Shown piece by piece: positions 1 through 64,000 of a stretch of DNA of 64,000 bases (within the stretch, counting starts at the first letter, position 1; the number at the start of each line of letters is the position of its first letter). Under the pieces are notes generated by a model that was not told the DNA's origin, made no database searches, and saw only the letters and a list, made by a program, of their open reading frames with translations. This DNA is from Kocuria tytonicola. Lineage in GTDB: Bacteria; Actinomycetota; Actinomycetes; Actinomycetales; Micrococcaceae. Made by a program: the position numbers and the translations under genes. The DNA lies in NCBI RefSeq assembly GCF_003687455.1, contig NZ_PHOA01000001.1:1-64000 (forward strand), written 5' to 3'.

Positions 1-28
1 CGGGTGGGGTGTCCGTAGCGTGGAGGCC

Positions 29-1828
29 ATGAGCACACCAGCCTCGCGACCCACCCCGCCGTGGGACGCCACCGAACCCCTTCCCCCGGCCTCGGACGGC
101 ACCCGGCCGCTGCCGCCTGCGGAGACGGCGGCCGAGTCGGTGACCGCCACCGCCGAGCCATACGCCGACTCTCGGGACGTTTCCGGCGCACGGGGTGCGC
201 GCTCCACTGCCGAGACCACGCCCCGGGCCACCGCGCAAGCCGATCAGGTTGCGCAGGCCGATCAGGCCGCGCACTCCGCCGCCACCGCGAAGGGCCAGGC
301 CACCACGGATCTCCCGTCGGTGGGCTCCACCCGCGTGCTCTCCCGCGAGGACGCCGTGGAGCACCGCGCCCTGCCTCCCGTGGGCCGCCCGGAAGGTCTG
401 GCAGACCGGGGCGGCGTTCGCCCCGCGGACCGCGCGAGCCGCCCCGTGACCGGGGGCGACGACGCCGACGGCCTCGGCCAGGCGCCGACCGGAGAAAATG
501 TGCCGCCCGGCGGGCACGTGCCCGCGATCCGCGAGTGGCGCATGCTCTCCCCCAAGACCCTGTTCTTCGGTGCCCTGGACCTCGTGGTGGACGCGGCGCT
601 CAACACGGCGCTGCTGTGCCTGATCGGTGCACTGCTCGTGGCCGGTGTGACCACCGTCCCGGCGCTCGGTCTGGGCGTGCTGGTGCTGGCCGCCACGGTC
701 TACGTGATGGTGGCGGCGGTGTGGCTGGAACGGCGGCGCTCGGCGTCGTCGTTCGGTCTGGACATCCGCGACCCCCAGCGGCGCCGCACACCGCGCACGG
801 ACTGGGTGCGGATCCCCCACCAGATCTGGTTGGACGCCAGCGACGGCTCCCTGTGGCTGGGGATGCTGCACCTGACGATCACGTGCCTGCTGGGCTGGCT
901 CATGCTGGTGCCGTTCGTAGTGGCCGGGGCCGGGATCGCCGCCGCCACCACGCCGCTGTACATGCCGGCGGACTCCGTGGTGCGCACACTCATGGATCAG
1001 GCCGGCGACGTTCCCCCGTGGGCCCTGGTCGCGGGCTCGGTGCTCGCGGTGGTGCTCGGCATCCTGCTGGGCGTGCTGCTGACGCTGGCCCACCGCGGTC
1101 TCTCCGCGGGGCTGCTGCGCCAGAGCGAGGCCGCCCGGCTGCGCCGCGAGGCCATGGAGTCCGAGCGCCGCGCGGAGTACGAGTCCGCCGCGAAGGAGTC
1201 TGCGGTGCGCGGCGCGGAGACTGAGCGCTCCCGCATCGAGCGGGACCTGCACGACGGCGTCCAGCCCCAGCTGGTCTCGGTGGCCATGAACCTCTCGATG
1301 GCGAAGTCCAAGATCGACACGGACCCCGCGGCCGCGAAGGAGCTCGTGGCGGAGGCCCACGGCACCACCAAGGCCGCGATCACCGAGCTGCGTCGGCTCG
1401 CCCGCGGCTTCCACCCCGCGGTGCTGGAGGACCGGGGGCTCGACGCCGCCCTCTCCGCCGTCGCGGCGCAGGCCCCGTTCCCCGTGGACGTTGCCGTGAC
1501 CGTGCCGCGCCTGGACCCGCGCACGGAGGCCGCCGTCTACTTCGCGGTCTCGGAGAGCCTCACCAATGCGGTCAAGCACTCCGGTGCGCGCTCCGCGGAC
1601 GTGGCCGTGTCCGTGCAGGACGGCCCGGCTCCTGGAACCCGCGTGGTGGTGGCGGGGGTCCGCGACTCCGGCCGCGGCGGTGCCCAGGTGGTTCCGGGCG
1701 GTGGCCTCTCCGGCATCCGGGACCGGATCCGCTCCGCCGGGGGCAGGTTCTTCGTGAACTCCCCCGCGGGCGGGCCCACCGAGGTGATCGTGGAGCTGCC
1801 GCTCGGCAGCACCGGAGAGGAGAACTGA
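29..1828 (+). CDS. Two-component sensor histidine kinase (NarL/DesK class)
   Basis: Membrane sensor kinase that should phosphorylate the response regulator encoded 1 base downstream. From the ATG at 29 (a GTG at 20 in the same frame is possible; GGAGG lies only 2 bases before the ATG) the first ~170 residues are Pro/Ala-rich and look disordered. Four hydrophobic segments follow (about 185-360), resembling the putative-sensor domain found in actinobacterial kinases. The HisKA_3 dimerisation helix contains ERDLHDGVQPQL with phospho-acceptor His about residue 408. The HATPase N-box is ESLTNAVKHSG and the G-box GGGLSGIRDRI. The family is clear; the stimulus is unknown. Confidence 0.9.
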   Translation: MSTPASRPTPPWDATEPLPPASDGTRPLPPAETAAESVTATAEPYADSRDVSGARGARSTAETTPRATAQADQVAQADQAAHSAATAKGQATTDLPSVGSTRVLSREDAVEHRALPPVGRPEGLADRGGVRPADRASRPVTGGDDADGLGQAPTGENVPPGGHVPAIREWRMLSPKTLFFGALDLVVDAALNTALLCLIGALLVAGVTTVPALGLGVLVLAATVYVMVAAVWLERRRSASSFGLDIRDPQRRRTPRTDWVRIPHQIWLDASDGSLWLGMLHLTITCLLGWLMLVPFVVAGAGIAAATTPLYMPADSVVRTLMDQAGDVPPWALVAGSVLAVVLGILLGVLLTLAHRGLSAGLLRQSEAARLRREAMESERRAEYESAAKESAVRGAETERSRIERDLHDGVQPQLVSVAMNLSMAKSKIDTDPAAAKELVAEAHGTTKAAITELRRLARGFHPAVLEDRGLDAALSAVAAQAPFPVDVAVTVPRLDPRTEAAVYFAVSESLTNAVKHSGARSADVAVSVQDGPAPGTRVVVAGVRDSGRGGAQVVPGGGLSGIRDRIRSAGGRFFVNSPAGGPTEVIVELPLGSTGEEN

Positions 1829-1829
1829 G

Positions 1830-2486
1830 ATGCGCATCGTGATCGCCGAGGACGCCGTCCTGCTGCGCGCCGGACTGGTGCGCCTGCTCACAGACGCGGG
1901 GCACGACGTCGTCGCGGAGACGGATACCGCCGAGGGGCTCGTGAAGGCCGTGGAGGAGCACCGCCCGGACTTCGCCCTGGTGGACGTGCGGCTGCCGCCC
2001 TCGTTCAGCGACGAGGGGATCCGCGCCGCCGTGCTGATCCGCTCCGCCCACCCGGACGTGGCTGTCCTCGTGCTCTCGCAGTACGTGGAGGAGCGCTACG
2101 CGTCCGAACTGATCGCCTCGCGCCGCGAGGGCCTGGGCTACCTTCTCAAGGACCGCGTGGCGGACGTGGAGCAGTTTCTCGAGTCCGTGCAGACCGTCGG
2201 CTCCGGCGGCACCGTGCTGGACCCGGAGGTGCTCACGCAGATCCTGGTGCGCTCGCGGCGTCGTGAGGACCTGGAGCTGCTGACCCCGCGCGAGCGCGAG
2301 GTGCTGGGGCTCATGGCGCAGGGACTGTCCAACGCGTCCATCGCCGCGAACCTGTACCTCACCGAGTCGGCCGTGGAGAAGCACATCGGCTCAATCTTCG
2401 CCAAGCTCGGCGTCACCTCGGAGACCGGCAACCGCAGGGTTCTGGCCGTTCTCAAGTACCTCGGCTACTCGGACCACTCCCTCTAG
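1830..2486 (+). CDS. LuxR/NarL-family response regulator
   Basis: DNA-binding partner of the preceding kinase. The receiver domain begins MRIVIAEDAVLLRAG, with the probable phosphorylated Asp52 in ALVDVRLPP. The C-terminal LuxR helix-turn-helix spans about residues 150-210 and contains LTPREREVLGLMAQGLSN and ESAVEKHIGSIFAKL. The start is fixed by GGAGAGGAG inside the end of the kinase gene, and the two genes are separated by 1 base, so translation is probably coupled. The next gene follows within 8 bases, making a three-gene operon whose third product may be the sensed or regulated surface component. Confidence 0.93.
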   Translation: MRIVIAEDAVLLRAGLVRLLTDAGHDVVAETDTAEGLVKAVEEHRPDFALVDVRLPPSFSDEGIRAAVLIRSAHPDVAVLVLSQYVEERYASELIASRREGLGYLLKDRVADVEQFLESVQTVGSGGTVLDPEVLTQILVRSRRREDLELLTPREREVLGLMAQGLSNASIAANLYLTESAVEKHIGSIFAKLGVTSETGNRRVLAVLKYLGYSDHSL

Positions 2487-2494
2487 GACACGAC

Positions 2495-3784
2495 ATGAGC
2501 ACTCACACTCCCTCCCCGGCCACCCCGGATTCCGGTTCCCTGCCCGCGCAGGACCCCCGTCAGGACCGTCCCCTCCCCCGCGGCGAGCGCCGCGCGTGGA
2601 ACACCGCCACCGCCGTGGTGGGCGGCGTGGCCGCGATCGGCCTGCTGGTCGGCGGCGCGGGCGTCACCGGCGCACTCGCCCTGACGCAGGATCACAACGG
2701 GTCCTGGACCGCGCCCGCCGCCGTCAAGAGCATCCATGTGGACGCGGCCGACGCCGCCGTCTACGTCCACACCAGCGCCACCGCGGACCGCGTGCAGGTG
2801 CTGTGGTCCGAGGCCGGAATCAACATCCCGGACCGCGCGCCCTCCCCTTCCCTGCACGACGGCGCGCTGTCCCTCGACCTGGGCGCCGCAGCCAACGGCT
2901 GGGGTCTGGGAGGGTCCTCGAACCGCAGCGTCTCCGTCACCGTCCCCGAGGACTCCGCGCCGGTCTCCCTGGATCTTCAGGGCACCACTGACGCGCTCTC
3001 CGTGGAGGGCACGTTCAAGGACGTCGTCGCCAGCACGGACACCGGTTCGGTGGAGGCCAACGACCTGGAGGCCGCCACGGTGGACGCCCGATCCACGAAC
3101 GGGCGGGTGCTGCTGGACGGCGTGCACGTGAGCAACCGGCTGGACGCCCACACGGACAACGGCATGGTGCTCGTGGACACCCAGGGCACCTCCCCGAAGC
3201 GCGCCTCCATCACGGGGGGCTCCGGCTACTACGGCGTGACCATGCCCACCGCGGACTACTGGTACCCGCAGGGCAGCCAGAAGGACTTCACCGATCCGCG
3301 GCACCCGGCGACCACGGACCCGGTCGGCTCGGACCCGTCGGATCCCACGGACGACTCGTCCCTGGAGTACTACGGGACGTACGACTACAGCCCCCTGCCC
3401 TCCGAGGTCAGCACCCCGTCCCTGTTCGCGACGGCGGAGCCGTCCACCTCGGCCACGCCGCGGGCGACGTCGGGCGGGGGTACGCCCGCGAGCCCCAGCG
3501 CGTCGTCGAGCTCTGTTGCGTCGGAGAGGCCGCGGGCGACGTCGTCGACGACGCACGGGGCCGTGGAAGAGACAGGGCGCGGCCACGACGCGGACACCGT
3601 GTGCAAGGCCGCGCCGCGCGACAGGCCCTGCCTCTACCTCCAGGGCACGCCCATGAGCGTGAAGGACTCCGGGTGGATGAACGCGTGGCACGACGGCTGG
3701 CGCTCCCCCGGCACCAGGCAGGACCGCGACGACCAGCCGGAGCAAGACCTGTCCGAGTCCGGTTCACCGGCTCGCGAGAACTAG
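2495..3784 (+). CDS. Membrane-anchored DUF4097-like beta-helix protein
   Basis: 429-residue protein, third gene of the two-component operon. A cytoplasmic Pro-rich start is followed by one membrane helix (residues ~37-63). The exported part has short repeats ending in Val/Asp/Asn, such as SVEGTFKDVVASTDTGSVEAN and VLLDGVHVSNRLDAHTDNG, typical of DUF4097/adhesin-type beta-helices. The last ~150 residues are Ser/Thr/Pro/Asp-rich with no recognised domain. Similar proteins accompany envelope-stress kinases in Gram-positives, so a signalling or cell-envelope role is inferred. Catalytic residues are not evident. Confidence 0.7.
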   Translation: MSTHTPSPATPDSGSLPAQDPRQDRPLPRGERRAWNTATAVVGGVAAIGLLVGGAGVTGALALTQDHNGSWTAPAAVKSIHVDAADAAVYVHTSATADRVQVLWSEAGINIPDRAPSPSLHDGALSLDLGAAANGWGLGGSSNRSVSVTVPEDSAPVSLDLQGTTDALSVEGTFKDVVASTDTGSVEANDLEAATVDARSTNGRVLLDGVHVSNRLDAHTDNGMVLVDTQGTSPKRASITGGSGYYGVTMPTADYWYPQGSQKDFTDPRHPATTDPVGSDPSDPTDDSSLEYYGTYDYSPLPSEVSTPSLFATAEPSTSATPRATSGGGTPASPSASSSSVASERPRATSSTTHGAVEETGRGHDADTVCKAAPRDRPCLYLQGTPMSVKDSGWMNAWHDGWRSPGTRQDRDDQPEQDLSESGSPAREN

Positions 3785-3819
3785 AACTCCCGTCCGGGGC
3801 GTACGGGCTCCGGGCGGGT

Positions 3820-3858
3820 GCCCCGCGGCACCGCAGACCAGGCGGCCGCGGGGCTTTT
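3820..3858 (+). terminator. Intrinsic terminator of the two-component operon
   Basis: GCCCCGCGG at 3820-3828 pairs perfectly with CCGCGGGGC at 3846-3854 and is followed directly by TTTT. It lies 36 bases after the stop of the DUF4097-like gene and in front of the convergent minus-strand operon, so it probably separates the two. Confidence 0.8.
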
Positions 3859-3918
3859 GTCCGTTGAGAGACCCGCCGGGTACGGGCGCAGCCGGGAACG
3901 TGGACCGGCCCCCGCCTG

Positions 3919-4830
3919 CTACGGGCCCCAGACCCCCGCCTTGTAGTGGTTGGTGACGTCCTGCTGGGTGAAGCCGCGGTTGTAGACCGCCGCGAAGCCG
4001 ATGTTGCCCTTGAAGCACTCCGCCGACTTGGCGGGGGCGTCCGGCCAGGAGTCCACGCGGGCGCACCCGATCCGCCAGCGGGCAGGGGAATACGTCTCCA
4101 GCGTTCCGGTGGCAGGGGTGCTGCCCACGAGCACACCGTCCAGGTAGACCGAGGCGAAACCGGCGGCGGGATCCCGCGTGGCAACCACGTGGTGCCACTT
4201 GCCGTCCGCCACGGTCGCTGGGCTCTGGACACGCTCGAATCCGCCGGTGGCCGAGACGTAGTTGCTCATGTTCAGCTTGCCGGAGGCACCCACGTAGAGC
4301 TCGCGGTCGAACTTCAGTTCCTGGGGATACGTGTCGTTGTTCGTCAGGGCCATGAGGTTGCCCTGTGTACCCGTGGACTGGAACCACAGCTCCTGCGTGT
4401 ACGTCTGCGGCGGGGTCACGGACGTGGTGTTGCGCACGATTGAGGGGCTTTTCGTGTTCCCGGCGAACTCCAGGTAGCCCACGGTGTCGTGCTTGCACGC
4501 CGTGGCCGTGTTCCTGGGCGTCACGTAGGAGGAGGCGGTGCTGCTGTTGCTGCCATCCACCAGGTTCGTGGGCCTGGTCTCGTTGAACTGGTAGGCGAAG
4601 ACCCGCCCCGTCTCCTTGGTCAGCGCCTCGCGGCACGAGAAGAACGGCATGACGGTGCCCGAGTTGGCCGTGTTGTTGACCGCCGCGGTGAACCGCCCCA
4701 GGGTGCCGGGGGTGACCAGGGGGATGACCACCAGGGCCACCGTCACCAGCAGCCCGAGGGCCACCCGCAGCAGCCGAGCACGCTGCTCGGGGCTCTGCTT
4801 CCGCATGCTCTGCGATGAGGACTCGCTCAT
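3919..4830 (-). CDS. Secreted LamG/concanavalin-like protein with SipW-type signal
   Basis: 303-residue exported protein, last gene of the surface operon. Residues ~20-45 form a hydrophobic signal or anchor ending LGRFTAAVNNTANSG, which closely resembles the same place in the TasA-like protein of this operon (LGAYTASIKNDNNTAG). After it comes a LamG/laminin-G-like jelly roll: LEFAGNTKS, QELWFQSTG, KWHHVVATRDPA and ASVYLDGVLVGS are the standard strands. Four cysteines may form disulfides. The start ATG overlaps the stop of the upstream peptidase gene by ATGA. A carbohydrate- or protein-binding surface role is inferred. Confidence 0.8.
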   Translation of the reverse strand: MSESSSQSMRKQSPEQRARLLRVALGLLVTVALVVIPLVTPGTLGRFTAAVNNTANSGTVMPFFSCREALTKETGRVFAYQFNETRPTNLVDGSNSSTASSYVTPRNTATACKHDTVGYLEFAGNTKSPSIVRNTTSVTPPQTYTQELWFQSTGTQGNLMALTNNDTYPQELKFDRELYVGASGKLNMSNYVSATGGFERVQSPATVADGKWHHVVATRDPAAGFASVYLDGVLVGSTPATGTLETYSPARWRIGCARVDSWPDAPAKSAECFKGNIGFAAVYNRGFTQQDVTNHYKAGVWGP

Positions 4831-5867
4831 GCGGGGACCTCCTCCTTCTGGCGCGTGACGCGCTGGTGGATCCCGAAGAGCACGAACGGGCTTGCGCAGT
4901 ACAGCACCGCGCCCAGCCACCACCCCGGGGTCAGCTCCACCCGCGGGTAGAACGTGAACTTGCCGCCGTCGGAGGGTTCGTCCGCCCGGGCCATCCCGTC
5001 CGCACCCGTGGGCGCGAGGACGTCCGTGGCCGTGCCGCGGTCCTCCGCCGGTGCAACGCTCACCGGGAAGATGCCGGTGCTGACCACGTGGGCCTCGGCG
5101 AACGGGCCGTCCGCGTCCTGGTCCGTCTTCATGCTCAGCAGCTGGACCCCCAGCAGCGGCTGGACGATCACCACGGACAGTGCCACCCCGCAGAACAGCC
5201 CCAGCGCGCGGTACCGGAACTTCGCCCGTGGATCGCGCACGCGCACGGTCAGCAGCATGCTCACCAGCAGCACCACCAGCACGATGGGCAGCATCTTGGT
5301 GACCCACCCCATGACCGGTGCGACGACGACAGCGCGGCCCTCCAGGTTGCCCTGCACCACCCGTTCGGGGTCCGGCGTGCCATTGAGGTCGCCCTGGGTC
5401 TGGGCGGAGGCCCCGTCCACCGAGACCACCCGGTGCGTGTGGGTGGTTCCGCCCGTGGACGGCGCCACGGTCACGATGTCCCCGGCGTGCAGCTCCGCCA
5501 CCTCGGCGGGCTGGGTCACCACCAGGGATCCCACCGGCGCGGAGGTGCCCATGGACGCGGTCTCCATGATGTACGCGCGGTACCCGCCCAGCCCCAGCAC
5601 CACGCACAGGACCACGAACAGGCTCAGCACGACGGCGCCCACCCACCCGATGATCCGTGCCGTGCGTCCGCCGCGGGGCTGCGCGGCGTCGTCACCGTCC
5701 TCCGCCGTGTCGTCCTCGGGCCCGGGGACGCCCTCGGCCCCCGCCTCGGAATGTGCCGCAACGTCGTCGCCGACCCCGGGGGACCGTTCCTCGGGGTCGA
5801 CGACGGCCAGCGGTTCCGTGCGCGGGGCATCCGCGTCCGGCTCGTCCCGGGGAAGAGGTGACGACAT
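4827..5867 (-). CDS. Signal peptidase I, SipW/ER type (S26B)
   Basis: Membrane peptidase expected to cleave the signals of its two operon neighbours. The N-terminal ~70 residues are acidic and disordered. A membrane helix (IIGWVGAVVLSLFVVLCVVLG) leads into the Ser box ETASMGTSAPVGSLVV, and the second catalytic box reads THTHRVVSVDG. A His there instead of Lys is characteristic of the ER/archaeal/SipW subfamily rather than LepB. Three more hydrophobic segments follow, flanking an extracytoplasmic loop. Most SipW proteins are near 190 residues, so at 346 this one carries extra N- and C-terminal parts. It sits between its two presumed substrates. Confidence 0.85.
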   Translation of the reverse strand: MSSPLPRDEPDADAPRTEPLAVVDPEERSPGVGDDVAAHSEAGAEGVPGPEDDTAEDGDDAAQPRGGRTARIIGWVGAVVLSLFVVLCVVLGLGGYRAYIMETASMGTSAPVGSLVVTQPAEVAELHAGDIVTVAPSTGGTTHTHRVVSVDGASAQTQGDLNGTPDPERVVQGNLEGRAVVVAPVMGWVTKMLPIVLVVLLVSMLLTVRVRDPRAKFRYRALGLFCGVALSVVIVQPLLGVQLLSMKTDQDADGPFAEAHVVSTGIFPVSVAPAEDRGTATDVLAPTGADGMARADEPSDGGKFTFYPRVELTPGWWLGAVLYCASPFVLFGIHQRVTRQKEEVPA

Positions 5868-5886
5868 GGGGGCCTTTCCGTGGTCA

Positions 5887-5969
5887 CGCCGTCACCCGGC
5901 CGGTGGGCGGGGTGACGGCGACGTCGCTGATCGGTGGCAACGGCAAACGCCGGCGACCGGCGCCGGCGT
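5887..5969 (-). terminator. Two strong hairpins between TasA-like and peptidase genes
   Basis: CGCCGTCACCC (5887-5897) pairs perfectly with GGGTGACGGCG (5910-5920), and ACGCCGGCG (5947-5955) pairs with CGCCGGCGT (5961-5969). Both lie in the 122-base gap after the first gene of the operon. There is no T-run, so they are more likely an attenuator or mRNA-stabilising element favouring the structural protein than a full stop. Confidence 0.45.
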
Positions 5970-5989
5970 CTGCAGAGGTGCTCAGGGGA

Positions 5990-6622
5990 TCAGGCGGTGT
6001 ACGTCCAGGTCAGGGGCTGGGAGATGGTAACTCCCGCGTAGGTGTTGTCCGCGGAGACGGGCAGCGTGGTGGTGATCTTGTACGCGTTCGACGCTCCGGC
6101 CGCGGGTGCAGTGAGCGTGATCGGGGAGTTCGACTTGGCCGCGAGCTCCTTGGCCGTGCCCCTGAAGATCTCGGTGCCGTCCTGAGTGATGACCACGTTC
6201 ATGAGGCCGCACAGGTCGCCCTTGCCGGCAGCCACGGCGGGAGTCTGCGTGCAGGCCCCCGGGGTCAGCGTGGCGGCCTTGGCCGCGATGCTGCCGGTGT
6301 TCTTCAGGGTGATGTTGACCGTGGAGACGTCCCCGGGGGCCATCGTGGTCTTGCCGCCGTACTTGTTGATGGTGGCGCACGTGGCAACGTTGTTGGTCCC
6401 CTCGGAGCTGTCGCACGTCACGTTCGTGCCGTCCGCACCGGGCCCGGTCTCCTGCATGGTCAACCCGCCGGCGCCGGCGGTGTTGTTGTCGTTCTTGATC
6501 GACGCGGTGTACGCGCCCAGCGAGCCCGTGACCAGGCTGAGGACCAGCGCACCGGCGCCCAGGGTTGCCGGCACGAGCCACGCGATGGACTTCTTACGTT
6601 GGGGGGTGGACTCAGCGGTCAT
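5990..6622 (-). CDS. TasA/camelysin-like secreted protein (SipW-dependent type)
   Basis: 210-residue exported protein, first gene of the surface operon. The signal is PQRKKSIAWLVPATLGAGAL with hydrophobic core to about residue 36 and the SipW-type end GSLGAYTASIKNDNNTAG. The remainder is Thr/Ala/Gly-rich beta-sandwich-like sequence (MAPGDVSTVNITLKNTGS) resembling the TasA/CalY family, with four cysteines. The ATG at 6622 was chosen over 6640 because GAGAAG precedes it by about 8 bases. In Bacillus, TasA forms matrix fibres processed by SipW; a pilus- or fibre-like role here is inference from family and gene order. Confidence 0.75.
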   Translation of the reverse strand: MTAESTPQRKKSIAWLVPATLGAGALVLSLVTGSLGAYTASIKNDNNTAGAGGLTMQETGPGADGTNVTCDSSEGTNNVATCATINKYGGKTTMAPGDVSTVNITLKNTGSIAAKAATLTPGACTQTPAVAAGKGDLCGLMNVVITQDGTEIFRGTAKELAAKSNSPITLTAPAAGASNAYKITTTLPVSADNTYAGVTISQPLTWTYTA

Positions 6623-6663
6623 GTTCCGGGCTTCTCTCATGATTTTGCATTAGTAACATCTGA

Positions 6664-6692
6664 AGCGTAGCGCCTTACCTACCCAAAGTAAA
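6664..6692 (-). promoter_or_regulatory. Probable promoter of the TasA-like/peptidase/LamG operon
   Basis: Reading on the minus strand, TTTACT (6692-6687) is followed after exactly 17 bases by TACGCT (6669-6664). These are fair -35 and -10 elements about 40 bases before the TasA-like start, within an unusually AT-rich stretch for this genome (6641-6710). Confidence 0.45.
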
Positions 6693-6746
6693 TACGTCTG
6701 CATACACCTTTTCGGGCGTTCACGGTCCGGCCCGTAGCCTGGGGAC

Positions 6747-7970
6747 GTGTCTGTCCCCGCCGCCTCCCCCTCCATGGACCCCGCGCGCATCACCCGCGCG
6801 CGGATCGCCGCGTCCCTGCTGTTCCTCACGAACGGCGCGATCTTCTCGAACCTGCTGCCGCGGCTGCCGGAGATCAAGGACATGTTCGAGCTCTCCAACG
6901 CGATGTACGGGCTGGCACTGATCGCGTTTCCGATCGGCGGCGTGGTGGCCGGGCCGTTGCCCGCGCCCATCCTGCGGCGCTTCGGGACCGCCCGGACCGC
7001 GGCCGTGGGATCCGTGCTGCTGGCCACCGCGGTGTGCGTGGCCGGATCCGTACCGGTGCTGGCGGTGTTCGGCGCGGGGCTCTTCCTCGCCGGGGTGCTG
7101 GACGCCGTGGTGGACACCGCCCAGAACGCCCAGGGGCTGCGGGTGCAGCGGCTGGCCGGGACCTCCATGATCAACTCCATGCACGCCCTGTGGAGCGTGG
7201 GTGCCGTGATCGGCGGGCTCATGGGCACGGGCGCCGCGGCCCTGCACGTGCCATTCGTGTGGCACTTCCTCACCAGCGCGGTGCTGTTCTCCGCGGTCGC
7301 CGTGCTGGCCATGCGCTGGGCCGTGCCGGACGACCCCGACTCCCACGCCGCAGCCCAGGCCGAGAGCGTCCCCCTGGACACCGCCGGGCTCCCCCGCCTC
7401 CCGCGCGGCACCGGTGCCGCGCTGCTCGCCCTGCTGCCCATTGCCGTGATCGCCATGTCCGGGGTGCTCGTGGAGGACGTGGGGTCCAACTGGTCCGCCG
7501 TCTACCTCCGGGACGTCCTCTCCGCCCCCGTGGGCATGGTGGGCCTGGGGTACGTGAGCCTCGTGGGGGCGCAGTTCGTGGGCCGCATCCTGGGCGACCG
7601 GCTCATCGACGCCCTCGGCGCGGTGCTGGTCACCCGCATCGGCGGCGTGCTGATCCTCGTGGGACTCGGCGCCGTGGCCCTGGTCCCCGCCCCCTGGGTG
7701 GCTCTGGCGGGCTTCGCGCTCGCGGGCTTCGGCTGCGCCACCATGGTCCCCACCGCGTACGCCGCCGCGGACCGCGCACCGGGTCTGAAACCGGGCACCG
7801 GGCTCACGCTCGTGAGCTGGTGCATGCGCATCGTCTTCGTGATCTCCCCGCCCCTCGTGGGTCTCTTCGCCGACGCCGTGGGGCTGCGCACCGCGCTGTT
7901 CGTCTTCCCCTTCATGGGCGTGCTGGCGTTCCTCTTCGCGGGCGCACTGCGGGTGCGCGGCCGTTCCTGA
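6747..7970 (+). CDS. MFS transporter
   Basis: 407-residue major facilitator permease with about 12 hydrophobic segments. The first half starts ARIAASLLFLTNGAIFSNLLPRLPEIKDMF, the pattern of YbjJ/fucose-permease-like MFS proteins, followed by GPLPAPILRRFGT at the loop 2-3 position. The GTG at 6747 lies exactly 6 bases after TAGCCT (6735-6740) with no Shine-Dalgarno, suggesting a leaderless transcript; an ATG at 6774 is the alternative. It is divergent from the TasA-like operon and ends 36 bases before the P450. Substrate unknown. Confidence 0.88.
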   Translation: MSVPAASPSMDPARITRARIAASLLFLTNGAIFSNLLPRLPEIKDMFELSNAMYGLALIAFPIGGVVAGPLPAPILRRFGTARTAAVGSVLLATAVCVAGSVPVLAVFGAGLFLAGVLDAVVDTAQNAQGLRVQRLAGTSMINSMHALWSVGAVIGGLMGTGAAALHVPFVWHFLTSAVLFSAVAVLAMRWAVPDDPDSHAAAQAESVPLDTAGLPRLPRGTGAALLALLPIAVIAMSGVLVEDVGSNWSAVYLRDVLSAPVGMVGLGYVSLVGAQFVGRILGDRLIDALGAVLVTRIGGVLILVGLGAVALVPAPWVALAGFALAGFGCATMVPTAYAAADRAPGLKPGTGLTLVSWCMRIVFVISPPLVGLFADAVGLRTALFVFPFMGVLAFLFAGALRVRGRS

Positions 7971-8006
7971 GCGCAGCCCGTCAGCTCCCGGCCCCATACT
8001 GGAGGC

Positions 8007-9290
8007 ATGACTTCACAGTTCGGCCAGACACGTTCCGAGCAGGGCCTCTCCCTGCTGCGCTCCGGTTACCTCTTCGCCTCCCGCGCACGACGCCGCGCGG
8101 GCCTGTCCGCGGACTCGGGTTGCCCCGTGCGCATGCCGCTGCTGGGCAAGCAGACCGTCCTGGTCCGCGGCGAGGAGGGCGTCAAGCTCTTCTACGACAC
8201 GTCCCGTGTGCAGCGCGAGGGCGCCATGCCCGGCGTCGTGCAGGGCCCGCTCTTCGGGGCGGGCGCCGTGCACGGCCTGGACGGCGAGGCCCACCGGGTG
8301 CGCAAGAACCAGCTCGCGGACATGGCGTACGAGGACGAACGCGTGGCCGCGTACAAGCCGTACGTGGCGCAGGAGCTCGAGGACCTCGTGAAGCGGTGGA
8401 AGGACGGCGACACCGTCTACGACAGCACCGCCATCGCCTTCGGCCGCGCGTCCTTCCGCTGGGCCGGGATCCAGTGGGGCGTGCCGGAGATGGACCGCTG
8501 GGCCCACCGCATGAGCCGCCTGCTGGACACCTTCGGGCGTCCCGCCAACCACCTGGTCTCCCGGCTGGACCGGATCGCCCTGGACCGCCGTTTCGCCGCG
8601 CTCATCAAGGACGTGCGCTCGGGGAAGGTCGCCGCGCCCGAGGACTCGGTGCTCGCCCACATGGCCGGGCTCGTGGACGAGAACGGCAAGCTGGTGGACG
8701 CCAAGACCGCGGGCATCGAGCTGCAGAACCTCACCCGCCCGAACGTGGCCGTGGCCCGCTTCGCGGCGTTCGCCGCCACCGCGCTCGTGGAGCACCCCGA
8801 GTGGGTGGAGCGCATCCGCGCGGCGTCCGAGCAGCGCGGCGGCACCCTGCTGGACGTGCCCGAGGCCGTGGCCTTCGCGCAGGAGGTCCGCCGCGTGTAC
8901 CCGTTCGTGCCCATGCTCCCCGCCGAGGTCACCCAGGACACCGAGATCCAGGGCTGCCCCGTGCACAAGGGCGAGCGCGTGGTCCTGGACATCCTGGGGA
9001 CCAACACGGACCCGGCGTCCTGGGACCGGGCGGCCACGTTCGACGCCGAGCGGTTCCTGGGGGTGGAGGACGCCGAGGCGATCCCCACGTTCATCCCCCA
9101 GGGCGGCGCGGACGTGCGCACGGGTCACCGCTGCCCCGGCGAGAAGATCGCGGTCACGTCCCTCTCCGCCGCCGTGGTGGCCCTGTGCCGTCCGGAGGTG
9201 CAGCTGCCCAGCGACCAGGACGACCTCACCTTCTCCTGGACCCACATGCTGACCCGCCCGAGCACCGGGGTGCGGGTGCGCCGCGCCTGA
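8007..9290 (+). CDS. Cytochrome P450 CYP152, fatty-acid peroxygenase/decarboxylase (OleT-like)
   Basis: 427-residue H2O2-dependent P450 of the CYP152 family. The heme thiolate is Cys376 in RTGHRCPGEKI. The I-helix carries NLTRPNVAVARF with Arg244-Pro245, the carboxylate-binding pair that defines CYP152. In the B-region, LFGAGAVHGLDGEAH puts His89 where hydroxylases such as BS-beta have Gln and the decarboxylase OleT has His, so alpha/beta-hydroxylation with substantial decarboxylation to 1-alkenes is likely. No ferredoxin or reductase gene is adjacent, as expected for a peroxygenase. CATACT (7995-8000) ends 6 bases before the ATG, suggesting a leaderless message. Confidence 0.92.
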   Translation: MTSQFGQTRSEQGLSLLRSGYLFASRARRRAGLSADSGCPVRMPLLGKQTVLVRGEEGVKLFYDTSRVQREGAMPGVVQGPLFGAGAVHGLDGEAHRVRKNQLADMAYEDERVAAYKPYVAQELEDLVKRWKDGDTVYDSTAIAFGRASFRWAGIQWGVPEMDRWAHRMSRLLDTFGRPANHLVSRLDRIALDRRFAALIKDVRSGKVAAPEDSVLAHMAGLVDENGKLVDAKTAGIELQNLTRPNVAVARFAAFAATALVEHPEWVERIRAASEQRGGTLLDVPEAVAFAQEVRRVYPFVPMLPAEVTQDTEIQGCPVHKGERVVLDILGTNTDPASWDRAATFDAERFLGVEDAEAIPTFIPQGGADVRTGHRCPGEKIAVTSLSAAVVALCRPEVQLPSDQDDLTFSWTHMLTRPSTGVRVRRA

Positions 9291-9302
9291 CGCCCCCGCA
9301 CG

Positions 9303-9348
9303 ACCGCGGGCCCCGCACGGTGACGATGCGCTGTGCGGGGCCCGCGGT
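9303..9348 (+). terminator. Strong hairpin terminator between P450 and M23 genes
   Basis: ACCGCGGGCCCCGCAC (9303-9318) pairs perfectly over 16 bases with GTGCGGGGCCCGCGGT (9333-9348). It begins 12 bases after the P450 stop and lies between convergent genes, so it can serve both strands. No T-run follows on the plus strand. Confidence 0.65.
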
Positions 9349-9380
9349 GTCTGAGGGGCTTCTGTGGGTGACTCCTGTGG

Positions 9381-11111
9381 CTACTTCACGGGAGCCGCAG
9401 GGGCGCCGGCTCCGGGGGCGGCAGGGGCTGCGGGCGCGGCCGCCCCGGGTGCAGCAGCCCCGGGGTTCGTCGCGGCGCCCGGAACCGTCGCAGCGGCAGG
9501 GCGGTAGACAGGTGCCCTGAGCGCCTCGGCCCGCAGTGCCGCCAGGGCATCCGTCGCGGCCTTGGTGAGCGCGGAGTTCACGGGCTTCGTGCTCCCGGGC
9601 GGAGGCGACGCCGCCGTCACCGCGTTGCTCGCCGCGAGCAGCTTCACCATGTAGGGGTCAGTGGTGGGCACCTTGAGCGTGCTCCCCTGGGCAAGGAGAG
9701 CCTTGAGCTCCACGTCCAGGGGGGAGCCAACCCTGTAGGCCTCAACCTGCTGCTTCTCGGGCAGCGCCAGGTGCGCGCCCACCGTAGCCTGGGTCCGCTG
9801 CTGCAGCTGCATCTTGGTGCCCAGGCTGTTGATGGGAGCCACCCGCGGATCCACGGGCTTGGGCTCTGGAGGGGTTACCGGTGGCTTGTCTTTGACCGGC
9901 CGTTTGGGCTGGGGGACCGGCCCAGGTTTTGCACCATCGTCCGGCTTACCGGCGGAGGGCCTGGGAACGGTCGGGGTCTTGGGAGGGTGAACCACCGGGG
10001 GGTGGGGCTTGCTCGGAGCACCGGTCTTCGGGGGCTGCTTCCCGCTCCCGTCAGCCACGGTTCGCCCGTTACCCGAACCCTGCGACGGTGTGGTCGCGGG
10101 CTTCTTGGCAGGCGCCTTCTTCTGCCCCTTGGAGGTCTCCTTCGCCGGTGCCGTCTTCTGCCCCAGGGCCCTGATCTGGTCCTGGGACTTGGCGGGTGCC
10201 TTCTTGGGGGCGTGACCGCCGTCCGTGCCGGGCCTGGTCGCTGCCGGGGGCTGCGCCGCACCGGCCTGGTCCGCGTTGGAGTAGGCCGGACGGGATGCCG
10301 GGATGATCTTCTCCCCGACCTTCCAGTCGAAGGACTGCGGATCCACCACCTTGCCGTTGACCCACGTCTCGAAGTGCAGGTGAGGTCCGGTCACGCGCAG
10401 GCCCGTGTGCCCCACGGCGCCCAGCTGCTCGGACGCCTTGAGGTGGTCCCCCACCCGGACCATGACCTTGCTCATGTGGTTGTAGGTGGTCTTCATGCCG
10501 TTGGCGTGGGAGACCTCCACACGGTTGCCGCCCCACACGTCCCAGAACACGGCGGTCACAGTGCCGTCCATGGCGGCCACCACCGGTGACCCCTCCGGGG
10601 CGGAGATGTCCGTGCCGTTGTGCAGCTCGTGCCGGCCGTCGTCCGGGGCGGTGCGCCAGCCGAACTCCCCGCCCTTGAGCACGATCACCGGCTGGGCGGG
10701 CGCGATCAGCGTGTTGACGGGGAGCTCGCCGTCGAAGATGGGCGGTGCGTGCTCGGCCGAGCTCACGGGGGGAAAGGCCGCTCCCCCTGCACCGCTGCTG
10801 CCGTTCGCAACAGCCGTCTTGTTGCTGAGGGACACCAGCGACGTGTCCTGGGCGGCGGAGATGGCGGCGTGGTCCGGCGTGGCGGCGAAGAGCGAGGGGG
10901 CAACCGGCTGCGCGGCGTCGTCGGCCCGGCCGGAGTGCGCGGAACGCTGGGGCCCCTGGGGGTCCTGCGCCATGGCGGGCTGCCAGGGGGCCACCTCGGT
11001 GCCGTTGCTCAGCGCCACGCTCCCCGCGACCAGCAGGGGGAAGGAGGTGAACGCCATGAGAGCCATGGACGGCTTCCTGGCGGGGGTGGAACGTGCGCGT
11101 GAGCGAGCCAT
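9381..11111 (-). CDS. Secreted M23-family peptidase with long low-complexity tail
   Basis: 576-residue exported zinc endopeptidase expected to cut peptidoglycan cross-links. The start ATG at 11111 gives an Arg-rich n-region and hydrophobic core (MALMAFTSFPLLVAGSVALS). The LytM domain occupies about residues 155-270: GWRTAPDDGRHELHNGTD and GPHLHFETWVNGK supply the HxxxD...HxH zinc ligands. The remaining ~300 residues are Pro/Lys/Ala-rich, followed by a helical segment and a PGAAAPGAAAP tail suited to spanning the wall. An in-frame ATG at 11204 would add 31 residues without a signal sequence and is less likely. Confidence 0.88.
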   Translation of the reverse strand: MARSRARSTPARKPSMALMAFTSFPLLVAGSVALSNGTEVAPWQPAMAQDPQGPQRSAHSGRADDAAQPVAPSLFAATPDHAAISAAQDTSLVSLSNKTAVANGSSGAGGAAFPPVSSAEHAPPIFDGELPVNTLIAPAQPVIVLKGGEFGWRTAPDDGRHELHNGTDISAPEGSPVVAAMDGTVTAVFWDVWGGNRVEVSHANGMKTTYNHMSKVMVRVGDHLKASEQLGAVGHTGLRVTGPHLHFETWVNGKVVDPQSFDWKVGEKIIPASRPAYSNADQAGAAQPPAATRPGTDGGHAPKKAPAKSQDQIRALGQKTAPAKETSKGQKKAPAKKPATTPSQGSGNGRTVADGSGKQPPKTGAPSKPHPPVVHPPKTPTVPRPSAGKPDDGAKPGPVPQPKRPVKDKPPVTPPEPKPVDPRVAPINSLGTKMQLQQRTQATVGAHLALPEKQQVEAYRVGSPLDVELKALLAQGSTLKVPTTDPYMVKLLAASNAVTAASPPPGSTKPVNSALTKAATDALAALRAEALRAPVYRPAAATVPGAATNPGAAAPGAAAPAAPAAPGAGAPAAPVK

Positions 11112-11234
11112 AGGTTGATCGTGTCTCCCGGAATGGACGTCGGCACCGTGAGCCCTGGGGCCGATAGTCAGTAGACCCAGTCTAGGTGAACTGCGGGTTT
11201 CCATGTCGTTTCATGAACAGGAATCCGGAACGTG

Positions 11235-11759
11235 TCAGTAGCGCCCGGTCCAGTCCTCGTCCACGAGCCCGCGGACGTAGGCCGCCTGGCCCACGTGCTG
11301 GGCGGCGTCGTCGATCGTGGAGACGATCCGCGCACCCCGGGTGACGGGCGGGTCCCAGGAGTCGTCCACGACCTCGTCCAGCTCCTCGTCCGAGAGGCTC
11401 CGGAGGTACTGGGCGGTGGCGCAGCAGACCGCGCGGAGGTAGCCCACGAGCAGCCCGGGGTCCGAGAGGCGCACCCGGGCGACGTCCTCGGGCCGGTCCC
11501 CGAAGCCGAAGTCCTCGGCCGCGCGGTCCAGGCCGAAGGAGCCGCTCCAGCCCTCGGCGGTCCAGACCTGCTCCGCGTCGCACAGCTGAGCGATCTGCAC
11601 GTCCTGCTGCCGCGCGGCGTGCCACAGCAGCCAGGACATGGAGTTGTGCGTGTTCTCCGGCATGCGGTTCAAGACCTCCGCGGAGACGTTCTCCACCGCG
11701 GCCTCGGCCGCCTCCACGGGACGCCGTGCCGCGTCCGCCAACAGTTCCTGAGCACTCAT
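11235..11759 (-). CDS. DinB-family protein (mycothiol-dependent isomerase-like fold)
   Basis: 174-residue four-helix-bundle protein. SWLLWHAARQQDVQIAQL supplies the first metal-ligand His, and DDAAQHVGQAAYVRGLVDE the C-terminal His pattern of DinB/DUF664 proteins. In actinobacteria many members use mycothiol or act as metal-dependent S-transferases; substrate unknown. Start chosen at 11759, where AGGTGG stands 4 bases upstream. The reading frame stays open for another 66 codons upstream, but that part has no family similarity. The gene is probably monocistronic. Confidence 0.8.
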   Translation of the reverse strand: MSAQELLADAARRPVEAAEAAVENVSAEVLNRMPENTHNSMSWLLWHAARQQDVQIAQLCDAEQVWTAEGWSGSFGLDRAAEDFGFGDRPEDVARVRLSDPGLLVGYLRAVCCATAQYLRSLSDEELDEVVDDSWDPPVTRGARIVSTIDDAAQHVGQAAYVRGLVDEDWTGRY

Positions 11760-11949
11760 GGTCCACCTGATTCCGCGCCGGTTCCGTGTGATCTGCCTCC
11801 CACTGTACGGCCGTCGTGAAGAGCCCGGGGCGGCGCCCGGGCGTGTGTCTGCACCGTGGCGAGGCACCGAAACCCTGAGCTCGGAGGGGCGCGGCGGGGC
11901 ACCGTGGCGGAACCATGACCGGGAGCCCGTGATGCCCGGTGCCCGGGCA

Positions 11950-12798
11950 TCACGCACTCTTCAGCACCAGCCGCACGAACTCCGCCACCTCCGAGGAGCG
12001 CTCCTGCGCCCGCCACACCACGTGCACCGGAACGGGGTCCAACCCCGCGGCGGGACGGACCACCAGGGACGGGTGGTTGTAGTAGCGCATGGTCGACTCC
12101 GGGGTGATCCCGTAGCGGCGCGGGTCCGCGGCGATCGCGACGATCCACTCATCCACTCCGTGCACGGGCACCACCTCGGCGGGATGCAGCGCCTGCACCC
12201 ACTGCGCGGTGGTGGTGCCACCGTCCACGTTCACCACCGCGTGGCCGCCCCGCAGGTCCTCCGCCGTCACGCGTGGCTTCTCGTGCAGGGCGCTGTCCCC
12301 CGAGTGCACGACCACCCGGTCCTCCCGGTACAGCACCCTGCTCCGCACCCCGGGCGCCGTGACGGGACCGCGCACCACGGCGACGTCGGCCGCGCCCCCG
12401 GCCACGGCGGCGTCGGGCGCGGGGACCTGTTCCAGGCGGCACGGGGCGTCGGGGTGCGCGGCGTTCCACGAGCGCACAGCACCCGAGAACGCCGCTTCCA
12501 GTCCGGCCCACGCGTAGGCGACCGTCACAGGCCACGAGCGCCAGCGCGCGGGGTCCACGAGCGCGTCGAAGGACTCCTGGACCTGCACGCAGCGCCGCGC
12601 GAACTCCTCGCCATCCGCCGTGAGCACCGCGCCGTGCGGCCCGCGCTCCACCAGCCGCACCCCCACGGCCGCCTCGATCTCCCGCAGCATGCGTGACGCC
12701 GTGGGCTGGGTGGTCCCCAGTGCGCGCGCCGCGCCCGACAACGACGGCGCCGCGGCCAGCGCCGCGAACATCCGCACGTGCCGCAGCTCCAGAGTCAT
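11950..12798 (-). CDS. LysR-family transcriptional regulator
   Basis: 282-residue regulator. The N-terminal winged helix reads LELRHVRMFAALAAAPSLSGAARALGTTQPTASRMLREIE, and residues ~90-280 form the LysR substrate-binding domain. The gene faces the EamA exporter across a 100-base gap, the usual arrangement for a LysR protein controlling its divergent neighbour. On the minus strand TACGCT (12810-12805) ends 6 bases before the ATG, so the message is probably leaderless. The reading frame stays open far upstream, but the extension overlaps the EamA gene and has no similarity to the family. Confidence 0.88.
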   Translation of the reverse strand: MTLELRHVRMFAALAAAPSLSGAARALGTTQPTASRMLREIEAAVGVRLVERGPHGAVLTADGEEFARRCVQVQESFDALVDPARWRSWPVTVAYAWAGLEAAFSGAVRSWNAAHPDAPCRLEQVPAPDAAVAGGAADVAVVRGPVTAPGVRSRVLYREDRVVVHSGDSALHEKPRVTAEDLRGGHAVVNVDGGTTTAQWVQALHPAEVVPVHGVDEWIVAIAADPRRYGITPESTMRYYNHPSLVVRPAAGLDPVPVHVVWRAQERSSEVAEFVRLVLKSA

Positions 12799-12898
12799 GC
12801 GCCCAGCGTATAGCGGTGCGCACGGGGAGGTCTTCCCGGGACGTTCCCGCCGCGGGACGCTGGACCGACCACCGCCACCCACACCCGGAGGAACTGCC

Positions 12899-13843
12899 GT
12901 GACCGGACCCCGCAACACCGTGGCCCTGGGGCTGTTCCTGCTGCTGTGGTCCAGCGGAGCGGTGGCCACGGCCCTCGGGCTCACCCGGCTGGACCCCGCG
13001 GTGTTCCTGCTGCTGCGCGCCGTGGTCACCGCGGGGATCGCGTGGCTGCTGTGGGCGTTCGTGCGCTCTCCCCTGCCCCGCACGCGTGGACAGTGGGGTG
13101 CCGTGCTCGTCACCGGGCTGCTCATGCACGTGCTGTACCAGGGGCTGTTCTTCGGCTCACTCGCCGCGGGGATCGCCCCGGGGCTGCTGTCCCTGGTGGT
13201 GGCGTGCCAGCCGCTGCTGACCGCCGTGGTCACGGGGCAGCGCGGCCTGCTGGCCTGGGCTGGCATCCTGCTGGGACTCGGCGGTCTGGTCCTGGCGTGC
13301 TCCCCCGAGTTCTCGGGGGCGGACTCCACCCTGGGGGGCGTGGTCGCCGCCGCAGGCGCCCTGCTGGCCCTGACCGCGGCCACCCTGGTGCAGGCGCGCA
13401 GCACCCGCGTGGGCGTCCTCGCGAACCTGGCCCTGCAGAGCACCACCGCCGTTCCCGTGTTCCTGCTGGCGGCCCTGGTGCTGCGCCCCGCTCTGCCACC
13501 GCTGGCCCCGGCCACGATCGGCCCGGTGCTGTGGATGGGCGCCGTGGTGGGTGTTGCCGCCACCGGCCTGCTCTACTGGCTCGTGCGCCGCGTGGACGTG
13601 GTGACGGTGACCAGCGTGCAGTTCCTGGTCCCGGCCGTGACCGCCGTGCTGGACTGGATGGTGCGCGGACAGTCCCTCCACGGCGTCACCCTGGCGGGCA
13701 TGGCCGTGGTGATCTGCGCGCTCTTCGTCTTCGAACGGGGCCGACGACGCCGCGGGGCCGCGACCGGCGCGCCACGCACCGGCCGCGACCCCGCCGCAGG
13801 GTCCGCGACGCACCGGGCGTCGCGACCGTCTCAGTCGTTGTAG
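12899..13843 (+). CDS. EamA/DMT-family transporter
   Basis: 314-residue drug/metabolite transporter with ten hydrophobic helices in two EamA repeats (residues ~5-135 and ~145-280), for example LGLFLLLWSSGAVATALGLTRL and ALLALTAATLVQARSTR. The GTG start at 12899 is fixed by GGAGGAACTGCC immediately before it. It is divergently arranged with the LysR gene and is probably its target; an amino-acid or metabolite export role is typical of the family but unproven. The basic, Ala/Arg-rich last 35 residues overlap the convergent SnoaL-like gene by 13 bases. Confidence 0.88.
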   Translation: MTGPRNTVALGLFLLLWSSGAVATALGLTRLDPAVFLLLRAVVTAGIAWLLWAFVRSPLPRTRGQWGAVLVTGLLMHVLYQGLFFGSLAAGIAPGLLSLVVACQPLLTAVVTGQRGLLAWAGILLGLGGLVLACSPEFSGADSTLGGVVAAAGALLALTAATLVQARSTRVGVLANLALQSTTAVPVFLLAALVLRPALPPLAPATIGPVLWMGAVVGVAATGLLYWLVRRVDVVTVTSVQFLVPAVTAVLDWMVRGQSLHGVTLAGMAVVICALFVFERGRRRRGAATGAPRTGRDPAAGSATHRASRPSQSL

Positions 13844-14307
13844 GTCAGGCACTCCTCGATGGGCCAGCCCAGCTGCTCCCACATGGGCAGCTTGTTCCAC
13901 TCCTTGACGAACTCCGTGAGCTTGCCGTCCTTCGCGCGGAACAGCGCGCACGCGGTCCAGGTGGCCTGGCGGCCGGTGGGCTGGATGTCGCCGTGCGGGG
14001 CGCCCTTGTGAGTGCCCTGGGCGGTGTAGCGCAGGGCCACGCGGTCGTCCTTCACGAACTCCACGTCGAAGCTCGCGAAGTGCAGGTCGTCCAGTTTGGT
14101 CATGAGCTCGCCGTGGACGTCCGCGTACTGCTCCAGCGTCTCGGTGCCCGGGAACGTGGTGGGTCCCACGAACCTGTTGCCGGGAGCGCACAGGTGCGCC
14201 ACGGCGTCGGCGCTGGCCTCACCCGGGGTGTAGGCGATGCGCATGTACTCCTTGGCCAGCTCCAGGTTGGTCTGCTCCTGCTCGGTGAGGTTCTTCAGAT
14301 CCGCCAT
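13831..14307 (-). CDS. SnoaL/NTF2-like protein
   Basis: 158-residue protein of the NTF2-like cone fold: ELAKEYMRIAYTPGEASADAVAHLCAPGNRFVGP at the start, then the beta strands FASFDVEFVKDDRVALRYTAQGTHKG and FRAKDGKLTEFVKEWN. Such proteins bind or isomerise small hydrophobic molecules, or are simply annotated as ester-cyclase-like. Start set by AAGGAGCATCCC before the ATG. It lies 155 bases downstream of the aldehyde dehydrogenase on the same strand, with a strong hairpin between them, so joint transcription is possible but probably attenuated. Confidence 0.78.
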   Translation of the reverse strand: MADLKNLTEQEQTNLELAKEYMRIAYTPGEASADAVAHLCAPGNRFVGPTTFPGTETLEQYADVHGELMTKLDDLHFASFDVEFVKDDRVALRYTAQGTHKGAPHGDIQPTGRQATWTACALFRAKDGKLTEFVKEWNKLPMWEQLGWPIEECLTYND

Positions 14308-14401
14308 GGGATGCTCCTTCTCTTCGCGTGGCGGGGCGGGGCCCCGCGGCTGCTGGTGTCGTGCGGTCGGTGGCGCCGCGGCGTCGTCGTCCGACAGGGC
14401 A

Positions 14402-14441
14402 GGTGCCCGGGACCGCGTGCGAGCACGCGACCCCGGGCACC
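14402..14441 (-). terminator. Hairpin between aldehyde dehydrogenase and SnoaL-like gene
   Basis: GGTGCCCGGG (14402-14411) pairs with CCCGGGCACC (14432-14441), with an inner GCGTGC/GCACGC stem (14415-14420 and 14423-14428). It begins about 20 bases after the dehydrogenase stop, the expected place for a terminator, but no T-run follows. Confidence 0.55.
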
Positions 14442-14462
14442 CGTGTGGTGGTGCGTGCGGGG

Positions 14463-15833
14463 TCAGCCCGCCACGCGCACCAGCTTGGTGTTGGAGAACT
14501 CGTCGAAGCCCCAGCGGCCCAGCTCGCGGCCGTAGCCGGAGCGGCGCACGCCGCCGAACGGCAGGCCCGGCATGGTGGTGCCGTGCTCGTTGACGTAGGT
14601 CATGCCCACCTCGAGCCGGCGCGCGACCTCCTCGGCCTTCGCGGCGTCCGCGCTCCACACGGAACCGGACAGGCCGAAGTCGGAGTCGTTGGCGATCTCC
14701 ACGGCCTCGTCCACCGAGTCGTAGGAGTAGACCACGGCCACGGGGCCGAAGATCTCCTCCTTGTAGGCGTCCATCTCCCGGGTGACACCGGTCAGGACGG
14801 CCGGGGACATCCACGCGCCGTCCTGCTCCAGGGCCTTGCCGCCGGTGTGCAGGGTGGCGCCCTGCTCCACGGCGCGCTGCACCTGGGCCACGGCGTCGTC
14901 GCGGCCCTCGGTGGAGGACAGCGGGCCGATCTTGGTGTCCTCGGCCAGGGGGTCGCCCACCTTCATGCCCTCGACGGTCTCCACGACCTTGGCCACGAAC
15001 TCGTCGACCATGGACGAGGGCACCAGGATGCGCTTGGGCGAGTTGCAGGCCTGGCCCGCGTTGCGCATGCGGGTGGTCGCCACGGTCTTGGCGGTCTTGG
15101 CCACGTCCACGTCGTCGAGCACGATCAGCGGGTCGGAGCCACCGAGCTCCAGCACGCTCTTCTTGAGGTTCTGGGCGGCGGTGACGGCAACGGCCTTGCC
15201 CGCGCCCTCGCTGCCGGTCAGCGAGACACCGCGCACGCGGGGGTCCGCGATGATGTCCGTGATCTGGTCCGTGCTCGCGAACAGGTTGATGTAGGCGTCC
15301 TCGGGGATGCCTGCGGCGTGCAGGATCTCCTCGATCAGCTCACCCGTGCGGGCGCAGATGGAGGCGTGCTTGAGCAGCACCGTGTTGCCCAGCATCAGGT
15401 TCGGCGCCGCGAAACGGGCCACCTGGTACTGCGGGAAGTTCCACGGCATGACGCCCACGAGCACACCCACGGGCTCGGTGACCACCACGGACTTGGCGCT
15501 GTCGCCCACGTCCAGGGTCTCCTCCTCCATGAGGGCCGGGCCGTGCTCCGCGTACCAGCGGTAGATCGCGGAGGACAGGGCCACCTCGCCCTGTGCCTGC
15601 TTGAACGGCTTGCCCATCTCGGTGCTGATCACGCGGGCGAGCTCGTCCCCGCGGGTCTCGTACGCATCCGCGACGGCGCTCAGCGCCTTCGCGCGCTGCT
15701 CCACCGGGGTGGCGCGCCAGGACGTGAAGGCTGCGTCCGCGCGCTCGACGGCGCGGGCGATCTCCGCGTCCGTGGCGGAGGTGAACTCCTGCTCCACGAC
15801 TCCGGTGGCTGGATTCTCTGTGCGGTAGGCCAT
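14463..15833 (-). CDS. NAD(P)-dependent aldehyde dehydrogenase, succinate-semialdehyde type
   Basis: 456-residue soluble enzyme oxidising an aldehyde, probably succinate semialdehyde, to the acid. Visible motifs are the cofactor site MPWNFPQYQVARFAAPN, the glutamate motif LELGGSDPLIVLDDVDV, the catalytic Cys in GQACNSPKRILV, and EEIFGPVAVVYSYDS. At 456 residues it fits the shorter GabD/Sad-type subgroup. AAGGAAACC precedes the ATG. No GABA transaminase is adjacent, so the exact substrate is inferred from subgroup alone. Confidence 0.88.
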   Translation of the reverse strand: MAYRTENPATGVVEQEFTSATDAEIARAVERADAAFTSWRATPVEQRAKALSAVADAYETRGDELARVISTEMGKPFKQAQGEVALSSAIYRWYAEHGPALMEEETLDVGDSAKSVVVTEPVGVLVGVMPWNFPQYQVARFAAPNLMLGNTVLLKHASICARTGELIEEILHAAGIPEDAYINLFASTDQITDIIADPRVRGVSLTGSEGAGKAVAVTAAQNLKKSVLELGGSDPLIVLDDVDVAKTAKTVATTRMRNAGQACNSPKRILVPSSMVDEFVAKVVETVEGMKVGDPLAEDTKIGPLSSTEGRDDAVAQVQRAVEQGATLHTGGKALEQDGAWMSPAVLTGVTREMDAYKEEIFGPVAVVYSYDSVDEAVEIANDSDFGLSGSVWSADAAKAEEVARRLEVGMTYVNEHGTTMPGLPFGGVRRSGYGRELGRWGFDEFSNTKLVRVAG

Positions 15834-15967
15834 GAGGTTTCCTTCTGTCTCGGACGATCGTGCATGTGGTCACCCGTGTTAACGAGGGCTCACCGGGGAA
15901 GATTCCCGCCTCTCGGGCCTTGACCCGTGTCCCGCCCCCTGAACACGCGTTGTTCTAGATTGAGCGC

Positions 15968-16504
15968 ATGACCACATCGGGGACAGTCCACGACGACGCG
16001 GCCGACCACGACGCCGTGTTTCCCGGTCCGCGCGGAACCGTGCTGCGGGCCCTCCCAGCCTGCGTCCTCGAGTTCGTGGGAACACCGTTCCTCGCGTGGT
16101 TCGTGCCCCGGGAAGCCGGACGCGACTGGTGGGCCCTGGGGATCATCGTGACCGCCCTGGCCGTGATGTTCCGGGCTGCCACGCTTGGGTCTCGTGGTCT
16201 GCCCAGGGCGGACCCCCACGTGGATCAGACACGGTGGCAGCGTGCCCTGGCCTCCGCTCGCCACCACGGGTCACTGCCCTCGGAGCCCGCCGTCCAGGTG
16301 ACGGCCGCGCGCGTGTCCTACGACAGAATCGCGGCGGGGATGACGTTCTTGTTCCTCTGGGCGGGCATTGCGTGCGGAGCGCTGGTGCGACCGGATCTGA
16401 ACTGGGTGTCCCCGCTCGGTGGTCTCATCGCCATCTCTGTCATTGCGTGGGCGCGGGTGCCGTCCGCATGGGCGTATCTGCGCCTGCACGCCGTGTCCGT
16501 GTGA
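15968..16504 (+). CDS. Small membrane protein of unknown function
   Basis: 178-residue protein with no family I recognise. Hydrophobic segments lie at about residues 27-43, 52-70, 122-140 and 145-160, separated by a basic, His-containing loop. TAGATT (15956-15961) ends exactly 6 bases before the ATG and there is no Shine-Dalgarno, suggesting a leaderless transcript. Its last 65 bases overlap, tail to tail, the end of the urea channel gene on the other strand. Confidence 0.65.
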   Translation: MTTSGTVHDDAADHDAVFPGPRGTVLRALPACVLEFVGTPFLAWFVPREAGRDWWALGIIVTALAVMFRAATLGSRGLPRADPHVDQTRWQRALASARHHGSLPSEPAVQVTAARVSYDRIAAGMTFLFLWAGIACGALVRPDLNWVSPLGGLIAISVIAWARVPSAWAYLRLHAVSV

Positions 16505-17384
16505 CCGCGGCAACCACTAGCATGACCAGCCACAGGCTCAGCAGGAACGGCCACGTGTACACCGGCAGGGGAAGCAGGGCGAGCAGCGGCTGCAGGGCCA
16601 GGGTCAGTGCCGCTCCCACCACCGCACCAGTGAGCCGGGCCCAGAGCGGTTTGTCGTTCCAGAGCACTGCACCCAGCGCGATGGCCACCAGCACCGCGGA
16701 GTAGCCGAGCAGCCCGGACGAGACGTGCGCGACGCCGTCGCCGACCAGCAGCGCGCCCGCGAGCGCAACGAGACTGCCGAGCACCCCGAACAGGCCGGTG
16801 CGCACCCCGCCCACGAACAGCGCCGCCAGGATCAGCAGACCCGGAACCAGCCCGTCCGCGAGCACGACCTCCGAGAAGTTGTTGAACGCCCCCAGCACGG
16901 CGCCGGCGGCACCCTCCCCGGTGCTCGTCGTTCCCGGGTGCACCAGGGGCAGCACCAGGTCGAAGAGCACTCCGGCCACCAGGCAGAACGGCGCTGTGGC
17001 CACCGGCAGCCGCACCCATTCCAGGGCACGGCAGCCGAGGACCCGCTGCAGGATCGCGTGCACGGGAACGCACGCGAGCGCGCCCACCACCGTCATGAGC
17101 AGTGCGGGCAGGGGCGCGCCCAGTGCCGCCGCCGCGGCCGCCCCCACGAGCGCACCGTTGTAGCCCATCATCCCGGTGCGCACCGCGTCCTTTCCCAGCA
17201 GGGCCCACGCACCCACGGTCTGACCAAGCGCACCCGTCGCCACGACCAGCGCGACCCACGGATGGACCCACCCCATGCCCACCAGCAGAAGCCCCCCGGC
17301 CCAGGGGTTGTCGATGAAGAAGATCTGCGAGACGCCCCGCAGGAGGACGCCCACCAGCTCGCCCAGGCGGCGAACAGACGCCAT
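16440..17384 (-). CDS. Urea channel/transporter (UT family)
   Basis: 314-residue membrane channel for urea, last gene of the urease locus. The protein has two homologous halves, each with the family signature LPxxTxPF: LPVATAPF in the first and LPVYTWPF in the second. About ten hydrophobic helices are visible, and FNNFSEVVLADGLVPG matches the conserved loop after the first repeat. GGGGAGG precedes the ATG at 17384, which lies one base after the stop of the nickel permease, so the two are co-translated. It brings urea to the cytoplasmic urease encoded upstream. Confidence 0.88.
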   Translation of the reverse strand: MASVRRLGELVGVLLRGVSQIFFIDNPWAGGLLLVGMGWVHPWVALVVATGALGQTVGAWALLGKDAVRTGMMGYNGALVGAAAAAALGAPLPALLMTVVGALACVPVHAILQRVLGCRALEWVRLPVATAPFCLVAGVLFDLVLPLVHPGTTSTGEGAAGAVLGAFNNFSEVVLADGLVPGLLILAALFVGGVRTGLFGVLGSLVALAGALLVGDGVAHVSSGLLGYSAVLVAIALGAVLWNDKPLWARLTGAVVGAALTLALQPLLALLPLPVYTWPFLLSLWLVMLVVAAVTRTRRAGADTPMRTAPAPTQ

Positions 17385-17385
17385 C

Positions 17386-18513
17386 TCAGGCCTCCCCGCC
17401 CGCTCGCACCGGCCCGCAAGCCTGCCCGGCGCCGCGCCGCGCCGGCGGCTCACCCGGCGTCGTCGTCCCGGTGCTCCCGCGCGTCGCGCGCCAGAACCAC
17501 AGCCACACCAGGGCGAAGACGGCGATCAGCACGAGCCCGGCGTCCCCGAGGTCGACCTCCGCGAGCGCCGTCGTGACCGGATCGGTGAGTCCCAGGAGGT
17601 CGTTGAGGAACCCGCCGAGCGTGATGACGGCGATGAGCAGGGCGGAGACCGCGGAGATCACCGTGACGGTCGCGTTGAAGCGCATCCGGGTGCCGGTCTC
17701 GGTGAGTGCGGTGGAGTAGAGCTTCATCATGCCGAGACCGTTGAGGGTGTCGCACAGGGTCATGGCCGCGGTGAACGCCACGGGCAGCCCGATCAGCGCG
17801 GCGGCCGGCACGCCGGCCAGGGACGCAGTGACGGTGAGCAGCAGCAGGCCGATGGTCGTGGCGGTGTCGAACCCCAGGCCGAAGAGGAACCCCAGCACGA
17901 AGATGTCCCGCGGGCGGCGCACGCGCTGCAGGGGCTTGCGCAGCAGCCGGGACACCAGACCCCAGTTGCCGTCCAGGGCGTGCCGGTGGCCCCGCGCCGT
18001 GCTCCCGCCCCGGGACGCCGTGCGGAGCAGCCCCACGGAGATGCTCGCGTTGTAGAGCCCGAGCACCAGCAGGTACACCCCGGAGACCCCGGCGCCGATC
18101 AGCCCGAGCACGTGGTTCGCGGAGCTGCCCTCCTCGAAGGCCCCGCTCACGAACTGCGCCCCCGCCACCACCATGACCCCGGCGAGCGTCACCACCAGGG
18201 AGTGGCCCAGGCTGAACGCGAAGCCCACGCTCGCGGGGTTCATGCCCTCGGAGACGAACTTGCGGGTGGAGTTGTCGATCGCGGAGATGTGGTCCCAGTC
18301 GTAGCTGTGCTTCATGCCCGCGGCGTACGCGGTGAGCACCACGCCCAGGGTGAGGGGCTCGGCGCCGGGTGCCAGCGCCGTCGCCAGCAGTCCGGCGGCC
18401 AGCAGGTGCAGGGCCGCCACTGCCGAGAGGGTGAGGCCCACCCGCACGCGCAGCGGCAGGCGGTGCCGCTCGGTCACGTAGCGGGGGTAGAGCGTGGGAT
18501 GCGTGGTGGACAC
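17386..18513 (-). CDS. NiCoT-family nickel/cobalt permease
   Basis: 375-residue membrane permease that should supply nickel to urease. NiCoT signatures are present in order: KHSYDWDHISAIDNSTRK (canonical HAxDADHI), FSLGHSLVV, LGFDTATTIGLL and LCDTLNGLGM. The first motif is unusual: Ser and Trp replace the two alanines of HA-x-DADHI, which may alter metal preference. The GTG start at 18513 follows GAAGGAGAACC closely. It lies 26 bases after ureD and one base before the urea channel. Confidence 0.88.
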   Translation of the reverse strand: MSTTHPTLYPRYVTERHRLPLRVRVGLTLSAVAALHLLAAGLLATALAPGAEPLTLGVVLTAYAAGMKHSYDWDHISAIDNSTRKFVSEGMNPASVGFAFSLGHSLVVTLAGVMVVAGAQFVSGAFEEGSSANHVLGLIGAGVSGVYLLVLGLYNASISVGLLRTASRGGSTARGHRHALDGNWGLVSRLLRKPLQRVRRPRDIFVLGFLFGLGFDTATTIGLLLLTVTASLAGVPAAALIGLPVAFTAAMTLCDTLNGLGMMKLYSTALTETGTRMRFNATVTVISAVSALLIAVITLGGFLNDLLGLTDPVTTALAEVDLGDAGLVLIAVFALVWLWFWRATRGSTGTTTPGEPPARRGAGQACGPVRAGGEA

Positions 18514-18539
18514 GGTTCTCCTTCGAGTGGCGGGGCGCC

Positions 18540-19553
18540 TCAGTACTTGCGCAGGTTCAGGGGCGGCTGCCCCCGCCAGTGCTCGCGCAGCAGGTCCACC
18601 ACGGCACGGTGCAGTGCCGCAATGGCCGGCGTGGAGTGGGCCAGGGAGCGCACGCACACGCAGCGCACCCCGTACGGCTCCCCCACCCCGGCGCGGGTGA
18701 TGCCGGAGCGGGTCTCGGAGGCGTCCACGGCGGCGGTGAGCAGCTCGTACACCTCGTCGGTCAGGCGGGCGTCCGCGATCAGCAGCTGTCCCGTGTGGCT
18801 GTGGCCCTCCATGAAGCCCGTGCCGGTGATGTCCCCGTGGGCGTCCGGCTGGATCCGCAGCTGGTCCACCACGAGCCGCCGCGGGCGCGCACCGGCCGCG
18901 GGCCCGGCGGGGTCCACCCCCTGCGCGACCTGCGCTCCCGGTGAAGGCGGCGCTCCCTCCGGCGCGGCCGACGACGCCGGGGCCCCCGGTGGCAGCACCC
19001 GCACCTCGGTGCGCATCCGCAGCTCGTCGTACGCGAACGACTCCCCGGACGGGGACCAGCCGGGCGTCACGACCTCCGCGAGCAGCAGGGACGCCGTGGG
19101 GTCCATGTCCACCCGGGTGCGCTGGATGTAGGACCCGCCCCGGTACACGATCAGCTGGTCCGGGACGTACTCGAGCACGGCCCCCGGCCCGAGCCGCACG
19201 ATCATCTCCTGGGATGCCGGGCCCTGCGGGGTGCGGTACACCTTGGTCGCGGACTGGGTGGTCAGCGCCAGGGAGGCGTCCCGCTCCACGGCCACGTCCA
19301 GCAGGTAGGAGTCCGCACCGAAGTACGCACCACCCGGGTTGACCACCGTGTAGGTGACCTGCCCGGAGCGGTCCAGGTAGTGCGGCCGCAGCACCCGCAG
19401 GGCACCCTCGTGGAACTGGCGGGCGGCGTACGAGCGCCCGCCCCGCGCGGCCACGGTCAAGCGCAGCTGTCCGGCCCACCCCGAGGCGGGCGACGCCGCC
19501 GCCGCGCCGGCGGGCGGCGTCGTGGTGTTGGCAGTGGCGGGCGTCTCAGGCAA
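18540..19553 (-). CDS. ureD: Urease accessory protein UreD
   Basis: 337-residue scaffold of the urease activation complex (UreD-UreF-UreG). The conserved UreD core runs from [24 protein letters not shown] through [21 protein letters not shown] and [19 protein letters not shown]. Residues ~190-230 are an Ala/Pro-rich insertion, and the first 25 residues are also low-complexity. The start is a TTG at 19553 overlapping the end of ureG by 8 bases; no better start or Shine-Dalgarno is visible, so translation probably depends on ureG. As in many actinobacteria, ureD is the last accessory gene. Confidence 0.92.
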
Positions 19554-20157
19554 GGTCGAGCATGAGGACGTCGTTGCGGATCCACTCCTGGACCTTCTCC
19601 AGGCCCTCGTCCGTCTTGAGGTTGGTGAAGGCGAAGGGCTTGTCCTTGCGGAAGACCTTGGAGTCCGCGGCCATCACGTCCAGGTCCGCACCCACGTGGG
19701 GTGCCAGGTCCGTCTTGTTGATGATGAACAGGTCCGACTTGATCATCCCCTGCCCGGCCTTGCGGGGGATCTTCTCGCCCTGGGCCACGTCGATCACGTA
19801 GATGGAGAAGTCCACGAGCTCGGGGCTGAACGTGGCGGAGAGGTTGTCCCCGCCGGACTCCACGAAGATCACCTGCAGGTCCGGGAAGCGCCTCTTCAGC
19901 TGCTCGATCGCGGCCTCGTTCATGGAGGTGTCCTCGCGGATGGCGGTGTGCGGGCAGCCGCCGGTCTCCAGACCGACGATCCGCTCCTCGGGCAGCACCG
20001 AGTTGCGCGCGAGGATCTTGGCGTCCTCGATCGTGTAGATGTCGTTGGTGATCGCGGCCATGGAGATCTCCTGGCTCATGGCCCGCGTGATGCGCTCCAC
20101 GAGCTGCGTCTTGCCCGCTCCCACGGGGCCTCCCACACCGATGATGACGGGATCCAT
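19546..20157 (-). CDS. ureG: Urease accessory GTPase UreG
   Basis: 203-residue GTPase that delivers nickel to the urease active site. Motifs: P-loop GPVGAGKTQ at residues 9-17, the metal-binding CPH in [30 protein letters not shown], and the guanine-specificity NKTD in [13 protein letters not shown]. Length and composition are standard. AGGAGGACAGC precedes the ATG. A 143-base gap with a tandem repeat separates it from ureF, the largest gap of the accessory set apart from ureC-ureE. Confidence 0.96.
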
Positions 20158-20182
20158 GCTGTCCTCCTGCGTTCTCGTTCTC

Positions 20183-20212
20183 TGCTGTTCGTTGCTGTGC
20201 TGCTCGTTGCTG
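20183..20212. repeat. Tandem 15-base repeat upstream of ureG
   Basis: TGCTGTTCGTTGCTG (20183-20197) is followed immediately by TGCTGCTCGTTGCTG (20198-20212), differing at one base. It sits 26 bases before the ureG start, in the ureF-ureG gap. Confidence 0.6.
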
Positions 20213-20300
20213 CGCGCCGCAGCCGGTACCGTTCCCCGCAGCGGGGCCGCGCGGCGTCGTCGGGCCGGCGTGCCGCCCCCGCGGGCCGCGCGGCGGCCGC

Positions 20301-21005
20301 TCAGCTCATGAAGAGCCGTGCCCGCTGGCGTTCGTGGTTCATCTGCGCGATCTCCAGCCCCGGGGCCACGGCACCCAGGACCTCCTCCGCGATCCCCGCC
20401 ACCACGAGCTCCCGGGAGGTGACGACGGCGCGCCCCACCCAGTCCTGCGCCGCCCGGATCACGGCCTGGCCGGTGTTCTGGCCCAGCGGGATGCCGCGCA
20501 CCGCGTTCTGGGTCAGGGAGATCACGGTGGCGTAGACGTGCGAGGCCACCGCGGTGTCCTCGGGAACGTCCAGGCCCCGGGCGAGCACACCCCACACCGT
20601 GGCCTGGTGGCCGTGCATGCGCTCCTCGGCCACGCCCTGCTGGTAGCGCCGGACCCAGTCCCCCGGGTAGCTGCGTGCGCCGATGCTCAGCAACCGGCGG
20701 CCCATGGTCATGCCGCCCTCCCGGATCTGGCGGGGAAGGGCCTGCGCCGTGACGAGGTCGTCCAGGTCCTCGATCCGCTCGAAGTCCTGCGCCGCGTAGA
20801 CCAGGCGGATGGCCAGCGCGTCCGTGAACGTGAGCTGCTGGTCCACGAACATCTCGAGCCACGCGGAGAACGATGCCTCGTCCTCCAGCTGCTCCGCGGC
20901 CATGTACGTCTCGAAGCCCAGGGAGTGGCTGAACGCCCCGGTGGGCAGCGCGGAGTCCGTGAGCTGCATCAGCCCCAGGACCCCGGACAGGGAGGGTTCC
21001 ACCAC
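20301..21005 (-). CDS. ureF: Urease accessory protein UreF
   Basis: 234-residue all-helical protein that bridges UreD and UreG and gates GTP hydrolysis. The family landmarks [22 protein letters not shown] near the start, [18 protein letters not shown] in the middle and [18 protein letters not shown] near the end are all present. The start is a GTG at 21005, four bases after the ureE stop, with no clear Shine-Dalgarno, indicating coupled translation. Confidence 0.94.
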
Positions 21006-21009
21006 CGGA

Positions 21010-21501
21010 TCAGTGCGTGTGCTCGGCGTGGCGGAACGGCACGGGCATGACCCGTTCCTGGCGCGAGTACGGCACCTCGTGGTGGTCCAGGAAGTCCTGC
21101 ACCGTGTGGTCGTACTGCACCACCATCACCTCGGCCTCGTACTCGCTCTCCGGCCCGAAGAACTGCGCCTGCAGGTGTCGGTTGCCCAGGCTGTGCGCCA
21201 CGAACGCCATCTCCACGATGGACCGGGCCCCGATCACCAGCACGTCCGTGGGGAGCACCTGGACCACCACGGCGTTGCCGTCCTGCGGGCCGCCCGCCAC
21301 GGACAGCACGTCCCCGTCCTTCAGGTCCGGCGCCTTCGCGGGCAGCCGCAGTCCCAGCTCGTGGCCGTGGTCCGTGGTGAGGCGCTGGATGCGCTTGACC
21401 AGTTCCGCACTGGGCAGCACCACCTTCTCCACGTGCCGCCCGGCCACGAGCTCCTGGCCGGAGGCGTCGTGGATGTTGCCCAGGATCTCGGTGACGATCA
21501 T
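21010..21501 (-). CDS. ureE: Urease nickel chaperone UreE
   Basis: 163-residue nickel-storing metallochaperone. The N-terminal beta domain includes VVLPSAELVKRIQRLTTDHGHELGLRLP. The central metal-binding domain has AFVAHSLGNRHLQAQF with the conserved interface His. The C-terminus ends FRHAEHTH, a short His-rich tail rather than the long poly-His of Klebsiella UreE, so storage capacity is probably modest. It follows ureC after a 148-base gap containing a strong hairpin. Confidence 0.94.
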   Translation of the reverse strand: MIVTEILGNIHDASGQELVAGRHVEKVVLPSAELVKRIQRLTTDHGHELGLRLPAKAPDLKDGDVLSVAGGPQDGNAVVVQVLPTDVLVIGARSIVEMAFVAHSLGNRHLQAQFFGPESEYEAEVMVVQYDHTVQDFLDHHEVPYSRQERVMPVPFRHAEHTH

Positions 21502-21591
21502 GGGTCTCCTTCCGTCGATTGCAGTGGTTCTGAAGGTGCCTGGTTGCCTGCCGGCCAGGTGGGAGGGTGCCGCGGCCCGCCGAGGGGCCGT

Positions 21592-21634
21592 GCGGCGTCG
21601 TCGTCCTCCGGGGGTGCCGGTACGACGACGCCGC
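21592..21634 (-). terminator. Perfect 13-bp hairpin between ureC and ureE
   Basis: GCGGCGTCGTCGT (21592-21604) pairs perfectly with ACGACGACGCCGC (21622-21634), loop 17 bases. It lies 16 bases after the ureC stop. Both arms contain the dispersed 11-mer described elsewhere in this annotation. No T-run; probably an attenuator or an RNA-stabilising stem separating structural from accessory genes. Confidence 0.55.
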
Positions 21635-21649
21635 CGCGCCGCCGGGGCC

Positions 21650-23365
21650 TCAGAACAGGAAGTAGCGCTGGGCGAGCGGCAGCTCCGTGCGGGGCTCGCA
21701 CGTGACGGGCGTGCCGTCCACGCGCACCTCGTACGTCTCCGGGTCCACGCGCAGCTGCGGCGTCTCGCCGTTGAACTTCATGTCCGCCTTGGTGAGGGAG
21801 CGGATGTCCCGGCACTCACGCACCACCTTCTCCAGACCGAGCGAGCGCGGCACGCCCGCCTGGATGGAGGCCTGGGACATGAACGTGATGGACGAGCGCG
21901 CGGCCGCCTTGCCGTACGCGCCGAACGCCTTGCGGTACCAGCGGGGCTGCGGGGTGGGGATGGACGCGTTCGGATCGCCCATCACCCCGTGGACCATCTG
22001 GCCGCCCTTGATGATCAGGTCCGGCTTGACCCCGAAGAACTTGGGCTCCCACAGCACGAGGTCCGCGAACTTGCCCTCCTCCACGGAGCCCACCGCGTGG
22101 AAGACGCCGTGGGCGATGGCCGGGTTGATCGTGTACTTGGAGATGTAGCGCTTGATGCGGTGGTTGTCCCCCACCGAGCCCTCGTCCTCGGGCAGCTGCC
22201 CGCGCTGGCGCTTCATGGAGTCCGCCACCTGCCACGTGCGCAGCACCACCTCACCCACGCGGCCCATGGCCTGCGAGTCCGAGGACGTCATGGAGAAGAT
22301 GCCCATGTCCTGCAGCACGTCCTCCGCGGCAATGGTCTCCTTGCGGATGCGCGAGTCCGCGAACGCCACGTCCTCCGGGATGTCCGGGTTGAGGTGGTGG
22401 CACACCATGAGCATGTCCAGGTGCTCCTCGATGGTGTTGCGCGTGTACGGCAGCGTGGGGTTGGTGGACGCCGGGAGGATGTTCGGGTCCTGCGCCAGCT
22501 CGATGATGTCCGGGGCGTGACCGCCGCCCGCGCCCTCCGTGTGGAACGTGTGGATCACCCGTCCGGCGATGGCCGCGCGGGTGTCCTCCACGAACCCGGC
22601 CTCGTTGAGGGTGTCCGTGTGGATCGCCACCTGGACGTCGTACTCGTCCGCGACCTGCAGGGACGTGTTGATGGACGACGGCGTGGCTCCCCAGTCCTCG
22701 TGCACCTTCAGTCCGATCGCACCCGCCCTGATCTGCTCCGCCATGGGTGAGATGGACGAGCCGTGGCCCTTGCCGAGCAGCCCGAAGTTCATGGGGAACT
22801 CCTCGAAGGAGCGCAGCATGTTGTGGATGTTCCACTCGCCGGGGGTGATGGTGGTGGCCTTGGAGGACTCGCTCGGGCCCGTGCCACCGCCGATCATGGT
22901 GGTGATCCCGGAGACCAGCGCCGTCTCGATCTGGTCCGGGCTGATGAAGTGGATGTGCGAGTCGATCCCACCCGCGGTGAGGATCTTGCCCTCGCCGGCG
23001 ACCACGTCCGTGGCCACACCGATCACGATGTCCACGCCGTCCATGATGTGGGGGTTGCCGGCCTTGCCGATCTTCTGGATGTGGCCGTCCCGCACCGCCA
23101 CGTCCGCCTTGTAGATCCCCGTCCAGTCGATCACCACCACGTTCGTGATCACCAGATCCGGGATCCCCACGTCCCGCACGAGCTGGCCGTTCTGGCCCAT
23201 GCCGTCGCGGACCACCTTGCCGCCGCCGAACACGGCCTCCTCACCGGGGGTCGTGAGGTCCTTCTCGACGCGCGCGAACAGCTCGGTGTCCGCCAGACGG
23301 ATCGCATCCCCCGTGGTGGGCCCGTACAGGCTCGCGTACTGGTCCCTGCTCATCTCAAAGCTCAT
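21650..23365 (-). CDS. ureC: Urease alpha subunit UreC
   Basis: 571-residue catalytic subunit hydrolysing urea to ammonia and carbamate. Active-site elements are complete: the nickel ligands in [14 protein letters not shown], the carbamylated Lys in [10 protein letters not shown], the His in AIHTDTLNE and [12 protein letters not shown], the mobile-flap CHH in [13 protein letters not shown], and the Asp in [10 protein letters not shown]. Full length for a separate alpha subunit. Start [20 protein letters not shown] is the standard N-terminus. Confidence 0.98.
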
Positions 23366-23449
23366 GGTTGACCTTCTTGTTCTGCGTGTTCATCGTGCTG
23401 TTCGACGTCGTGCCGTCCGGTGGGCCGGACGGGTGTGGGCCGGACGGGG

Positions 23450-23881
23450 TCAGCGGGTCTCGTTGGAGAAGCCGCCCCGCTGGCGCAGCGGCTTCGGGGC
23501 GTCCCCCGCCGCGGAGCGGTGGCGCGCGGGGGTGACGGCTGCGGCGTCGTCGTCCAGGGAGGCGGGCTCGTGGGCGTCCAGGGGCCCGTCCATGAGATCC
23601 CGGAAACCGTGGACGATGCGGTCCCCGTCCAGGGGGATCAGACGCACCGTGGTGGAGTCGCCCGGTTCCAGGCGGACCGCGGTGCCCGCGGGGATGTCCA
23701 GGCGGTGTCCCACGGCCCGGTCGCGGTCGAACTGCAGGGCCCGGTTGGCCTCCGCGAAGTGGAAGTGGGAGCCCACCTGCACGGGGCGGTCCCCGCGGTT
23801 GAGAACCTCCATGGTGATGGCCTCACGGCCCTCGTTGCAGACGACGGGCGCGTCCGCCAGCACGTACTCTCCGGGTGTCAT
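23450..23881 (-). CDS. ureB: Urease beta subunit UreB
   Basis: 143-residue structural subunit. MTPGEYVLADAPVVCNEGRE and GSHFHFAEANRALQFDRDRA are standard. The last ~40 residues, after the core end at about residue 105, form an Asp/Ala/Arg-rich extension containing DDDAAAV, encoded by a copy of the dispersed 11-mer; this tail is longer than in most UreB. It lies 18 bases after ureA. Confidence 0.95.
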   Translation of the reverse strand: MTPGEYVLADAPVVCNEGREAITMEVLNRGDRPVQVGSHFHFAEANRALQFDRDRAVGHRLDIPAGTAVRLEPGDSTTVRLIPLDGDRIVHGFRDLMDGPLDAHEPASLDDDAAAVTPARHRSAAGDAPKPLRQRGGFSNETR

Positions 23882-23899
23882 GGGTGCTCCTCGCGGGGG

Positions 23900-24202
23900 T
23901 CAGCGAATGGGGTCGTGGACGGTCACGAGCTTGGTGCCGTCCGGGAACGTGGCTTCCACCTGGACGTCCGGGATCATCTCCGGGACGCCCTCCATGACGT
24001 CCTCGCGGGTGAGGATGGTGCTTCCCCAGCTCATCAGCTCAGCCACCGTCCGACCGTCACGCGCGCCCTCCAGGAGCTCGTAGGTGATGATCGCGATGGC
24101 CTCGGGATAGTTCAGCTTCAGCCCCCGCGCCTGGCGCCTGCGCGCGAGGTCGGCGGCGACCACCACCAGAAGCTTCTCCTGATCCTTGGGCTGCAGATGC
24201 AT
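23900..24202 (-). CDS. ureA: Urease gamma subunit UreA
   Basis: 100-residue subunit, first gene of the operon. [42 protein letters not shown] and [18 protein letters not shown] match the full-length family. GGAGGGGACC precedes the ATG. The promoter should lie in 24203-24330; no convincing -35/-10 pair was seen there. Confidence 0.97.
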
Positions 24203-24276
24203 GCCTGGTCCCCTCCGGTTGATCCGCTCGTTCCATTGCTCGTCAGAGGCGGGCTACCCCCTCGGTACGCGAACTT

Positions 24277-24288
24277 GGTTAGCCTACC
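24277..24288. promoter_or_regulatory. Iron-box-like half site upstream of ureA (weak)
   Basis: GGTTAGCCTACC resembles the centre of the DtxR/IdeR consensus (AGGTTAGSCTAACCT) but the outer positions do not fit. It lies 75 bases before ureA, where a metal-dependent regulator might act. Confidence 0.2.
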
Positions 24289-24371
24289 TCCACAACCGGG
24301 GTGAGCTGCTGTGACATCGAGAACATTCAGGTCCACCGGGATCCGTCGTCCTTCGCGGAGTCGCGCGTTTC

Positions 24372-25827
24372 TCAGTCCGTACCGGAACAGCGGTCGGGGG
24401 CAATTCCGTGGAACTCCACAGGATTGCCCAGTCGGTCGTAGGTGATGGCCGTGCTGATCCGGAGACTGCAACCGGGCCCCAGGGGGACGGTGCGCGGGCG
24501 GCCGCTGCCCCCCGCCGGTGCGCTCCCCCACGACCGCGACGTGGTCGAGGCCCTTCACACCCACCAGGAAGTCCTCCGCAGCGCTGTAGGTGGAGGCATC
24601 GACCCTGACGGTGAGGGTGCCGGGCCACGCGCCGTGGACGGGGGGCTCGGCCCAGCGTGGCTGCGGCTCCGACAACCCTCCGCGGCCATCCGTGAATGCG
24701 GCGCTACCCACCATGGTCCTGGTCCTGAGGAAGCGGTCCCGCACTCGACCGGCGAGCATGATGTCACCGCCCACGTTTCCACGCAGGTCGAGCACCATGT
24801 GCTGGCGCTGTGTGGCCGCAGCGCACACTTCGTCGAGGACGCATTCAATGCCCGCGGACGGGTCAAAGGCCCTCAGGACGACCACGGCGTCCCCAGCCCG
24901 GTTCTTCCGCACCGTCATGAGCTGCTCGAGCGCGTGCGGCACCGCCCGCTCCACCCAGGTCACCGACCGGCACGTGCGTGGATCCGTTGCGCCGAAGCTG
25001 CGCTCGGGCCCGTTGAAAGCCATGGCGCGGCGAGCCGCCATCCTCCGGTGCTGCTGCGGAGACGCACCCACTGTTCTCAACCAGTGAGCAGGATCGTCGA
25101 TCTGCACCACCCATCCGACGCGGACACCGGCAGCGAAGGCCGCCGATGTCTGGGGCACCTCGATCATCGTGGCCCCGTTCGCGTGCAGCTCTGCGGTGTA
25201 GAGGGGGTGGAAGACTCCGGCGTCGTGATCAAGGACGGCAGTGTGCGCATCGCCGAGCCGGGCCACCCAGCGCGAAGCCCAGGGGATGAACTCCTCCCAG
25301 GTGCGGGGCCGGTCCTCCATCACATCGGCGCACAGGGCGCCCCAGTCCAGTCCGCGCAGGGTGAAGTACGGGTAGCTGGTCTCACACTCCGTGCGGATGC
25401 GCTCGATTGCCTCGTCGATCGTGCCCGCAGGAGTTGCAGAAACCTGCGGGCCCGGTGAGTGCGCGAGGGTTTGCAGCAGACTGAACGTAGCCATGAGCCC
25501 GTTGCTGTCAGCCGCCCGACTGACAAGGCGGCCACTCCCGGCGTCCCAGGCCAGCGAGGGCACTTCTCCGGGTTCAACCCGTTCTGCCACCCACCGGAAA
25601 CATCCTCCGGGCGGCTCCGAGAACACCACGGGCACGCCGAGAACGGCCTCGAGCTCGTGACGTTCCTGGACAAGCAGCGCCAAAGTTGCACCGTCCACCA
25701 AACTGGCGGGGAAGTCGATGTGAAAGGGCCGGTTGGCTGCGATGCCTTGCAGGGACATGAGGACATGATGCCCGCGTGCACAGGCCCACACCCGATGCCA
25801 CAGCGTCCAACGACCGGCCGTCGCCAC
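24372..25827 (-). pseudogene. S41-family peptidase, frameshifted at a C6 run
   Basis: Tail-processing-peptidase-like gene. The readable frame contains DLRGNVGGDIMLAGRV, the catalytic-Ser region DASTYSAAEDFLVG and VVGERTGGG. After that the frame runs into nonsense, while the next frame continues with SGRPRTVPLGPGCSLRISTA, AITYDRLGNPVEFHGIAPDR and a stop at 24372, which is the expected S41 end. The change happens at the homopolymer C6 (plus strand 24508-24513): five C's would restore one frame. The first codon could be GTG 25827 or ATG 25758. Without correction the frame would run on into ureA. Either a real mutation, a slippage switch, or a sequencing error. Confidence 0.75.
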
Positions 25828-25940
25828 GTCCTCACGCAGAATCGGGGAACCAGCATGCCTGGACGACGCCCGAGCTCGCCCCGCTGCACGGGCTCCGATC
25901 CCCTGTGGGAAACCAATGGGCGGCTGACGCCTGTGGCTAG

Positions 25941-26877
25941 GGCGTGTCTGACAAAGGTTAGTCGCGGGGTCTGAAACGATCAGGACGTGTCACGTTTTCA
26001 GGTTCTCTCGGATGCCCAGTGGTCACTGATCGCGCAGTTGCTGCCCCGCCCGACGGGCAAGCCGGGCCGCAAGTTCTCCGACGCGCGCACGATGGTTGAG
26101 GGCATCGTGTACCGCTACCGCACCGGCATCGCCTGGCGCGATCTACCCACGGTGTACGGGCCGTGGCAAACGGTATGGACCTGGCACCGGCGCCTGGCCG
26201 ATGACGGAACCTGGGACCGCATCCACGCCGAACTAACTACTGCTGCTGACGCGGCAGGTCTGATCGACTGGTCGTTGTCGGTCGACTCGACGATCGCGCG
26301 CGCCCACCAGCACGCAACGAACACCACCCGCCTCACAGGGGGCTGGATCGAACTACAAGAATCCGGGCCTCGAGCCGCCTGAACACGCCGTGGGCCGCTC
26401 ACGCGGCGGGCTGTCAACGAAGATCCACCAACTCGTCGACGGCCACGGAAGATCCCTGGTCACACTGCTGACTCCCGGACAAGCAGGCGATTCGCCGATG
26501 CTCATTCCGCTCATGGACCAGCTGCGCGTGGCACGGGCGGTAGGACGCCCCCGCACCCGGCCCGACGCGCTTCGGGGCGACAAGGCCTACTCCTCACGAG
26601 CGATCCGCGCGCACCTACGCTCCCGCGGGATCAAGGCCGTCATTCCCGAACCCGAGGACCAGGAAGGCCACCGGCGACGGCGCGGCTCACGCGGGGGCAG
26701 GCCCGTCAGCCTTGACGCCGACGACTACAAGAACCGCAACGTCATCGAACGCAGCTACTGCCAGCTCAAACAATGGCGCGCCATCGCGACCCGGTACGAC
26801 AAACACGCTGTGACCTACCGCGCCGCCATCATCCTGCACTCCGTCATCACCTGGGCGAAGGCTTTGTCAGACACGCC
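25941..26877 (+). mobile_element. IS5-family insertion sequence with CTAG target duplication
   Basis: Left end GGCGTGTCTGACAAAG (25941-25956) is the exact inverse of the right end CTTTGTCAGACACGCC (26862-26877). Both are flanked by CTAG (25937-25940 and 26878-26881), consistent with the YTAR-type target of IS5 elements; with a 2-base TA duplication the element would be one base longer at each side. It carries a two-frame transposase. It sits upstream of the broken S41 gene and next to an acetyltransferase remnant. Confidence 0.88.
25987..26382 (+). CDS. IS5-family transposase, first frame (orfA)
   Basis: 131-residue N-terminal part: VLSDAQWSLIAQLLPRPTGKPGRKFSD, YRYRTGIAWRDLPTVYGPWQTVWTWHRR and the first DDE aspartate in LSVDSTIARAHQHA. 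The frame ends shortly after WIELQESG; the continuation GLEPPEHAVGRSRGG is in the +1 frame, so the full enzyme needs a frameshift near 26360. Two-frame transposases are common in the IS427 subgroup. Confidence 0.85.
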   Translation: MSRFQVLSDAQWSLIAQLLPRPTGKPGRKFSDARTMVEGIVYRYRTGIAWRDLPTVYGPWQTVWTWHRRLADDGTWDRIHAELTTAADAAGLIDWSLSVDSTIARAHQHATNTTRLTGGWIELQESGPRAA

Positions 26878-26881
26878 CTAG
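26390..26881 (+). CDS. IS5-family transposase, second frame (orfB)
   Basis: 163-residue catalytic part: GRSRGGLSTKIHQLVDGHGRSLVTLLTPGQAGDSP, second aspartate in LRGDKAYSSRAIR, and the glutamate region NRNVIERSYCQLKQWRAIATRYDK. The stop TAG (26879-26881) uses bases of the CTAG target duplication rather than of the element. Probably made only as a fusion with the first frame. Confidence 0.85.
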   Translation: MGRSRGGLSTKIHQLVDGHGRSLVTLLTPGQAGDSPMLIPLMDQLRVARAVGRPRTRPDALRGDKAYSSRAIRAHLRSRGIKAVIPEPEDQEGHRRRRGSRGGRPVSLDADDYKNRNVIERSYCQLKQWRAIATRYDKHAVTYRAAIILHSVITWAKALSDTP

Positions 26882-27105
26882 TGCCCCGACGGCCAGTGAG
26901 ACATCGAACGACCCGTCGTGGCCCCTTCTCGCTACCGCCGGGCCTGGCCGGCGCGCTCGTCCGCTCGGTGAGCGCAGGAGCCACGGTGGTTGCGACGGGA
27001 CGGGACAACCATCCCGCGCGGCGCCTCTACGAGCGCCTGGGATTCCACCACGTCGAAGACCGCCAGGTCCTGGAGCGGCTGTGGGTCAGCATCTACGAAA
27101 AATGA
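26882..27105 (+). pseudogene. GNAT acetyltransferase C-terminal fragment
   Basis: Right after the IS, the frame ending at 27105 reads PPGLAGALVRSVSAGATVVATGRDNHPARRLYERLGFHHVED, the acetyl-CoA-binding end of a GNAT protein (NxxAxxLYxxxGF). No N-terminal half is present here or left of the IS, so this is a remnant. Confidence 0.65.
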
Positions 27106-27140
27106 TGGCCCACGTAATCCGAGAGCGGCAGGCGTCAGCC

Positions 27141-27323
27141 TCAGCTCTGCCGTCGGCCGACGCCGTCGCGCTGGGCCAGTGGCGCTTGGGGCAGCCCACC
27201 CGCCCCCAGCCGCTCACGAAGCCTGTAGGCGTGGGCGTCTGACAGCATCCGTTCCTTGTACCCTTCGACGCGCTCACGATCTACTGGATGCTCCGCCACG
27301 AAGTCTTTGAGGGCCTTTGCCAT
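27141..27323 (-). pseudogene. XRE-family antitoxin remnant
   Basis: MAKALKDFVAEHPVDRERVEGYKERMLSDAHAYRLRE followed by GGLPQAPLAQRDGVGRRQS and a stop. This resembles the start of antitoxins of the type KERMLAEVRAYRLRELREAAGLTQVQLAERIGV, whose helix-turn-helix continues for another ~40 residues; here it ends within the recognition helix and two core positions differ (LPQ for LTQ, RDG for RxG). The frame extends upstream to 27377 with a GTG. No toxin partner remains. Confidence 0.5.
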
Positions 27324-27459
27324 GGGGGTTAACGTTCCTTTCGGCCTGCCCAGATGCATGTCGATCAGGTCGTCCACCCGCTGAGACGCTGACTCCCATT
27401 ATATTCTTCCAAGCAACGCCCCTAGCGCGTCCACACGGATCTCCAGGCGACTCCTTGAG

Positions 27460-27936
27460 TTACGTGGTGCCCAGTGGTTTCACCATGATCAGACAGGGAG
27501 TTCCCTCGCCCCACAGGGCGGTTTCCTCCACGGGGAGAAACCCACACCTCTCATAGAATTTTCTCGTGCGAGCGTATCCAGGGTCCGGGTGCGAGGGGCC
27601 AAGAGTTTTGACCTCCAGGAGCTTCACCCCACGTGCTCTGGAATTGGTTTCGACAGCATCCAGCATCGCGGAGCCCACTCCATGACCGTGGACGCTCCGG
27701 TCCACCACAGTGAGATGGATTTCGACGACATGGGGAAAGTGACGGTCCACAAGCGTCACACCGACGACCCGCCATGAGGGATCGCGAACGGTCCACGTCT
27801 CCTTGCTGCGTGCGGCGTCGATGTACTTGGCGTTTTCCTCATCCCGGCCAAACCACTCGGGAACCGTCCCCAGCAGTCGAGACAGGTCCTCGGGAACCTG
27901 GCCGTCCCGTTCTGCGCGCCATTCACCCCTCGCCAT
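27460..27936 (-). CDS. GNAT-family N-acetyltransferase
   Basis: 158-residue acetyltransferase. The acetyl-CoA site is VDRSVHGHGVGSAMLDAVETNSRARG, and the C-terminal part GYARTRKFYERCGFLPVEETALWG is typical. AGGAGGTTTC gives a strong ribosome site 5 bases before the ATG. It follows the methyltransferase by 26 bases on the same strand and is probably the last gene of the MntA-HepT-methyltransferase unit. Substrate unknown. Confidence 0.82.
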   Translation of the reverse strand: MARGEWRAERDGQVPEDLSRLLGTVPEWFGRDEENAKYIDAARSKETWTVRDPSWRVVGVTLVDRHFPHVVEIHLTVVDRSVHGHGVGSAMLDAVETNSRARGVKLLEVKTLGPSHPDPGYARTRKFYERCGFLPVEETALWGEGTPCLIMVKPLGTT

Positions 27937-27962
27937 AGAAACCTCCTGTCGATGACAGCGAA

Positions 27963-28706
27963 TCAGTCACGGTCCAGTCCCTCGCGCCGGGCGGCGACGA
28001 ACACCATGAGCGGCTGATCTGCGCCCCCGGTGAATGGTGCCCCATTCCAGTCCCGATACACGGCCGTGACGTTCAGTCCCGCCATCGAAAGGTCCTCGAC
28101 AATCCGTTCACGGCTTCGGAACTGCAATCGTTGGTCGTCGTTCGCCACGGAACCGTTGTCGAACTCGTAGGTACTGTGCATGACCACCACGCCGTCCTCG
28201 CCGGGCGGATCGGTCCTCAACGACTCCCGCAGGATGCCGGCGGGCGTCTCCCGCCAGGACGCTTCCTGCTGCCACTTCTCCCAAGCGCGAGCCGCGGGGT
28301 TGCGGCTTTCGAAGGCGAGAAGGCCTCCGGGACGGAGACCCCTGGCAATGTCGGACAGCGCGGTCTGCCACTGCGCGTTGAGAATGTGCATCGCCACGTT
28401 GCCGTTCATCACCACCATGTCGGCGCTGTTCGAGGAGATCTGCTCAGAGGTGCCCTGAATCCACTGCACCCGGTCACCGCCCTGCCGGGTACGCGCCTGC
28501 TCGAGCATGGCGGAGGATGGATCAATCCCCGTGACTTCCCGGCCGGGACCGCAAAGCGTCACCGTGAGCAGGCCTGTACCGCAGCCCAGGTCGGTGATCT
28601 CCGTAGAACCACTGTTCGTGGCCAGCTCCCGGAAGAAGTCGTGATCCGGCCCATCCGGATTGTCGATGTCGTAGACCGCCACGAGGTGGGGATTGTCGTA
28701 GCTCAT
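27963..28706 (-). CDS. Class I SAM-dependent methyltransferase
   Basis: 247-residue methyltransferase. SAM-binding motif I is EITDLGCGTGLLTVTL (residues ~36-51), followed by VTGIDPSSAMLEQAR (motif post I), MVVMNGNVAMHIL and LRPGGLLAFESRNP. The family suits small-molecule substrates. Its ATG overlaps the HepT stop by four bases (ATGA), so the two are translationally coupled, an unusual partner for a HepT toxin. Confidence 0.85.
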   Translation of the reverse strand: MSYDNPHLVAVYDIDNPDGPDHDFFRELATNSGSTEITDLGCGTGLLTVTLCGPGREVTGIDPSSAMLEQARTRQGGDRVQWIQGTSEQISSNSADMVVMNGNVAMHILNAQWQTALSDIARGLRPGGLLAFESRNPAARAWEKWQQEASWRETPAGILRESLRTDPPGEDGVVVMHSTYEFDNGSVANDDQRLQFRSRERIVEDLSMAGLNVTAVYRDWNGAPFTGGADQPLMVFVAARREGLDRD

Positions 28707-28975
28707 GATTCGAGAAGTTCAGCCAGCTGAACCGCGAGGGAGGCTAAGCGTGAGTCAACGACCGACCACACAATCGCATGGTCCACCACGCCATAATCGT
28801 GCGCGATGACATTGCGCATGCCGATGATTCGGCCAAGGTCAGGCACCTCCGCAGCGGTCTCCGGATCCGTCCGCCGCAGTCGGTTCAACGCTTCTCCCAG
28901 AATCTCCAGCTGGCGTTCCACGGCCGACTGCACCAGCAGGTTGGCCTGAAACTCATTCCTATCGATGCCGCCCAC
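28703..28975 (-). CDS. HepT-like toxin (HEPN ribonuclease), possibly N-terminally short
   Basis: 90-residue HEPN protein. The RNase motif Rx4HxY is intact: Arg54-NVIA-His59-D-Tyr61 in IIGMRNVIAHDYGVVD. The core QSAVERQLEILGEALNRL is typical. Family members are usually 110-130 residues; the frame stays open upstream (REACLAILSSV, which fits the family helix) but offers no ATG/GTG before the GTG at 28975, so either a rare start is used or the N-terminus is damaged. MntA, the next gene upstream, normally inactivates HepT by adding AMP to the motif Tyr. Confidence 0.75.
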   Translation of the reverse strand: MGGIDRNEFQANLLVQSAVERQLEILGEALNRLRRTDPETAAEVPDLGRIIGMRNVIAHDYGVVDHAIVWSVVDSRLASLAVQLAELLES

Positions 28976-29025
28976 GGAGGAGAGAATCGCCAGACAAGCT
29001 TCGCGAGCACCCCCAGAGGTGTGCT

Positions 29026-29334
29026 TTAGAGGTGGGCAACATAGACGGTCTCCGTATGCGCCAGTGCCGACTCCCTGAAGTACGGGTTTCGGATGGCGCG
29101 CTTGACGACCAGGTCGACGTCGCGTTCAACTATCCGGCAGAGCTCATCATGGAGACCGCTGAAGTCCTCGAATGGATCCGCACGATCGGGCAGGAAGTCG
29201 ACCAGAAAATCGACGTCGCTGTCAGTAGTGAAGTCACCGGCGACCGCTGACCCGAACAGCTCCAGCTCTGCGACACCATGACGTGCTGCCGCACGGCTGA
29301 TCGCCTCCAGGTCGAGGCTCATGGTCTGGCTCAT
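29026..29334 (-). CDS. MntA-like minimal nucleotidyltransferase antitoxin
   Basis: 102-residue nucleotidyltransferase. The GSx10DxD motif is exact: Gly28-Ser29 and Asp40/Asp42 in LELFGSAVAGDFTTDSDVDF. Members AMPylate and silence the cognate HepT toxin, encoded immediately downstream. The ATG at 29334 has no Shine-Dalgarno; GACACT ends 6 bases before it, compatible with a leaderless start. Confidence 0.82.
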   Translation of the reverse strand: MSQTMSLDLEAISRAAARHGVAELELFGSAVAGDFTTDSDVDFLVDFLPDRADPFEDFSGLHDELCRIVERDVDLVVKRAIRNPYFRESALAHTETVYVAHL

Positions 29335-29421
29335 GCGCCCAGTGTCCCATGGCAAGGAGGACAGCGGTACAGGACGCCGTGCGCCTTGTTGAAGGAAGCT
29401 AGGCCGTAGGTAGCTCGAAAG

Positions 29422-29742
29422 TCACACCACGGCGAGCGGCGTAATCGCCGCAATGCGCTCCCCCGCCCGGTCTTCCGCGCAGTCCAACTCGTAGAGGCTC
29501 TGCAGGTTGAGCCAGAACTCCGCCGAGGTTCCGAAATAGCGTGCCAAACGGCGGGCCGTGTCCGCGGTGATCCCCCGCTTGCCGTGCACGATCCCATTGA
29601 TCCACCGAGGAGGCACCCCGATGGAGACGGCGAGCTTGTTCGGCGTGATGCCGAATCCTTCGAGGAAGTCCTCCATCAGGACTTCTCCCGGGTGGATCGG
29701 CTCGATCAGGTCCGCCTCGGTGGTAGTCGACGAGTTCGACAT
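29422..29742 (-). CDS. HigA-family XRE antitoxin (orphan)
   Basis: 106-residue antitoxin with the family opening IEPIHPGEVLMEDFLEGFGITPNKLAVSIGVP, the helix-turn-helix end RWINGIVHGKRGITADTARRLARYFGTSAEFW, and a short tail. GGAGGTGCGGACA sets the ATG at 29742. HigB, which normally lies just upstream, is absent: the preceding 107 bases hold no toxin and the next gene is an ATPase. It could still act as a repressor or protect against a HigB elsewhere. Confidence 0.82.
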   Translation of the reverse strand: MSNSSTTTEADLIEPIHPGEVLMEDFLEGFGITPNKLAVSIGVPPRWINGIVHGKRGITADTARRLARYFGTSAEFWLNLQSLYELDCAEDRAGERIAAITPLAVV

Positions 29743-29849
29743 TGTCCGCACCTCCATTGATCCGCCCCATTCCGGGCACCACCTGTCCCATGGGCTGACC
29801 TCAATCCCTACCACGCGCTCAGCCTATTCGGCTCTGGCCGATCCCTACC

Positions 29850-31118
29850 TCAGGGGCCAAACAGGGCGAGCGGCACCACGGCGACGCCGTCCCTTCGCCG
29901 GTAGGCAGTTGGACCCGTCGTGATGATCAGACCATCCACGAAACGTGATCCCAGCTGGTCGCGCAGCCAGCGCAGGTGCTTGCCGTCGGAGTCGCTGACA
30001 CCCGCCGCGAGTTTCACCTCCACGCCGACAACGCCACCGTCGGGCCGCACGACCACGAGGTCCACCTCGTGGTCGCCGTTGCGCGTCCGCAGGTGTGCGA
30101 TGTCGACCTCTGCGGCCTGGGCAGCGACACGGACGCACAATGTCACCAACGATTCGAAGAGCATCCCTAGCATGGAACCCGCCTGGGGACGAAGTGGCTC
30201 CCCTTTGCCGCCCAGCAGTGCATCAGCGCCCAGGCCGAGGAGGCGAGCTGCAAGAGCAGGATCCGCCAGGTTGTGCTTCGGAGCCTGCCCGAGGCGAGTC
30301 ATCGGACTGCCGGTCGGGGTCCAGGCCGGCACAGGGTCGAGAAGCCACAACGAGGCGAGCACCTGGCGGTAGGACTCGGCGGTCGCCCGTGCCGGCTTGT
30401 CGCTGTGACCAGGGGTCGCCGCATCGAGAATCTGGGAGTAGCTCGCCGTCGTCGAAGTGGCGGAAGCATACGCTCGCAGCCAGGCCATTATGGCCTCCGG
30501 GCGACGGACCGCCAGGCCCTGCTCTGGCACGTCGCGCTCCACAGCATTGCGCAGGTAGGAGTCGAGCTGAAAGCCCCGGGCGCGGGAGCTCAAGCCGCGC
30601 ATCCCCGGAAAACCCGAGGCGACGATTTCCTCCACGTATTCGGGCAGCCCCATCGTCGACTCACCCTGGATGGCATCACGTTCCGCCAGAACAGCAGCAA
30701 GGCTCACGGTCGGCGTAACCAGACCACGCTCCGCGAGCGTCATGGGACGCATGCGCAGGCGGCCGATCCGACCGGCTCCCGAGTGCTGCACGGTCCCGTC
30801 CTGCGGACTCGCGCTACCGGTCAGAAGGAACTGCCCGCCTGCGGCATCCTCATCCACGGCACGGCGAACGACGTCCCACACCTCCGGCACCTTCTGCCAC
30901 TCATCGACGAGGAGCGGGCGAGGACGGCGGAGGATGATCTGCGGATCCGCTACGACGGGCTCGCGAACGGCTTTGGAGTCCAGCTTCACCAGCCCAGCCG
31001 CCCGTTGTTCCGCCGTCGTGGTCTTGCCTACGGCCTTGGGGCCGTCCAGCGCGAGGGCCGCCACCCCTCCAAAGAGGTCATCCAGCTCGAGGTCCACGAT
31101 GCGACGGGTGTACGACAT
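29850..31118 (-). CDS. AAA_14/DUF4143-type ATPase
   Basis: 422-residue ATPase with Walker A GPKAVGKTTT (residues ~26-35), Walker B PLLVDEWQKVP, a sensor-like FLLTGSASPQ, and the C-terminal DUF4143 domain whose HEVDLVVVRPDG...GVEVK resembles a PD-(D/E)XK core. Such proteins are frequent in mobile regions and often travel with toxin-antitoxin genes; their role is unknown. TATGGT (minus strand, 31130-31125) ends 6 bases before the ATG, suggesting a leaderless message. Confidence 0.85.
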   Translation of the reverse strand: MSYTRRIVDLELDDLFGGVAALALDGPKAVGKTTTAEQRAAGLVKLDSKAVREPVVADPQIILRRPRPLLVDEWQKVPEVWDVVRRAVDEDAAGGQFLLTGSASPQDGTVQHSGAGRIGRLRMRPMTLAERGLVTPTVSLAAVLAERDAIQGESTMGLPEYVEEIVASGFPGMRGLSSRARGFQLDSYLRNAVERDVPEQGLAVRRPEAIMAWLRAYASATSTTASYSQILDAATPGHSDKPARATAESYRQVLASLWLLDPVPAWTPTGSPMTRLGQAPKHNLADPALAARLLGLGADALLGGKGEPLRPQAGSMLGMLFESLVTLCVRVAAQAAEVDIAHLRTRNGDHEVDLVVVRPDGGVVGVEVKLAAGVSDSDGKHLRWLRDQLGSRFVDGLIITTGPTAYRRRDGVAVVPLALFGP

Positions 31119-31361
31119 GGCTGAACCATACCATTAGCAGATGTCTAACTAGGCGAAACGCATGCTCCAAATTAAGCAGAACGCCACTGCATTGCCGCAA
31201 CCTGGCCACCTTCATGGACGTCGCGTTTCGACCGGCTAGGGTCACGACCCACGCCCCCTTAGTACCCGTAGATCGGGACTGCTCCTGGTCCCTCAGCCTT
31301 CTACGTGTCGGCCCCGTGTGCGATGCTCAACATTGGCCAGCCAGAGACGGACGGAGACTCC

Positions 31362-31997
31362 ATGAGCACCGCACCCGATACCCCAGCCTCGATCCCTGAG
31401 CACCTGCTCGAGATAATCACCGAGGGCATGGACTTCCGCGACGACCAAGGATGGATCCCCTGGGCCTGGGGAGTCCTCGCCCGCGCTGGCGACGTCCCCG
31501 CGCAAATTGATGAAGACGACCCCGACTACCCCCGTAGCCTCATGACGCTCGCGGCACTCGGCCGACTCTACGATCTTTTCCAGCAAGTACTCTCAGGTCT
31601 GAACGCCGATCTCGAGACGAACCCTGATCTGGTCGGCGAGGTCCGCCCCACAATCACAACCATCGAGCTCGCTCGCTACTCCGAGGCTGAAGGTGTCTGC
31701 GACACCGCGTGGCCCGAGACGAGCAGCGGGCTTCTACGAGGAGCCATCAGGACGCGGACTGAACAGACCTGTGCCCAACTCGCAGAGCTTCTGGGTACCG
31801 CGCGTCTCTTCACATCCCTCTTTGTCACCGGGACGGCGGCTGTCGCTATGGACGACGACACTGACGTCCCTGCGGACACTCACTCACCGTCGGAGGATGC
31901 TTTTGACCGGTATCTCTCATCAGTCGTCAACGACGACCCCACGGCGGACAAGCAACGCACATACGAGTGGCTCAACGGCGACCTCGACCTCGGTTGA
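31362..31997 (+). CDS. Hypothetical acidic helical protein
   Basis: 211-residue protein with no family recognised. It is acidic and mostly helical; the C-terminus ends SSVVNDDPTADKQRTYEWLNGDLDLG. No membrane segment, signal or catalytic motif is evident. ACGGAGACTCC gives a fair ribosome site before the ATG. It ends 34 bases before the IS3 element and is the only plus-strand non-transposase gene of the island. Confidence 0.6.
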   Translation: MSTAPDTPASIPEHLLEIITEGMDFRDDQGWIPWAWGVLARAGDVPAQIDEDDPDYPRSLMTLAALGRLYDLFQQVLSGLNADLETNPDLVGEVRPTITTIELARYSEAEGVCDTAWPETSSGLLRGAIRTRTEQTCAQLAELLGTARLFTSLFVTGTAAVAMDDDTDVPADTHSPSEDAFDRYLSSVVNDDPTADKQRTYEWLNGDLDLG

Positions 31998-32082
31998 CTC
32001 GCTACGAGCGAGTGTCACTTGATCGATCTTGTGAAGCGCCCTGGGTTTCGTTCCGAGCTACTTCCTCAAGGAGGATCGGATC

Positions 32083-32379
32083 ATGCCACAGAAGTACAGT
32101 CCCGAGTTCAAGGCCCGCGCCCTGCAGCTCATCGAGGAACGAATCCAGGCTGAACAGTGCTCGGGCTGGGTCGCCTGTACCGCCGTGGGCGGAGCCCTCG
32201 GCGGGATCTCCACCCGTACATTGCAGAACTGGTGGAACCAGAACCGTATCGATCACGGTGCCGCCCCCGGGTTGAGCACTTCCAAGGCCACTTAGATCCA
32301 GAGGCTACGGCGAGAGAACCTCGAGCTGCGCCGGGCGAATGAGATCCTGCGCGAGGCCTCGGCTTTTTTCGCAGCGTAA
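32083..32379 (+). pseudogene. IS3 transposase orfA with in-frame TAG
   Basis: MPQKYSPEFKARALQLIEER and STRTLQNWWNQNRIDHG are the helix-turn-helix of IS3 orfA. After KAT a TAG (32293-32295) interrupts; the frame resumes with IQRLRRENLELRRANEIL, the expected leucine zipper, ending at a TAA. A single base change (GAG to TAG) explains it. AAGGAGG precedes the ATG. Confidence 0.85.
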
Positions 32380-32400
32380 CTCGAGGCACCCCACAACGAG

Positions 32401-33316
32401 ATGACCTGGTTCATCGACGAACACCGGGATCAGTTCGCCGGTCGAGGCCATCTGCCGCACCATGGGTGCGACGGAGTGTGGATTCATCATCTCCCGCGGC
32501 CATCGGGCCTCGAAAACGAGACCACCATCGGCCAGCGCCCTGCGGGAGGAGCTTTTGCTGCCCGAGGTTCACCGGATCCATGCCCAGAACTATGGTGTGT
32601 ACGGGGCGCGGAAGATGCACCAGGCCATGCGCCGTGCCGGCTGGAATAAAGGGCGGGACCAGATCGCACGCCTGATGAAAACAGCCGGCCTCCACGAGGT
32701 CCGGCGCGGGCGCAAGCCCGTGACCACCCGTGCTGGTGCGGCCCCGGACACCCGCCCGGACCTCGTCGAACGCAGATTCGTTGCTCAACGCCCGCACCAG
32801 TTGTGGGTCGCGGACATCACCTACGTCAGGTCCCTGGGCGGGTTCTGCTACACGGCATTCGTCACCGACGTGTTCACCCGCAAGATCGTGGGCTGGGCAG
32901 TCTCCGCCTCACTACACACCGTGGGGTTGCCGTTACTGGCCCTGGAATATGCCCTGCTGAACACCGGCGCCAGTCGAGGCAACCGGGGATTGATACACCA
33001 CAGCGACCGGGGCAGCCAGTACGTCAGTCTGGCCTACTCGGATGCGCTGATCACCGCCAGAGTCAGCGCCTCGGTGGGCACAGTCGAGGATTCCTACGAC
33101 AACGCCCTGGCCGAGACGGTCAACGGGCTCTACAAAGCCGAACTCACCCACGCGAAACGGGTATGGGAGTCCACCGAGGCGGTCGAGCTGGCCACGATGA
33201 GTTGGGTCCACTGGTGGAACACGACCCGGCTGCACGAGGCACTCGGATACGCCACTCCGGTCGAGGCGGAAACCGCTTACAATCTCAATCACGACGTAGC
33301 GCCCGTTGCGTTATAA
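32401..33316 (+). pseudogene. IS3 transposase orfB, frameshifted near its start
   Basis: MTWFIDEHRDQFAG opens orfB in one frame, but the rest (VEAICRTMGATECGF onwards) is in the next frame, so one base is extra near 32440. The DDE catalytic core is otherwise complete: VADITYVRS, HHSDRGSQY and ALAETVNGLYKAEL, then HWWNTTRLHEALGYATP. With orfA stopped as well, the element cannot make active transposase by itself. Confidence 0.82.
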
Positions 33317-33344
33317 CCACGGAACGAAACCCAGGGCGCTTCAC

Positions 33345-34328
33345 GTGCGATCCGGTGGGCGATCGGTCAGCTCCGGCGCGAGGGCGCGACGATTCAAGGC
33401 CTGGCCCGGCAGCTCGGCACCATCTGGAACACGCTCTGGTCCCGGATCCAGCCCGTCCTGCCCCAGGCCGCGGGTGATCCCTCCAGGTTCGATGGCATGC
33501 AGGTTCTGGGTGTGGATGAGCACATCTGGCACCACCGCGACCCGCGCCGCCGAGGCCCGGAGGAGCTCATCGGGATGGTCGATCCGACGCGAGGCCCCCA
33601 CCCCACCGCCAGGCTTCTCGACCTGGTCCCGGGGCGATCCGGCAAGGTCTACCGCGACTGGTTGGACGAGCGCGGCGAGATGTTCCGCCACCGGGTCGAG
33701 ATCGCGACGCTGGACCCGTTCCAGGGCTTCAAGAACGCGATCGACGACCAGCTCGAAGACATCATGTGTGTGCTGGATGCCTTCCACATCGTCAAGCTCG
33801 CAGGGGCAGCGGCTGATGACGTCCGCCGCCGGATCCAGCAAGAGACTCTCGGACACCGACGACGCAAGGGCGACCCACTCTACGGGATCCGCCATATTCT
33901 CCGAGCCGGGCGCGAACGCCTCACCCCGCGCCAACGGGCCCGGCTCACTGCAGCGTTCGCTGTGCACCCGGATCATGTGGCCGTCGAGTGTCGCCTACCA
34001 GTGTTGCCAGGACCTGCGCGATGTCTTCCACCAGCCCACGCCTGCTCAGGGCCGGCGCCTGGCCGAGCAACTGATCGACAAGCTGCCAGGGTGCCCGATC
34101 GGGGAGATCGACAGACTGCGTAAGACACTACGCCGCTGGAGGACCGCGTTCCTGGCGCACTTCGACACCGGCGGGGCGAGCAACGGTGGCACCGAGGCCA
34201 TCAACGACATCATCGAGCTCGGGCGTCGTATCGCGCGTGGCTTCCGCAACTTTGAGCACTACCGACTGCGGATGCTGCTCATCACCGGTGGGCTCGATGC
34301 CTCACCCCACACTCAGCTCTGAAGAGCC
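33345..34328 (+). mobile_element. ISL3-family element, right part only
   Basis: The right terminus GAAGAGCC (34321-34328) is the inverse of the GGCTCTTC end typical of ISL3 elements. The left end and the first third of the transposase are missing, cut off by the IS3 element at 33344. Beyond 34328 a higA coding sequence is interrupted exactly at the junction. Confidence 0.75.
33347..34322 (+). pseudogene. ISL3 transposase, 5'-truncated and frameshifted
   Basis: Readable from AIRWAIGQLRREGATIQGLA through MQVLGVDEHIWHHRDPRR, CVLDAFHIVKLAG and GDPLYGIRHILRAG in one frame; near 33988 (after HPDHVAVE) the sequence continues in the next frame with VAYQCCQDLRDVFHQ, GGTEAINDIIELGRRIARGF and a stop. 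The N-terminal zinc-finger part is absent. Non-functional. Confidence 0.82.
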
Positions 34329-34391
34329 GATAAGGTCTTTCACGAGAACTTCCCCTGGGTGGATCGGCGCGATTTTGTCAATGGTAGCCAA
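34329..34391 (-). pseudogene. Second higA, first 21 codons, cut by ISL3
   Basis: From a TTG at 34391, preceded by GGGAGGGG 9 bases upstream, the minus strand reads MATIDKIAPIHPGEVLVKDLI and stops being HigA-like exactly at the ISL3 terminus. It is the same N-terminal motif (IHPGEVL) as the intact higA at 29.4-29.7 kb, but not a copy of it. Confidence 0.6.
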
Positions 34392-34455
34392 CGATCTCGG
34401 CCCCTCCCAGTGAGTCTCCGCTGAAACCTAGCGCAATCGACACACCACCGCGCCT

Positions 34456-36600
34456 CTAATCCCAAATCGAGGGGAGCCCAAATGCGCCATATTCTAAGGA
34501 ATCAGCCAACGTCCTCAGCCTATTCACTGTGGCCTGAATTTCGCCCGGCCGATATGTCCGGTGCTTTGGATCTGGAATCTCCTCCACCACCTCCAGCGCA
34601 CCAGCTGCAGACACTGTCAGAGTTTCAAATCCAGCCACTAATTCATCAACAGTGGGCGCAATACTTGAATTCCTCTCAATAAGCGATATGTCCCGGGCGG
34701 ACACGGGCTCGGCATTGTCCCACTCTTCGCAGACCCGATGTATTATAAGCTTTATAATATCATTATTCCGACGATAAGTTTCGATCACTTCTGCAAGTTG
34801 GCGAGGACCGTTAGGCGCCCGGAAGATATGTGCTATAACGCTCGTCGGCAGGCCGAGGTAAAAAGCAGCCTCCAGAAGTTCAGCGAGCTCCTCAGTCAAA
34901 ATCAAACTCCACGATTTGCGTGAGGCGATCTCCGTCAACGTGCCTTCAGCAAACCCTGGAGCGACGATGGCAACATAATCCGCGGAGTGCTTCTTCTGGT
35001 GAGAACTAATTGCCACGTCACTTACGCTCGTATGCGATATGACTCCCGATGACGTGGATTTGGCATCAATTATAGCTGTACGAATGTCGCCACTTTCCTC
35101 GGTCCATCTAACTACAACATCCGTATCACCTGACCCGCCAATTTTTTTAGCCTCAAACCCGACCAGAGAAAACATTCGTTCAATCGCGAATTCCAGTGCC
35201 GAACCTGCCCCACGGCGACCGGCGCCAGGGTCGACTCCGCACTTTTTCACGTCCAATGCTGCTACCGCTATTGAGTCATTTCGGGAGTCATCAGGTTTGC
35301 CCTGCTGAAGGCCGGCAACTAGGGGTTCAGCCGGGGAAGCGGTTTCGGTCGGTTCCGAAACCGGGAGGTCTTCGACGAATAGCCGCCCCAGCGATGTTGT
35401 TCGTATCGAGGAGTATGAGGATTCAACGAGCAGTCCAGCCTCTACAAGGAAATTAATTATCCATCGAGATTTTTCACGATTCATACCAAACTGGGTGCTT
35501 CTTTCGTACACACCAGCTCGCGGCACCCCGTCCTTGGCGAAAACCAAGATTTCTCCGACGAACCTCATATGGCCGTGAAGGATGCGCACAAAATCAATAT
35601 ACGAACCGGACCTAATCCAAGCAGCGGCTGCAGGAGTTGCTGTATAAATGCCGCGCCTCACTTCTTGGATTAAGCCCGCAGCTCGCATGAAAGGCATCAT
35701 GGAGTCCACGCTGCTGCGCTTAAGACCAAACCTTGTAGAAATGAAGGCCAGTAGTTCTTCGCGGGAAATTGGATCGAGCGCAAAACTAACGCACGTTTGC
35801 ATGTTCTCAATTTTGCATGGGTCAGACGCAGGGCTCGGCACCCAAATATTGTAGGTATTCCGACTGGCGTGCGCCTCTGGATGGTCGCGCAGGTTGTCCA
35901 ACAGCGCCTGCACCTCAGCGGGCGCGGGGGGAATTTTTATGTTTGAATCAGATTCTTCAAAATAGGTAGCTACGGGGCTCACCAATTGCCAATCTGAAAC
36001 CACTGTCCGGCCTAGCTGTGTTGCACCCAGTTTATTTTCAGGAAGCCATTCAACCATGCCCAAAACTTCCAGCCAGGTAGTCCTGGTGCGAATATTGGCT
36101 ACCGATTTCCAAGTACTTAGGTGGTATTTTTCGACCAAATAGTCGAGTGCTTCTTTAGTAGTCAATGGTCGTTCAGTCAGAGCCAAGAGCAACTCCCCGA
36201 ACAGCCTTACCCGTGAGGCGAGTATGCTGGCCAGTTCCACCTTTGATCGCGAGGAGAGTAGCGACCTCCCCTCATGCGAGAGGCCCAATCTTCCACCCTG
36301 ATTTTGCACCAGCCCCATGGCAACCAAAGGGGATCCGATGCTCCTCCATGTGCGTCCCTGGGAATTACCGGAAATCGTTGCCGCCTCATCGAGACGAACT
36401 GTCCCTGCCTCTTTGAGAACCTCTAAAAGGTCTAATACACGATCGAAAAGGATCTCCTTAGACACCTTGAGGTCGGGTGCGGAGGACTTTTGCAGGCGCC
36501 AGAGTTCTCGCTCACGAGCTAGCCCATTCGTTTCCAAATTAAATCCACCTACATTCGAGCTACCACCTTGGGGAACCCCCTTTGGGAAGTTTATTTCCAT
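34456..36600 (-). CDS. Large winged-helix/PD-(D/E)XK nuclease-like protein, candidate defence gene
   Basis: 714-residue protein I cannot assign to a named family. Residues ~45-410 contain several winged-helix-like segments (EAATISGNSQGRTWRSIGSPLVAMGLV; ERSTQFGMNREKSRWIINFLVEAGLL). Residues 466-580 look like a restriction-endonuclease fold: Glu470 in SALEFAIERMF, then GDTDVVVRW with Asp494, and IIDAKS with Asp512/Lys514, the E...D...DxK pattern of PD-(D/E)XK enzymes (Mrr-like). The rest is helical. Codon use is strikingly AT-rich for this genome (34741-34800 is 30% G+C by count), a sign of recent transfer. TAGACC ends 6 bases before the ATG. No methylase accompanies it. Confidence 0.72.
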   Translation of the reverse strand: MEINFPKGVPQGGSSNVGGFNLETNGLARERELWRLQKSSAPDLKVSKEILFDRVLDLLEVLKEAGTVRLDEAATISGNSQGRTWRSIGSPLVAMGLVQNQGGRLGLSHEGRSLLSSRSKVELASILASRVRLFGELLLALTERPLTTKEALDYLVEKYHLSTWKSVANIRTRTTWLEVLGMVEWLPENKLGATQLGRTVVSDWQLVSPVATYFEESDSNIKIPPAPAEVQALLDNLRDHPEAHASRNTYNIWVPSPASDPCKIENMQTCVSFALDPISREELLAFISTRFGLKRSSVDSMMPFMRAAGLIQEVRRGIYTATPAAAAWIRSGSYIDFVRILHGHMRFVGEILVFAKDGVPRAGVYERSTQFGMNREKSRWIINFLVEAGLLVESSYSSIRTTSLGRLFVEDLPVSEPTETASPAEPLVAGLQQGKPDDSRNDSIAVAALDVKKCGVDPGAGRRGAGSALEFAIERMFSLVGFEAKKIGGSGDTDVVVRWTEESGDIRTAIIDAKSTSSGVISHTSVSDVAISSHQKKHSADYVAIVAPGFAEGTLTEIASRKSWSLILTEELAELLEAAFYLGLPTSVIAHIFRAPNGPRQLAEVIETYRRNNDIIKLIIHRVCEEWDNAEPVSARDISLIERNSSIAPTVDELVAGFETLTVSAAGALEVVEEIPDPKHRTYRPGEIQATVNRLRTLADSLEYGAFGLPSIWD

Positions 36601-36620
36601 TGCTTTGGTCTACGACTTAG

Positions 36621-37706
36621 TCAGACGTTAAACCGGAACTCCACCACATCCCCATCCTGCATCACATACTCCTTGCCCTCCATGCGCACCTTGCCCGCGG
36701 CCTTCGCGTCGGCCATGGATCCGGCGGCCATGAGGTCGTCGTAGGAGACGATCTCCGCCTTGATGAAGCCACGTTCGATGTCCGAGTGGATGACTCCGGC
36801 AGCCTTGGGGGCGGTGTCGCCCTGGTTGATGGTCCACGCGCGGGCCTCCTTGGGGCCGGCGGTGAGGTAGGTCTGCAGACCCAGGGTGGAGAAGCCCACG
36901 CGGGCCAGCTTGTCCAGGCCGGACTCCTCCTGGCCCTCCATCTCCAGCATCTCGCGGGCCTCCTCCTCGGAGAGCTCCACCAGATCCGCCTCGAGCTTTG
37001 CGTCCAGGAACACGCACTGTGCGGGCGCCACCAGCGCCTCCAGCTCGGCCTGGCGCTCGGGCGAGGACAGCACGCCCTCGTCAGCGTTGAACACGTAGAT
37101 GAACGGCTTGGCGGTGAGCAGGTTCAGCTCGCGCAGGTTGTCGGTGTCCAACTTCTCGGGCCCGGCGGCCTCGAAGATCGTGCGGCCCTCCGCCAGCACC
37201 TTCTCCGCGGCCTGGTACGCCGCGAGCTGCTCCGGCGAGCCCTTCTTGATCTTGACCTGCTTCTCCAGCTTGGGGATCGCGTTCTCCAGCGTCTGCAGGT
37301 CCGCGAGGATCAGCTCGGTGTTGATGGTCTCGCGGTCCGAGGCCGGGTCGATCTTGCCGTCCACGTGGATCACGTCCGGATCGTCGAACACGCGGATGAC
37401 CTGGGCGATCGCGTGCGCTTCGCGGATGTTGGCCAGGAACTGGTTGCCCAGCCCCTCCCCCTCGGACGCGCCCTTCACGATTCCCGCGATGTCCACGAAG
37501 GACACCGTGGCCGGCACGATCTTCTGCGAACCGTGCATCTCCGCGAGCTTGTCCAGCCGCTCGTCCGGCAGGTTCACCACGCCCACGTTCGGCTCGATGG
37601 TCGCGAACGGATAGTTCGCGGCGAGCACCGTGTTGCGCGTGAGCGCGTTGAAGAGGGTTGATTTTCCGACGTTCGGCAGACCGACGATTCCAATAGTAAG
37701 AGCCAC
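36621..37706 (-). CDS. ychF: Redox-regulated ATPase YchF (Obg family)
   Basis: 361-residue P-loop protein binding ribosomes and hydrolysing ATP. It starts (GTG) [24 protein letters not shown], carries G2/G3 regions [14 protein letters not shown] and [22 protein letters not shown], a coiled-coil arm, and the TGS domain ending [20 protein letters not shown] and [19 protein letters not shown] (minus strand, 37719-37714) ends 7 bases before the GTG, so this core gene is probably leaderless. It marks the end of the accessory island. Confidence 0.95.
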
Positions 37707-37913
37707 GGTCCGCATCCTACCGGCGCCGCCCGACGACGTCGCCACGCGACTCCGCGCCCCACCTCGCCTTTCCGTCCGGGCCACCGGCACGCCCCACCGT
37801 AGGCCGGGCGGTGCCGCCCCAGGGCGAAAGCCGCCCCTGTCCGTTCGGATCACCAGATACCGGCACGGTGGCCACCAGACCACCGACCCGCCGGGCACCT
37901 GCGAAACCACCCC

Positions 37914-37948
37914 TGACACATGTCATGCCCCACTCGTGACAACCGACA
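37914..37948. promoter_or_regulatory. Paired TGACA boxes before ABC exporter/two-component operon
   Basis: TGACACATGTCA (37914-37925) is an inverted repeat of TGACA, and TGACAACCGACA (37937-37948) begins with the same half-site 23 bases on, about two helix turns. They lie 36-70 bases before the ABC gene, a good position for autoregulation by the response regulator encoded at the end of the operon. Confidence 0.45.
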
Positions 37949-37984
37949 GTTCGCCGCCCCTCCCCGAGCGGCGAGTCTGGACCC

Positions 37985-38926
37985 ATGAACCGCACCAACA
38001 CCGCCACCACCCCCGCCCCGCGACCATCGGCCAACCCCGCGATCGAGGTCCGCGACGTCGTCAAGACCTTCCACACCCGCTCCGAGACGGTCCACGCCGT
38101 GAAGGGTGTCTCGCTCGAGATCCCGCGCGGCGCCGTCGTCGCCCTCCTGGGCCCCAACGGCGCGGGCAAGACCACCCTGCTGGACATGGTCCTGGGCATG
38201 ACGGACCCCACCGCCGGAACCGTGGCCGTGTGCGGAGAGCCGCCCCGGAGCGCGACGTCGCACGGCCGCGTGGGTGCCGTGCAGCAGGTGGGCGGTCTGC
38301 TCCCGGACGTCACCGTGCGGGAGGCGGTGACCATGATCGCGTCCCTCTACCCGGACCCCCTGCCCGTGGCCGAGGCCCTCGAACGCTCCGGCGCCGCAGA
38401 GTTCGCCGGCCGGAAGATCTTCAAGTGCTCGGGCGGTCAGCAGCAGCGCGTGCGCTTCGCCCTGGCCCTGCTCCCCCGCCCCGAGCTGCTCGTGCTGGAC
38501 GAACCCACCGCGGGCATGGACGTGGCCTCCCGCACCGCGTTCTGGGAGGCGCTGCGAGCGCAGACCGCGGACGGGCTCACGGTGGTGTTCGCCACGCACT
38601 ACCTCCAGGAGGCCGAGCAGATGGCGGACCGTGTGGTCCTCATGGACGCCGGGCGCATCACGTTCGACGGCTCCGTCCACGAGCTGCGCAGCACGTCCCG
38701 CCACCACACGGTCAGCTTCGCGTGGCCGAGTGACGAGCCGGTTCCCGCGCTGCCTGGCGCTTCCAAGGTCACGCGGGCGCACGGGCGGGTGAGCGTGCGT
38801 ACCCAGGACGCGGACGCCGTCGCCCGGGCCGTGCTGACCGGCACCGCGGCGAGCGAGCTGGAGGTGTCCCGCGGTGGCCTGGACGAGGCGTTCGCCGCGC
38901 TGCTGCGCCACGACGACACCGCATGA
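37985..38926 (+). CDS. ABC transporter ATP-binding protein
   Basis: 313-residue nucleotide-binding subunit of an ABC-2 exporter. Walker A LLGPNGAGKTTLLD (residues ~55-68), Q-loop VQQVGGLLPDVTV, signature CSGGQQQRVRFALAL, Walker B LLVLDEPTAGMD and switch FATHYLQEA are all present. A C-terminal ~80-residue extension follows, as in drug/antibiotic exporters of the NatA/DrrA type. GAGTCT ends 6 bases before the ATG. It is the first gene of a four-gene operon with permease, kinase and regulator. Confidence 0.93.
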   Translation: MNRTNTATTPAPRPSANPAIEVRDVVKTFHTRSETVHAVKGVSLEIPRGAVVALLGPNGAGKTTLLDMVLGMTDPTAGTVAVCGEPPRSATSHGRVGAVQQVGGLLPDVTVREAVTMIASLYPDPLPVAEALERSGAAEFAGRKIFKCSGGQQQRVRFALALLPRPELLVLDEPTAGMDVASRTAFWEALRAQTADGLTVVFATHYLQEAEQMADRVVLMDAGRITFDGSVHELRSTSRHHTVSFAWPSDEPVPALPGASKVTRAHGRVSVRTQDADAVARAVLTGTAASELEVSRGGLDEAFAALLRHDDTA

Positions 38927-38969
38927 CCCCGCCCATCCATCCCGAACCACCGACCCAGGAGTCACCGCC

Positions 38970-39728
38970 ATGTCCCTGACCTACACCGCCTACGACGTCC
39001 TGCGGAACCTCCGCGCCGTCTCCAACATGTTCTTCGTGGCCGTGCTGCCCGCCGTCCTGTTCGTCCTGTTCGGCGTAGCGCAGGGCTGGTCCTCCGCGTC
39101 TCTGCCCGGTGGCAACGTCTCCGCGTACGTGATGGTCTCCATGGCCGCGTACGGCGCCATCACCGCGACCACCGGCATTGCCGGCAGCGCCGCGGTGGAA
39201 CGGCTGCAGGGCTGGGGCCGCCAGCTGGCGCTGACGCCCATGGGCACCGCGGGCTACGCGACCACCAAGGTGACGGTGGCCATGACCCTTGCGGTGGTGC
39301 CCGTGCTCGTCGTGTTCACCGTGGGGCTCTTCACGAACGCCGCGATGGACGACCTCTGGCGCTGGGTGCTGAGCGGCGTCCTGGCTGTGGTGCTGTCCTC
39401 GGTGTTCGCCCTCTACGGCCTGGCCGCCGGTCTGATCTTCCGCTCGGACGCCGCCGTGGGCGCGGCGAGCGGGTGCCTGGTGGTCCTGGGGTTCTTCGGC
39501 AACGTGTTCATGCCGCTCTCGGGCGGACTGCTGGAGGTGGCCCGTTTCACCCCCGTGTATGGAATCGTGGGACTCGCCCGGTACCCCGTGACAGAAGGAA
39601 CCGTGACCACCATGGACGGCATCCAGACCGACAGCGTGTGGCTGCTGCTCGCCAACACGGTGGCGTGGGCCCTGGTGTTCGGCGCCGCCGCCCTGCTGGC
39701 CGCCCGGAAGGCCACGGCCCGCCGGTGA
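38970..39728 (+). CDS. ABC-2 type permease
   Basis: 252-residue membrane subunit with six hydrophobic helices (FFVAVLPAVLFVLFGVAQG, VTVAMTLAVVPVLVVFTVGL, GCLVVLGFFGNVFMPLSG and others) and the ABC-2 family pattern SAAVERLQGWGRQLALTPM. CAGGAGTCACC gives a good ribosome site. Together with the preceding ATPase it forms an exporter, probably for an antimicrobial or lipid-like molecule; the substrate is not evident. Confidence 0.88.
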   Translation: MSLTYTAYDVLRNLRAVSNMFFVAVLPAVLFVLFGVAQGWSSASLPGGNVSAYVMVSMAAYGAITATTGIAGSAAVERLQGWGRQLALTPMGTAGYATTKVTVAMTLAVVPVLVVFTVGLFTNAAMDDLWRWVLSGVLAVVLSSVFALYGLAAGLIFRSDAAVGAASGCLVVLGFFGNVFMPLSGGLLEVARFTPVYGIVGLARYPVTEGTVTTMDGIQTDSVWLLLANTVAWALVFGAAALLAARKATARR

Positions 39729-40900
39729 GCACCTCTGCCAACCGCCCCCGCGAGGCGCGCACCCCGGAGCCCCACCACGAGCGCTCGGACCTGCTCTACG
39801 CCGTGGTGTGGCTGGTGTTCCTCCTCTTCCCGGCCACCGCGCTGGTGCAGAGCACCGCATCCACCGGCCTCAAGACCCTGGGCCTCACGGGGCTGGTCCT
39901 GTTCGCCGTGCTGTACACCGTGTCCTGGGTCCGTCAGATCCTGGTTCCGCAGGTGGGCCCGCTGCTCAACGCCGTGCTCTGGAGCGCGGTCCTGGTCCTG
40001 GCGCTCCTGCTCGTGGTCCCCGCCTCGCCGTGGGCTCCCAGCAGCACCGCGCCGTTCTTCGTGGCCCTGTTCGTGTTCCGGCTGCCGCTGCGCCAGGGCG
40101 TCCCCGCCTCCGTGGTGGTGGCGCTTCTCGCCCTGGTCCCCGCGCTAACCCTGCTGCCCCGGGACCAGCTTGTGTGGCCGCTGTTCGCCGTGCTGCCCGC
40201 CTGGCTCATCATCCTGGCCTCCCGCGTGGCCATGGAGCGTTCGGAGGCCCACGAACGCCTCACCCGGGAGCTCGCGGTCTCCCGGCAGCGCGAGGAGGTG
40301 GGCCGGGACGTCCACGACATCCTGGGCCACTCCCTCACCGTCATCACCGTCAAGGCCCAGCTCGCCCAGCGCCTCGTGGAGACCGACCCGCAGCGCGCCG
40401 TCGCCGAGCTCGACGACGTCCTGGCCCTGTCCCGCGAGGCCCTCACCGACGTGCGCTCCACCGTGGACAGGATGCGCGAGCTGGACCTGGGCGTGGAGCT
40501 CGTGCAGGCCCGGGCTGCGCTGCGTGCCGCGGGCATCACCCCGCACCTACCCTCCTCCGTGCCTGCCCTGGACCCGACCACCCGCTCCGCGTTCGCGGGC
40601 ATCCTGCGCGAGGCGGTCACCAACGTGGTGCGCCACTCGGGTGCCTCCCGCTGCCGGGTCACGCTCACGGGCACGTCGCTTCGCGTTGCGGACGACGGCG
40701 CCCGGGCCCGCGGTCTCGTGCCCACCGGCGACGCGGCGTCGTCGTGCTCCGGGAATGCCGAGGCGGAGGCCCGCGAGCCGGAGCTCCGCGAGGGCAACGG
40801 AATCCGCGGCATGCGGGAGCGTGCGCGGGCGGCAGGATGTGAGGTGACCGTCACCCGGAACCCCCGGGGCGGCACGACCGTGGAGGTGTTCCGGGCATGA
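39725..40900 (+). CDS. Two-component sensor histidine kinase (DesK-like)
   Basis: 391-residue kinase whose GTG start overlaps the permease stop by GTGA. Five or six hydrophobic helices (residues ~25-168) precede HisKA_3: QREEVGRDVHDILGHSLTVI with phospho-His197. HATPase: ILREAVTNVVRHSGASRC and GNGIRGMRERARAAG. An Ala/Glu-rich insertion with a copy of the dispersed 11-mer sits between the D- and G-boxes. Kinases of this type next to ABC-2 exporters sense membrane state or the exported compound. Confidence 0.92.
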   Translation: MSTSANRPREARTPEPHHERSDLLYAVVWLVFLLFPATALVQSTASTGLKTLGLTGLVLFAVLYTVSWVRQILVPQVGPLLNAVLWSAVLVLALLLVVPASPWAPSSTAPFFVALFVFRLPLRQGVPASVVVALLALVPALTLLPRDQLVWPLFAVLPAWLIILASRVAMERSEAHERLTRELAVSRQREEVGRDVHDILGHSLTVITVKAQLAQRLVETDPQRAVAELDDVLALSREALTDVRSTVDRMRELDLGVELVQARAALRAAGITPHLPSSVPALDPTTRSAFAGILREAVTNVVRHSGASRCRVTLTGTSLRVADDGARARGLVPTGDAASSCSGNAEAEAREPELREGNGIRGMRERARAAGCEVTVTRNPRGGTTVEVFRA

Positions 40901-41508
40901 GCGTGATCCGTGTGCTGGTCGCGGACGACCAGGCCCTCGTGCGCGCGGGTCTCGCCGCGCTGCTGGACCTGGAGCCGGACCTCACCGTGGTCGCGCAGGC
41001 GGCGGGCGGGCACGAGGCCGTGGCACTCGCCGCCCAGGAGTGCGTGGACGTGGCCCTGCTGGACATCGAGATGCCGGGGCTGACCGGCCTGGAGGCCACC
41101 GAGCAGATCGTCGCGGCGGGACGTGGGACGCGGTGCCTGATCGTCACCACGTTCGACCGCCCCGGCTACCTGCGCCGCGCGTTCGACGCCGGGGCGTCCG
41201 GTTTTGTGGTCAAGGACACCCCCGCGCCCGAGCTCGCCGAGGCCATCCGCAGGGTCCACGCTGGGCTGCGGGTGGTGGACCCCGCGCTGGCGGAGAAGTC
41301 CCTGCTCGCCGGGCCCAATCCCCTCACCGCGCGGGAACGGGACGTGCTGCGCGAGGCTGCGGGCGGGGCGTCCGCCGGGCAGATCGCCAGAGCCCTGCAC
41401 CTCTCCGCCGGAACGGTGCGCAACCACCTGTCCTCGGCCATCGGGAAGACGGGAACCGCCAACCGGACGGAGGCCGCCACGGTGGCGGCACGCAACGGGT
41501 GGTTGTAG
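40897..41508 (+). CDS. LuxR/NarL-family response regulator (DesR-like)
   Basis: 203-residue regulator overlapping the kinase by ATGA. Receiver with Asp56 in VALLDIEMPGLTGLE and DNA-binding domain LTARERDVLREAAGGASAGQIARALHLSAGTVRNHLSSAIGKTG. It probably binds the paired TGACA boxes at 37914-37948 to control its own operon. Confidence 0.93.
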   Translation: MSVIRVLVADDQALVRAGLAALLDLEPDLTVVAQAAGGHEAVALAAQECVDVALLDIEMPGLTGLEATEQIVAAGRGTRCLIVTTFDRPGYLRRAFDAGASGFVVKDTPAPELAEAIRRVHAGLRVVDPALAEKSLLAGPNPLTARERDVLREAAGGASAGQIARALHLSAGTVRNHLSSAIGKTGTANRTEAATVAARNGWL

Positions 41509-41697
41509 GGGCGCCGTCTGCCTGCGCATGGTCGTCAGCTCCGTCCAGACCTGCCGTGCAACCCTGTGCGGCCGCGCCACCAAGCGTCGATGCCCCCGGC
41601 GGACCCTGGCAACCACCCAGGGCACCGGTCCAGGGCCCGGACGATACCCCCTGCCCCGTCGCTTGTGCGTGTCGGACGCCCTTGTCACAGTGACCGC

Positions 41698-42900
41698 ATG
41701 GATGCTTCCGTGATGTCTCAGGTGTGGTGGTTGTGGGCGCTCTTCGCCCTGGTGGTGGGCGGTGTGGGCGGCTACGTCCTGGCCTCGCTGAGGAACACTC
41801 ACCGGGAGTCGGAGCTGGAGGAGGCCCAGCAGCAGCGCCTCCAGGCCCTGCAGGAGGCTGCGGCCGCCCAGTCCGCGCGGGATCAGCTGGCGGACCGGGT
41901 GGAGTCCCTGGAGGCCCGCGCCGTGCAGGACCAGGACGTCATGCGTGCCCTGGCACCGCTCAACGAGCAGCTCTCCTCCGTGGGGCGCCACGTGAACCAG
42001 CTGGAACGGGACCGCGCCGCGCAGTTCGGCGCCGTGGCCCAGGCCCTGGAGGCGGCGCGCACCACGGACCGGCAGCTGCTGCAGGCCACCGGCTCCCTGG
42101 AGTCCTCCCTGCGCTCCACCACGGCACGCGGTGCCTGGGGTGAGATGCAGCTGCGCCGCGTGGTGGAGGCCGCCGGGATGACCCGTCACGTGGACTTCAC
42201 GGAGCAGACGGTGCGCTCCACGGACACCGGGGTGCAGCGCCCGGACATGGTCGTCAACCTCCCGGGCGCGCAGTCCGTGGTGGTGGACGCCAAGGCGCCC
42301 ATGAGCGCCTACCTGGACGCCCAGGCGGTTCCCGCGGACGGCTCCCCCGAGAACGAGCAGCGCCGCGCCCAGCTGCTGGCCGCCCACGCCAAGGCCCTGC
42401 GCTCCCACGTGAACACGCTGGGCACCAAGAAGTACTGGTCCGCGGAGGAGAACTCCCCGGAGCTGGTGATGTGCTTCGTGCCCGTGGAGTCCGCCCTGGC
42501 CGCGGCGCTCGATGCGGACGCCACCCTGCTGGACCACGCCGCACGCAGCAACGTGGCACTGGTGTCTCCGGTGTCCCTGCTGGCCTCGTTGAAGGCGGTG
42601 GCGTTCAGCTGGCGCCAGGCCACGCTCACCGACAACGCCCGGGAGCTGTACCGGCTCTCGCGGGAGCTCTACGACCGAATGGGGGCGGTGGGCAAGCACC
42701 TCTCGGACATGGGCGGCTCGCTGCGCCGGTCCGTGGAGGGCTACAACAAGCTGGTGGGCTCACTGGAGTCCCGGGTGCTGCCCTCCGCGCGGAAGATCGC
42801 GGAGCTGGACCCCACGGCCACGGACTTCGAGGCGCTGGGGACGAAACCCGTGGACGCCGTCCCCCGCCCGGTCACGGCCACGGAGTTCGTGACCGACTGA
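41698..42900 (+). CDS. rmuC: DNA recombination protein RmuC
   Basis: 400-residue protein that limits inversion recombination at repeats. An N-terminal membrane helix (WWLWALFALVVGGVGGYVLA) is followed by a coiled coil (~30-130) and the nuclease-like RmuC domain: TARGAWGEMQLRRVVEAAGM, VQRPDMVVNLPGAQSVVVDAKAPM (PD-DxK type), and YNKLVGSLESRVLPSARK. The start has no ribosome site; CACAGT ends 6 bases before the ATG, and ATG 41713 is the alternative. Confidence 0.92.
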   Translation: MDASVMSQVWWLWALFALVVGGVGGYVLASLRNTHRESELEEAQQQRLQALQEAAAAQSARDQLADRVESLEARAVQDQDVMRALAPLNEQLSSVGRHVNQLERDRAAQFGAVAQALEAARTTDRQLLQATGSLESSLRSTTARGAWGEMQLRRVVEAAGMTRHVDFTEQTVRSTDTGVQRPDMVVNLPGAQSVVVDAKAPMSAYLDAQAVPADGSPENEQRRAQLLAAHAKALRSHVNTLGTKKYWSAEENSPELVMCFVPVESALAAALDADATLLDHAARSNVALVSPVSLLASLKAVAFSWRQATLTDNARELYRLSRELYDRMGAVGKHLSDMGGSLRRSVEGYNKLVGSLESRVLPSARKIAELDPTATDFEALGTKPVDAVPRPVTATEFVTD

Positions 42901-42929
42901 CGCAGGGCCCAGCTCTCGGAGCCTTGTGG

Positions 42930-44012
42930 TCAGCGTGTGGGGCGGGTGCCGCGACCGCCCAGACCGCGGGTGGTGTCCCCGTCCTGGGCGAGCTTGGCCC
43001 GCAGCTCCTTGGGCAGGGAGAACAGGATGTCCTCCTGGGCGGTCACCACTTCCTCCACGGAGCCGTAGCCGTACTCGGCCAGGAGGTCGAGCACCTGCTG
43101 CACGAGCACCTCGGGCACGGATGCACCGGAGGTCACCCCCACGGTGGCCACGCCCTCGAACCAGGACTCGTCCACCTGGTGGGCGAAGTCCACGCGCTCG
43201 GCCCGGGCGGCGCCGTACTCCAGCGCCACCTCCTTGAGCCGCACGGAGTTGGAGGAGTTGGCCGATCCCACCACGATCACCAGGTCCGCCTGCGGGGCGA
43301 TCTCCTTGATGGCCGCCTGGCGGTTGGACGTGGCGTAGCAGATGTCGTCGCTGGGCGGGTCGATCATGTTCGGGAACTTGGCGCGCAACCGGTTCACCGT
43401 CTCCATGGTCTCGTCCACGCTCAAGGTGGTCTGGGACAGCCACACCACCTTGTCCGGGTCCCGCACCTCGAGGGTGTCCACGTCCTCCGGGGAGTTCACG
43501 ATCTGGATGTGCTCGGGAGCCTCACCGAACGTGCCCTCCACCTCCTCGTGGCCCACGTGGCCGATCAGCAGGATCTCGTAGTCGCTCTTCGCGAAGCGCA
43601 CGGCCTCCCGGTGCACCTTGGTGACCAGCGGGCAGGTGGCGTCAATGGTGTTCAGGTTCCGCTCCTGTGCGGACTGCACCACGGCCGGGGAGACGCCGTG
43701 GGCGGAGAACACGAGCATGGCCCCCTCGGGCACCTCGTCCGTCTCCTCCACGAAGACCGCGCCGCGCTCCTCCAGGGTCTGCACCACGTGCTTGTTGTGC
43801 ACGATCTCCTTGCGCACGTACACGGGCGCACCGTAGTGCTCCAGCGCCTTCTCCACCGCGATCACGGCCCGGTCCACGCCCGCGCAGTAGCCGCGCGGAG
43901 CGGCCAGCAGCACCTTGCGAGGCCCGGTCACGGGCGCGGCGGCGGCAACCTCCTCCGGAGTGCGGCGCACCCGGGGAACGGTGGGCATGGACAGGTCAAC
44001 CACGGTGGACAT
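42930..44012 (-). CDS. ispH: 4-hydroxy-3-methylbut-2-enyl diphosphate reductase IspH
   Basis: 360-residue Fe-S enzyme, last step of the MEP isoprenoid pathway, giving IPP and DMAPP. The three cluster cysteines are in [27 protein letters not shown] and [19 protein letters not shown] and [11 protein letters not shown] complete the site. GAGGAC precedes the ATG at 44012. It follows a membrane protein gene with a 4-base gap. The last ~25 residues are low-complexity, as often in actinobacteria. Confidence 0.95.
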
Positions 44013-44016
44013 GTCC

Positions 44017-44922
44017 TCAATGGTAGGTGACCGCACGGACACGCACCACGGCGCCGGCCACGCCCACGAGCGCCACCACCCCGGCCCAGATCATGCCCGT
44101 GACGCTGCTCGCCACGAAGGACTCCCGGAGCACGCCCACCACGCGCTCCACCACGAGGTGCGCCACGGGGTCCACCCCGGAGGCGTCCACCACGGTCCGG
44201 GCCGCCGTGAGGGCCACACCGAGCACGAGGCCCACGCACGCAACTCCCGCGAGACCCACGCCGGCGAGCGCGAGCCAGCGCCGCGGCGTCGTCGCCACCG
44301 CGGCCACCGCGCACGCGCCGGCGAGCCACGGCAGGGCGTGGCGCCACTGCGCGCACCACACGAGCGCGTCCACGACGCCGCCCGTGTGCACCCCGGGGAC
44401 GGTCACTGTGAGGTTCTGCGTGTCGAGACCCGGCGAGAGGCCCGTGGTGTCCTGGATCTGCCGCTGCACCGCCTGGCCGAGGGCGGAGACGTCCACCACG
44501 AGCTCGTCCGGGGCGTGGCCGGCCTCGGCGGCCACGGGGACGTTCGCGTCGTGGGTGTCGTCCAGCACCGCGAGCCACGTGCCCTGCTGCTCCGGCGCGG
44601 TCAGCCAGGTCTGGGCGGCGCTCACCGCGGTCTCCCGCAGCTTCTCCGCGGCCCGGTCCAGGGGCGCGATGCCGGTGTGGACGTTCTCCAGCGCGCTGAA
44701 CGCGGCCCGGTCCAGGACGGTGCGCACGAGCTCGTTCTGGAACCCGGAGTCGGTGACCACGGACGAGGCCGTGTCCTGGAAGCCGGACGGCGAGAGCACG
44801 TGCGCCTGCACCCAGCTCAGCCCCAGCCACGCGGCGAAGCCTGCGCCCGCGAGGACGGCGAGGAGGGCGGAGGCGAGCGCGCGGACCACGGCCGCGGGAC
44901 GGGGAGAGGCGGAGGAGCTCAC
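44017..44922 (-). CDS. Membrane protein of unknown function upstream of ispH
   Basis: 301-residue protein. One helix near the N-terminus ([23 protein letters not shown]) and three near the C-terminus flank a ~150-residue exported region with [27 protein letters not shown]. This layout resembles actinobacterial integral membrane proteins often found beside DNA-repair genes; no function is known to me. The GTG at 44922 is supported by TACAGT (minus strand 44934-44929) ending exactly 6 bases before it. It is co-transcribed with ispH and divergent from xseA. Confidence 0.72.
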
Positions 44923-44981
44923 CGCTCCACTGTAGAGAAGGAGCGGCTGTGCGTGTCCCCAGTGGGTGATACTCATGTGTC

Positions 44982-46274
44982 ATGGACTCCTCGTTCCCCG
45001 CCGACGCCGCTCCCGCCCGGAATGCTCCCGCGGAACTTCCCGAGCTGGCCAGGGACACCTCCCCGGAGAACCCCTGGCCGCTGCGCAAGCTGTCCCACTC
45101 CCTGCACGGCTGGATCCAGAAGGCCCCGGCGGCGTGGGTGGAGGGCCAGGTGATCGAGGTCAACCAGCGGGCCCGTGTCTCCTACGTCACCCTGAGGGAC
45201 CTGGAAGAGGAGGCCTCGGTGAGCGTCACCCTCTTCCAGAACGAGATGGCCCGCCTGGAACGCCCCCTCGAGCGCGGCGCGCGGGTGGTCGTGAGCCTCA
45301 AGGCTGACTTCTACGTCAAGGCCGGCCGACTCTCCATGCTGGGCAGGGACATCCGTCCCGTGGGGCTCGGGGACCTGCTGGAGCGGCTCGAACGGCTGCG
45401 CCGGGCCCTGGCGGACGAGGGGCTCTTCGACCCCGCACGCAAGAAGCCGCTTCCCGTGCTCCCCCACCGCGTGGGTCTGATCACCGGGCGGAACTCGGAC
45501 GCGGAGAAGGACGTGGTGCGCAACGCCACCAACCGCTGGCCGGGCGTGCAGTTCGAGATCCGCGAGGTCCCGGTGCAGGGAGCGGGCTCGGCCCGCGCCG
45601 TCATCGGTGCGCTCGAGGAGCTGGACCGCATGGCCGAGGTGGACGTGATCGTGATCGCCCGCGGTGGAGGTGCCTTCGAGGACCTGCTGTCCTTCAGCGA
45701 CGAAGCCCTGCTGCGTGCCGTGTTTGCCGCGGACACCCCCGTGGTGAGCGCGATCGGCCACGAGAACGACCAGCCCCTGTTGGACCACGTGGCGGACGTC
45801 CGGGCCTCCACCCCCACGGACGCGGGCAAGCGCATCGTCCCGGACGTCCAGGACGAGCGGCTGCGCCTCTCCCAGGCCCGTTCCGCACTGGACCGGGCGG
45901 TGGGCACCATGATCGAGCGTGAGCAGCAGGGCCTCGCCACGGTGCGCTCCCGCCCGGTGCTCGCGCAGCCGGACGGCATGATCCTGGTGCGCGAGGAGGA
46001 CCTGGACCGGTGGCGCACCCGTGCGTGGTCCGCAGCCAGCTCCCTCACCCTGCGCGCGCAGGACTCCGTGGCCCAGATGCGCGCCCGGGTCCGCGCGCTG
46101 TCCCCGCAGCAGACCCTGGACCGCGGGTACGCCGTGGTGCAGACCCCGGACGGCTCCGTGCTCACGGACGCCACCCGGGCGGAGGTGGGCCAGTCGCTCA
46201 CCGTCCGGCTCGCGTCCGGGGAGCTCGGCGTGGACGTCACCGGCACCAGCACCCGCCGGCCGGGCGAGCACTGA
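44982..46274 (+). CDS. xseA: Exodeoxyribonuclease VII large subunit XseA
   Basis: 430-residue catalytic subunit degrading single-stranded DNA. OB-fold N-terminus WVEGQVIEVNQRARVSYVTLRDLEEEASVSVTLF, then the nuclease core LPHRVGLITGRNSDAEKDVVRNATNRWP, DVIVIARGGGAFEDLLSFSDEALLRAVF and TPVVSAIGHENDQPLLDHVADVRASTPTDA, and the coiled-coil tail ending in the DRGYAVVQTPDG motif. xseB follows after 31 bases. Confidence 0.95.
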   Translation: MDSSFPADAAPARNAPAELPELARDTSPENPWPLRKLSHSLHGWIQKAPAAWVEGQVIEVNQRARVSYVTLRDLEEEASVSVTLFQNEMARLERPLERGARVVVSLKADFYVKAGRLSMLGRDIRPVGLGDLLERLERLRRALADEGLFDPARKKPLPVLPHRVGLITGRNSDAEKDVVRNATNRWPGVQFEIREVPVQGAGSARAVIGALEELDRMAEVDVIVIARGGGAFEDLLSFSDEALLRAVFAADTPVVSAIGHENDQPLLDHVADVRASTPTDAGKRIVPDVQDERLRLSQARSALDRAVGTMIEREQQGLATVRSRPVLAQPDGMILVREEDLDRWRTRAWSAASSLTLRAQDSVAQMRARVRALSPQQTLDRGYAVVQTPDGSVLTDATRAEVGQSLTVRLASGELGVDVTGTSTRRPGEH

Positions 46275-46305
46275 ATCCCCAGAGAACCCCAGCGAAAGGC
46301 ACACC

Positions 46306-46584
46306 GTGGCACAGCAGAACCAGAACACCGATCCCCAGCAGGGCGCACCGGACCTCTCGGACGTCGACGGCCTTGGCTACGAGCAGGCCCGCGAGCAGCT
46401 CGTGGAGATCGTCTCCCGTCTGGAGGCCGGGGGCACCACCCTGGAGGAGTCCCTGCAGCTGTGGGAGCGCGGCGAGGCGCTGGCCACCCGCTGCGAGCAG
46501 TGGCTCGACGGCGCCCGGGAACGGCTCAACGCCGCCCGCGCCCGGCGGGAGAACCGGGACCGGGCGGCGTCGGACGGGGAGTGA
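46306..46584 (+). CDS. xseB: Exodeoxyribonuclease VII small subunit XseB
   Basis: 92-residue small subunit. The family core LGYEQAREQLVEIVSRLEAGGTTLEESLQLWERGEALATRCEQWL is intact, with a Gln/Asn-rich start and a charged tail. The GTG start at 46306 follows CGAAAGG. A longer in-frame reading from 46021 runs back into xseA and is not real. Confidence 0.94.
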   Translation: MAQQNQNTDPQQGAPDLSDVDGLGYEQAREQLVEIVSRLEAGGTTLEESLQLWERGEALATRCEQWLDGARERLNAARARRENRDRAASDGE

Positions 46585-46617
46585 GCCCCGGAAGCTGCCG
46601 GTGAGGAGGAGCCGGAC

Positions 46618-47835
46618 CTACTGCTGGTAGGTGGAGAGGAACTCGCCCAGCCGGTCCAGCGCGGTGTCCAGCATGTCCACGGACGGCAGGGTGACCAGCC
46701 GGAAGTGGTCCGGCTCCGCCCAGTTGAACGCGGTGCCGTGGCTCAGCAGGATCTTCTGCTCCTTGAGCAGGTCCAGGGCGAAGCGCTCGTCGTCCACGAT
46801 CCCGAACTTCTCCACGTCCAGCTTGGGGAACAGGTAGAGCGCGCCGTGGGCCTGCTCGCACGTGACGCCGTCGATCTCGTTGAGCTTGCGGTGGGCGATG
46901 TCCCGCTGCGCCTTGAGCCGCCCGCCGGGGAGGATGAGGTCGTTGATGGACTGGTACCCGCCGAGCGCCGTCTGGATGGCGTGCTGCGCGGGGACGTTCG
47001 CGCACATGCGCATGTTGGCGAGCAGCTTGATGCCCTCCAGGTAGGACTCCGCGCGCCAGTTCGGCCCGGTGATGGCCAGCCACCCGGAGCGGTAGCCCGC
47101 CACCCGGTACGCCTTGGACAGGCCCGAGAACGTCAGGCACAGCACGTCCTCACCGGTGAGGCTCGCGGTGTTGATCATCTCGGCGTCGTCGTACGTGATC
47201 TTCTCGTAGATCTCGTCCGAGAACAGGATGAGGTCGTGCTTCTTGGCCAGGTCCACGATCTTCTGCAGCGTCTCGCGGGAGTACACCGCGCCCGTGGGGT
47301 TGTTGGGGTTGATGACCACGATGCCCTTGGTGCGGCTGGTGATCTTGGACTCCATGTCCTCCAGGTCCGGGTTCCAGCCGTTGTCCTCGTCGCACATGTA
47401 GTGCACGGGCGTGCCGCCGGACAGCGCCACGGAGGCAGTCCACAGCGGGTAGTCCGGTGAGGGGATGAGCAGCTCGTCACCGGGGTTGCACAGGGCCTGC
47501 AGGGTCATGGTGATCAGCTCGGACACGCCGTTGCCCAGGTACACGTCGTCCGTGTCCAGGTTCATGATCCCGCGCGTCTGGTAGTACTGCACCACGGCCG
47601 TGCGGGCCGAGTAGATGCCGCGGGAGTCCGAGTAGCCCTGCGCGTTCGGCAGGTTCTTGATCATGTCCACCAGGATGGCGTCCGGGGCCTCGAAACCGAA
47701 GGGTGCGGGGTTGCCGATGTTCAGGCGCAGGATGCGCTGACCGGCCGCCTCCATCTGCTCCGCCTGCTCCAGCACGGGGCCGCGGATGTCGTAGAGGACG
47801 TTCTTCAGCTTGTCGGACTGCTTCACCTTTGCCAT
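46618..47835 (-). CDS. Pyridoxal-phosphate aminotransferase, alanine type (AlaA-like)
   Basis: 405-residue class I aminotransferase. N-terminal IRGPVLEQAEQMEAAGQRILRLNIGNPAPFGF, the cofactor region GNGVSELITMTLQAL, INPNNPTGAVYSRE, SDEIYEKITYDD and the PLP Lys in CLTFSGLSKAYRVAGYRSGW. This pattern and length fit the AlaA/YfbQ glutamate-pyruvate aminotransferase group. TAGTCT (minus strand 47847-47842) ends 6 bases before the ATG, a leaderless-type start. Confidence 0.93.
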   Translation of the reverse strand: MAKVKQSDKLKNVLYDIRGPVLEQAEQMEAAGQRILRLNIGNPAPFGFEAPDAILVDMIKNLPNAQGYSDSRGIYSARTAVVQYYQTRGIMNLDTDDVYLGNGVSELITMTLQALCNPGDELLIPSPDYPLWTASVALSGGTPVHYMCDEDNGWNPDLEDMESKITSRTKGIVVINPNNPTGAVYSRETLQKIVDLAKKHDLILFSDEIYEKITYDDAEMINTASLTGEDVLCLTFSGLSKAYRVAGYRSGWLAITGPNWRAESYLEGIKLLANMRMCANVPAQHAIQTALGGYQSINDLILPGGRLKAQRDIAHRKLNEIDGVTCEQAHGALYLFPKLDVEKFGIVDDERFALDLLKEQKILLSHGTAFNWAEPDHFRLVTLPSVDMLDTALDRLGEFLSTYQQ

Positions 47836-47866
47836 GGGGCCAGACTACTCGCGGGTCCGTGGCGCT

Positions 47867-47888
47867 CCCCGGGCGTGACACCCCGGGG
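47867..47888 (-). terminator. Short GC hairpin after the osmoprotectant-binding gene
   Basis: CCCCGGG (47867-47873) pairs with CCCGGGG (47882-47888), about 30 bases downstream of the lipoprotein stop on the minus strand. No T-run; weak evidence. Confidence 0.35.
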
Positions 47889-47917
47889 CCCACGCGGTGC
47901 AGCCCGGCCCGGGGCAC

Positions 47918-48958
47918 TCAGCGCGGCTGCTCCCGCACGAACTGCGCCGTCTTCTCCGGGCTCATGGCCGGCGCCGAGCCGCCCGCGAGCCGCGTGATGG
48001 TCGTGAGGTCCTCGGTGCGCAGGTCCGCGGACGCCGCGTTCACGGAGGACACCGCCCGGTCCTCGAGGGTCTCGGAGCCGAGCACCACGGCCCGCTCCGG
48101 GCGGAACAGCCGGTCGGGGTCGTCCAGCGCCACGAGGGCCTCGTCCTCGATCACGGGTTCCGAGGAGCGCAGCACGGCCGCCTGCACCTTGTCCGTGAGC
48201 AGTGCGTCCACGAGCTCGTCGGTGGTCCCGAACTCGGGTGTGGCCTTTGGCGCGCAGTCGTAGTACGCCTTCAGCCCGCGCTCGCCCTGAGCACTGTCCG
48301 CGTACCCGGAAGCCATGCCCACCGAGAGCTTGCCGCACTGCTTGCCCGCGGTGTTCATGTCCCCCAGGTTGTACTGGGCGCTGGTCGCGGCGGTGACGAC
48401 CACCCGGTCCGTGCGCTGGGCACCGGAGCTGTCCAGCGCCTCCAGACCGCTCGGGAGGACGTTCGGCAGGGCGCGGTAGACGTCGTCGTCGGAGGGGCCC
48501 GTCTCCCCCGTGATGCCCAGCAGCTGCCCCAGGGAGTCCAGCAACCCGCGCGGGGCGTCGGTGTTGGGGGTGGCCGTGGGCGAGGGGGACGGCTTCGCGT
48601 CCGCGGGGAGCCCGTGCTGCCGGGCGTAGACGTAGAGGTCGCCGGTGAACTCCGGCACCATGCTCACGCGCCCGTCCTGGAGCGCCGCGAAGATCTTCTC
48701 GCGGGAGGAGCCCACGTCCACCACGGTGGCGGCCACGCCGTCGGCGGCCAGTCGCTGCTGGTAGTAGTGGGCGAGCACGCGGGTCTGGGTGTCCACTCCG
48801 GTGGCGATCTTCACGGTCCCGCCCCCGGCGGACGACGACGCCGTGGCCGCCCCACCGGCGTCCGTCCCCGCCTGCTCCGGGCTGGCCCCGCAGCCGGCGA
48901 GCGCCAGACAGAACGCCGTGGCCGCTGCGGCCGCCCGGATCCGGGAGGAGGCTGTCAC
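47918..48958 (-). CDS. Osmoprotectant/glycine-betaine-binding lipoprotein
   Basis: 346-residue ABC substrate-binding protein of the OpuAC/ProX family. The lipobox is FCLALAGC (Cys about residue 23), followed by a Gly/Ala/Ser linker. Core: VKIATGVDTQTRVLAHYYQQRLAADGV, MVPEFTGDLYVYARQHGL and AVLRSSEPVIEDEALVALDD. A Pro/Ser insertion with SPSPTATPNTDAP interrupts the first lobe. The GTG start overlaps the NUDIX stop by GTGA. No permease or ATPase is adjacent, so it must work with components elsewhere. Confidence 0.82.
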   Translation of the reverse strand: MTASSRIRAAAAATAFCLALAGCGASPEQAGTDAGGAATASSSAGGGTVKIATGVDTQTRVLAHYYQQRLAADGVAATVVDVGSSREKIFAALQDGRVSMVPEFTGDLYVYARQHGLPADAKPSPSPTATPNTDAPRGLLDSLGQLLGITGETGPSDDDVYRALPNVLPSGLEALDSSGAQRTDRVVVTAATSAQYNLGDMNTAGKQCGKLSVGMASGYADSAQGERGLKAYYDCAPKATPEFGTTDELVDALLTDKVQAAVLRSSEPVIEDEALVALDDPDRLFRPERAVVLGSETLEDRAVSSVNAASADLRTEDLTTITRLAGGSAPAMSPEKTAQFVREQPR

Positions 48959-49470
48959 CGGTCGTGACCGGGTTCGGTGGACACGTCCTGCTCGGCGACC
49001 GCCTCGGGCGGGGTCTGCTCCCCGACGAACTGCTCGAGTCCCGCCAGGCGCAGGCCCTGGTCCACCAGGTCCAGGCGCTTCAGGCCGCCCACCTCCGCGA
49101 GCGGGAACCAGGCGGCGTCGTCCGAGGAACCGTCCTGCTCCACGGCGAGTTCGCCACTCATGATGTGCGCGGTGTAGAGCACGCGGCACGCGTGGTTGCC
49201 GCGCGTGGTGGGGTCCAGGCGCTGCTCGGGGCTCATCCAGTAGCTGTGCACGCCCACCAGACCGTCCGAGGCCACGCGGTAGCCGGTCTCCTCGAAGACC
49301 TCCCGGAGCATGGTCTGCTCCGGCTGCTCCCCCGGTTCCATCCCGCCCCCGGGCAGCGTCCACGCACCCTCGAAGTCCGGGTGGCGGGGGTTCCAGTGCG
49401 TCAGCAGCAGGTGGTCGTCACGGGTGATCAGGGCGTAGGCGCCCACGCGGGAGTCGAACGGCTGGCTCAT
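48955..49470 (-). CDS. NUDIX hydrolase
   Basis: 171-residue pyrophosphohydrolase. The Nudix box Gx5Ex7REUxEExGU is exact: GGMEPGEQPEQTMLREVFEETGY at residues ~42-64, preceded by AWTLPGG. TACACT (minus strand 49482-49477) ends 6 bases before the ATG, so the transcript is probably leaderless and continues into the lipoprotein gene through a GTGA overlap. Substrate unknown. Confidence 0.92.
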   Translation of the reverse strand: MSQPFDSRVGAYALITRDDHLLLTHWNPRHPDFEGAWTLPGGGMEPGEQPEQTMLREVFEETGYRVASDGLVGVHSYWMSPEQRLDPTTRGNHACRVLYTAHIMSGELAVEQDGSSDDAAWFPLAEVGGLKRLDLVDQGLRLAGLEQFVGEQTPPEAVAEQDVSTEPGHDR

Positions 49471-49715
49471 GGCGCCAGTGTAGTGGCGCGTCCGGGGCGT
49501 CCCCTGGCACGCGGGCGTCCTCGCGTCCGGCCCGCGGTGGGCAGCCCGTCAGCCGGCGCCAGCTGAGCCACCGTGCTCCCCGGACGGGGCGGACGGTGGC
49601 CCGGAGGGAGGCGGGACGGCCCCGTGCAGGGCGCGAGCGGCGTCGTCGTCCGGGCGTGCACTGCGGCGCCGGCTGCCGTGCGGCAGGCAGTGGGCGCGGG
49701 GCCCATAATGGGCGG

Positions 49716-50747
49716 GTGAGCATCGTGGAGAACGCCATCTATCGCAACGGCCGGAAAGTGGAGTCCCCGCGCTCCCTGGAGAGCACGTACGACCTGCTGC
49801 AGCGCACGCTGGACCGGCCCGCCGAGAGCGAGAGCGGCGAGGACACCGTGCTCGCGTGGATCGGGCTGTACCGGCCCTCGGCGGAGGAGATCGACTCGCT
49901 CGCCCAGCACTTCGACCTTCACGAACTCGCCGTGGAGGACACCGTGCAGGCGCACCAGCGGCCCAAGATGGAGCGCTACGGGCGCACGCTGTTCACCGTG
50001 ATCCGCCCCGCCGTGTACCAGGACGAGACCGAGACCGTGGAGATCGGCGAGATCCACATCTTCACGGGACCCAACTTCGTCATCACCATCCGCCACTCGG
50101 AGTCCAGCGGGGTGAGCCGGGTGCGCAAGCGCGTGGAGGCGGACCCCGAGCTGCTGTGCTTCGGCCCGGACGGGGTGCTGTACGCGCTGCTGGACCAGAT
50201 CGTGGACGACTACTTCCCGGTGCTGTCCGGGCTGGAGAACGACATCGACGAGATCGAGGACGCCCTGTTCGCCGGGGAGTCCACCGTCTCCCAGCGCATC
50301 TACGAGCTCGCGCGCGAGATCAACGAGTTCCACCGCGGCGTGGCACCCCTGAGCAACGTGATGCAGCGCTACTTCGCGGGCTTCACCAAGTACGGCACCC
50401 ACGAGGAGCTGCAGCACCGGCTGCGGGACGTGCTGGACCACGTGATCGCGGTGAGCGGCAAGCTCGAGTCCATGCGCTCCTCGCTCACGGACGCCATGAG
50501 CCTGGACTCCACGCTCACCACGGCCCGGCAGAACGAGGCCGCCATGGTGCAGAACGAGCAGATGAAGAAGATCTCCTCGTGGGCGGCCATCCTGTTCGCG
50601 CCTTCCATCGTGGGCTCCATCTACGGCATGAACTTCAAGGCCATGCCCGAGCTGGAGTGGGCATTCGGCTATCCCATGGCGCTCGTGCTCATGGTGCTCG
50701 TGGGCGTGGTGCTCTACGTGGTGTTCAAGGTCAAGGACTGGCTCTGA
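49716..50747 (+). CDS. corA: Magnesium/cobalt transporter CorA
   Basis: 343-residue divalent-cation channel. A large cytoplasmic domain (WIGLYRPSAEEIDSLAQHFDLHELAVEDTVQAHQRPKME) precedes two C-terminal helices; the signature GMN is in IVGSIYGMNFKAMPE. CATAAT (49704-49709) ends exactly 6 bases before the GTG, with no Shine-Dalgarno: a clear leaderless candidate. The next gene, mscS, has its own leaderless-type promoter. Confidence 0.95.
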   Translation: MSIVENAIYRNGRKVESPRSLESTYDLLQRTLDRPAESESGEDTVLAWIGLYRPSAEEIDSLAQHFDLHELAVEDTVQAHQRPKMERYGRTLFTVIRPAVYQDETETVEIGEIHIFTGPNFVITIRHSESSGVSRVRKRVEADPELLCFGPDGVLYALLDQIVDDYFPVLSGLENDIDEIEDALFAGESTVSQRIYELAREINEFHRGVAPLSNVMQRYFAGFTKYGTHEELQHRLRDVLDHVIAVSGKLESMRSSLTDAMSLDSTLTTARQNEAAMVQNEQMKKISSWAAILFAPSIVGSIYGMNFKAMPELEWAFGYPMALVLMVLVGVVLYVVFKVKDWL

Positions 50748-50782
50748 GCGGTCTCCCACCCCGGGCGGCTAGCCTGGCGGGG

Positions 50783-51859
50783 ATGCACAACCTCGAATTC
50801 TGGCTCGACAAACCCTTCCGCGTGCTCCTGGTGCTGCTCGGCGCCGTGGTGGTCTCCGCCGTGGTGCGACTGCTGATCCGCAAGATCACCCGCGGCATCG
50901 CCCGGGGGACTCAGTCCCGGATCATCAAGCGCTTCGACCACGGGCAGTCCCGCTGGGTCCAGGACGCCGGTGTGGCCTCGGAGCGTCAGGCGCTGCGGGC
51001 GCGCACCATCGGCGCGGTGCTGGCCTCGGTGTCCACGATCATCGTGTGGGCCATTGCCATCCTCATGATCATCTCGGAGCTCGGCTTCAACATCGCCCCG
51101 GTGATCGCCTCCGCGGGCATCGCGGGCGTGGCCCTGTCCTTCGGCGCACAGTCCCTGGTGAAGGACTACCTCTCGGGCATCTTCATGGTGGCCGAGGACC
51201 AGCTGGGCATCGGCGACTCCGTGGACGTGGGGGAAGCCATCGGCACGGTGGAGAACGTGGGTCTGCGCGTGACCCAGGTGCGGGACGTCAAGGGCACCCT
51301 GTGGCACGTGCGCAACGGCGAGATCCTGCGCGTGGGCAACCAGTCCCAGGGCTGGGCCCGCTGCGTGCTGGACATCCCCGTGCCCTACGACACGAACATC
51401 GACCTCGTGGCGGACATGATCGAGCACGAGGCGCTGCTCGTGCGGGACGATCCCGATGTGGGCCCCAGCATCGTGGCCGACCCCGAGGTCTGGGGTGTGG
51501 AGAACATCTCCGGGGAGAGCATCACCATCCGGCTGGCCGTCAAGACCGCACCGCTCGAGCAGTGGGACGTGGCCCGGGTGATGCGCGTGCGGATCAAGAA
51601 GATGCTGGACCGGGACGGGCTGCGCATCCCCCTGACCCACCAGGTCACGGTGCGCACCGGTTCCGAGCCCGAGACCTTCACGGACGCCCCCACCACGTCC
51701 TTCCCGATGCCGCGCGTACCGACCACGGGTCAGGTGCGCACCACTCCCCTGTTCCCCCACACCTCTGCGGAGGACAGCCACACCCCGGACGGCCGCACCC
51801 CCAGCCGGGACGAGACGGGTGAGGGCACCAGCTCCTCCGAACGCCGCGGCGACGGCTGA
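50783..51859 (+). CDS. MscS-family mechanosensitive channel
   Basis: 358-residue small-conductance channel protecting against hypo-osmotic shock. Three N-terminal helices end in the pore helix APVIASAGIAGVALSFGAQSLVKDYLSGIF, followed by the MscS beta domain GDSVDVGEAIGTVENVGLRVTQVRDVKGTLWHVRNGEILRVGN. The last ~85 residues are a Pro/Thr-rich tail. TAGCCT (50770-50775) ends 7 bases before the ATG. Confidence 0.94.
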   Translation: MHNLEFWLDKPFRVLLVLLGAVVVSAVVRLLIRKITRGIARGTQSRIIKRFDHGQSRWVQDAGVASERQALRARTIGAVLASVSTIIVWAIAILMIISELGFNIAPVIASAGIAGVALSFGAQSLVKDYLSGIFMVAEDQLGIGDSVDVGEAIGTVENVGLRVTQVRDVKGTLWHVRNGEILRVGNQSQGWARCVLDIPVPYDTNIDLVADMIEHEALLVRDDPDVGPSIVADPEVWGVENISGESITIRLAVKTAPLEQWDVARVMRVRIKKMLDRDGLRIPLTHQVTVRTGSEPETFTDAPTTSFPMPRVPTTGQVRTTPLFPHTSAEDSHTPDGRTPSRDETGEGTSSSERRGDG

Positions 51860-51865
51860 TCCGGC

Positions 51866-52789
51866 TCAGCGCCGCTTCCTGTTCCGCCCGTTCTTGACCT
51901 TGCGGCCGGGCTTGCGCCGCAGACCGGGTTTGGTGCTCGCTCCGGCCTTGGCCCACCCCCCGGACTGTGCCTTGCCGCCGCGCTGCTTCTCCGGCGTCTT
52001 CTCCACGGCCGTCTCCGCCCCGCGCCCTTCGTCCTTCGCGGACGACGCCGCACGGCGGGGTGGTACTGCCTCGTCCCGTCCGCTGGACTCCCTGCGTCCC
52101 CGGACAATGCCCACGAAACGCTGCACCGCGTCCTCGGTGGCCTCGTCCACGGTCTTCGGCCACACCAGCACCACGGGAAGGACGGGGGCGTCCGTGAGCT
52201 CGCGGGTGGTCACGTCCTTGCGGGCGTGCAGGCGCGCCACGGACATCGGCAGCACCACGGGCCCCACACCGGCGGCCGCGAGCTCGACGGCCATGGCGGC
52301 GTCGTCGATGTCCGCGTGGGGCTGGGGCGTGGACTCCTCGCGGAGCTGGGCGGTGGTGAGGCAGTCCAGGACGCTCAGCAGGTCCTCGGTGGGCAGGACG
52401 GCCACCTGGAGCTCGTCGTAGAGGTGCACGGCGTGGTGGGTGGCCCGCAGCTCCTCCAGGCTGGGGTCCGTGGGTGACCAGCCGAGGCGCACGAAGCACG
52501 CGGTCACGGTGCCGTCCTGCAGCACCTCACGCCACTGGCCCGCGGGGACCAGCTCGTCCCGCAGAAGGGGCGTGAGCTGGCGGTCCCGCCACCTCCCGAG
52601 CCACTTGCCGGGCATCACGCCGGGGACGTAGCCCACGGTGAAGGCCGGTGCGACGGCATCGTCCGTGGCCTGGACACCCGGCGCGCCCTTCGCACCCGAG
52701 TGGAGGCCTGGTGCGACGGGATCAGCCGGGGTGTCCGGCGTGTCCGGGGCAGACGGGTCGCGGGGCAGGGCTGGTTCGGCTGCGGTCAT
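51866..52789 (-). CDS. LysR-type substrate-binding-domain protein lacking a DNA-binding domain
   Basis: 307-residue protein. Residues ~48-235 look like a stand-alone LysR substrate-binding (PBP2) domain: FTVGYVPGVMPGKWLGRWRD, VTACFVRLGWSPT, HLYDELQVAVLPTEDLLSV and PVLPVVLVWPKT. The first ~45 residues are Pro/Asp-rich and the last ~70 Lys/Arg-rich (GLRRKPGRKVKNGRNRKRR), which may bind nucleic acid. No helix-turn-helix or signal peptide is present. TAGTCT (minus strand 52801-52796) ends 6 bases before the ATG. Function unknown. Confidence 0.75.
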   Translation of the reverse strand: MTAAEPALPRDPSAPDTPDTPADPVAPGLHSGAKGAPGVQATDDAVAPAFTVGYVPGVMPGKWLGRWRDRQLTPLLRDELVPAGQWREVLQDGTVTACFVRLGWSPTDPSLEELRATHHAVHLYDELQVAVLPTEDLLSVLDCLTTAQLREESTPQPHADIDDAAMAVELAAAGVGPVVLPMSVARLHARKDVTTRELTDAPVLPVVLVWPKTVDEATEDAVQRFVGIVRGRRESSGRDEAVPPRRAASSAKDEGRGAETAVEKTPEKQRGGKAQSGGWAKAGASTKPGLRRKPGRKVKNGRNRKRR

Positions 52790-52912
52790 GCCCCCAGACT
52801 AGAGGGCGGGTGCTCGCGCTCCCCCACCAGGCCCACGTGGTGCCCGCGGGCGGCACACGGGCCGCTGATGTGCGAAATCCGCCCGGGAGGACTACAGTGA
52901 TGCCTGTTGTTC

Positions 52913-52985
52913 GGGGCCTTAGCTCAGTTGGTAGAGCGTTTCGTTCGCAATGAAAAGGTCAGGGGTTCGATTCCCCTAGGCTCCA
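52913..52985 (+). tRNA. tRNA-Ala (anticodon CGC)
   Basis: A 73-base cloverleaf: acceptor GGGGCCT paired with AGGCTCC, D-arm GCTCAGTTGGTAGAGC, anticodon stem TTTCG/TGAAA with loop TTCGCAA (anticodon CGC, codon GCG), T-arm AGGGGTTCGATTCCCCT, discriminator A. CCA is not encoded (CCC follows). TACAGT at 52893-52898 is a likely -10 box. Confidence 0.95.
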
Positions 52986-52994
52986 CCCGATGGC

Positions 52995-53028
52995 ACGAAG
53001 GGCCCCACCGAGAGGTGGGGCCCTTCGT
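52995..53028 (+). terminator. Terminator of tRNA-Ala
   Basis: ACGAAGGGCCCCACC (52995-53009) pairs perfectly over 15 bases with GGTGGGGCCCTTCGT (53014-53028) around a GAGA tetraloop, 10 bases after the tRNA. No T-run but a very stable stem. Confidence 0.75.
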
Positions 53029-53178
53029 CGTGGGTGCAGGTGCCCTCCCGGTGTCACCACCCCCCCCGCCCGGCAAGGACCGTGGGGCACGCGGGCCCGA
53101 GCACGCGGTGCAGAACGGTGCGACGTCATGGGCAACCATCTCCGCAGCTCAACTGCGGTGCGGGGATACGGTGAGTTC

Positions 53179-53820
53179 ATGAAAATCCTCGTGACCGGTT
53201 TCGAACCCTTTGGCGGTGAGAGGGAGAACGCGAGCGGCGTCGTCGTCCACCGGCTCGGTGGGCTCACCGCGCCTGACGGCGCGCAGGTGGTGACGGCCAT
53301 CCTCCCCGTGACGTGGTCCGGTGCGCGCCCCGCGCTGCTGCGGGCCGTCGAGACCCACCGGCCGGACGCGGTCGTGGCGGTGGGCGAAGCGGGTGGCCGA
53401 GTGGCAGTCACCCCGGAGCGCTGGGCCAGGAACATGGGACACGGGCGCATCCCCGACAACGAGGGCGTGGTCCGGGACCCTGCCCCGCTCACGCGGGGGC
53501 CCGAACGCCTCGAGTCCCGCATCGATCCCGCCGTGCTCACCAGTGCCATTCAAGAAGCCGGTGTGCCTGCCGAGATCTCCAACGATGCCGGCGCGTTCCT
53601 GTGCAATGCCGTGTTCTGGTCCGCGCTGCACGCCACAGATCTTCCGGCCACCTTCATCCACGTGCCCGCGGTCAGGTCCCGGGGGTCGGCAGGTGTCGGC
53701 GCGGAGACCGACCCGGACGGGTCGCCAGCGAAGTCGACACTGAGTGTCGACGACCTCGTGCGCGCGCTGACGGCCGTGGTGCGCACGGTCGCCAGGGAGG
53801 CACGAACTCACTCATCCTGA
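53179..53820 (+). CDS. pcp: Pyroglutamyl peptidase (pyrrolidone-carboxylate peptidase)
   Basis: 213-residue cysteine peptidase (C15) removing N-terminal pyroglutamate. MKILVTGFEPFGGERENASG is the family opening; the catalytic Glu is in VAVGEAGGR, Cys in SNDAGAFLCNAVFW and His in TFIHVPAV. GGTGAG precedes the ATG. The VVV after ENASG is encoded by a copy of the dispersed 11-mer in a frame different from its usual Asp-Asp-Ala reading. Confidence 0.93.
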   Translation: MKILVTGFEPFGGERENASGVVVHRLGGLTAPDGAQVVTAILPVTWSGARPALLRAVETHRPDAVVAVGEAGGRVAVTPERWARNMGHGRIPDNEGVVRDPAPLTRGPERLESRIDPAVLTSAIQEAGVPAEISNDAGAFLCNAVFWSALHATDLPATFIHVPAVRSRGSAGVGAETDPDGSPAKSTLSVDDLVRALTAVVRTVAREARTHSS

Positions 53821-53945
53821 GTCGTCTGGCGGGTGAGCCGCGTCCAGCCCAACGAACGCTCGCTTGAAAGGGCCCGGGCAGCTGGGACGTGAATTCCCTG
53901 CGGCGCAGATGTCACCTGTGCGGTCGTACCACCGCGTGACGCTGT

Positions 53946-53967
53946 ATCATCGCCCTATGGCGATCAT
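53946..53967. promoter_or_regulatory. Operator-like palindrome over the ArsR -10 box and start codon
   Basis: ATCATCGCC (53946-53954) and GGCGATCAT (53959-53967) are inverted repeats with one mismatch in nine and a 4-base centre that includes the first two bases of the ATG. It overlaps the probable -10 TATCAT (53945-53950), a natural site for repression by the ArsR protein itself. Confidence 0.5.
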
Positions 53968-54451
53968 TCCTGAGGACCTTCCCTCCCTCGATGCGCGTGC
54001 CACCACCGCGTACGCACACCTCTTCCAGGCACTGAGCGAGCCCACGCGGCTGGCGGTCCTGCAGCACCTGGCCTCCGGCGAGCACCGGGTCCGGGATCTC
54101 GTGGGGCACATGGGTCTCGCCCAGTCCACCGTGAGCAAGCACCTGGCCTTCCTGGGCGAGTGCGGACTCGTCGAGACCCGCCCCGAGGGCCGCGCCACGT
54201 GGTACTCGCTGGCCCACCCCCACGAACTCGCTGCGGTGATCTCGGCCGCGGAGCACCTGCTGCACGCCACGGGCACCGACGCCGTCCTGTGCACCCACCT
54301 GCACCACCCGCCTCTCCCTGGGGGTCCCGCCCCGGTGCACCAGTCTCCGGACGGGCTCCCCGCGGCAGCACCCGCGTCCGGGCTCCACAGCGCGGACCCG
54401 GTCTGCGCGGAGGCCCCGGGGGCGACGACGCCGCGTCGGGACTCCCTCTGA
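53957..54451 (+). CDS. ArsR/SmtB-family metal-responsive repressor
   Basis: 164-residue repressor. Winged helix: LFQALSEPTRLAVLQHLASGEHRVRDLVGHMGLAQSTVSKHLAFLGECGLVETRPEGRATWYSL. A His-rich stretch after the domain (CTHLHHPP) and the paired HPHE...H on the last helix could form the metal site, fitting zinc- or nickel-type sensors. The C-terminal ~55 residues are Pro/Ala-rich. TATCAT ends 6 bases before the ATG (leaderless type). It overlaps the efflux gene by one base (TGATG). Confidence 0.92.
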   Translation: MAIIPEDLPSLDARATTAYAHLFQALSEPTRLAVLQHLASGEHRVRDLVGHMGLAQSTVSKHLAFLGECGLVETRPEGRATWYSLAHPHELAAVISAAEHLLHATGTDAVLCTHLHHPPLPGGPAPVHQSPDGLPAAAPASGLHSADPVCAEAPGATTPRRDSL

Positions 54452-55386
54452 TGGGCGCCGGACACTCCCACGGCCACGACCACGGCGCAGCCGCCGGGGA
54501 CCACCGCGGGCGGCTCTGGATCGCGTTCGGTCTCACGGCGGGCATGGTGGTCGCGCAGGCCGTGGGCTCGGTGGTGACTGGGAGCCTGGCCCTGCTCACC
54601 GACACCGTGCACGCACTCACCGACGCCCTTGGCCTGCTCGTCGCTCTGGTCGCGGCACACCTCGTGCGCCGCCCGGCGAACTCCCGGCGGACATGGGGTT
54701 TCCGCCGCGGCGAGGTGATCGCGGCGCTCGCCCAGGCGACTCTGCTGCTGGGTGTGGGGGTCTTCGCCGCGGTGGAGGGAATCCGCCGCCTACTGGAGCC
54801 GCACACCGTCCCACCCACCGAGCTGCTCGTGTTCGGCGCGGCGGGTCTGGCGTGCAACGTGGTCGCCATCCTGGTCCTGGCCTCGGGGCGGGGCGCCAAC
54901 CTCAACATGCGGGCGGCGTTCCTGGAGGTCGCCAACGACGCCCTGGGCTCGCTGGGCGTGATCGTGGCGGCCGTGGTCATCGCCACCACCGGATTCCAGC
55001 GGGCGGACACCGTGGCCGCCCTGTTCATCGCCGCGCTCATTCTCCCGCGTGCGGTGACCATCATGCGGGAGACCGCGGCCGTGCTCATGGAGTTCACGCC
55101 GCAGGGCGTGGATCTGGACCTCTTCCGTGAGCACATCATGGGCCTGCACCACGTGGTGGACGTCCACGACATCCACGCCTCGACCGTGGCCACGGGCCTG
55201 CCCACCATCAGCGCGCACGTGGTGGTCGAGGACGAGTGCTTCCGGGACGGCCACGCCGCCGAGCTGCTGCAGGACGTGAAGACGTGCGTGGCCGAGCACT
55301 TCGACGTGTCGGTCCACCACTCCACGTTCCAGATCGAGACGGTGCAGATCCGGGACGCGGAGTCGCAGGACGTGCTGCACGCCTGA
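54451..55386 (+). CDS. Cation diffusion facilitator (zinc-type efflux)
   Basis: 311-residue proton-driven metal exporter. Six helices; His-rich start HSHGHDHG, the site HxxxD equivalents in SLALLTDTVHALTDALGLLVAL (D...H..D) and FLEVANDALGSLGVIVAAVV, and a cytoplasmic C-domain with HHVVDVHDIHASTVATGLP. It is co-translated with the ArsR repressor, so the pair is a self-contained metal-resistance operon, most likely for zinc. Confidence 0.93.
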   Translation: MGAGHSHGHDHGAAAGDHRGRLWIAFGLTAGMVVAQAVGSVVTGSLALLTDTVHALTDALGLLVALVAAHLVRRPANSRRTWGFRRGEVIAALAQATLLLGVGVFAAVEGIRRLLEPHTVPPTELLVFGAAGLACNVVAILVLASGRGANLNMRAAFLEVANDALGSLGVIVAAVVIATTGFQRADTVAALFIAALILPRAVTIMRETAAVLMEFTPQGVDLDLFREHIMGLHHVVDVHDIHASTVATGLPTISAHVVVEDECFRDGHAAELLQDVKTCVAEHFDVSVHHSTFQIETVQIRDAESQDVLHA

Positions 55387-55419
55387 CCGGTTCACGCGCC
55401 CCGGACCTGGCACCTCAGC

Positions 55420-56604
55420 TCACCCCCGCGCCAGCCGCTCCCACGCCACGGACGCCAGGGCGGCGGCCTGCGCACCCAGGACGGAGTCGTCGAAGAGCAC
55501 CGTGGGCGAGTGGTTCCACCCGGCCGCGGCGGGGTCCACCTCCGGCGGGGTGCAGTGCAGGAAGAAGTAGCACCCGGGCACCTCCTGCAGCACGAAGGAG
55601 AAGTCCTCGGACCCCATGCGGGGGTCCCTGTTGAGGGAGACCCGGTCCGCGCCGAACATCCGGGTGAGGGTGTCGCTCACGAAGGCGGTCTCGGCGGCGT
55701 CGTTGACCGTGGGAGGGTACAGCTCGGACCAGTCGACCTCCGCGCGCAGGCCGTGGGAGGCGGCGATCCCGTCTGCGAGCTCCTGCACCAGGCGGGGGAA
55801 CCGGTCCGTGGTCTCCCGGGACAGCGTGCGCACGTCCCCGGACATGGTGGCGCTGTCCGGGATCACGTTGTTCACCGCTCCGGCGGAGAGCCGTGTCATG
55901 GTGGCCACCACGGGGTCGAACACGCTGAACCGGCGGGTCACCATGGTCTGCAGGGCGGTGCCGAACTCGCACAGCGCGGGCACCGGGTCCAACGCGGTGT
56001 GCGGCTGGGAGCCGTGCCCACCGCGGCCGTGGAAGGTCACCGAGAGGTTGTTCGCCCCGGCCATCGCGGTGCCGGGGCGGTAGCTGAACGTGCCGCACGG
56101 CCCGGGGTTCACGTGCAGACCGAAGGCAGCCACAGGGCGCTCGCCGGTCACGTCGAGCACACCCTCCTGGATCATGGGCTCCGCCCCACCGGGGCCCTCC
56201 TCCCCCGGCTGGAACATGAACGTGATGTTCCCGGCGAGCTCGTCCCGGCGCGCGCTCAGCAGCCGTGCCGCGCCCACGAGCGCGGCGGTGTGCAGGTCGT
56301 GCCCGCACGCGTGCATGGCCCCGTTCGTGGAGGCGTACTCCAACCCGGTCTGCTCCACGACCGGCAGCCCGTCCATGTCACCGCGCAGCAGCACGGTGGG
56401 GCCGGGCTTCGCGCCGCGCAGCACCGCGGTCACGGAGGTGAGGGCCTCACCCGTGCTGACCTCCAGGTCGAGCCCCTCCAGTGCGCGCAGCACCTGCTGC
56501 TGGGTCCACGGCACATGGGTGCCCACCTCGGGGTTGGTGTGCAGGGTGCGGCGCAGGGCCACCAGCTCGGGGTGCAGAAGCTGGGCGTCCTCCAGGAAGG
56601 TCAC
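55420..56604 (-). CDS. M20-family amidohydrolase
   Basis: 394-residue metallohydrolase removing acyl groups from amino acids or related amides (M20D). Metal site MHACGHDLHTAALVGAARLL, the catalytic Glu pair FMFQPGEEGPGGAEPMI, and HGRGGHGSQPHTALDPVPA and GSEDFSFVLQEVPGCYFF of the dimerisation and C-terminal parts. GTG start at 56604 with GAGGAG 8 bases upstream. It follows the DUF3253 gene by 30 bases and may belong to the same transcript. Confidence 0.92.
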   Translation of the reverse strand: MTFLEDAQLLHPELVALRRTLHTNPEVGTHVPWTQQQVLRALEGLDLEVSTGEALTSVTAVLRGAKPGPTVLLRGDMDGLPVVEQTGLEYASTNGAMHACGHDLHTAALVGAARLLSARRDELAGNITFMFQPGEEGPGGAEPMIQEGVLDVTGERPVAAFGLHVNPGPCGTFSYRPGTAMAGANNLSVTFHGRGGHGSQPHTALDPVPALCEFGTALQTMVTRRFSVFDPVVATMTRLSAGAVNNVIPDSATMSGDVRTLSRETTDRFPRLVQELADGIAASHGLRAEVDWSELYPPTVNDAAETAFVSDTLTRMFGADRVSLNRDPRMGSEDFSFVLQEVPGCYFFLHCTPPEVDPAAAGWNHSPTVLFDDSVLGAQAAALASVAWERLARG

Positions 56605-56634
56605 GTGCGGACTCCTCGATGTGGGCGGACGGGC

Positions 56635-57285
56635 TCACTCACCGTCCGCGGGCATTCCCGCGAGCTCCGGTCCGGGTGCGAGCCGGATGGGACCGCGGGC
56701 TGTACGAACGTCCACTGTCTCACCTTTCTGCTGGACCGTGATCTCACCCACACCGGCCATGTCGCCCGCGACCTCTCGAATCTGGGGCATGAGTTCGCGC
56801 CAGTTCTCCCCACCCAGCGTGCGGGCCACGTCCGACGGGCAGATGCTCGTGCCCGCCCGGTGCCGCAGCAGCGCCCTGACGGTGGCCGCCTCCCGGGCCC
56901 GCAGCCCCTCCTCCGACGGGGTCTCCCACCACGGCTCCCCGCGCTCGCCCAGGGCAACCTTCGCGTCCTGCACCCGATCGCGGGCGTGCTCGCGCTTCGA
57001 CCTCACCGCGCGCCGCGCACTCATCAGCTCGTCCACGAGCTCCTGGCGGAAGTTCTCGGGGATCCCGGGGTCCGTGGCACGCCACTTCCGCCCCTTGACC
57101 ACGATGTGGTGCCCGTCCGGGGTGCGCTCCGGTCCGGACGACGACGCCGCTGCCGCCCCCTCCGCCCCAGGGGTCGCCTCCGCGACGTCACCCGTCTCCG
57201 TCGTGTCCCCGGACTCCGTCCCGTGCTTCGCCGCCACCGCAGCCTCCTCCGTCGAGTGCTTGTTCTGGGAACCGTCCGCGCTCAT
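56635..57285 (-). CDS. DUF3253-domain protein
   Basis: 216-residue protein. Residues 1-55 are acidic and disordered (with a copy of the dispersed 11-mer). HHIVVKGRKWRATDPGIPE and the helical ELVDELMSARRAVRSKREHARDRVQDAKVALGERGEPWWE form the first conserved block, and EAATVRALLRHRAGTSICPSDVARTLGGENWRELMPQIREVAG is the winged-helix-like DUF3253 core. Function unknown. Its ATG overlaps the stop of the WcbI-like gene (ATGA). Confidence 0.78.
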   Translation of the reverse strand: MSADGSQNKHSTEEAAVAAKHGTESGDTTETGDVAEATPGAEGAAAASSSGPERTPDGHHIVVKGRKWRATDPGIPENFRQELVDELMSARRAVRSKREHARDRVQDAKVALGERGEPWWETPSEEGLRAREAATVRALLRHRAGTSICPSDVARTLGGENWRELMPQIREVAGDMAGVGEITVQQKGETVDVRTARGPIRLAPGPELAGMPADGE

Positions 57286-58232
57286 GTCCTCAGCCCCAGG
57301 GCCTCGATCAGCTGAGCGTGGCGGGCCAGACCGGCCGTCACCACCGAGGGGTGCTGCGCGTACCAGCGCAGGTGCTCGGCGGCCACGTCCTCCTCGGGGA
57401 CGTGCTCGCCCTGGATGATCCAGTCGTCGTGCGGGCCTCCCTCCAGGTCCGCGGGGTCGAACCCCAGTGCCGTGAGGGTGCTCGTGTAGATGGGCGCCCT
57501 GATGCCGCCGAGCAGCACCCGCCCGGGGTCCGGCACGGGTGCCGAGAGACCCACGTCGTCCAGGACGGCGGCGGCCACGGCCCGCAGCACCCCGTTGGTC
57601 GGGTGGTTGATCACGTGCACCGCGTTGGGCCCGGCCGCGTCCAGCAGGGAGGCGACGTCCAGCGTGCGGTGGGCCTGCTGGCGCAGCCGCAGCTGCCGCA
57701 GGGACTCCTCCCGGGCGGCGCGCACCGCGTCCGGTCCGGGCCGGGCCAGCTCCACACGGCGCTCACCACGGGCGGCCGCCGTGAGCACCCGGAGGTCGTG
57801 GTACGGCGCCACGGGCGGGTCGCCCACACCCGGTGCGCGCACGATCGCCAGGGTGGGCATCAGCGCCGTCCACCGCATGGCCGGGATCCGCACCACCCGG
57901 GCGTCGGCGGCGAGGTGCGGCAGGACGTCGTCGTTGCCCAGGGGCAAGGAGCGGTACCCCGCGGCCACGGGCTGGGTCACGAACAGGCTCAGCCGCGGCA
58001 GCAGGTCCAGCAGGTGCGGCAGGTCCTGCTCCAGCAGCTCGTGCACCGGGGGCATGCGCACACCGTGCCAGTCCCCCGCCAGGGCGCCGTGGAGCAGCAC
58101 CCGCAGGGACTCCGCCTGGCAGTTGCCGTACACGGCGAACAGCGGCCGATCCGGCAGCTCCGTGAGTCCGTAGAAGTCGCCGTAGTGGGCCCGGCGGCCC
58201 GGGTCCCGCGGATCGAATCCCAGCTCAGCCAT
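57282..58232 (-). CDS. WcbI-like polysaccharide biosynthesis protein (putative acetyltransferase)
   Basis: 316-residue protein with the WcbI hallmark AVYGNCQAESLRVLLHG at residues ~33-49; WcbI of capsule loci is a CoA-binding putative acetyltransferase. The middle has FVTQPVAAGYRSLPLGNDDVL and the late part VHVINHPTNGVLRAVAAAVLDDVG, both typical. It overlaps the glycosyltransferase upstream by 8 bases and the DUF3253 gene downstream by 4, so it is the third gene of a tight glycan operon. Confidence 0.8.
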   Translation of the reverse strand: MAELGFDPRDPGRRAHYGDFYGLTELPDRPLFAVYGNCQAESLRVLLHGALAGDWHGVRMPPVHELLEQDLPHLLDLLPRLSLFVTQPVAAGYRSLPLGNDDVLPHLAADARVVRIPAMRWTALMPTLAIVRAPGVGDPPVAPYHDLRVLTAAARGERRVELARPGPDAVRAAREESLRQLRLRQQAHRTLDVASLLDAAGPNAVHVINHPTNGVLRAVAAAVLDDVGLSAPVPDPGRVLLGGIRAPIYTSTLTALGFDPADLEGGPHDDWIIQGEHVPEEDVAAEHLRWYAQHPSVVTAGLARHAQLIEALGLRT

Positions 58233-59442
58233 GGTGTCCCACCCTGTCCTCGAGTCGTCGGTCGGTGTCCGCCGCGTGGGCGGCACTGTCTGCCGGTGCC
58301 ACGGTCTCGGGGCGCGACTCGCCGCGGTGCACGGCCCGGACCGAGCGCACCGTGAGCAGTCCCGGCACGTGGCTCTCGCCGCGGGCGCACCACTGCCGCA
58401 GCGCAACGTCCAGCACGAGGGGCGCCAGGACGTCCACCGCGACGACCGCGCGGTCCAGGATGCGGGCCGGGGGTTCTCCCGTGCGGACCCGCGGATCGGC
58501 GGCGAGCGCCTCGGGCACCTCGTCCCGGTCGGTGAACCACACACCGGCGTCGGTGTCCCGCAGCACGTGGGACGCGGTGAGGTAGGCCTCGGCGTCGTCC
58601 CTGTGGCCGGCCACGCGCACCACGGCCCACGGCTGCTCGTGCACCACGCCCGCCCCGCGGGTGCTCGGCAGCGGAATGCGCCGCGCGAGCGCCAGGGTCT
58701 CGGCGTCCTTGACGGCGCGGGTCGACGCCCGGCCCGCGAGGTCCGGCCCGTCGTGCCACGCCCCGGCGCCCGGCACGTGGATGAACTGCGCGCCCAGCTG
58801 GCGGCAGCGATACGCGAGGTCCCAGTCCTCTCCGCCGTAGCCCACGAGAGTCTCGTCGAATCCGCCGCAGCGCTCGAACAGGGCGCGGTCCACCGCGAGC
58901 AGCGCACTGATGACCAGCCGGAAGTCCTCGGTCCCCGCCGCGCGCAGGTTCTCGGTGCGCCGGTAGCCGTCCGTGAGCCACGCGGGGTCCTGCAGCCGCC
59001 GCACCCCCGGCACGGGCTCCCCCGCGACCCAGCGCAGGACGTCGGTCACGCCGCACCCCGTGAGGTCCGCGTGGTGACGTGCGCCCACGGCCAGCACGCC
59101 GTGGCCGTCGTCGGCGGACTCGAGGCCCGCGAGCAGTGCACCCACGAATCCGGGCTCGGGAATCATGTCCCCGTCCAGGAACACGAGCACCTCGCCCGAC
59201 GCCGCCCGCGCACCGAGGTTCCGGGCGGCACCGGCCCGGAACCCCAGGTTCTGCTGCCGCACCACGCGGCACGGGAAGGGCGTGGCGGGGAGCACCGGGG
59301 GGACCGCCGAGCCGTCGTCCCCAACCACCACCTCCAGCTGCCGCACCGAAAAATCCTGCCGTGCCAGTGCCGCCAGGGCACGGTCCAGACCCGCCTGGTT
59401 CTCGAAGTAGGGGATGACCACGCTAACCCGCGGCTCGTTCAT
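58225..59442 (-). CDS. Glycosyltransferase family 2
   Basis: 405-residue GT-A enzyme. MNEPRVSVVIPYFENQAGLDRALAALARQ, EVVVGDDGSAVPP, AGAARNLGARAASGEVLVFLDGDMIPEPGF (DxD motif DGD) and RCGGFDETLVGYGGEDWDLAYRC (acceptor/catalytic ED) are standard. A ~130-residue C-terminal part follows the catalytic domain. AGGGGAGGGGACCGC gives a strong ribosome site; the ATG overlaps the upstream glycosyltransferase stop by ATGA. Secreted or wall glycan synthesis is inferred. Confidence 0.92.
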   Translation of the reverse strand: MNEPRVSVVIPYFENQAGLDRALAALARQDFSVRQLEVVVGDDGSAVPPVLPATPFPCRVVRQQNLGFRAGAARNLGARAASGEVLVFLDGDMIPEPGFVGALLAGLESADDGHGVLAVGARHHADLTGCGVTDVLRWVAGEPVPGVRRLQDPAWLTDGYRRTENLRAAGTEDFRLVISALLAVDRALFERCGGFDETLVGYGGEDWDLAYRCRQLGAQFIHVPGAGAWHDGPDLAGRASTRAVKDAETLALARRIPLPSTRGAGVVHEQPWAVVRVAGHRDDAEAYLTASHVLRDTDAGVWFTDRDEVPEALAADPRVRTGEPPARILDRAVVAVDVLAPLVLDVALRQWCARGESHVPGLLTVRSVRAVHRGESRPETVAPADSAAHAADTDRRLEDRVGHHG

Positions 59443-60611
59443 GCGGTCCCCTCCCCTGCGGCAGCAGCGCGGGAACCGCGGGGCTCGGATGCCCCGAGAC
59501 CGGTATCCCCGGTGGACCGGGGTTCCCCGGCGAATCGGGCACCGCCGACACCCGACCCGGGACCCGAGGTCGGGTGCGTGGGACTGCCCGCACCGTTCTC
59601 CGAGGGGCGCTCGCCCGCCACGCGCACCCACTGGACCGCCGCGGCCCGGGCGGTCGAGGGCAGGTCCGCGGCGCGCCACTCGTCCGGGTGGATCCACGTG
59701 CTCAGGGGGTCCTCGAGGGCGCGGGCGAGGGAGGCGTCGAGGTCACTGATCAGGGTGAGGGCCCACGGCGCACGCTCCGCGAGCTCCTCGAAGAACGGGT
59801 GCGGCGTGACCAGGGGGCGGCGACCGCTGGCGATCCACCGCCCCACGGACCCGGACGCGGACACGTGCGACGGCGCGACCACCGGCACGGTGACCTGCTG
59901 GGCGGCACGGGTGAGGGCGGCGTCGTCCAGGAATCCCCTGGCCCGGAAGAAGTGGCCGTGGTGGCGGGCCTGGGCGTCCAGTGCGGGGATGAGGTCCTCG
60001 TGGCCGTCCGAGGCGCGGCCCAGCGCCAGCACCTCCACAGGGCCGGGAACGTCCGTCAGTGCCTGGACCACCCGGTCGTGGCCCTTGCCGGGGTACAGGA
60101 ACCCGAGCACCCCCACGGTGGGCTCCCCTCCCCCGGCGGCACGACGGCGCGCCTCCCGCCACTGCTCCGGCTCGGGCGGGTCCACGGGCAGGGGATCCAC
60201 CACCACGGACACGTCCGTGGAGCAGGGGACGTGGCGGCGCAGCTGCTCCCGCTCGGACGCGCTGCACACGATCACGGTGCGGGCGGCCTGAACCACCTCG
60301 GCGTAGGCGGCCCGGCGGGCCCCGAACGCGTGGCCGTCGGACGGCTGGGGAATGTCGTGGAGGGTCGCCGACACCGGCCGAACGGCCGCGATCTCCGCGA
60401 CCGCACGCGCGGCGAGCGCCGGGGAGGCCCCGAAGATCCGGTCCGTGAAGTGCAGGTGCACGGGGGACGTCCCGGCCACCAGACGGGGCATGAGCTCGTC
60501 CACCGTGCCGGTGAGGGACGGGGCCTGCGGCGTGCTGGACGCCAGGTGCTGCGCGTGCAGGCGCACGCCGTGCTGCGCTGGGCCCACACAGGCCAGGAGG
60601 GGTGTCGTCAC
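59439..60611 (-). CDS. Glycosyltransferase, GT-B/group 1 type
   Basis: 390-residue enzyme, first gene of the glycan operon. The N-domain has VSATLHDIPQP and TVIVCSASEREQL; the nucleotide-sugar domain begins PTVGVLGFLYPGKGHDRVVQALTDV, followed by HGHFFRARGFLDDAAL and VVAPSHVSASGSVGRWIASGRRPLV. The final ~60 residues are Pro/Gly-rich. TACAGT (minus strand 60623-60618) ends 6 bases before the GTG, suggesting a leaderless operon start. Confidence 0.85.
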   Translation of the reverse strand: MTTPLLACVGPAQHGVRLHAQHLASSTPQAPSLTGTVDELMPRLVAGTSPVHLHFTDRIFGASPALAARAVAEIAAVRPVSATLHDIPQPSDGHAFGARRAAYAEVVQAARTVIVCSASEREQLRRHVPCSTDVSVVVDPLPVDPPEPEQWREARRRAAGGGEPTVGVLGFLYPGKGHDRVVQALTDVPGPVEVLALGRASDGHEDLIPALDAQARHHGHFFRARGFLDDAALTRAAQQVTVPVVAPSHVSASGSVGRWIASGRRPLVTPHPFFEELAERAPWALTLISDLDASLARALEDPLSTWIHPDEWRAADLPSTARAAAVQWVRVAGERPSENGAGSPTHPTSGPGSGVGGARFAGEPRSTGDTGLGASEPRGSRAAAAGEGTA

Positions 60612-60865
60612 GCCCTCACTGTAGCCGCGGCCGCGGACGCGCAGAACGGGATCGGGCGGTCACCGCGACCGTGCCGGGGACGCCACCGCGCGCGCCGGGT
60701 GACGCAGGAACGGTCGGCGCCGGAGCGGTCGGTGAGCGAGCGGCCGACGCGGGAGCGGTGAGTGCGGCGGCAGCGGGTGCCGCCGCGGCGTCGTCGACCC
60801 GACCGGCCTCGGAGAGCTTGCCGAAGAAACTGTCGTGACAGGAATCATACTCACCGGGCAAAGAA

Positions 60866-60893
60866 TGCACTTGTGCAAAATTGCACGAGTGCA
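60866..60893 (+). promoter_or_regulatory. TetR operator overlapping promoter of the efflux pair
   Basis: TGCACTTGTGCAA (60866-60878) and TTGCACGAGTGCA (60881-60893) are inverted repeats matching at 12 of 13 positions around AA. TTGTGC (60871-60876) and TAACCT (60894-60899), 17 bases apart, make a good promoter, so the operator covers the -35 box and the whole spacer. A CTGTCGTGACAG palindrome lies further upstream (60831-60842). Confidence 0.7.
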
Positions 60894-60905
60894 TAACCTG
60901 GGGCG

Positions 60906-61529
60906 GTGACCACGTCCCAGCCCTCCCTGCGCGAACGCCACCGCGCGCGCACCCTTGCCGAGATTCACCGGGCCGCCCTGGACCTCGCCGGCGAGAGCAG
61001 CTACTCCGACACCACGGTGGACGCCGTGGCCGAGCGCGCCGGGGTCTCACGACGCACCTTCTTCAACTACTACGCGAGCAAGGAGGACGCCGTCCTGGGG
61101 CTCACGCCGCCGCACATCACGGAGGCCGCCCACGCCCGCTACATGGACCGCAGCACCGGGGACGAGTTCGCCCGCACAGTGCGCCTGTTCATGGACGTGC
61201 TGCGGGACGCCACCGGACCGCCCGAGTTCATGGCCCACCGGCAGGAACTCGTGGAGCAGCACCCGGAGCTCAAGCGCCGGATCGGGCTGCACGTCACCAC
61301 GGCGGAGAGCCTGGTGGTCTCCACCGTCACGGAGCAGTCCGCGCTCGGCGCGAGCCCGCGCTCCGAGGAGACCTCCCACGCCTTCGTCCTGCTCGCGGGG
61401 TCCGTCATCAAGTTCGCGTTCCGCACGGACTCCCACCTGGCCGCCGCGTCCCAGGACGACGCCGCCGTCCAGCACGCTCTCGACCACGCCATTGGCGTCT
61501 TCCGCACCGCACTCAAGGAGATCTCATGA
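60906..61529 (+). CDS. TetR-family repressor
   Basis: 207-residue repressor with helix-turn-helix RHRARTLAEIHRAALDLAGESSYSDTTVDAVAERAGVSRRTFFNYYASKEDAV and a helical ligand domain. TAACCT ends 6 bases before the GTG and no ribosome site is visible: leaderless type. It overlaps the efflux gene by ATGA and very probably binds the palindrome at 60866-60893. Confidence 0.92.
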   Translation: MTTSQPSLRERHRARTLAEIHRAALDLAGESSYSDTTVDAVAERAGVSRRTFFNYYASKEDAVLGLTPPHITEAAHARYMDRSTGDEFARTVRLFMDVLRDATGPPEFMAHRQELVEQHPELKRRIGLHVTTAESLVVSTVTEQSALGASPRSEETSHAFVLLAGSVIKFAFRTDSHLAAASQDDAAVQHALDHAIGVFRTALKEIS

Positions 61530-63349
61530 CCGCCACCGCTTCCCGGGCTGGAACCAGCCCCGAGACGGACGAGAAACCACCGCACCTCGGACTGCTGTTC
61601 GCGAGCCTCATGGTCGTCATGCTGCTCGCGTCCCTGGGCCAGACCATCCTCTCCACCGCCCTGCCCACCATCGTGGGGGACCTGGGCGGGGTGGACCACA
61701 TGAGCTGGGTGATCACCGGCTTCATCCTGGCCTCCACCGTGATGATGCCCGTGTACGGGCGCATCTCCGACCTCTTCGGGCGCAAGCCCGTGCTGATCGC
61801 GGCCATCGTGCTGTTCCTCATTGGCTCCGTGATGGGCGCGTCCGCCGGGACCATGAGCTGGCTCATCACCGCCCGCGTGGTGCAGGGCCTGGGCGGCGGG
61901 GGTCTGATGATCCTCGCGCAGACGTCCATCGCGGACGTGGTGCCCGCCCGTGAGCGCGGCAAGTACATGGGCGTGATGGGCGCCGTGTTCGCCGTGTCCT
62001 CGGTGGCCGGACCGCTGCTGGGCGGCTGGATCACGGAGGGCCCCGGCTGGCGCTGGGCGTTCTCGTTCAACATTCCCCTGGGCATCCTGGCGATCATCGC
62101 CGTGGCGGCGTTCCTCCGCCTGCCCAGCCGCCCCCGCCAGGAGCGGGAGAAGATCGACTACCTGGGCATGGTCCTGCTGGCCGGCGCCACCACGTGCCTG
62201 ATCCTGGTCTGCACGTGGGGCGGCACCCAGTACGACTGGACCTCCCCTCAGATCCTGCTGCTGTGCGCCACCACCCTGGCCGGGGCCGTGGCGTTCGTGT
62301 TCGCGGAGACCCAGGCGAGCAGTCCCGTGATCCCGCTGACCCTGTTCAAGGACCGCAACTTCACCCTGACCACCCTCTCCGGGCTGGCCGTGGGCGTGGC
62401 CATGTTCGGAGCAATCGGCTACATGCCCACGTACATCCAGATGGTCAAGGGCGTGGACGCCACGCAGGCGGGCCTGCTCATGACCCCCATGATGGCCTCG
62501 CTGCTGCTGACCTCCATCCTGTCCGGGCAGATCGTCTCCCGCACGGGCCGCTACAAGTTCTTCCCGCTGATCGGCATGCTCGTCATGGGCGTGGGCCTGT
62601 GGCTGCTCTCCACCCTCGAGGTCGCGGACCCCACGTGGAAGATGTGCGCGTTCCTCGCGGTGTTCGGCGCGGGCATCGGTGTGAGCATGCAGATCCTGGT
62701 GCTCATCGTGCAGAACTCCGTGCCCAACCGGATCGTGGGCACCGCCACGGCGTCCAGCAACTTCTTCCGCCAGGTGGGCGCCACCGTGGGCTCCGCCGTG
62801 GTGGGCTCGCTGTTCATCTCCCGCCTGAAGGACCTGCTGGAGGAGAACCTGCCCAAGGTTCCCGGCAAGGCCGCCGGCGGAGGGGGTGCGATGGATGCCA
62901 ACTCGTTCACGCCGCAGACCGTCCACGGACTCCCGGACATGTTCCGTGAGCCGGTCATCCAGTCCTACAACGACGCCCTGCTGCCCATCTTCCTGTTCAT
63001 GATTCCGCTCGCCGCCCTGGCGTTCGTGATGCTCCTGTTCGTGGAGGAGAAGCCGCTGGCCACCCGCGTGGACCTGGCCACCGGTGAGATGCCGGCCGTG
63101 GACCCCGCACCCGCCCGCCTGACCGAAGACGAGTCCGAGACCGCGCCCACGGCCGCGACCGTTCCGCACGACGACGCCGCGGCGTCGGCCGAGCGCGCGG
63201 CAGGCCCCGTCACGGCGTCCGCTCCGGCCACCCCCGTACCTGCCGGGACGGCCTCGGACACCCCTGCTTCCGCGGGCGGAACCGCCACCGGGGCCACGGC
63301 CCGCCGCTCCGGCCGCGGCCGCCGCCGGGCACCGCGTCACCGCGCCTGA
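61526..63349 (+). CDS. MFS drug exporter, DHA2 (14-helix) family
   Basis: 607-residue EmrB/QacA-type proton antiporter. Family motifs: LGQTILSTALPTIVGDLGG (motif D1), GRISDLFGRKPVLI (motif A), LITARVVQGLGGGGLMILAQTSIAD (motif B) and GAVFAVSSVAGPLLGGWITEGPGWRWAFSFNIPLG (motif C). Fourteen helices are followed by an ~100-residue Ala/Thr/Pro tail containing the dispersed 11-mer (DDAAAS) and ending in a basic cluster. Controlled by the adjacent TetR protein. Confidence 0.93.
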   Translation: MTATASRAGTSPETDEKPPHLGLLFASLMVVMLLASLGQTILSTALPTIVGDLGGVDHMSWVITGFILASTVMMPVYGRISDLFGRKPVLIAAIVLFLIGSVMGASAGTMSWLITARVVQGLGGGGLMILAQTSIADVVPARERGKYMGVMGAVFAVSSVAGPLLGGWITEGPGWRWAFSFNIPLGILAIIAVAAFLRLPSRPRQEREKIDYLGMVLLAGATTCLILVCTWGGTQYDWTSPQILLLCATTLAGAVAFVFAETQASSPVIPLTLFKDRNFTLTTLSGLAVGVAMFGAIGYMPTYIQMVKGVDATQAGLLMTPMMASLLLTSILSGQIVSRTGRYKFFPLIGMLVMGVGLWLLSTLEVADPTWKMCAFLAVFGAGIGVSMQILVLIVQNSVPNRIVGTATASSNFFRQVGATVGSAVVGSLFISRLKDLLEENLPKVPGKAAGGGGAMDANSFTPQTVHGLPDMFREPVIQSYNDALLPIFLFMIPLAALAFVMLLFVEEKPLATRVDLATGEMPAVDPAPARLTEDESETAPTAATVPHDDAAASAERAAGPVTASAPATPVPAGTASDTPASAGGTATGATARRSGRGRRRAPRHRA

Positions 63350-63419
63350 CCCACGGTCCGGAGGGTGTGCCTCGCAGGCGGAGCCCGCACGGCATGCGAG
63401 GAGCGCCCTTCTACGGCGA

Positions 63420-63467
63420 AAGGGGCTGGCCCCGCCGGACGAGATCGTCCCGTGGGGCCAGCCCCTT
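63420..63467. terminator. Bidirectional hairpin between DHA2 exporter and CHAD gene
   Basis: AAGGGGCTGGCCCC (63420-63433) pairs perfectly with GGGGCCAGCCCCTT (63454-63467), with an inner GGACGA/TCGTCC stem. It lies between convergent genes, about 70 bases after the exporter stop and 22 before the CHAD stop. Confidence 0.7.
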
Positions 63468-63488
63468 GTCACGCTCGCCGCCGCCCGG

Positions 63489-64000
63489 TCAATCCCTGGA
63501 GGGCAGGGCGTCCTTCAGATCCTCCACCAGGTCCTCCAGGATCTCCGCGGACTCGAGCATCCCGTTGCGCAGCTCGGTCAGCTCCATGCCGTGCAGCACG
63601 CCCACCGCGTAGCGGTCCTTGCCGGTGCGCTGGAAGGACCGGGCGGCCCGGGCAAGCCACTCCTCCATCACCGCGGCATCCGTGATGACCCCGAGATCGT
63701 CCTGGTAGTCCTTGGCCACCACGGCCGCCCGCGTGCGCTTCTTGCCGGGTCTGGCGTGGGCCGCGGTCAGCGCCTCGCAGACGTAGCGCGCGGACTTCGC
63801 GGCCTTGCGGGTCTCGTGCAGCACGTCGAACGCCGCAGCGGTCTGGCGGGGATCCTTGCCCGGGAGACTGATCCGCTCCCCCACGTCCACCGCCATCTGG
63901 CTGAGCTCCACGTCCTCGCCCGCAGCCGGCAGGGTGGTGGTGGCGGTCACCAGGACCCGGTTCAGCGCAGCTCCCAGGACGGCCTTGGAGAACTTCTTGG
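63489..64000 (-). CDS. CHAD-domain protein, partial at window edge
   Basis: C-terminal part of a CHAD-domain protein; the frame is open from the window end (KKFSKAVLGAALNRVLVTAT) to the stop, so the start lies outside. AFDVLHETRKAAKSARYVCEAL and the later helix LGVITDAAVMEEWLARA show the conserved His and basic residues used to bind polyphosphate. A GTG at 63950 gives a shorter in-window reading but cuts the domain. CHAD proteins associate with polyphosphate granules; role here inferred. Confidence 0.8.
   Translation of the reverse strand, partial: KKFSKAVLGAALNRVLVTATTTLPAAGEDVELSQMAVDVGERISLPGKDPRQTAAAFDVLHETRKAAKSARYVCEALTAAHARPGKKRTRAAVVAKDYQDDLGVITDAAVMEEWLARAARSFQRTGKDRYAVGVLHGMELTELRNGMLESAEILEDLVEDLKDALPSRD

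Follow-up and report, generated by a model that had tools for sequence, protein, structure and literature searches.

A candidate TasA-type fibre operon with a SipW-like peptidase and a LamG protein in Kocuria tytonicola and other actinobacteria

Among the closest described systems is the tapA-sipW-tasA operon of Bacillus subtilis. Passages of PMC10269814 report that SipW processes TasA, that TasA carries Phe at P2', and that an aromatic residue at P2' hinders LepB of Escherichia coli; the stretch discussed there for TasA processing is P3-P4'. Parts of PMC9674648 identify residues 28-38 as the TasA donor strand and describe the TapA N-terminus as resembling it, and PMC10151520, likewise in part, places TapA only at the filament start. 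It is by this donor-strand segment that TapA is proposed, in passages of both papers, to start TasA fibres.

We examined a window of 64,000 nucleotides from Kocuria tytonicola (contig NZ_PHOA01000001.1, positions 1 to 64,000), in which an initial annotation had assigned a TasA-like protein (here TasL), a signal peptidase (Pep), and a LamG protein to one minus-strand operon. This assignment held: the three ORFs lie inside 3919-6692 on the minus strand, are arranged in the order TasL, Pep, LamG over 3919-6622, and end in an ATGA overlap between the Pep and LamG genes (Table 1). The longest ORF for TasL spans 5990-6640; the start at 6622, with AGAGAAG upstream, is likelier. Both flanking genes are on the plus strand, a DUF4097 gene (2495-3784) downstream of the operon and an MFS gene (6747-7970) upstream. 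Scanning of 3700-6850 detected no sigma-70 promoter, and the terminator-like matches in that interval were all on the plus strand. Within the 2.61-Mb assembly, the window LamG is the sole match to PF13385 and Pep is the sole match to itself, while two ordinary signal peptidases (PF10502) are encoded on another contig. We propose, with a probability of about 0.58, that the operon encodes a TasA-type secreted fibre, that Pep cuts both partner proteins, and that LamG starts or caps the fibre in a TapA-like role.

Table 1. Features of the operon and the basis on which each was assigned
Feature	Position	Strand	Basis
TasL, TasA-like proposed fibre subunit, 210 aa	5990..6622	minus	ORF list; best predicted fold match, TasA fibre 8aur
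TasL mature N-terminus, residues 37-50, after proposed cut SLG/AYTA; proposed donor strand	6473..6514	minus	Motif; position by analogy with TasA residues 28-38
Hairpin with 13-bp stem in TasL/Pep gap	5943..5973	minus	z -3.2 in window
Pep, ER-type (SipW/SEC11-like) signal peptidase, 346 aa	4827..5867	minus	Profile matches, conserved boxes, model
Pep catalytic stretch	5370..5555	minus	Ser105 (5553-5555), His145 (5433-5435), Asp160, Asp166
Pep C-terminal extension, residues 213-342	4842..5231	minus	Two further predicted membrane helices around beta domain (241-310)
ATGA stop/start overlap of Pep and LamG	4827..4830	minus	Sequence
LamG protein, 303 aa	3919..4830	minus	ORF list; PF13385 match
LamG mature N-terminus, residues 46-59, after proposed cut TLG/RFTA; motif as in TasL	4654..4695	minus	Motif and profile
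LamG domain proper, PF13385, residues 135-292	3955..4428	minus	Domain search

The label "TasA/camelysin-like" given earlier to TasL had weak sequence support but was well supported by predicted fold. The window TasL scored 13.5 bits against PF12389 (camelysin), below the cut-off of 22.5; it had no PF12389 match in the own-genome search and no match up to E 1 to NCBIfam models, including NF046066 for TasA. With E allowed up to 1, PF12389 matched 19 of 57 TasL relatives (best E, 8.5e-6). Searches with sequence profiles alone returned TasA for TasL only at E 0.89 and E 1.2, and an antibody ranked ahead of both (0.25). By contrast, the structural model of TasL (57-row alignment; pLDDT 79.3) has a TasA-type beta-sandwich as its predicted fold. 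Foldseek ranked the TasA fibre 8aur first (E 4.6e-5), followed by FimA (1.7e-3), and 8aur was also the best solved match by VIA (Z 9.7, rmsd 2.9, 136 aligned), with the TasA monomers 5of1 and 5of2 at Z 7.8 and 7.6, the archaeal bundling pili 7ueg at Z 7.5, the archaeal thread 7pnb at Z 6.3, and FimA at about 7 and below. Other donor-strand pilins in the VIA list reached Z 7.8 or less, and a Z below 8 may reflect a common arrangement only. The rank of the TasA fibre upholds the analogy to tapA-sipW-tasA that had been drawn for this locus, and the model indicates that TasL is likely a TasA-type fibre subunit. Because the N-terminus was modelled at low confidence (pLDDT about 42-54), the putative donor strand is placed by analogy. 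Four cysteines (C70, C82, C124, and C138) are conserved in TasL. The nearest Pfam family is named camelysin metallo-endopeptidase and matches the 19 relatives noted above, so TasL could be read as a metalloprotease of that type with no structural function; we consider this highly improbable, since the window TasL lacks histidine, HExxH occurs in 0 of 86 TasL proteins, and the best fold match is a fibre subunit.

The second partner was confirmed as a LamG protein by a score of 73.8 bits against PF13385 (Laminin_G_3; cut-off, 27.6), which also matched 7 of 7 members of the LamG alignment, A3. Its body is thus a Laminin_G_3 domain and not the Ig fold of TapA. The signal ending said to be common to the two proteins, G-[ST]-LG-x-[YF]-TA, is exact in both (GSLGAYTA in TasL and GTLGRFTA in LamG), and this ending, noted earlier as different from ordinary Sec signals, agrees with SipW-substrate features, namely, an aromatic P2', given in passages of PMC10269814. 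The segment common to TasL and LamG comprises the motif [TS]-x-[SAG]/x-[FY]-x-A-x-[IV]-x-N (slash, proposed cut) and about 13 mature residues, at the position of the donor strand in TasA. A motif-led search found the cleavage/strand motif in 86 of 86 TasL and 66 of 68 LamG proteins. Unlike that search, a 13-position profile built from TasL alone provided an unselected test, in which 66 of the 68 LamG proteins scored higher than any of 484 flanking proteins (flank best, 6.9). The median LamG score was 19.5; the window LamG, at 10.7, exceeded the flank best and, among 340 shuffled LamG sequences, the 99th percentile (9.3) but not the maximum of 17.0. The LamG proteins of L103 and L115 scored under the flank maximum, which we count against the fibre reading. 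Alignment of LamG with TasL by hhalign gave E 1.4e-8 over LamG 13-63 only, in one comparison that included the hydrophobic signal. Judged from these sequence comparisons, the common segment is more than chance.

When the cut was positioned by reference to TasA, P3 was T or S in 43/44 distinct TasL and 58/60 distinct LamG segments, and P1 was S, A, or G in 43/44 and 60/60, respectively. P2' was F, Y, or W in 44/44 and 56/60, under a search pattern that allowed only F, Y, W, and L. The window TasL (SLG/AY) would carry the aromatic P2' of a SipW site at its predicted cut. The window LamG, alone among 66, has Arg at P1', and no LPxTG motif is present, which leaves wall anchoring without explanation; both points count against a fibre. 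LamG conservation continues past the proposed cut, with N at +7 (60/66), N or D at +10 (60/66), and A at +12 (58/66), so that the LamG N-terminus appears donor-strand-like, as does that of TapA, in a likeness at the level of sequence. Because the common segment passes the cleavage site and reaches the donor-strand position, as described for TapA in parts of PMC9674648 and PMC10151520, the earlier suggestion of a LamG partner in place of TapA was soundly drawn. LamG is TapA-like in its proposed role and is not itself a TapA.

Co-occurrence of LamG and TasA-like genes at other loci, on which that suggestion had been staked, was found repeatedly. We scanned an eight-row TasL alignment (A1) over named genomes, obtained 125 relatives, kept 80 loci, and called the trio in these with profiles from A1-A3. 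TasL was accompanied by Pep and LamG in 67 loci, by Pep in 5, and by neither in 8. Among the 65 informative loci, with at least 2,200 bases after TasL, the trio was present in 64, with Pep and LamG separate in 50 and fused in 14; the peptidase was split between frames in two counted loci (L059 and L127). TasL loci occurred in Curtobacterium, Clavibacter, Subtercola, Rathayibacter, Microbacterium, Frondihabitans, Arthrobacter, Pseudarthrobacter, Paenarthrobacter, Corynebacterium, and Propionibacteriaceae, among others, and these counts are not independent because many loci are close kin (much Curtobacterium). The exception, L095 in Corynebacterium falsenii, has TasL and Pep followed by an ABC transporter, so LamG may be dispensable. 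This locus bears on an unlikely alternative in which the TasL fibre is real, LamG acts on its own as a secreted lectin or adhesin that shares Pep, and the motif is a recognition site only. A shared peptidase would account for the signal, P3, P1, and the aromatic P2', and L095 keeps TasL and Pep without LamG, but the conserved LamG positions +7, +10, and +12 lie past the P3-P4' stretch discussed for TasA in passages of PMC10269814, and LamG is kept in 64/65 loci. An end-subunit role for LamG is what the common segment and the near-constant linkage together suggest most readily, and we put it forward as a proposal.

A second sample, independent of the 80-locus scan, comprised 395 Micrococcaceae genomes. 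Full-length TasL was found in 11 (24 when weaker partial matches were included), with Pep and LamG in 10 of the 11; in the remaining genome, both copies run into contig ends. The trio therefore recurs in Micrococcaceae, where a survey had been suggested, but it is not chiefly a trait of this family (11/395) and is common in Microbacteriaceae. The window Pep was matched in 114/197 family genomes, mostly over residues 60-200, and among 20 stretches around the better matches, those with the longest matches showed TasL, peptidase, and LamG together; a genome-contig scan with the window Pep alone found no relative. A phylum sample of 396 genomes gave 19 TasL matches, three of them below E 1e-20, including the window's own genome. 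One of the remaining two, the distant genome G558, encodes TasL first, then a LamG with three domains, then an extended Pep, so that LamG stays with its partners although the gene order differs. The other (G483) encodes TasL-like proteins and short peptidases and no LamG, which we count against the fibre reading. Our search of the literature on SipW/TasA proteins, LamG, and actinobacteria, with most subscription journals outside its scope, returned no paper on the trio among its best matches.

Pep was correctly recognized as an ER-type signal peptidase with Ser and His boxes. Ser105 and His145 are invariant among 48 homologues, as is Asp166 in an Asp box, and Asp160 is nearly so; Ser-His(-Asp) replaces Ser-Lys. 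Family models gave scores below their cut-offs (TIGR02228, 46.9 bits versus 51.85; NF046067, the SipW of bacilli, 22.7 versus 190), and a Pfam search gave no match up to E 1. Profile matches to SEC11C (E 1.3e-5) and SEC11A (E 2.8e-5) were obtained. The Pep model (48 rows; pLDDT 85.8) has the predicted fold of a signal peptidase, with SEC11C first by Foldseek (E 1.0e-3) and SipA of Streptococcus pyogenes (4n31) first by VIA (Z 12.0, rmsd 1.6, 86 aligned). It comprises one helix, the catalytic domain, two helices, a beta domain, and a last helix, and from this helix order the beta domain would lie outside the cell. The C-terminal membrane/beta extension is absent from the other SipW-like peptidases examined: their matches end before the extension region in 11/11 loci (L042-L052) and, in a second set, of loci chosen for a peptidase match ending before model position 162 of 287 (some from one genome; L169, at a contig end, left out), in 22/22 loci. 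LamG was found near none of these peptidases (0/11 in L042-L052; 0/22 in the second set, with 1.5-kb flanks). In the fold lists for the whole Pep model, the extension was matched only by a designed protein (Z 5.6). Derivation of the beta domain from a degenerate TasL was considered and rejected, as there was no similarity (hhalign probability, 0.2). Pep is likely the dedicated peptidase of TasL.

Pep and LamG are tightly coupled. NTGA occurs at the Pep stop in 49/51 loci with separate genes, and in the fusions, the motif sits between Pep and LamG with a hydrophobic stretch in a single ORF; the cleavage motif is kept in 18/18 LamG segments of fused loci. The 14/64 fusions, the close ATGA coupling where the genes separate, and the extra membrane/beta region specific to Pep might suggest that LamG is chiefly part of Pep, as a tethered sensor or substrate holder, and that TasL is soluble or coats the wall without forming fibres. 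This is quite improbable: the fused proteins keep a hydrophobic stretch and cleavage-like motif before LamG, as if LamG were cut off, and it is the fibre form of TasA that the TasL fold resembles most. Pep might also serve as an assembly platform whose beta domain and helices hold the cut LamG and feed TasL onto it, which we consider unlikely; the LamG of fused forms would then be Pep's own C-terminal passenger, and signal cleavage and fibre initiation would be coupled in a one-membrane usher counterpart with a lectin-like tip. In the TasL-Pep gap, a hairpin with z below -2 was predicted in 39/54 gaps of at least 30 bases, and 19/54 had a perfect stem rated strong (p up to 0.05), both by mononucleotide shuffles, which leave composition effects in place.

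A tree of 56 peptidases split the 52 trio peptidases from the 4 others (support, 100/100) and grouped the window Pep with two from Corynebacterium (98/96), with a warning of long branches; the fused and separate states of Pep-LamG require at least two changes. Full-length TasL occurs in 1/27 genomes of the window's own genus, with a partial match in one more. The gap between the DUF4097 and MFS genes is 2,962 bases in the window versus 154-467 bases in five relatives (L179, L180, L181, L186, and L187), which we regard as empty sites for this reason. At the same place in L185 (G017), broken pieces of TasL and LamG were found, and no peptidase match. These data fit an operon that formerly had a wider distribution in the genus and was then lost, with Pep now nearest Corynebacterium. 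An origin as a phage element was not supported, as TasL had no match in a phage search and a single plasmid match (Leifsonia). PHROGs matches of the LamG protein fell on the LamG-like portions of virion and tail proteins, and we do not count them as evidence for a phage gene.

According to the fibre model, TasL would be exported via Sec with a SipW-type signal, and Pep would cut at [TS]-x-[SAG]/x-[FY] to free an N-terminal strand. TasL subunits would join by donor-strand exchange, each strand inserting into the beta-sandwich of the next subunit. LamG, cut by the same peptidase, would bear a TasL-type strand, and since its body lacks a TasL-like acceptor, it could sit only at one fibre end. There it would start or cap the fibre, the role of TapA in B. 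subtilis, and present its head to a glycan, protein, or surface. The TasL-Pep hairpin may hold TasL levels above those of Pep and LamG. If this is right, actinobacteria associated with plants, skin, and soil also have TasA-type donor-strand fibres served by a dedicated peptidase, and because the LamG head is built in, the idea of a ligand-binding fibre end can be tested directly. The naturally fused forms of Pep and LamG offer a simple test of coupling between fibre initiation and secretion.

Like tapA-sipW-tasA of B. subtilis, the locus has one operon, an ER-type peptidase, and two putative substrates of one signal class, the second carrying a candidate donor-strand segment, as parts of PMC9674648 describe for TapA. 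It differs in that the second substrate is LamG rather than the Ig-fold TapA (PMC10151520, in part), in its TasL-Pep-LamG order, and in its Pep C-terminal region, conserved TasL cysteines, and Pep-LamG fusions. The Bacillus cereus system sipW-calY1-bc_1280-calY2/CapP is similar in that SipW is accompanied by two camelysins plus an accessory protein (parts of PMC10151520 and PMC13082335), but CapP is described as a chaperone-like cell-wall protein, and those parts mention no LamG domain. SipW-type exported proteins are also represented by TIGR04089 and TIGR04090, which weakly matched 1/57 and 6/57 TasL relatives (best E, 0.051 and 0.04, respectively); the window TasL matches neither up to E 1. 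Finally, donor-strand fibres are also formed in archaea by the thread Saci_0406, with its putative cap Saci_0405, and by the bundling pili of P. calidifontis. The archaeal cap, according to passages of PMC9715654, has a donor strand without an acceptor site, as we propose for LamG, but unlike LamG, it has a pilin-like fold.

A decayed remnant of the operon was found in a second genome of the window's genus (G017), between the DUF4097 and MFS genes as in the window. It comprised the N terminus of the TasA-like protein and two LamG pieces, spread over several frames; no peptidase match was found in the remnant.

Positions of the remnant and of the window genes downstream of the operon
Feature	Position	Remarks
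Sensor kinase-like ORF	window 20-1828	with the response regulator, precedes the DUF4097 gene
Response regulator	window 1830-2486	DUF4097 gene comes directly after
DUF4097 protein	window 2495-3784	adjoins operon; long C-terminal tail
Operon remnant	L185:2833-3345	G017

At L210 (G558), the gene order was TasL-LamG-Pep; the LamG protein there begins like TasL and contains three LamG domains. At L057, the peptidase frame stayed open for ~3.9 kb beyond the peptidase domain, across LamG, which lies in a different frame.

A trio with peptidase and LamG fused (L128) was on a contig binned to "Candidatus Saccharibacteria," reflecting either misbinning or gene transfer. A plasmid of Leifsonia sp. ZF2019 carried TasL and a peptidase with a C-terminal membrane/beta extension, both annotated as hypothetical proteins and adjoined by an IS3 transposase gene; this locus (L133) had no LamG match.

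A short contig (L108) read TasL-Pep-TasL-Pep, with LamG absent between the first Pep and second TasL. Two Propionibacteriaceae MAGs (L122 and L126) carried a row of three TasL and two fused Pep-LamG genes; these arrays are expanded forms of the kit.
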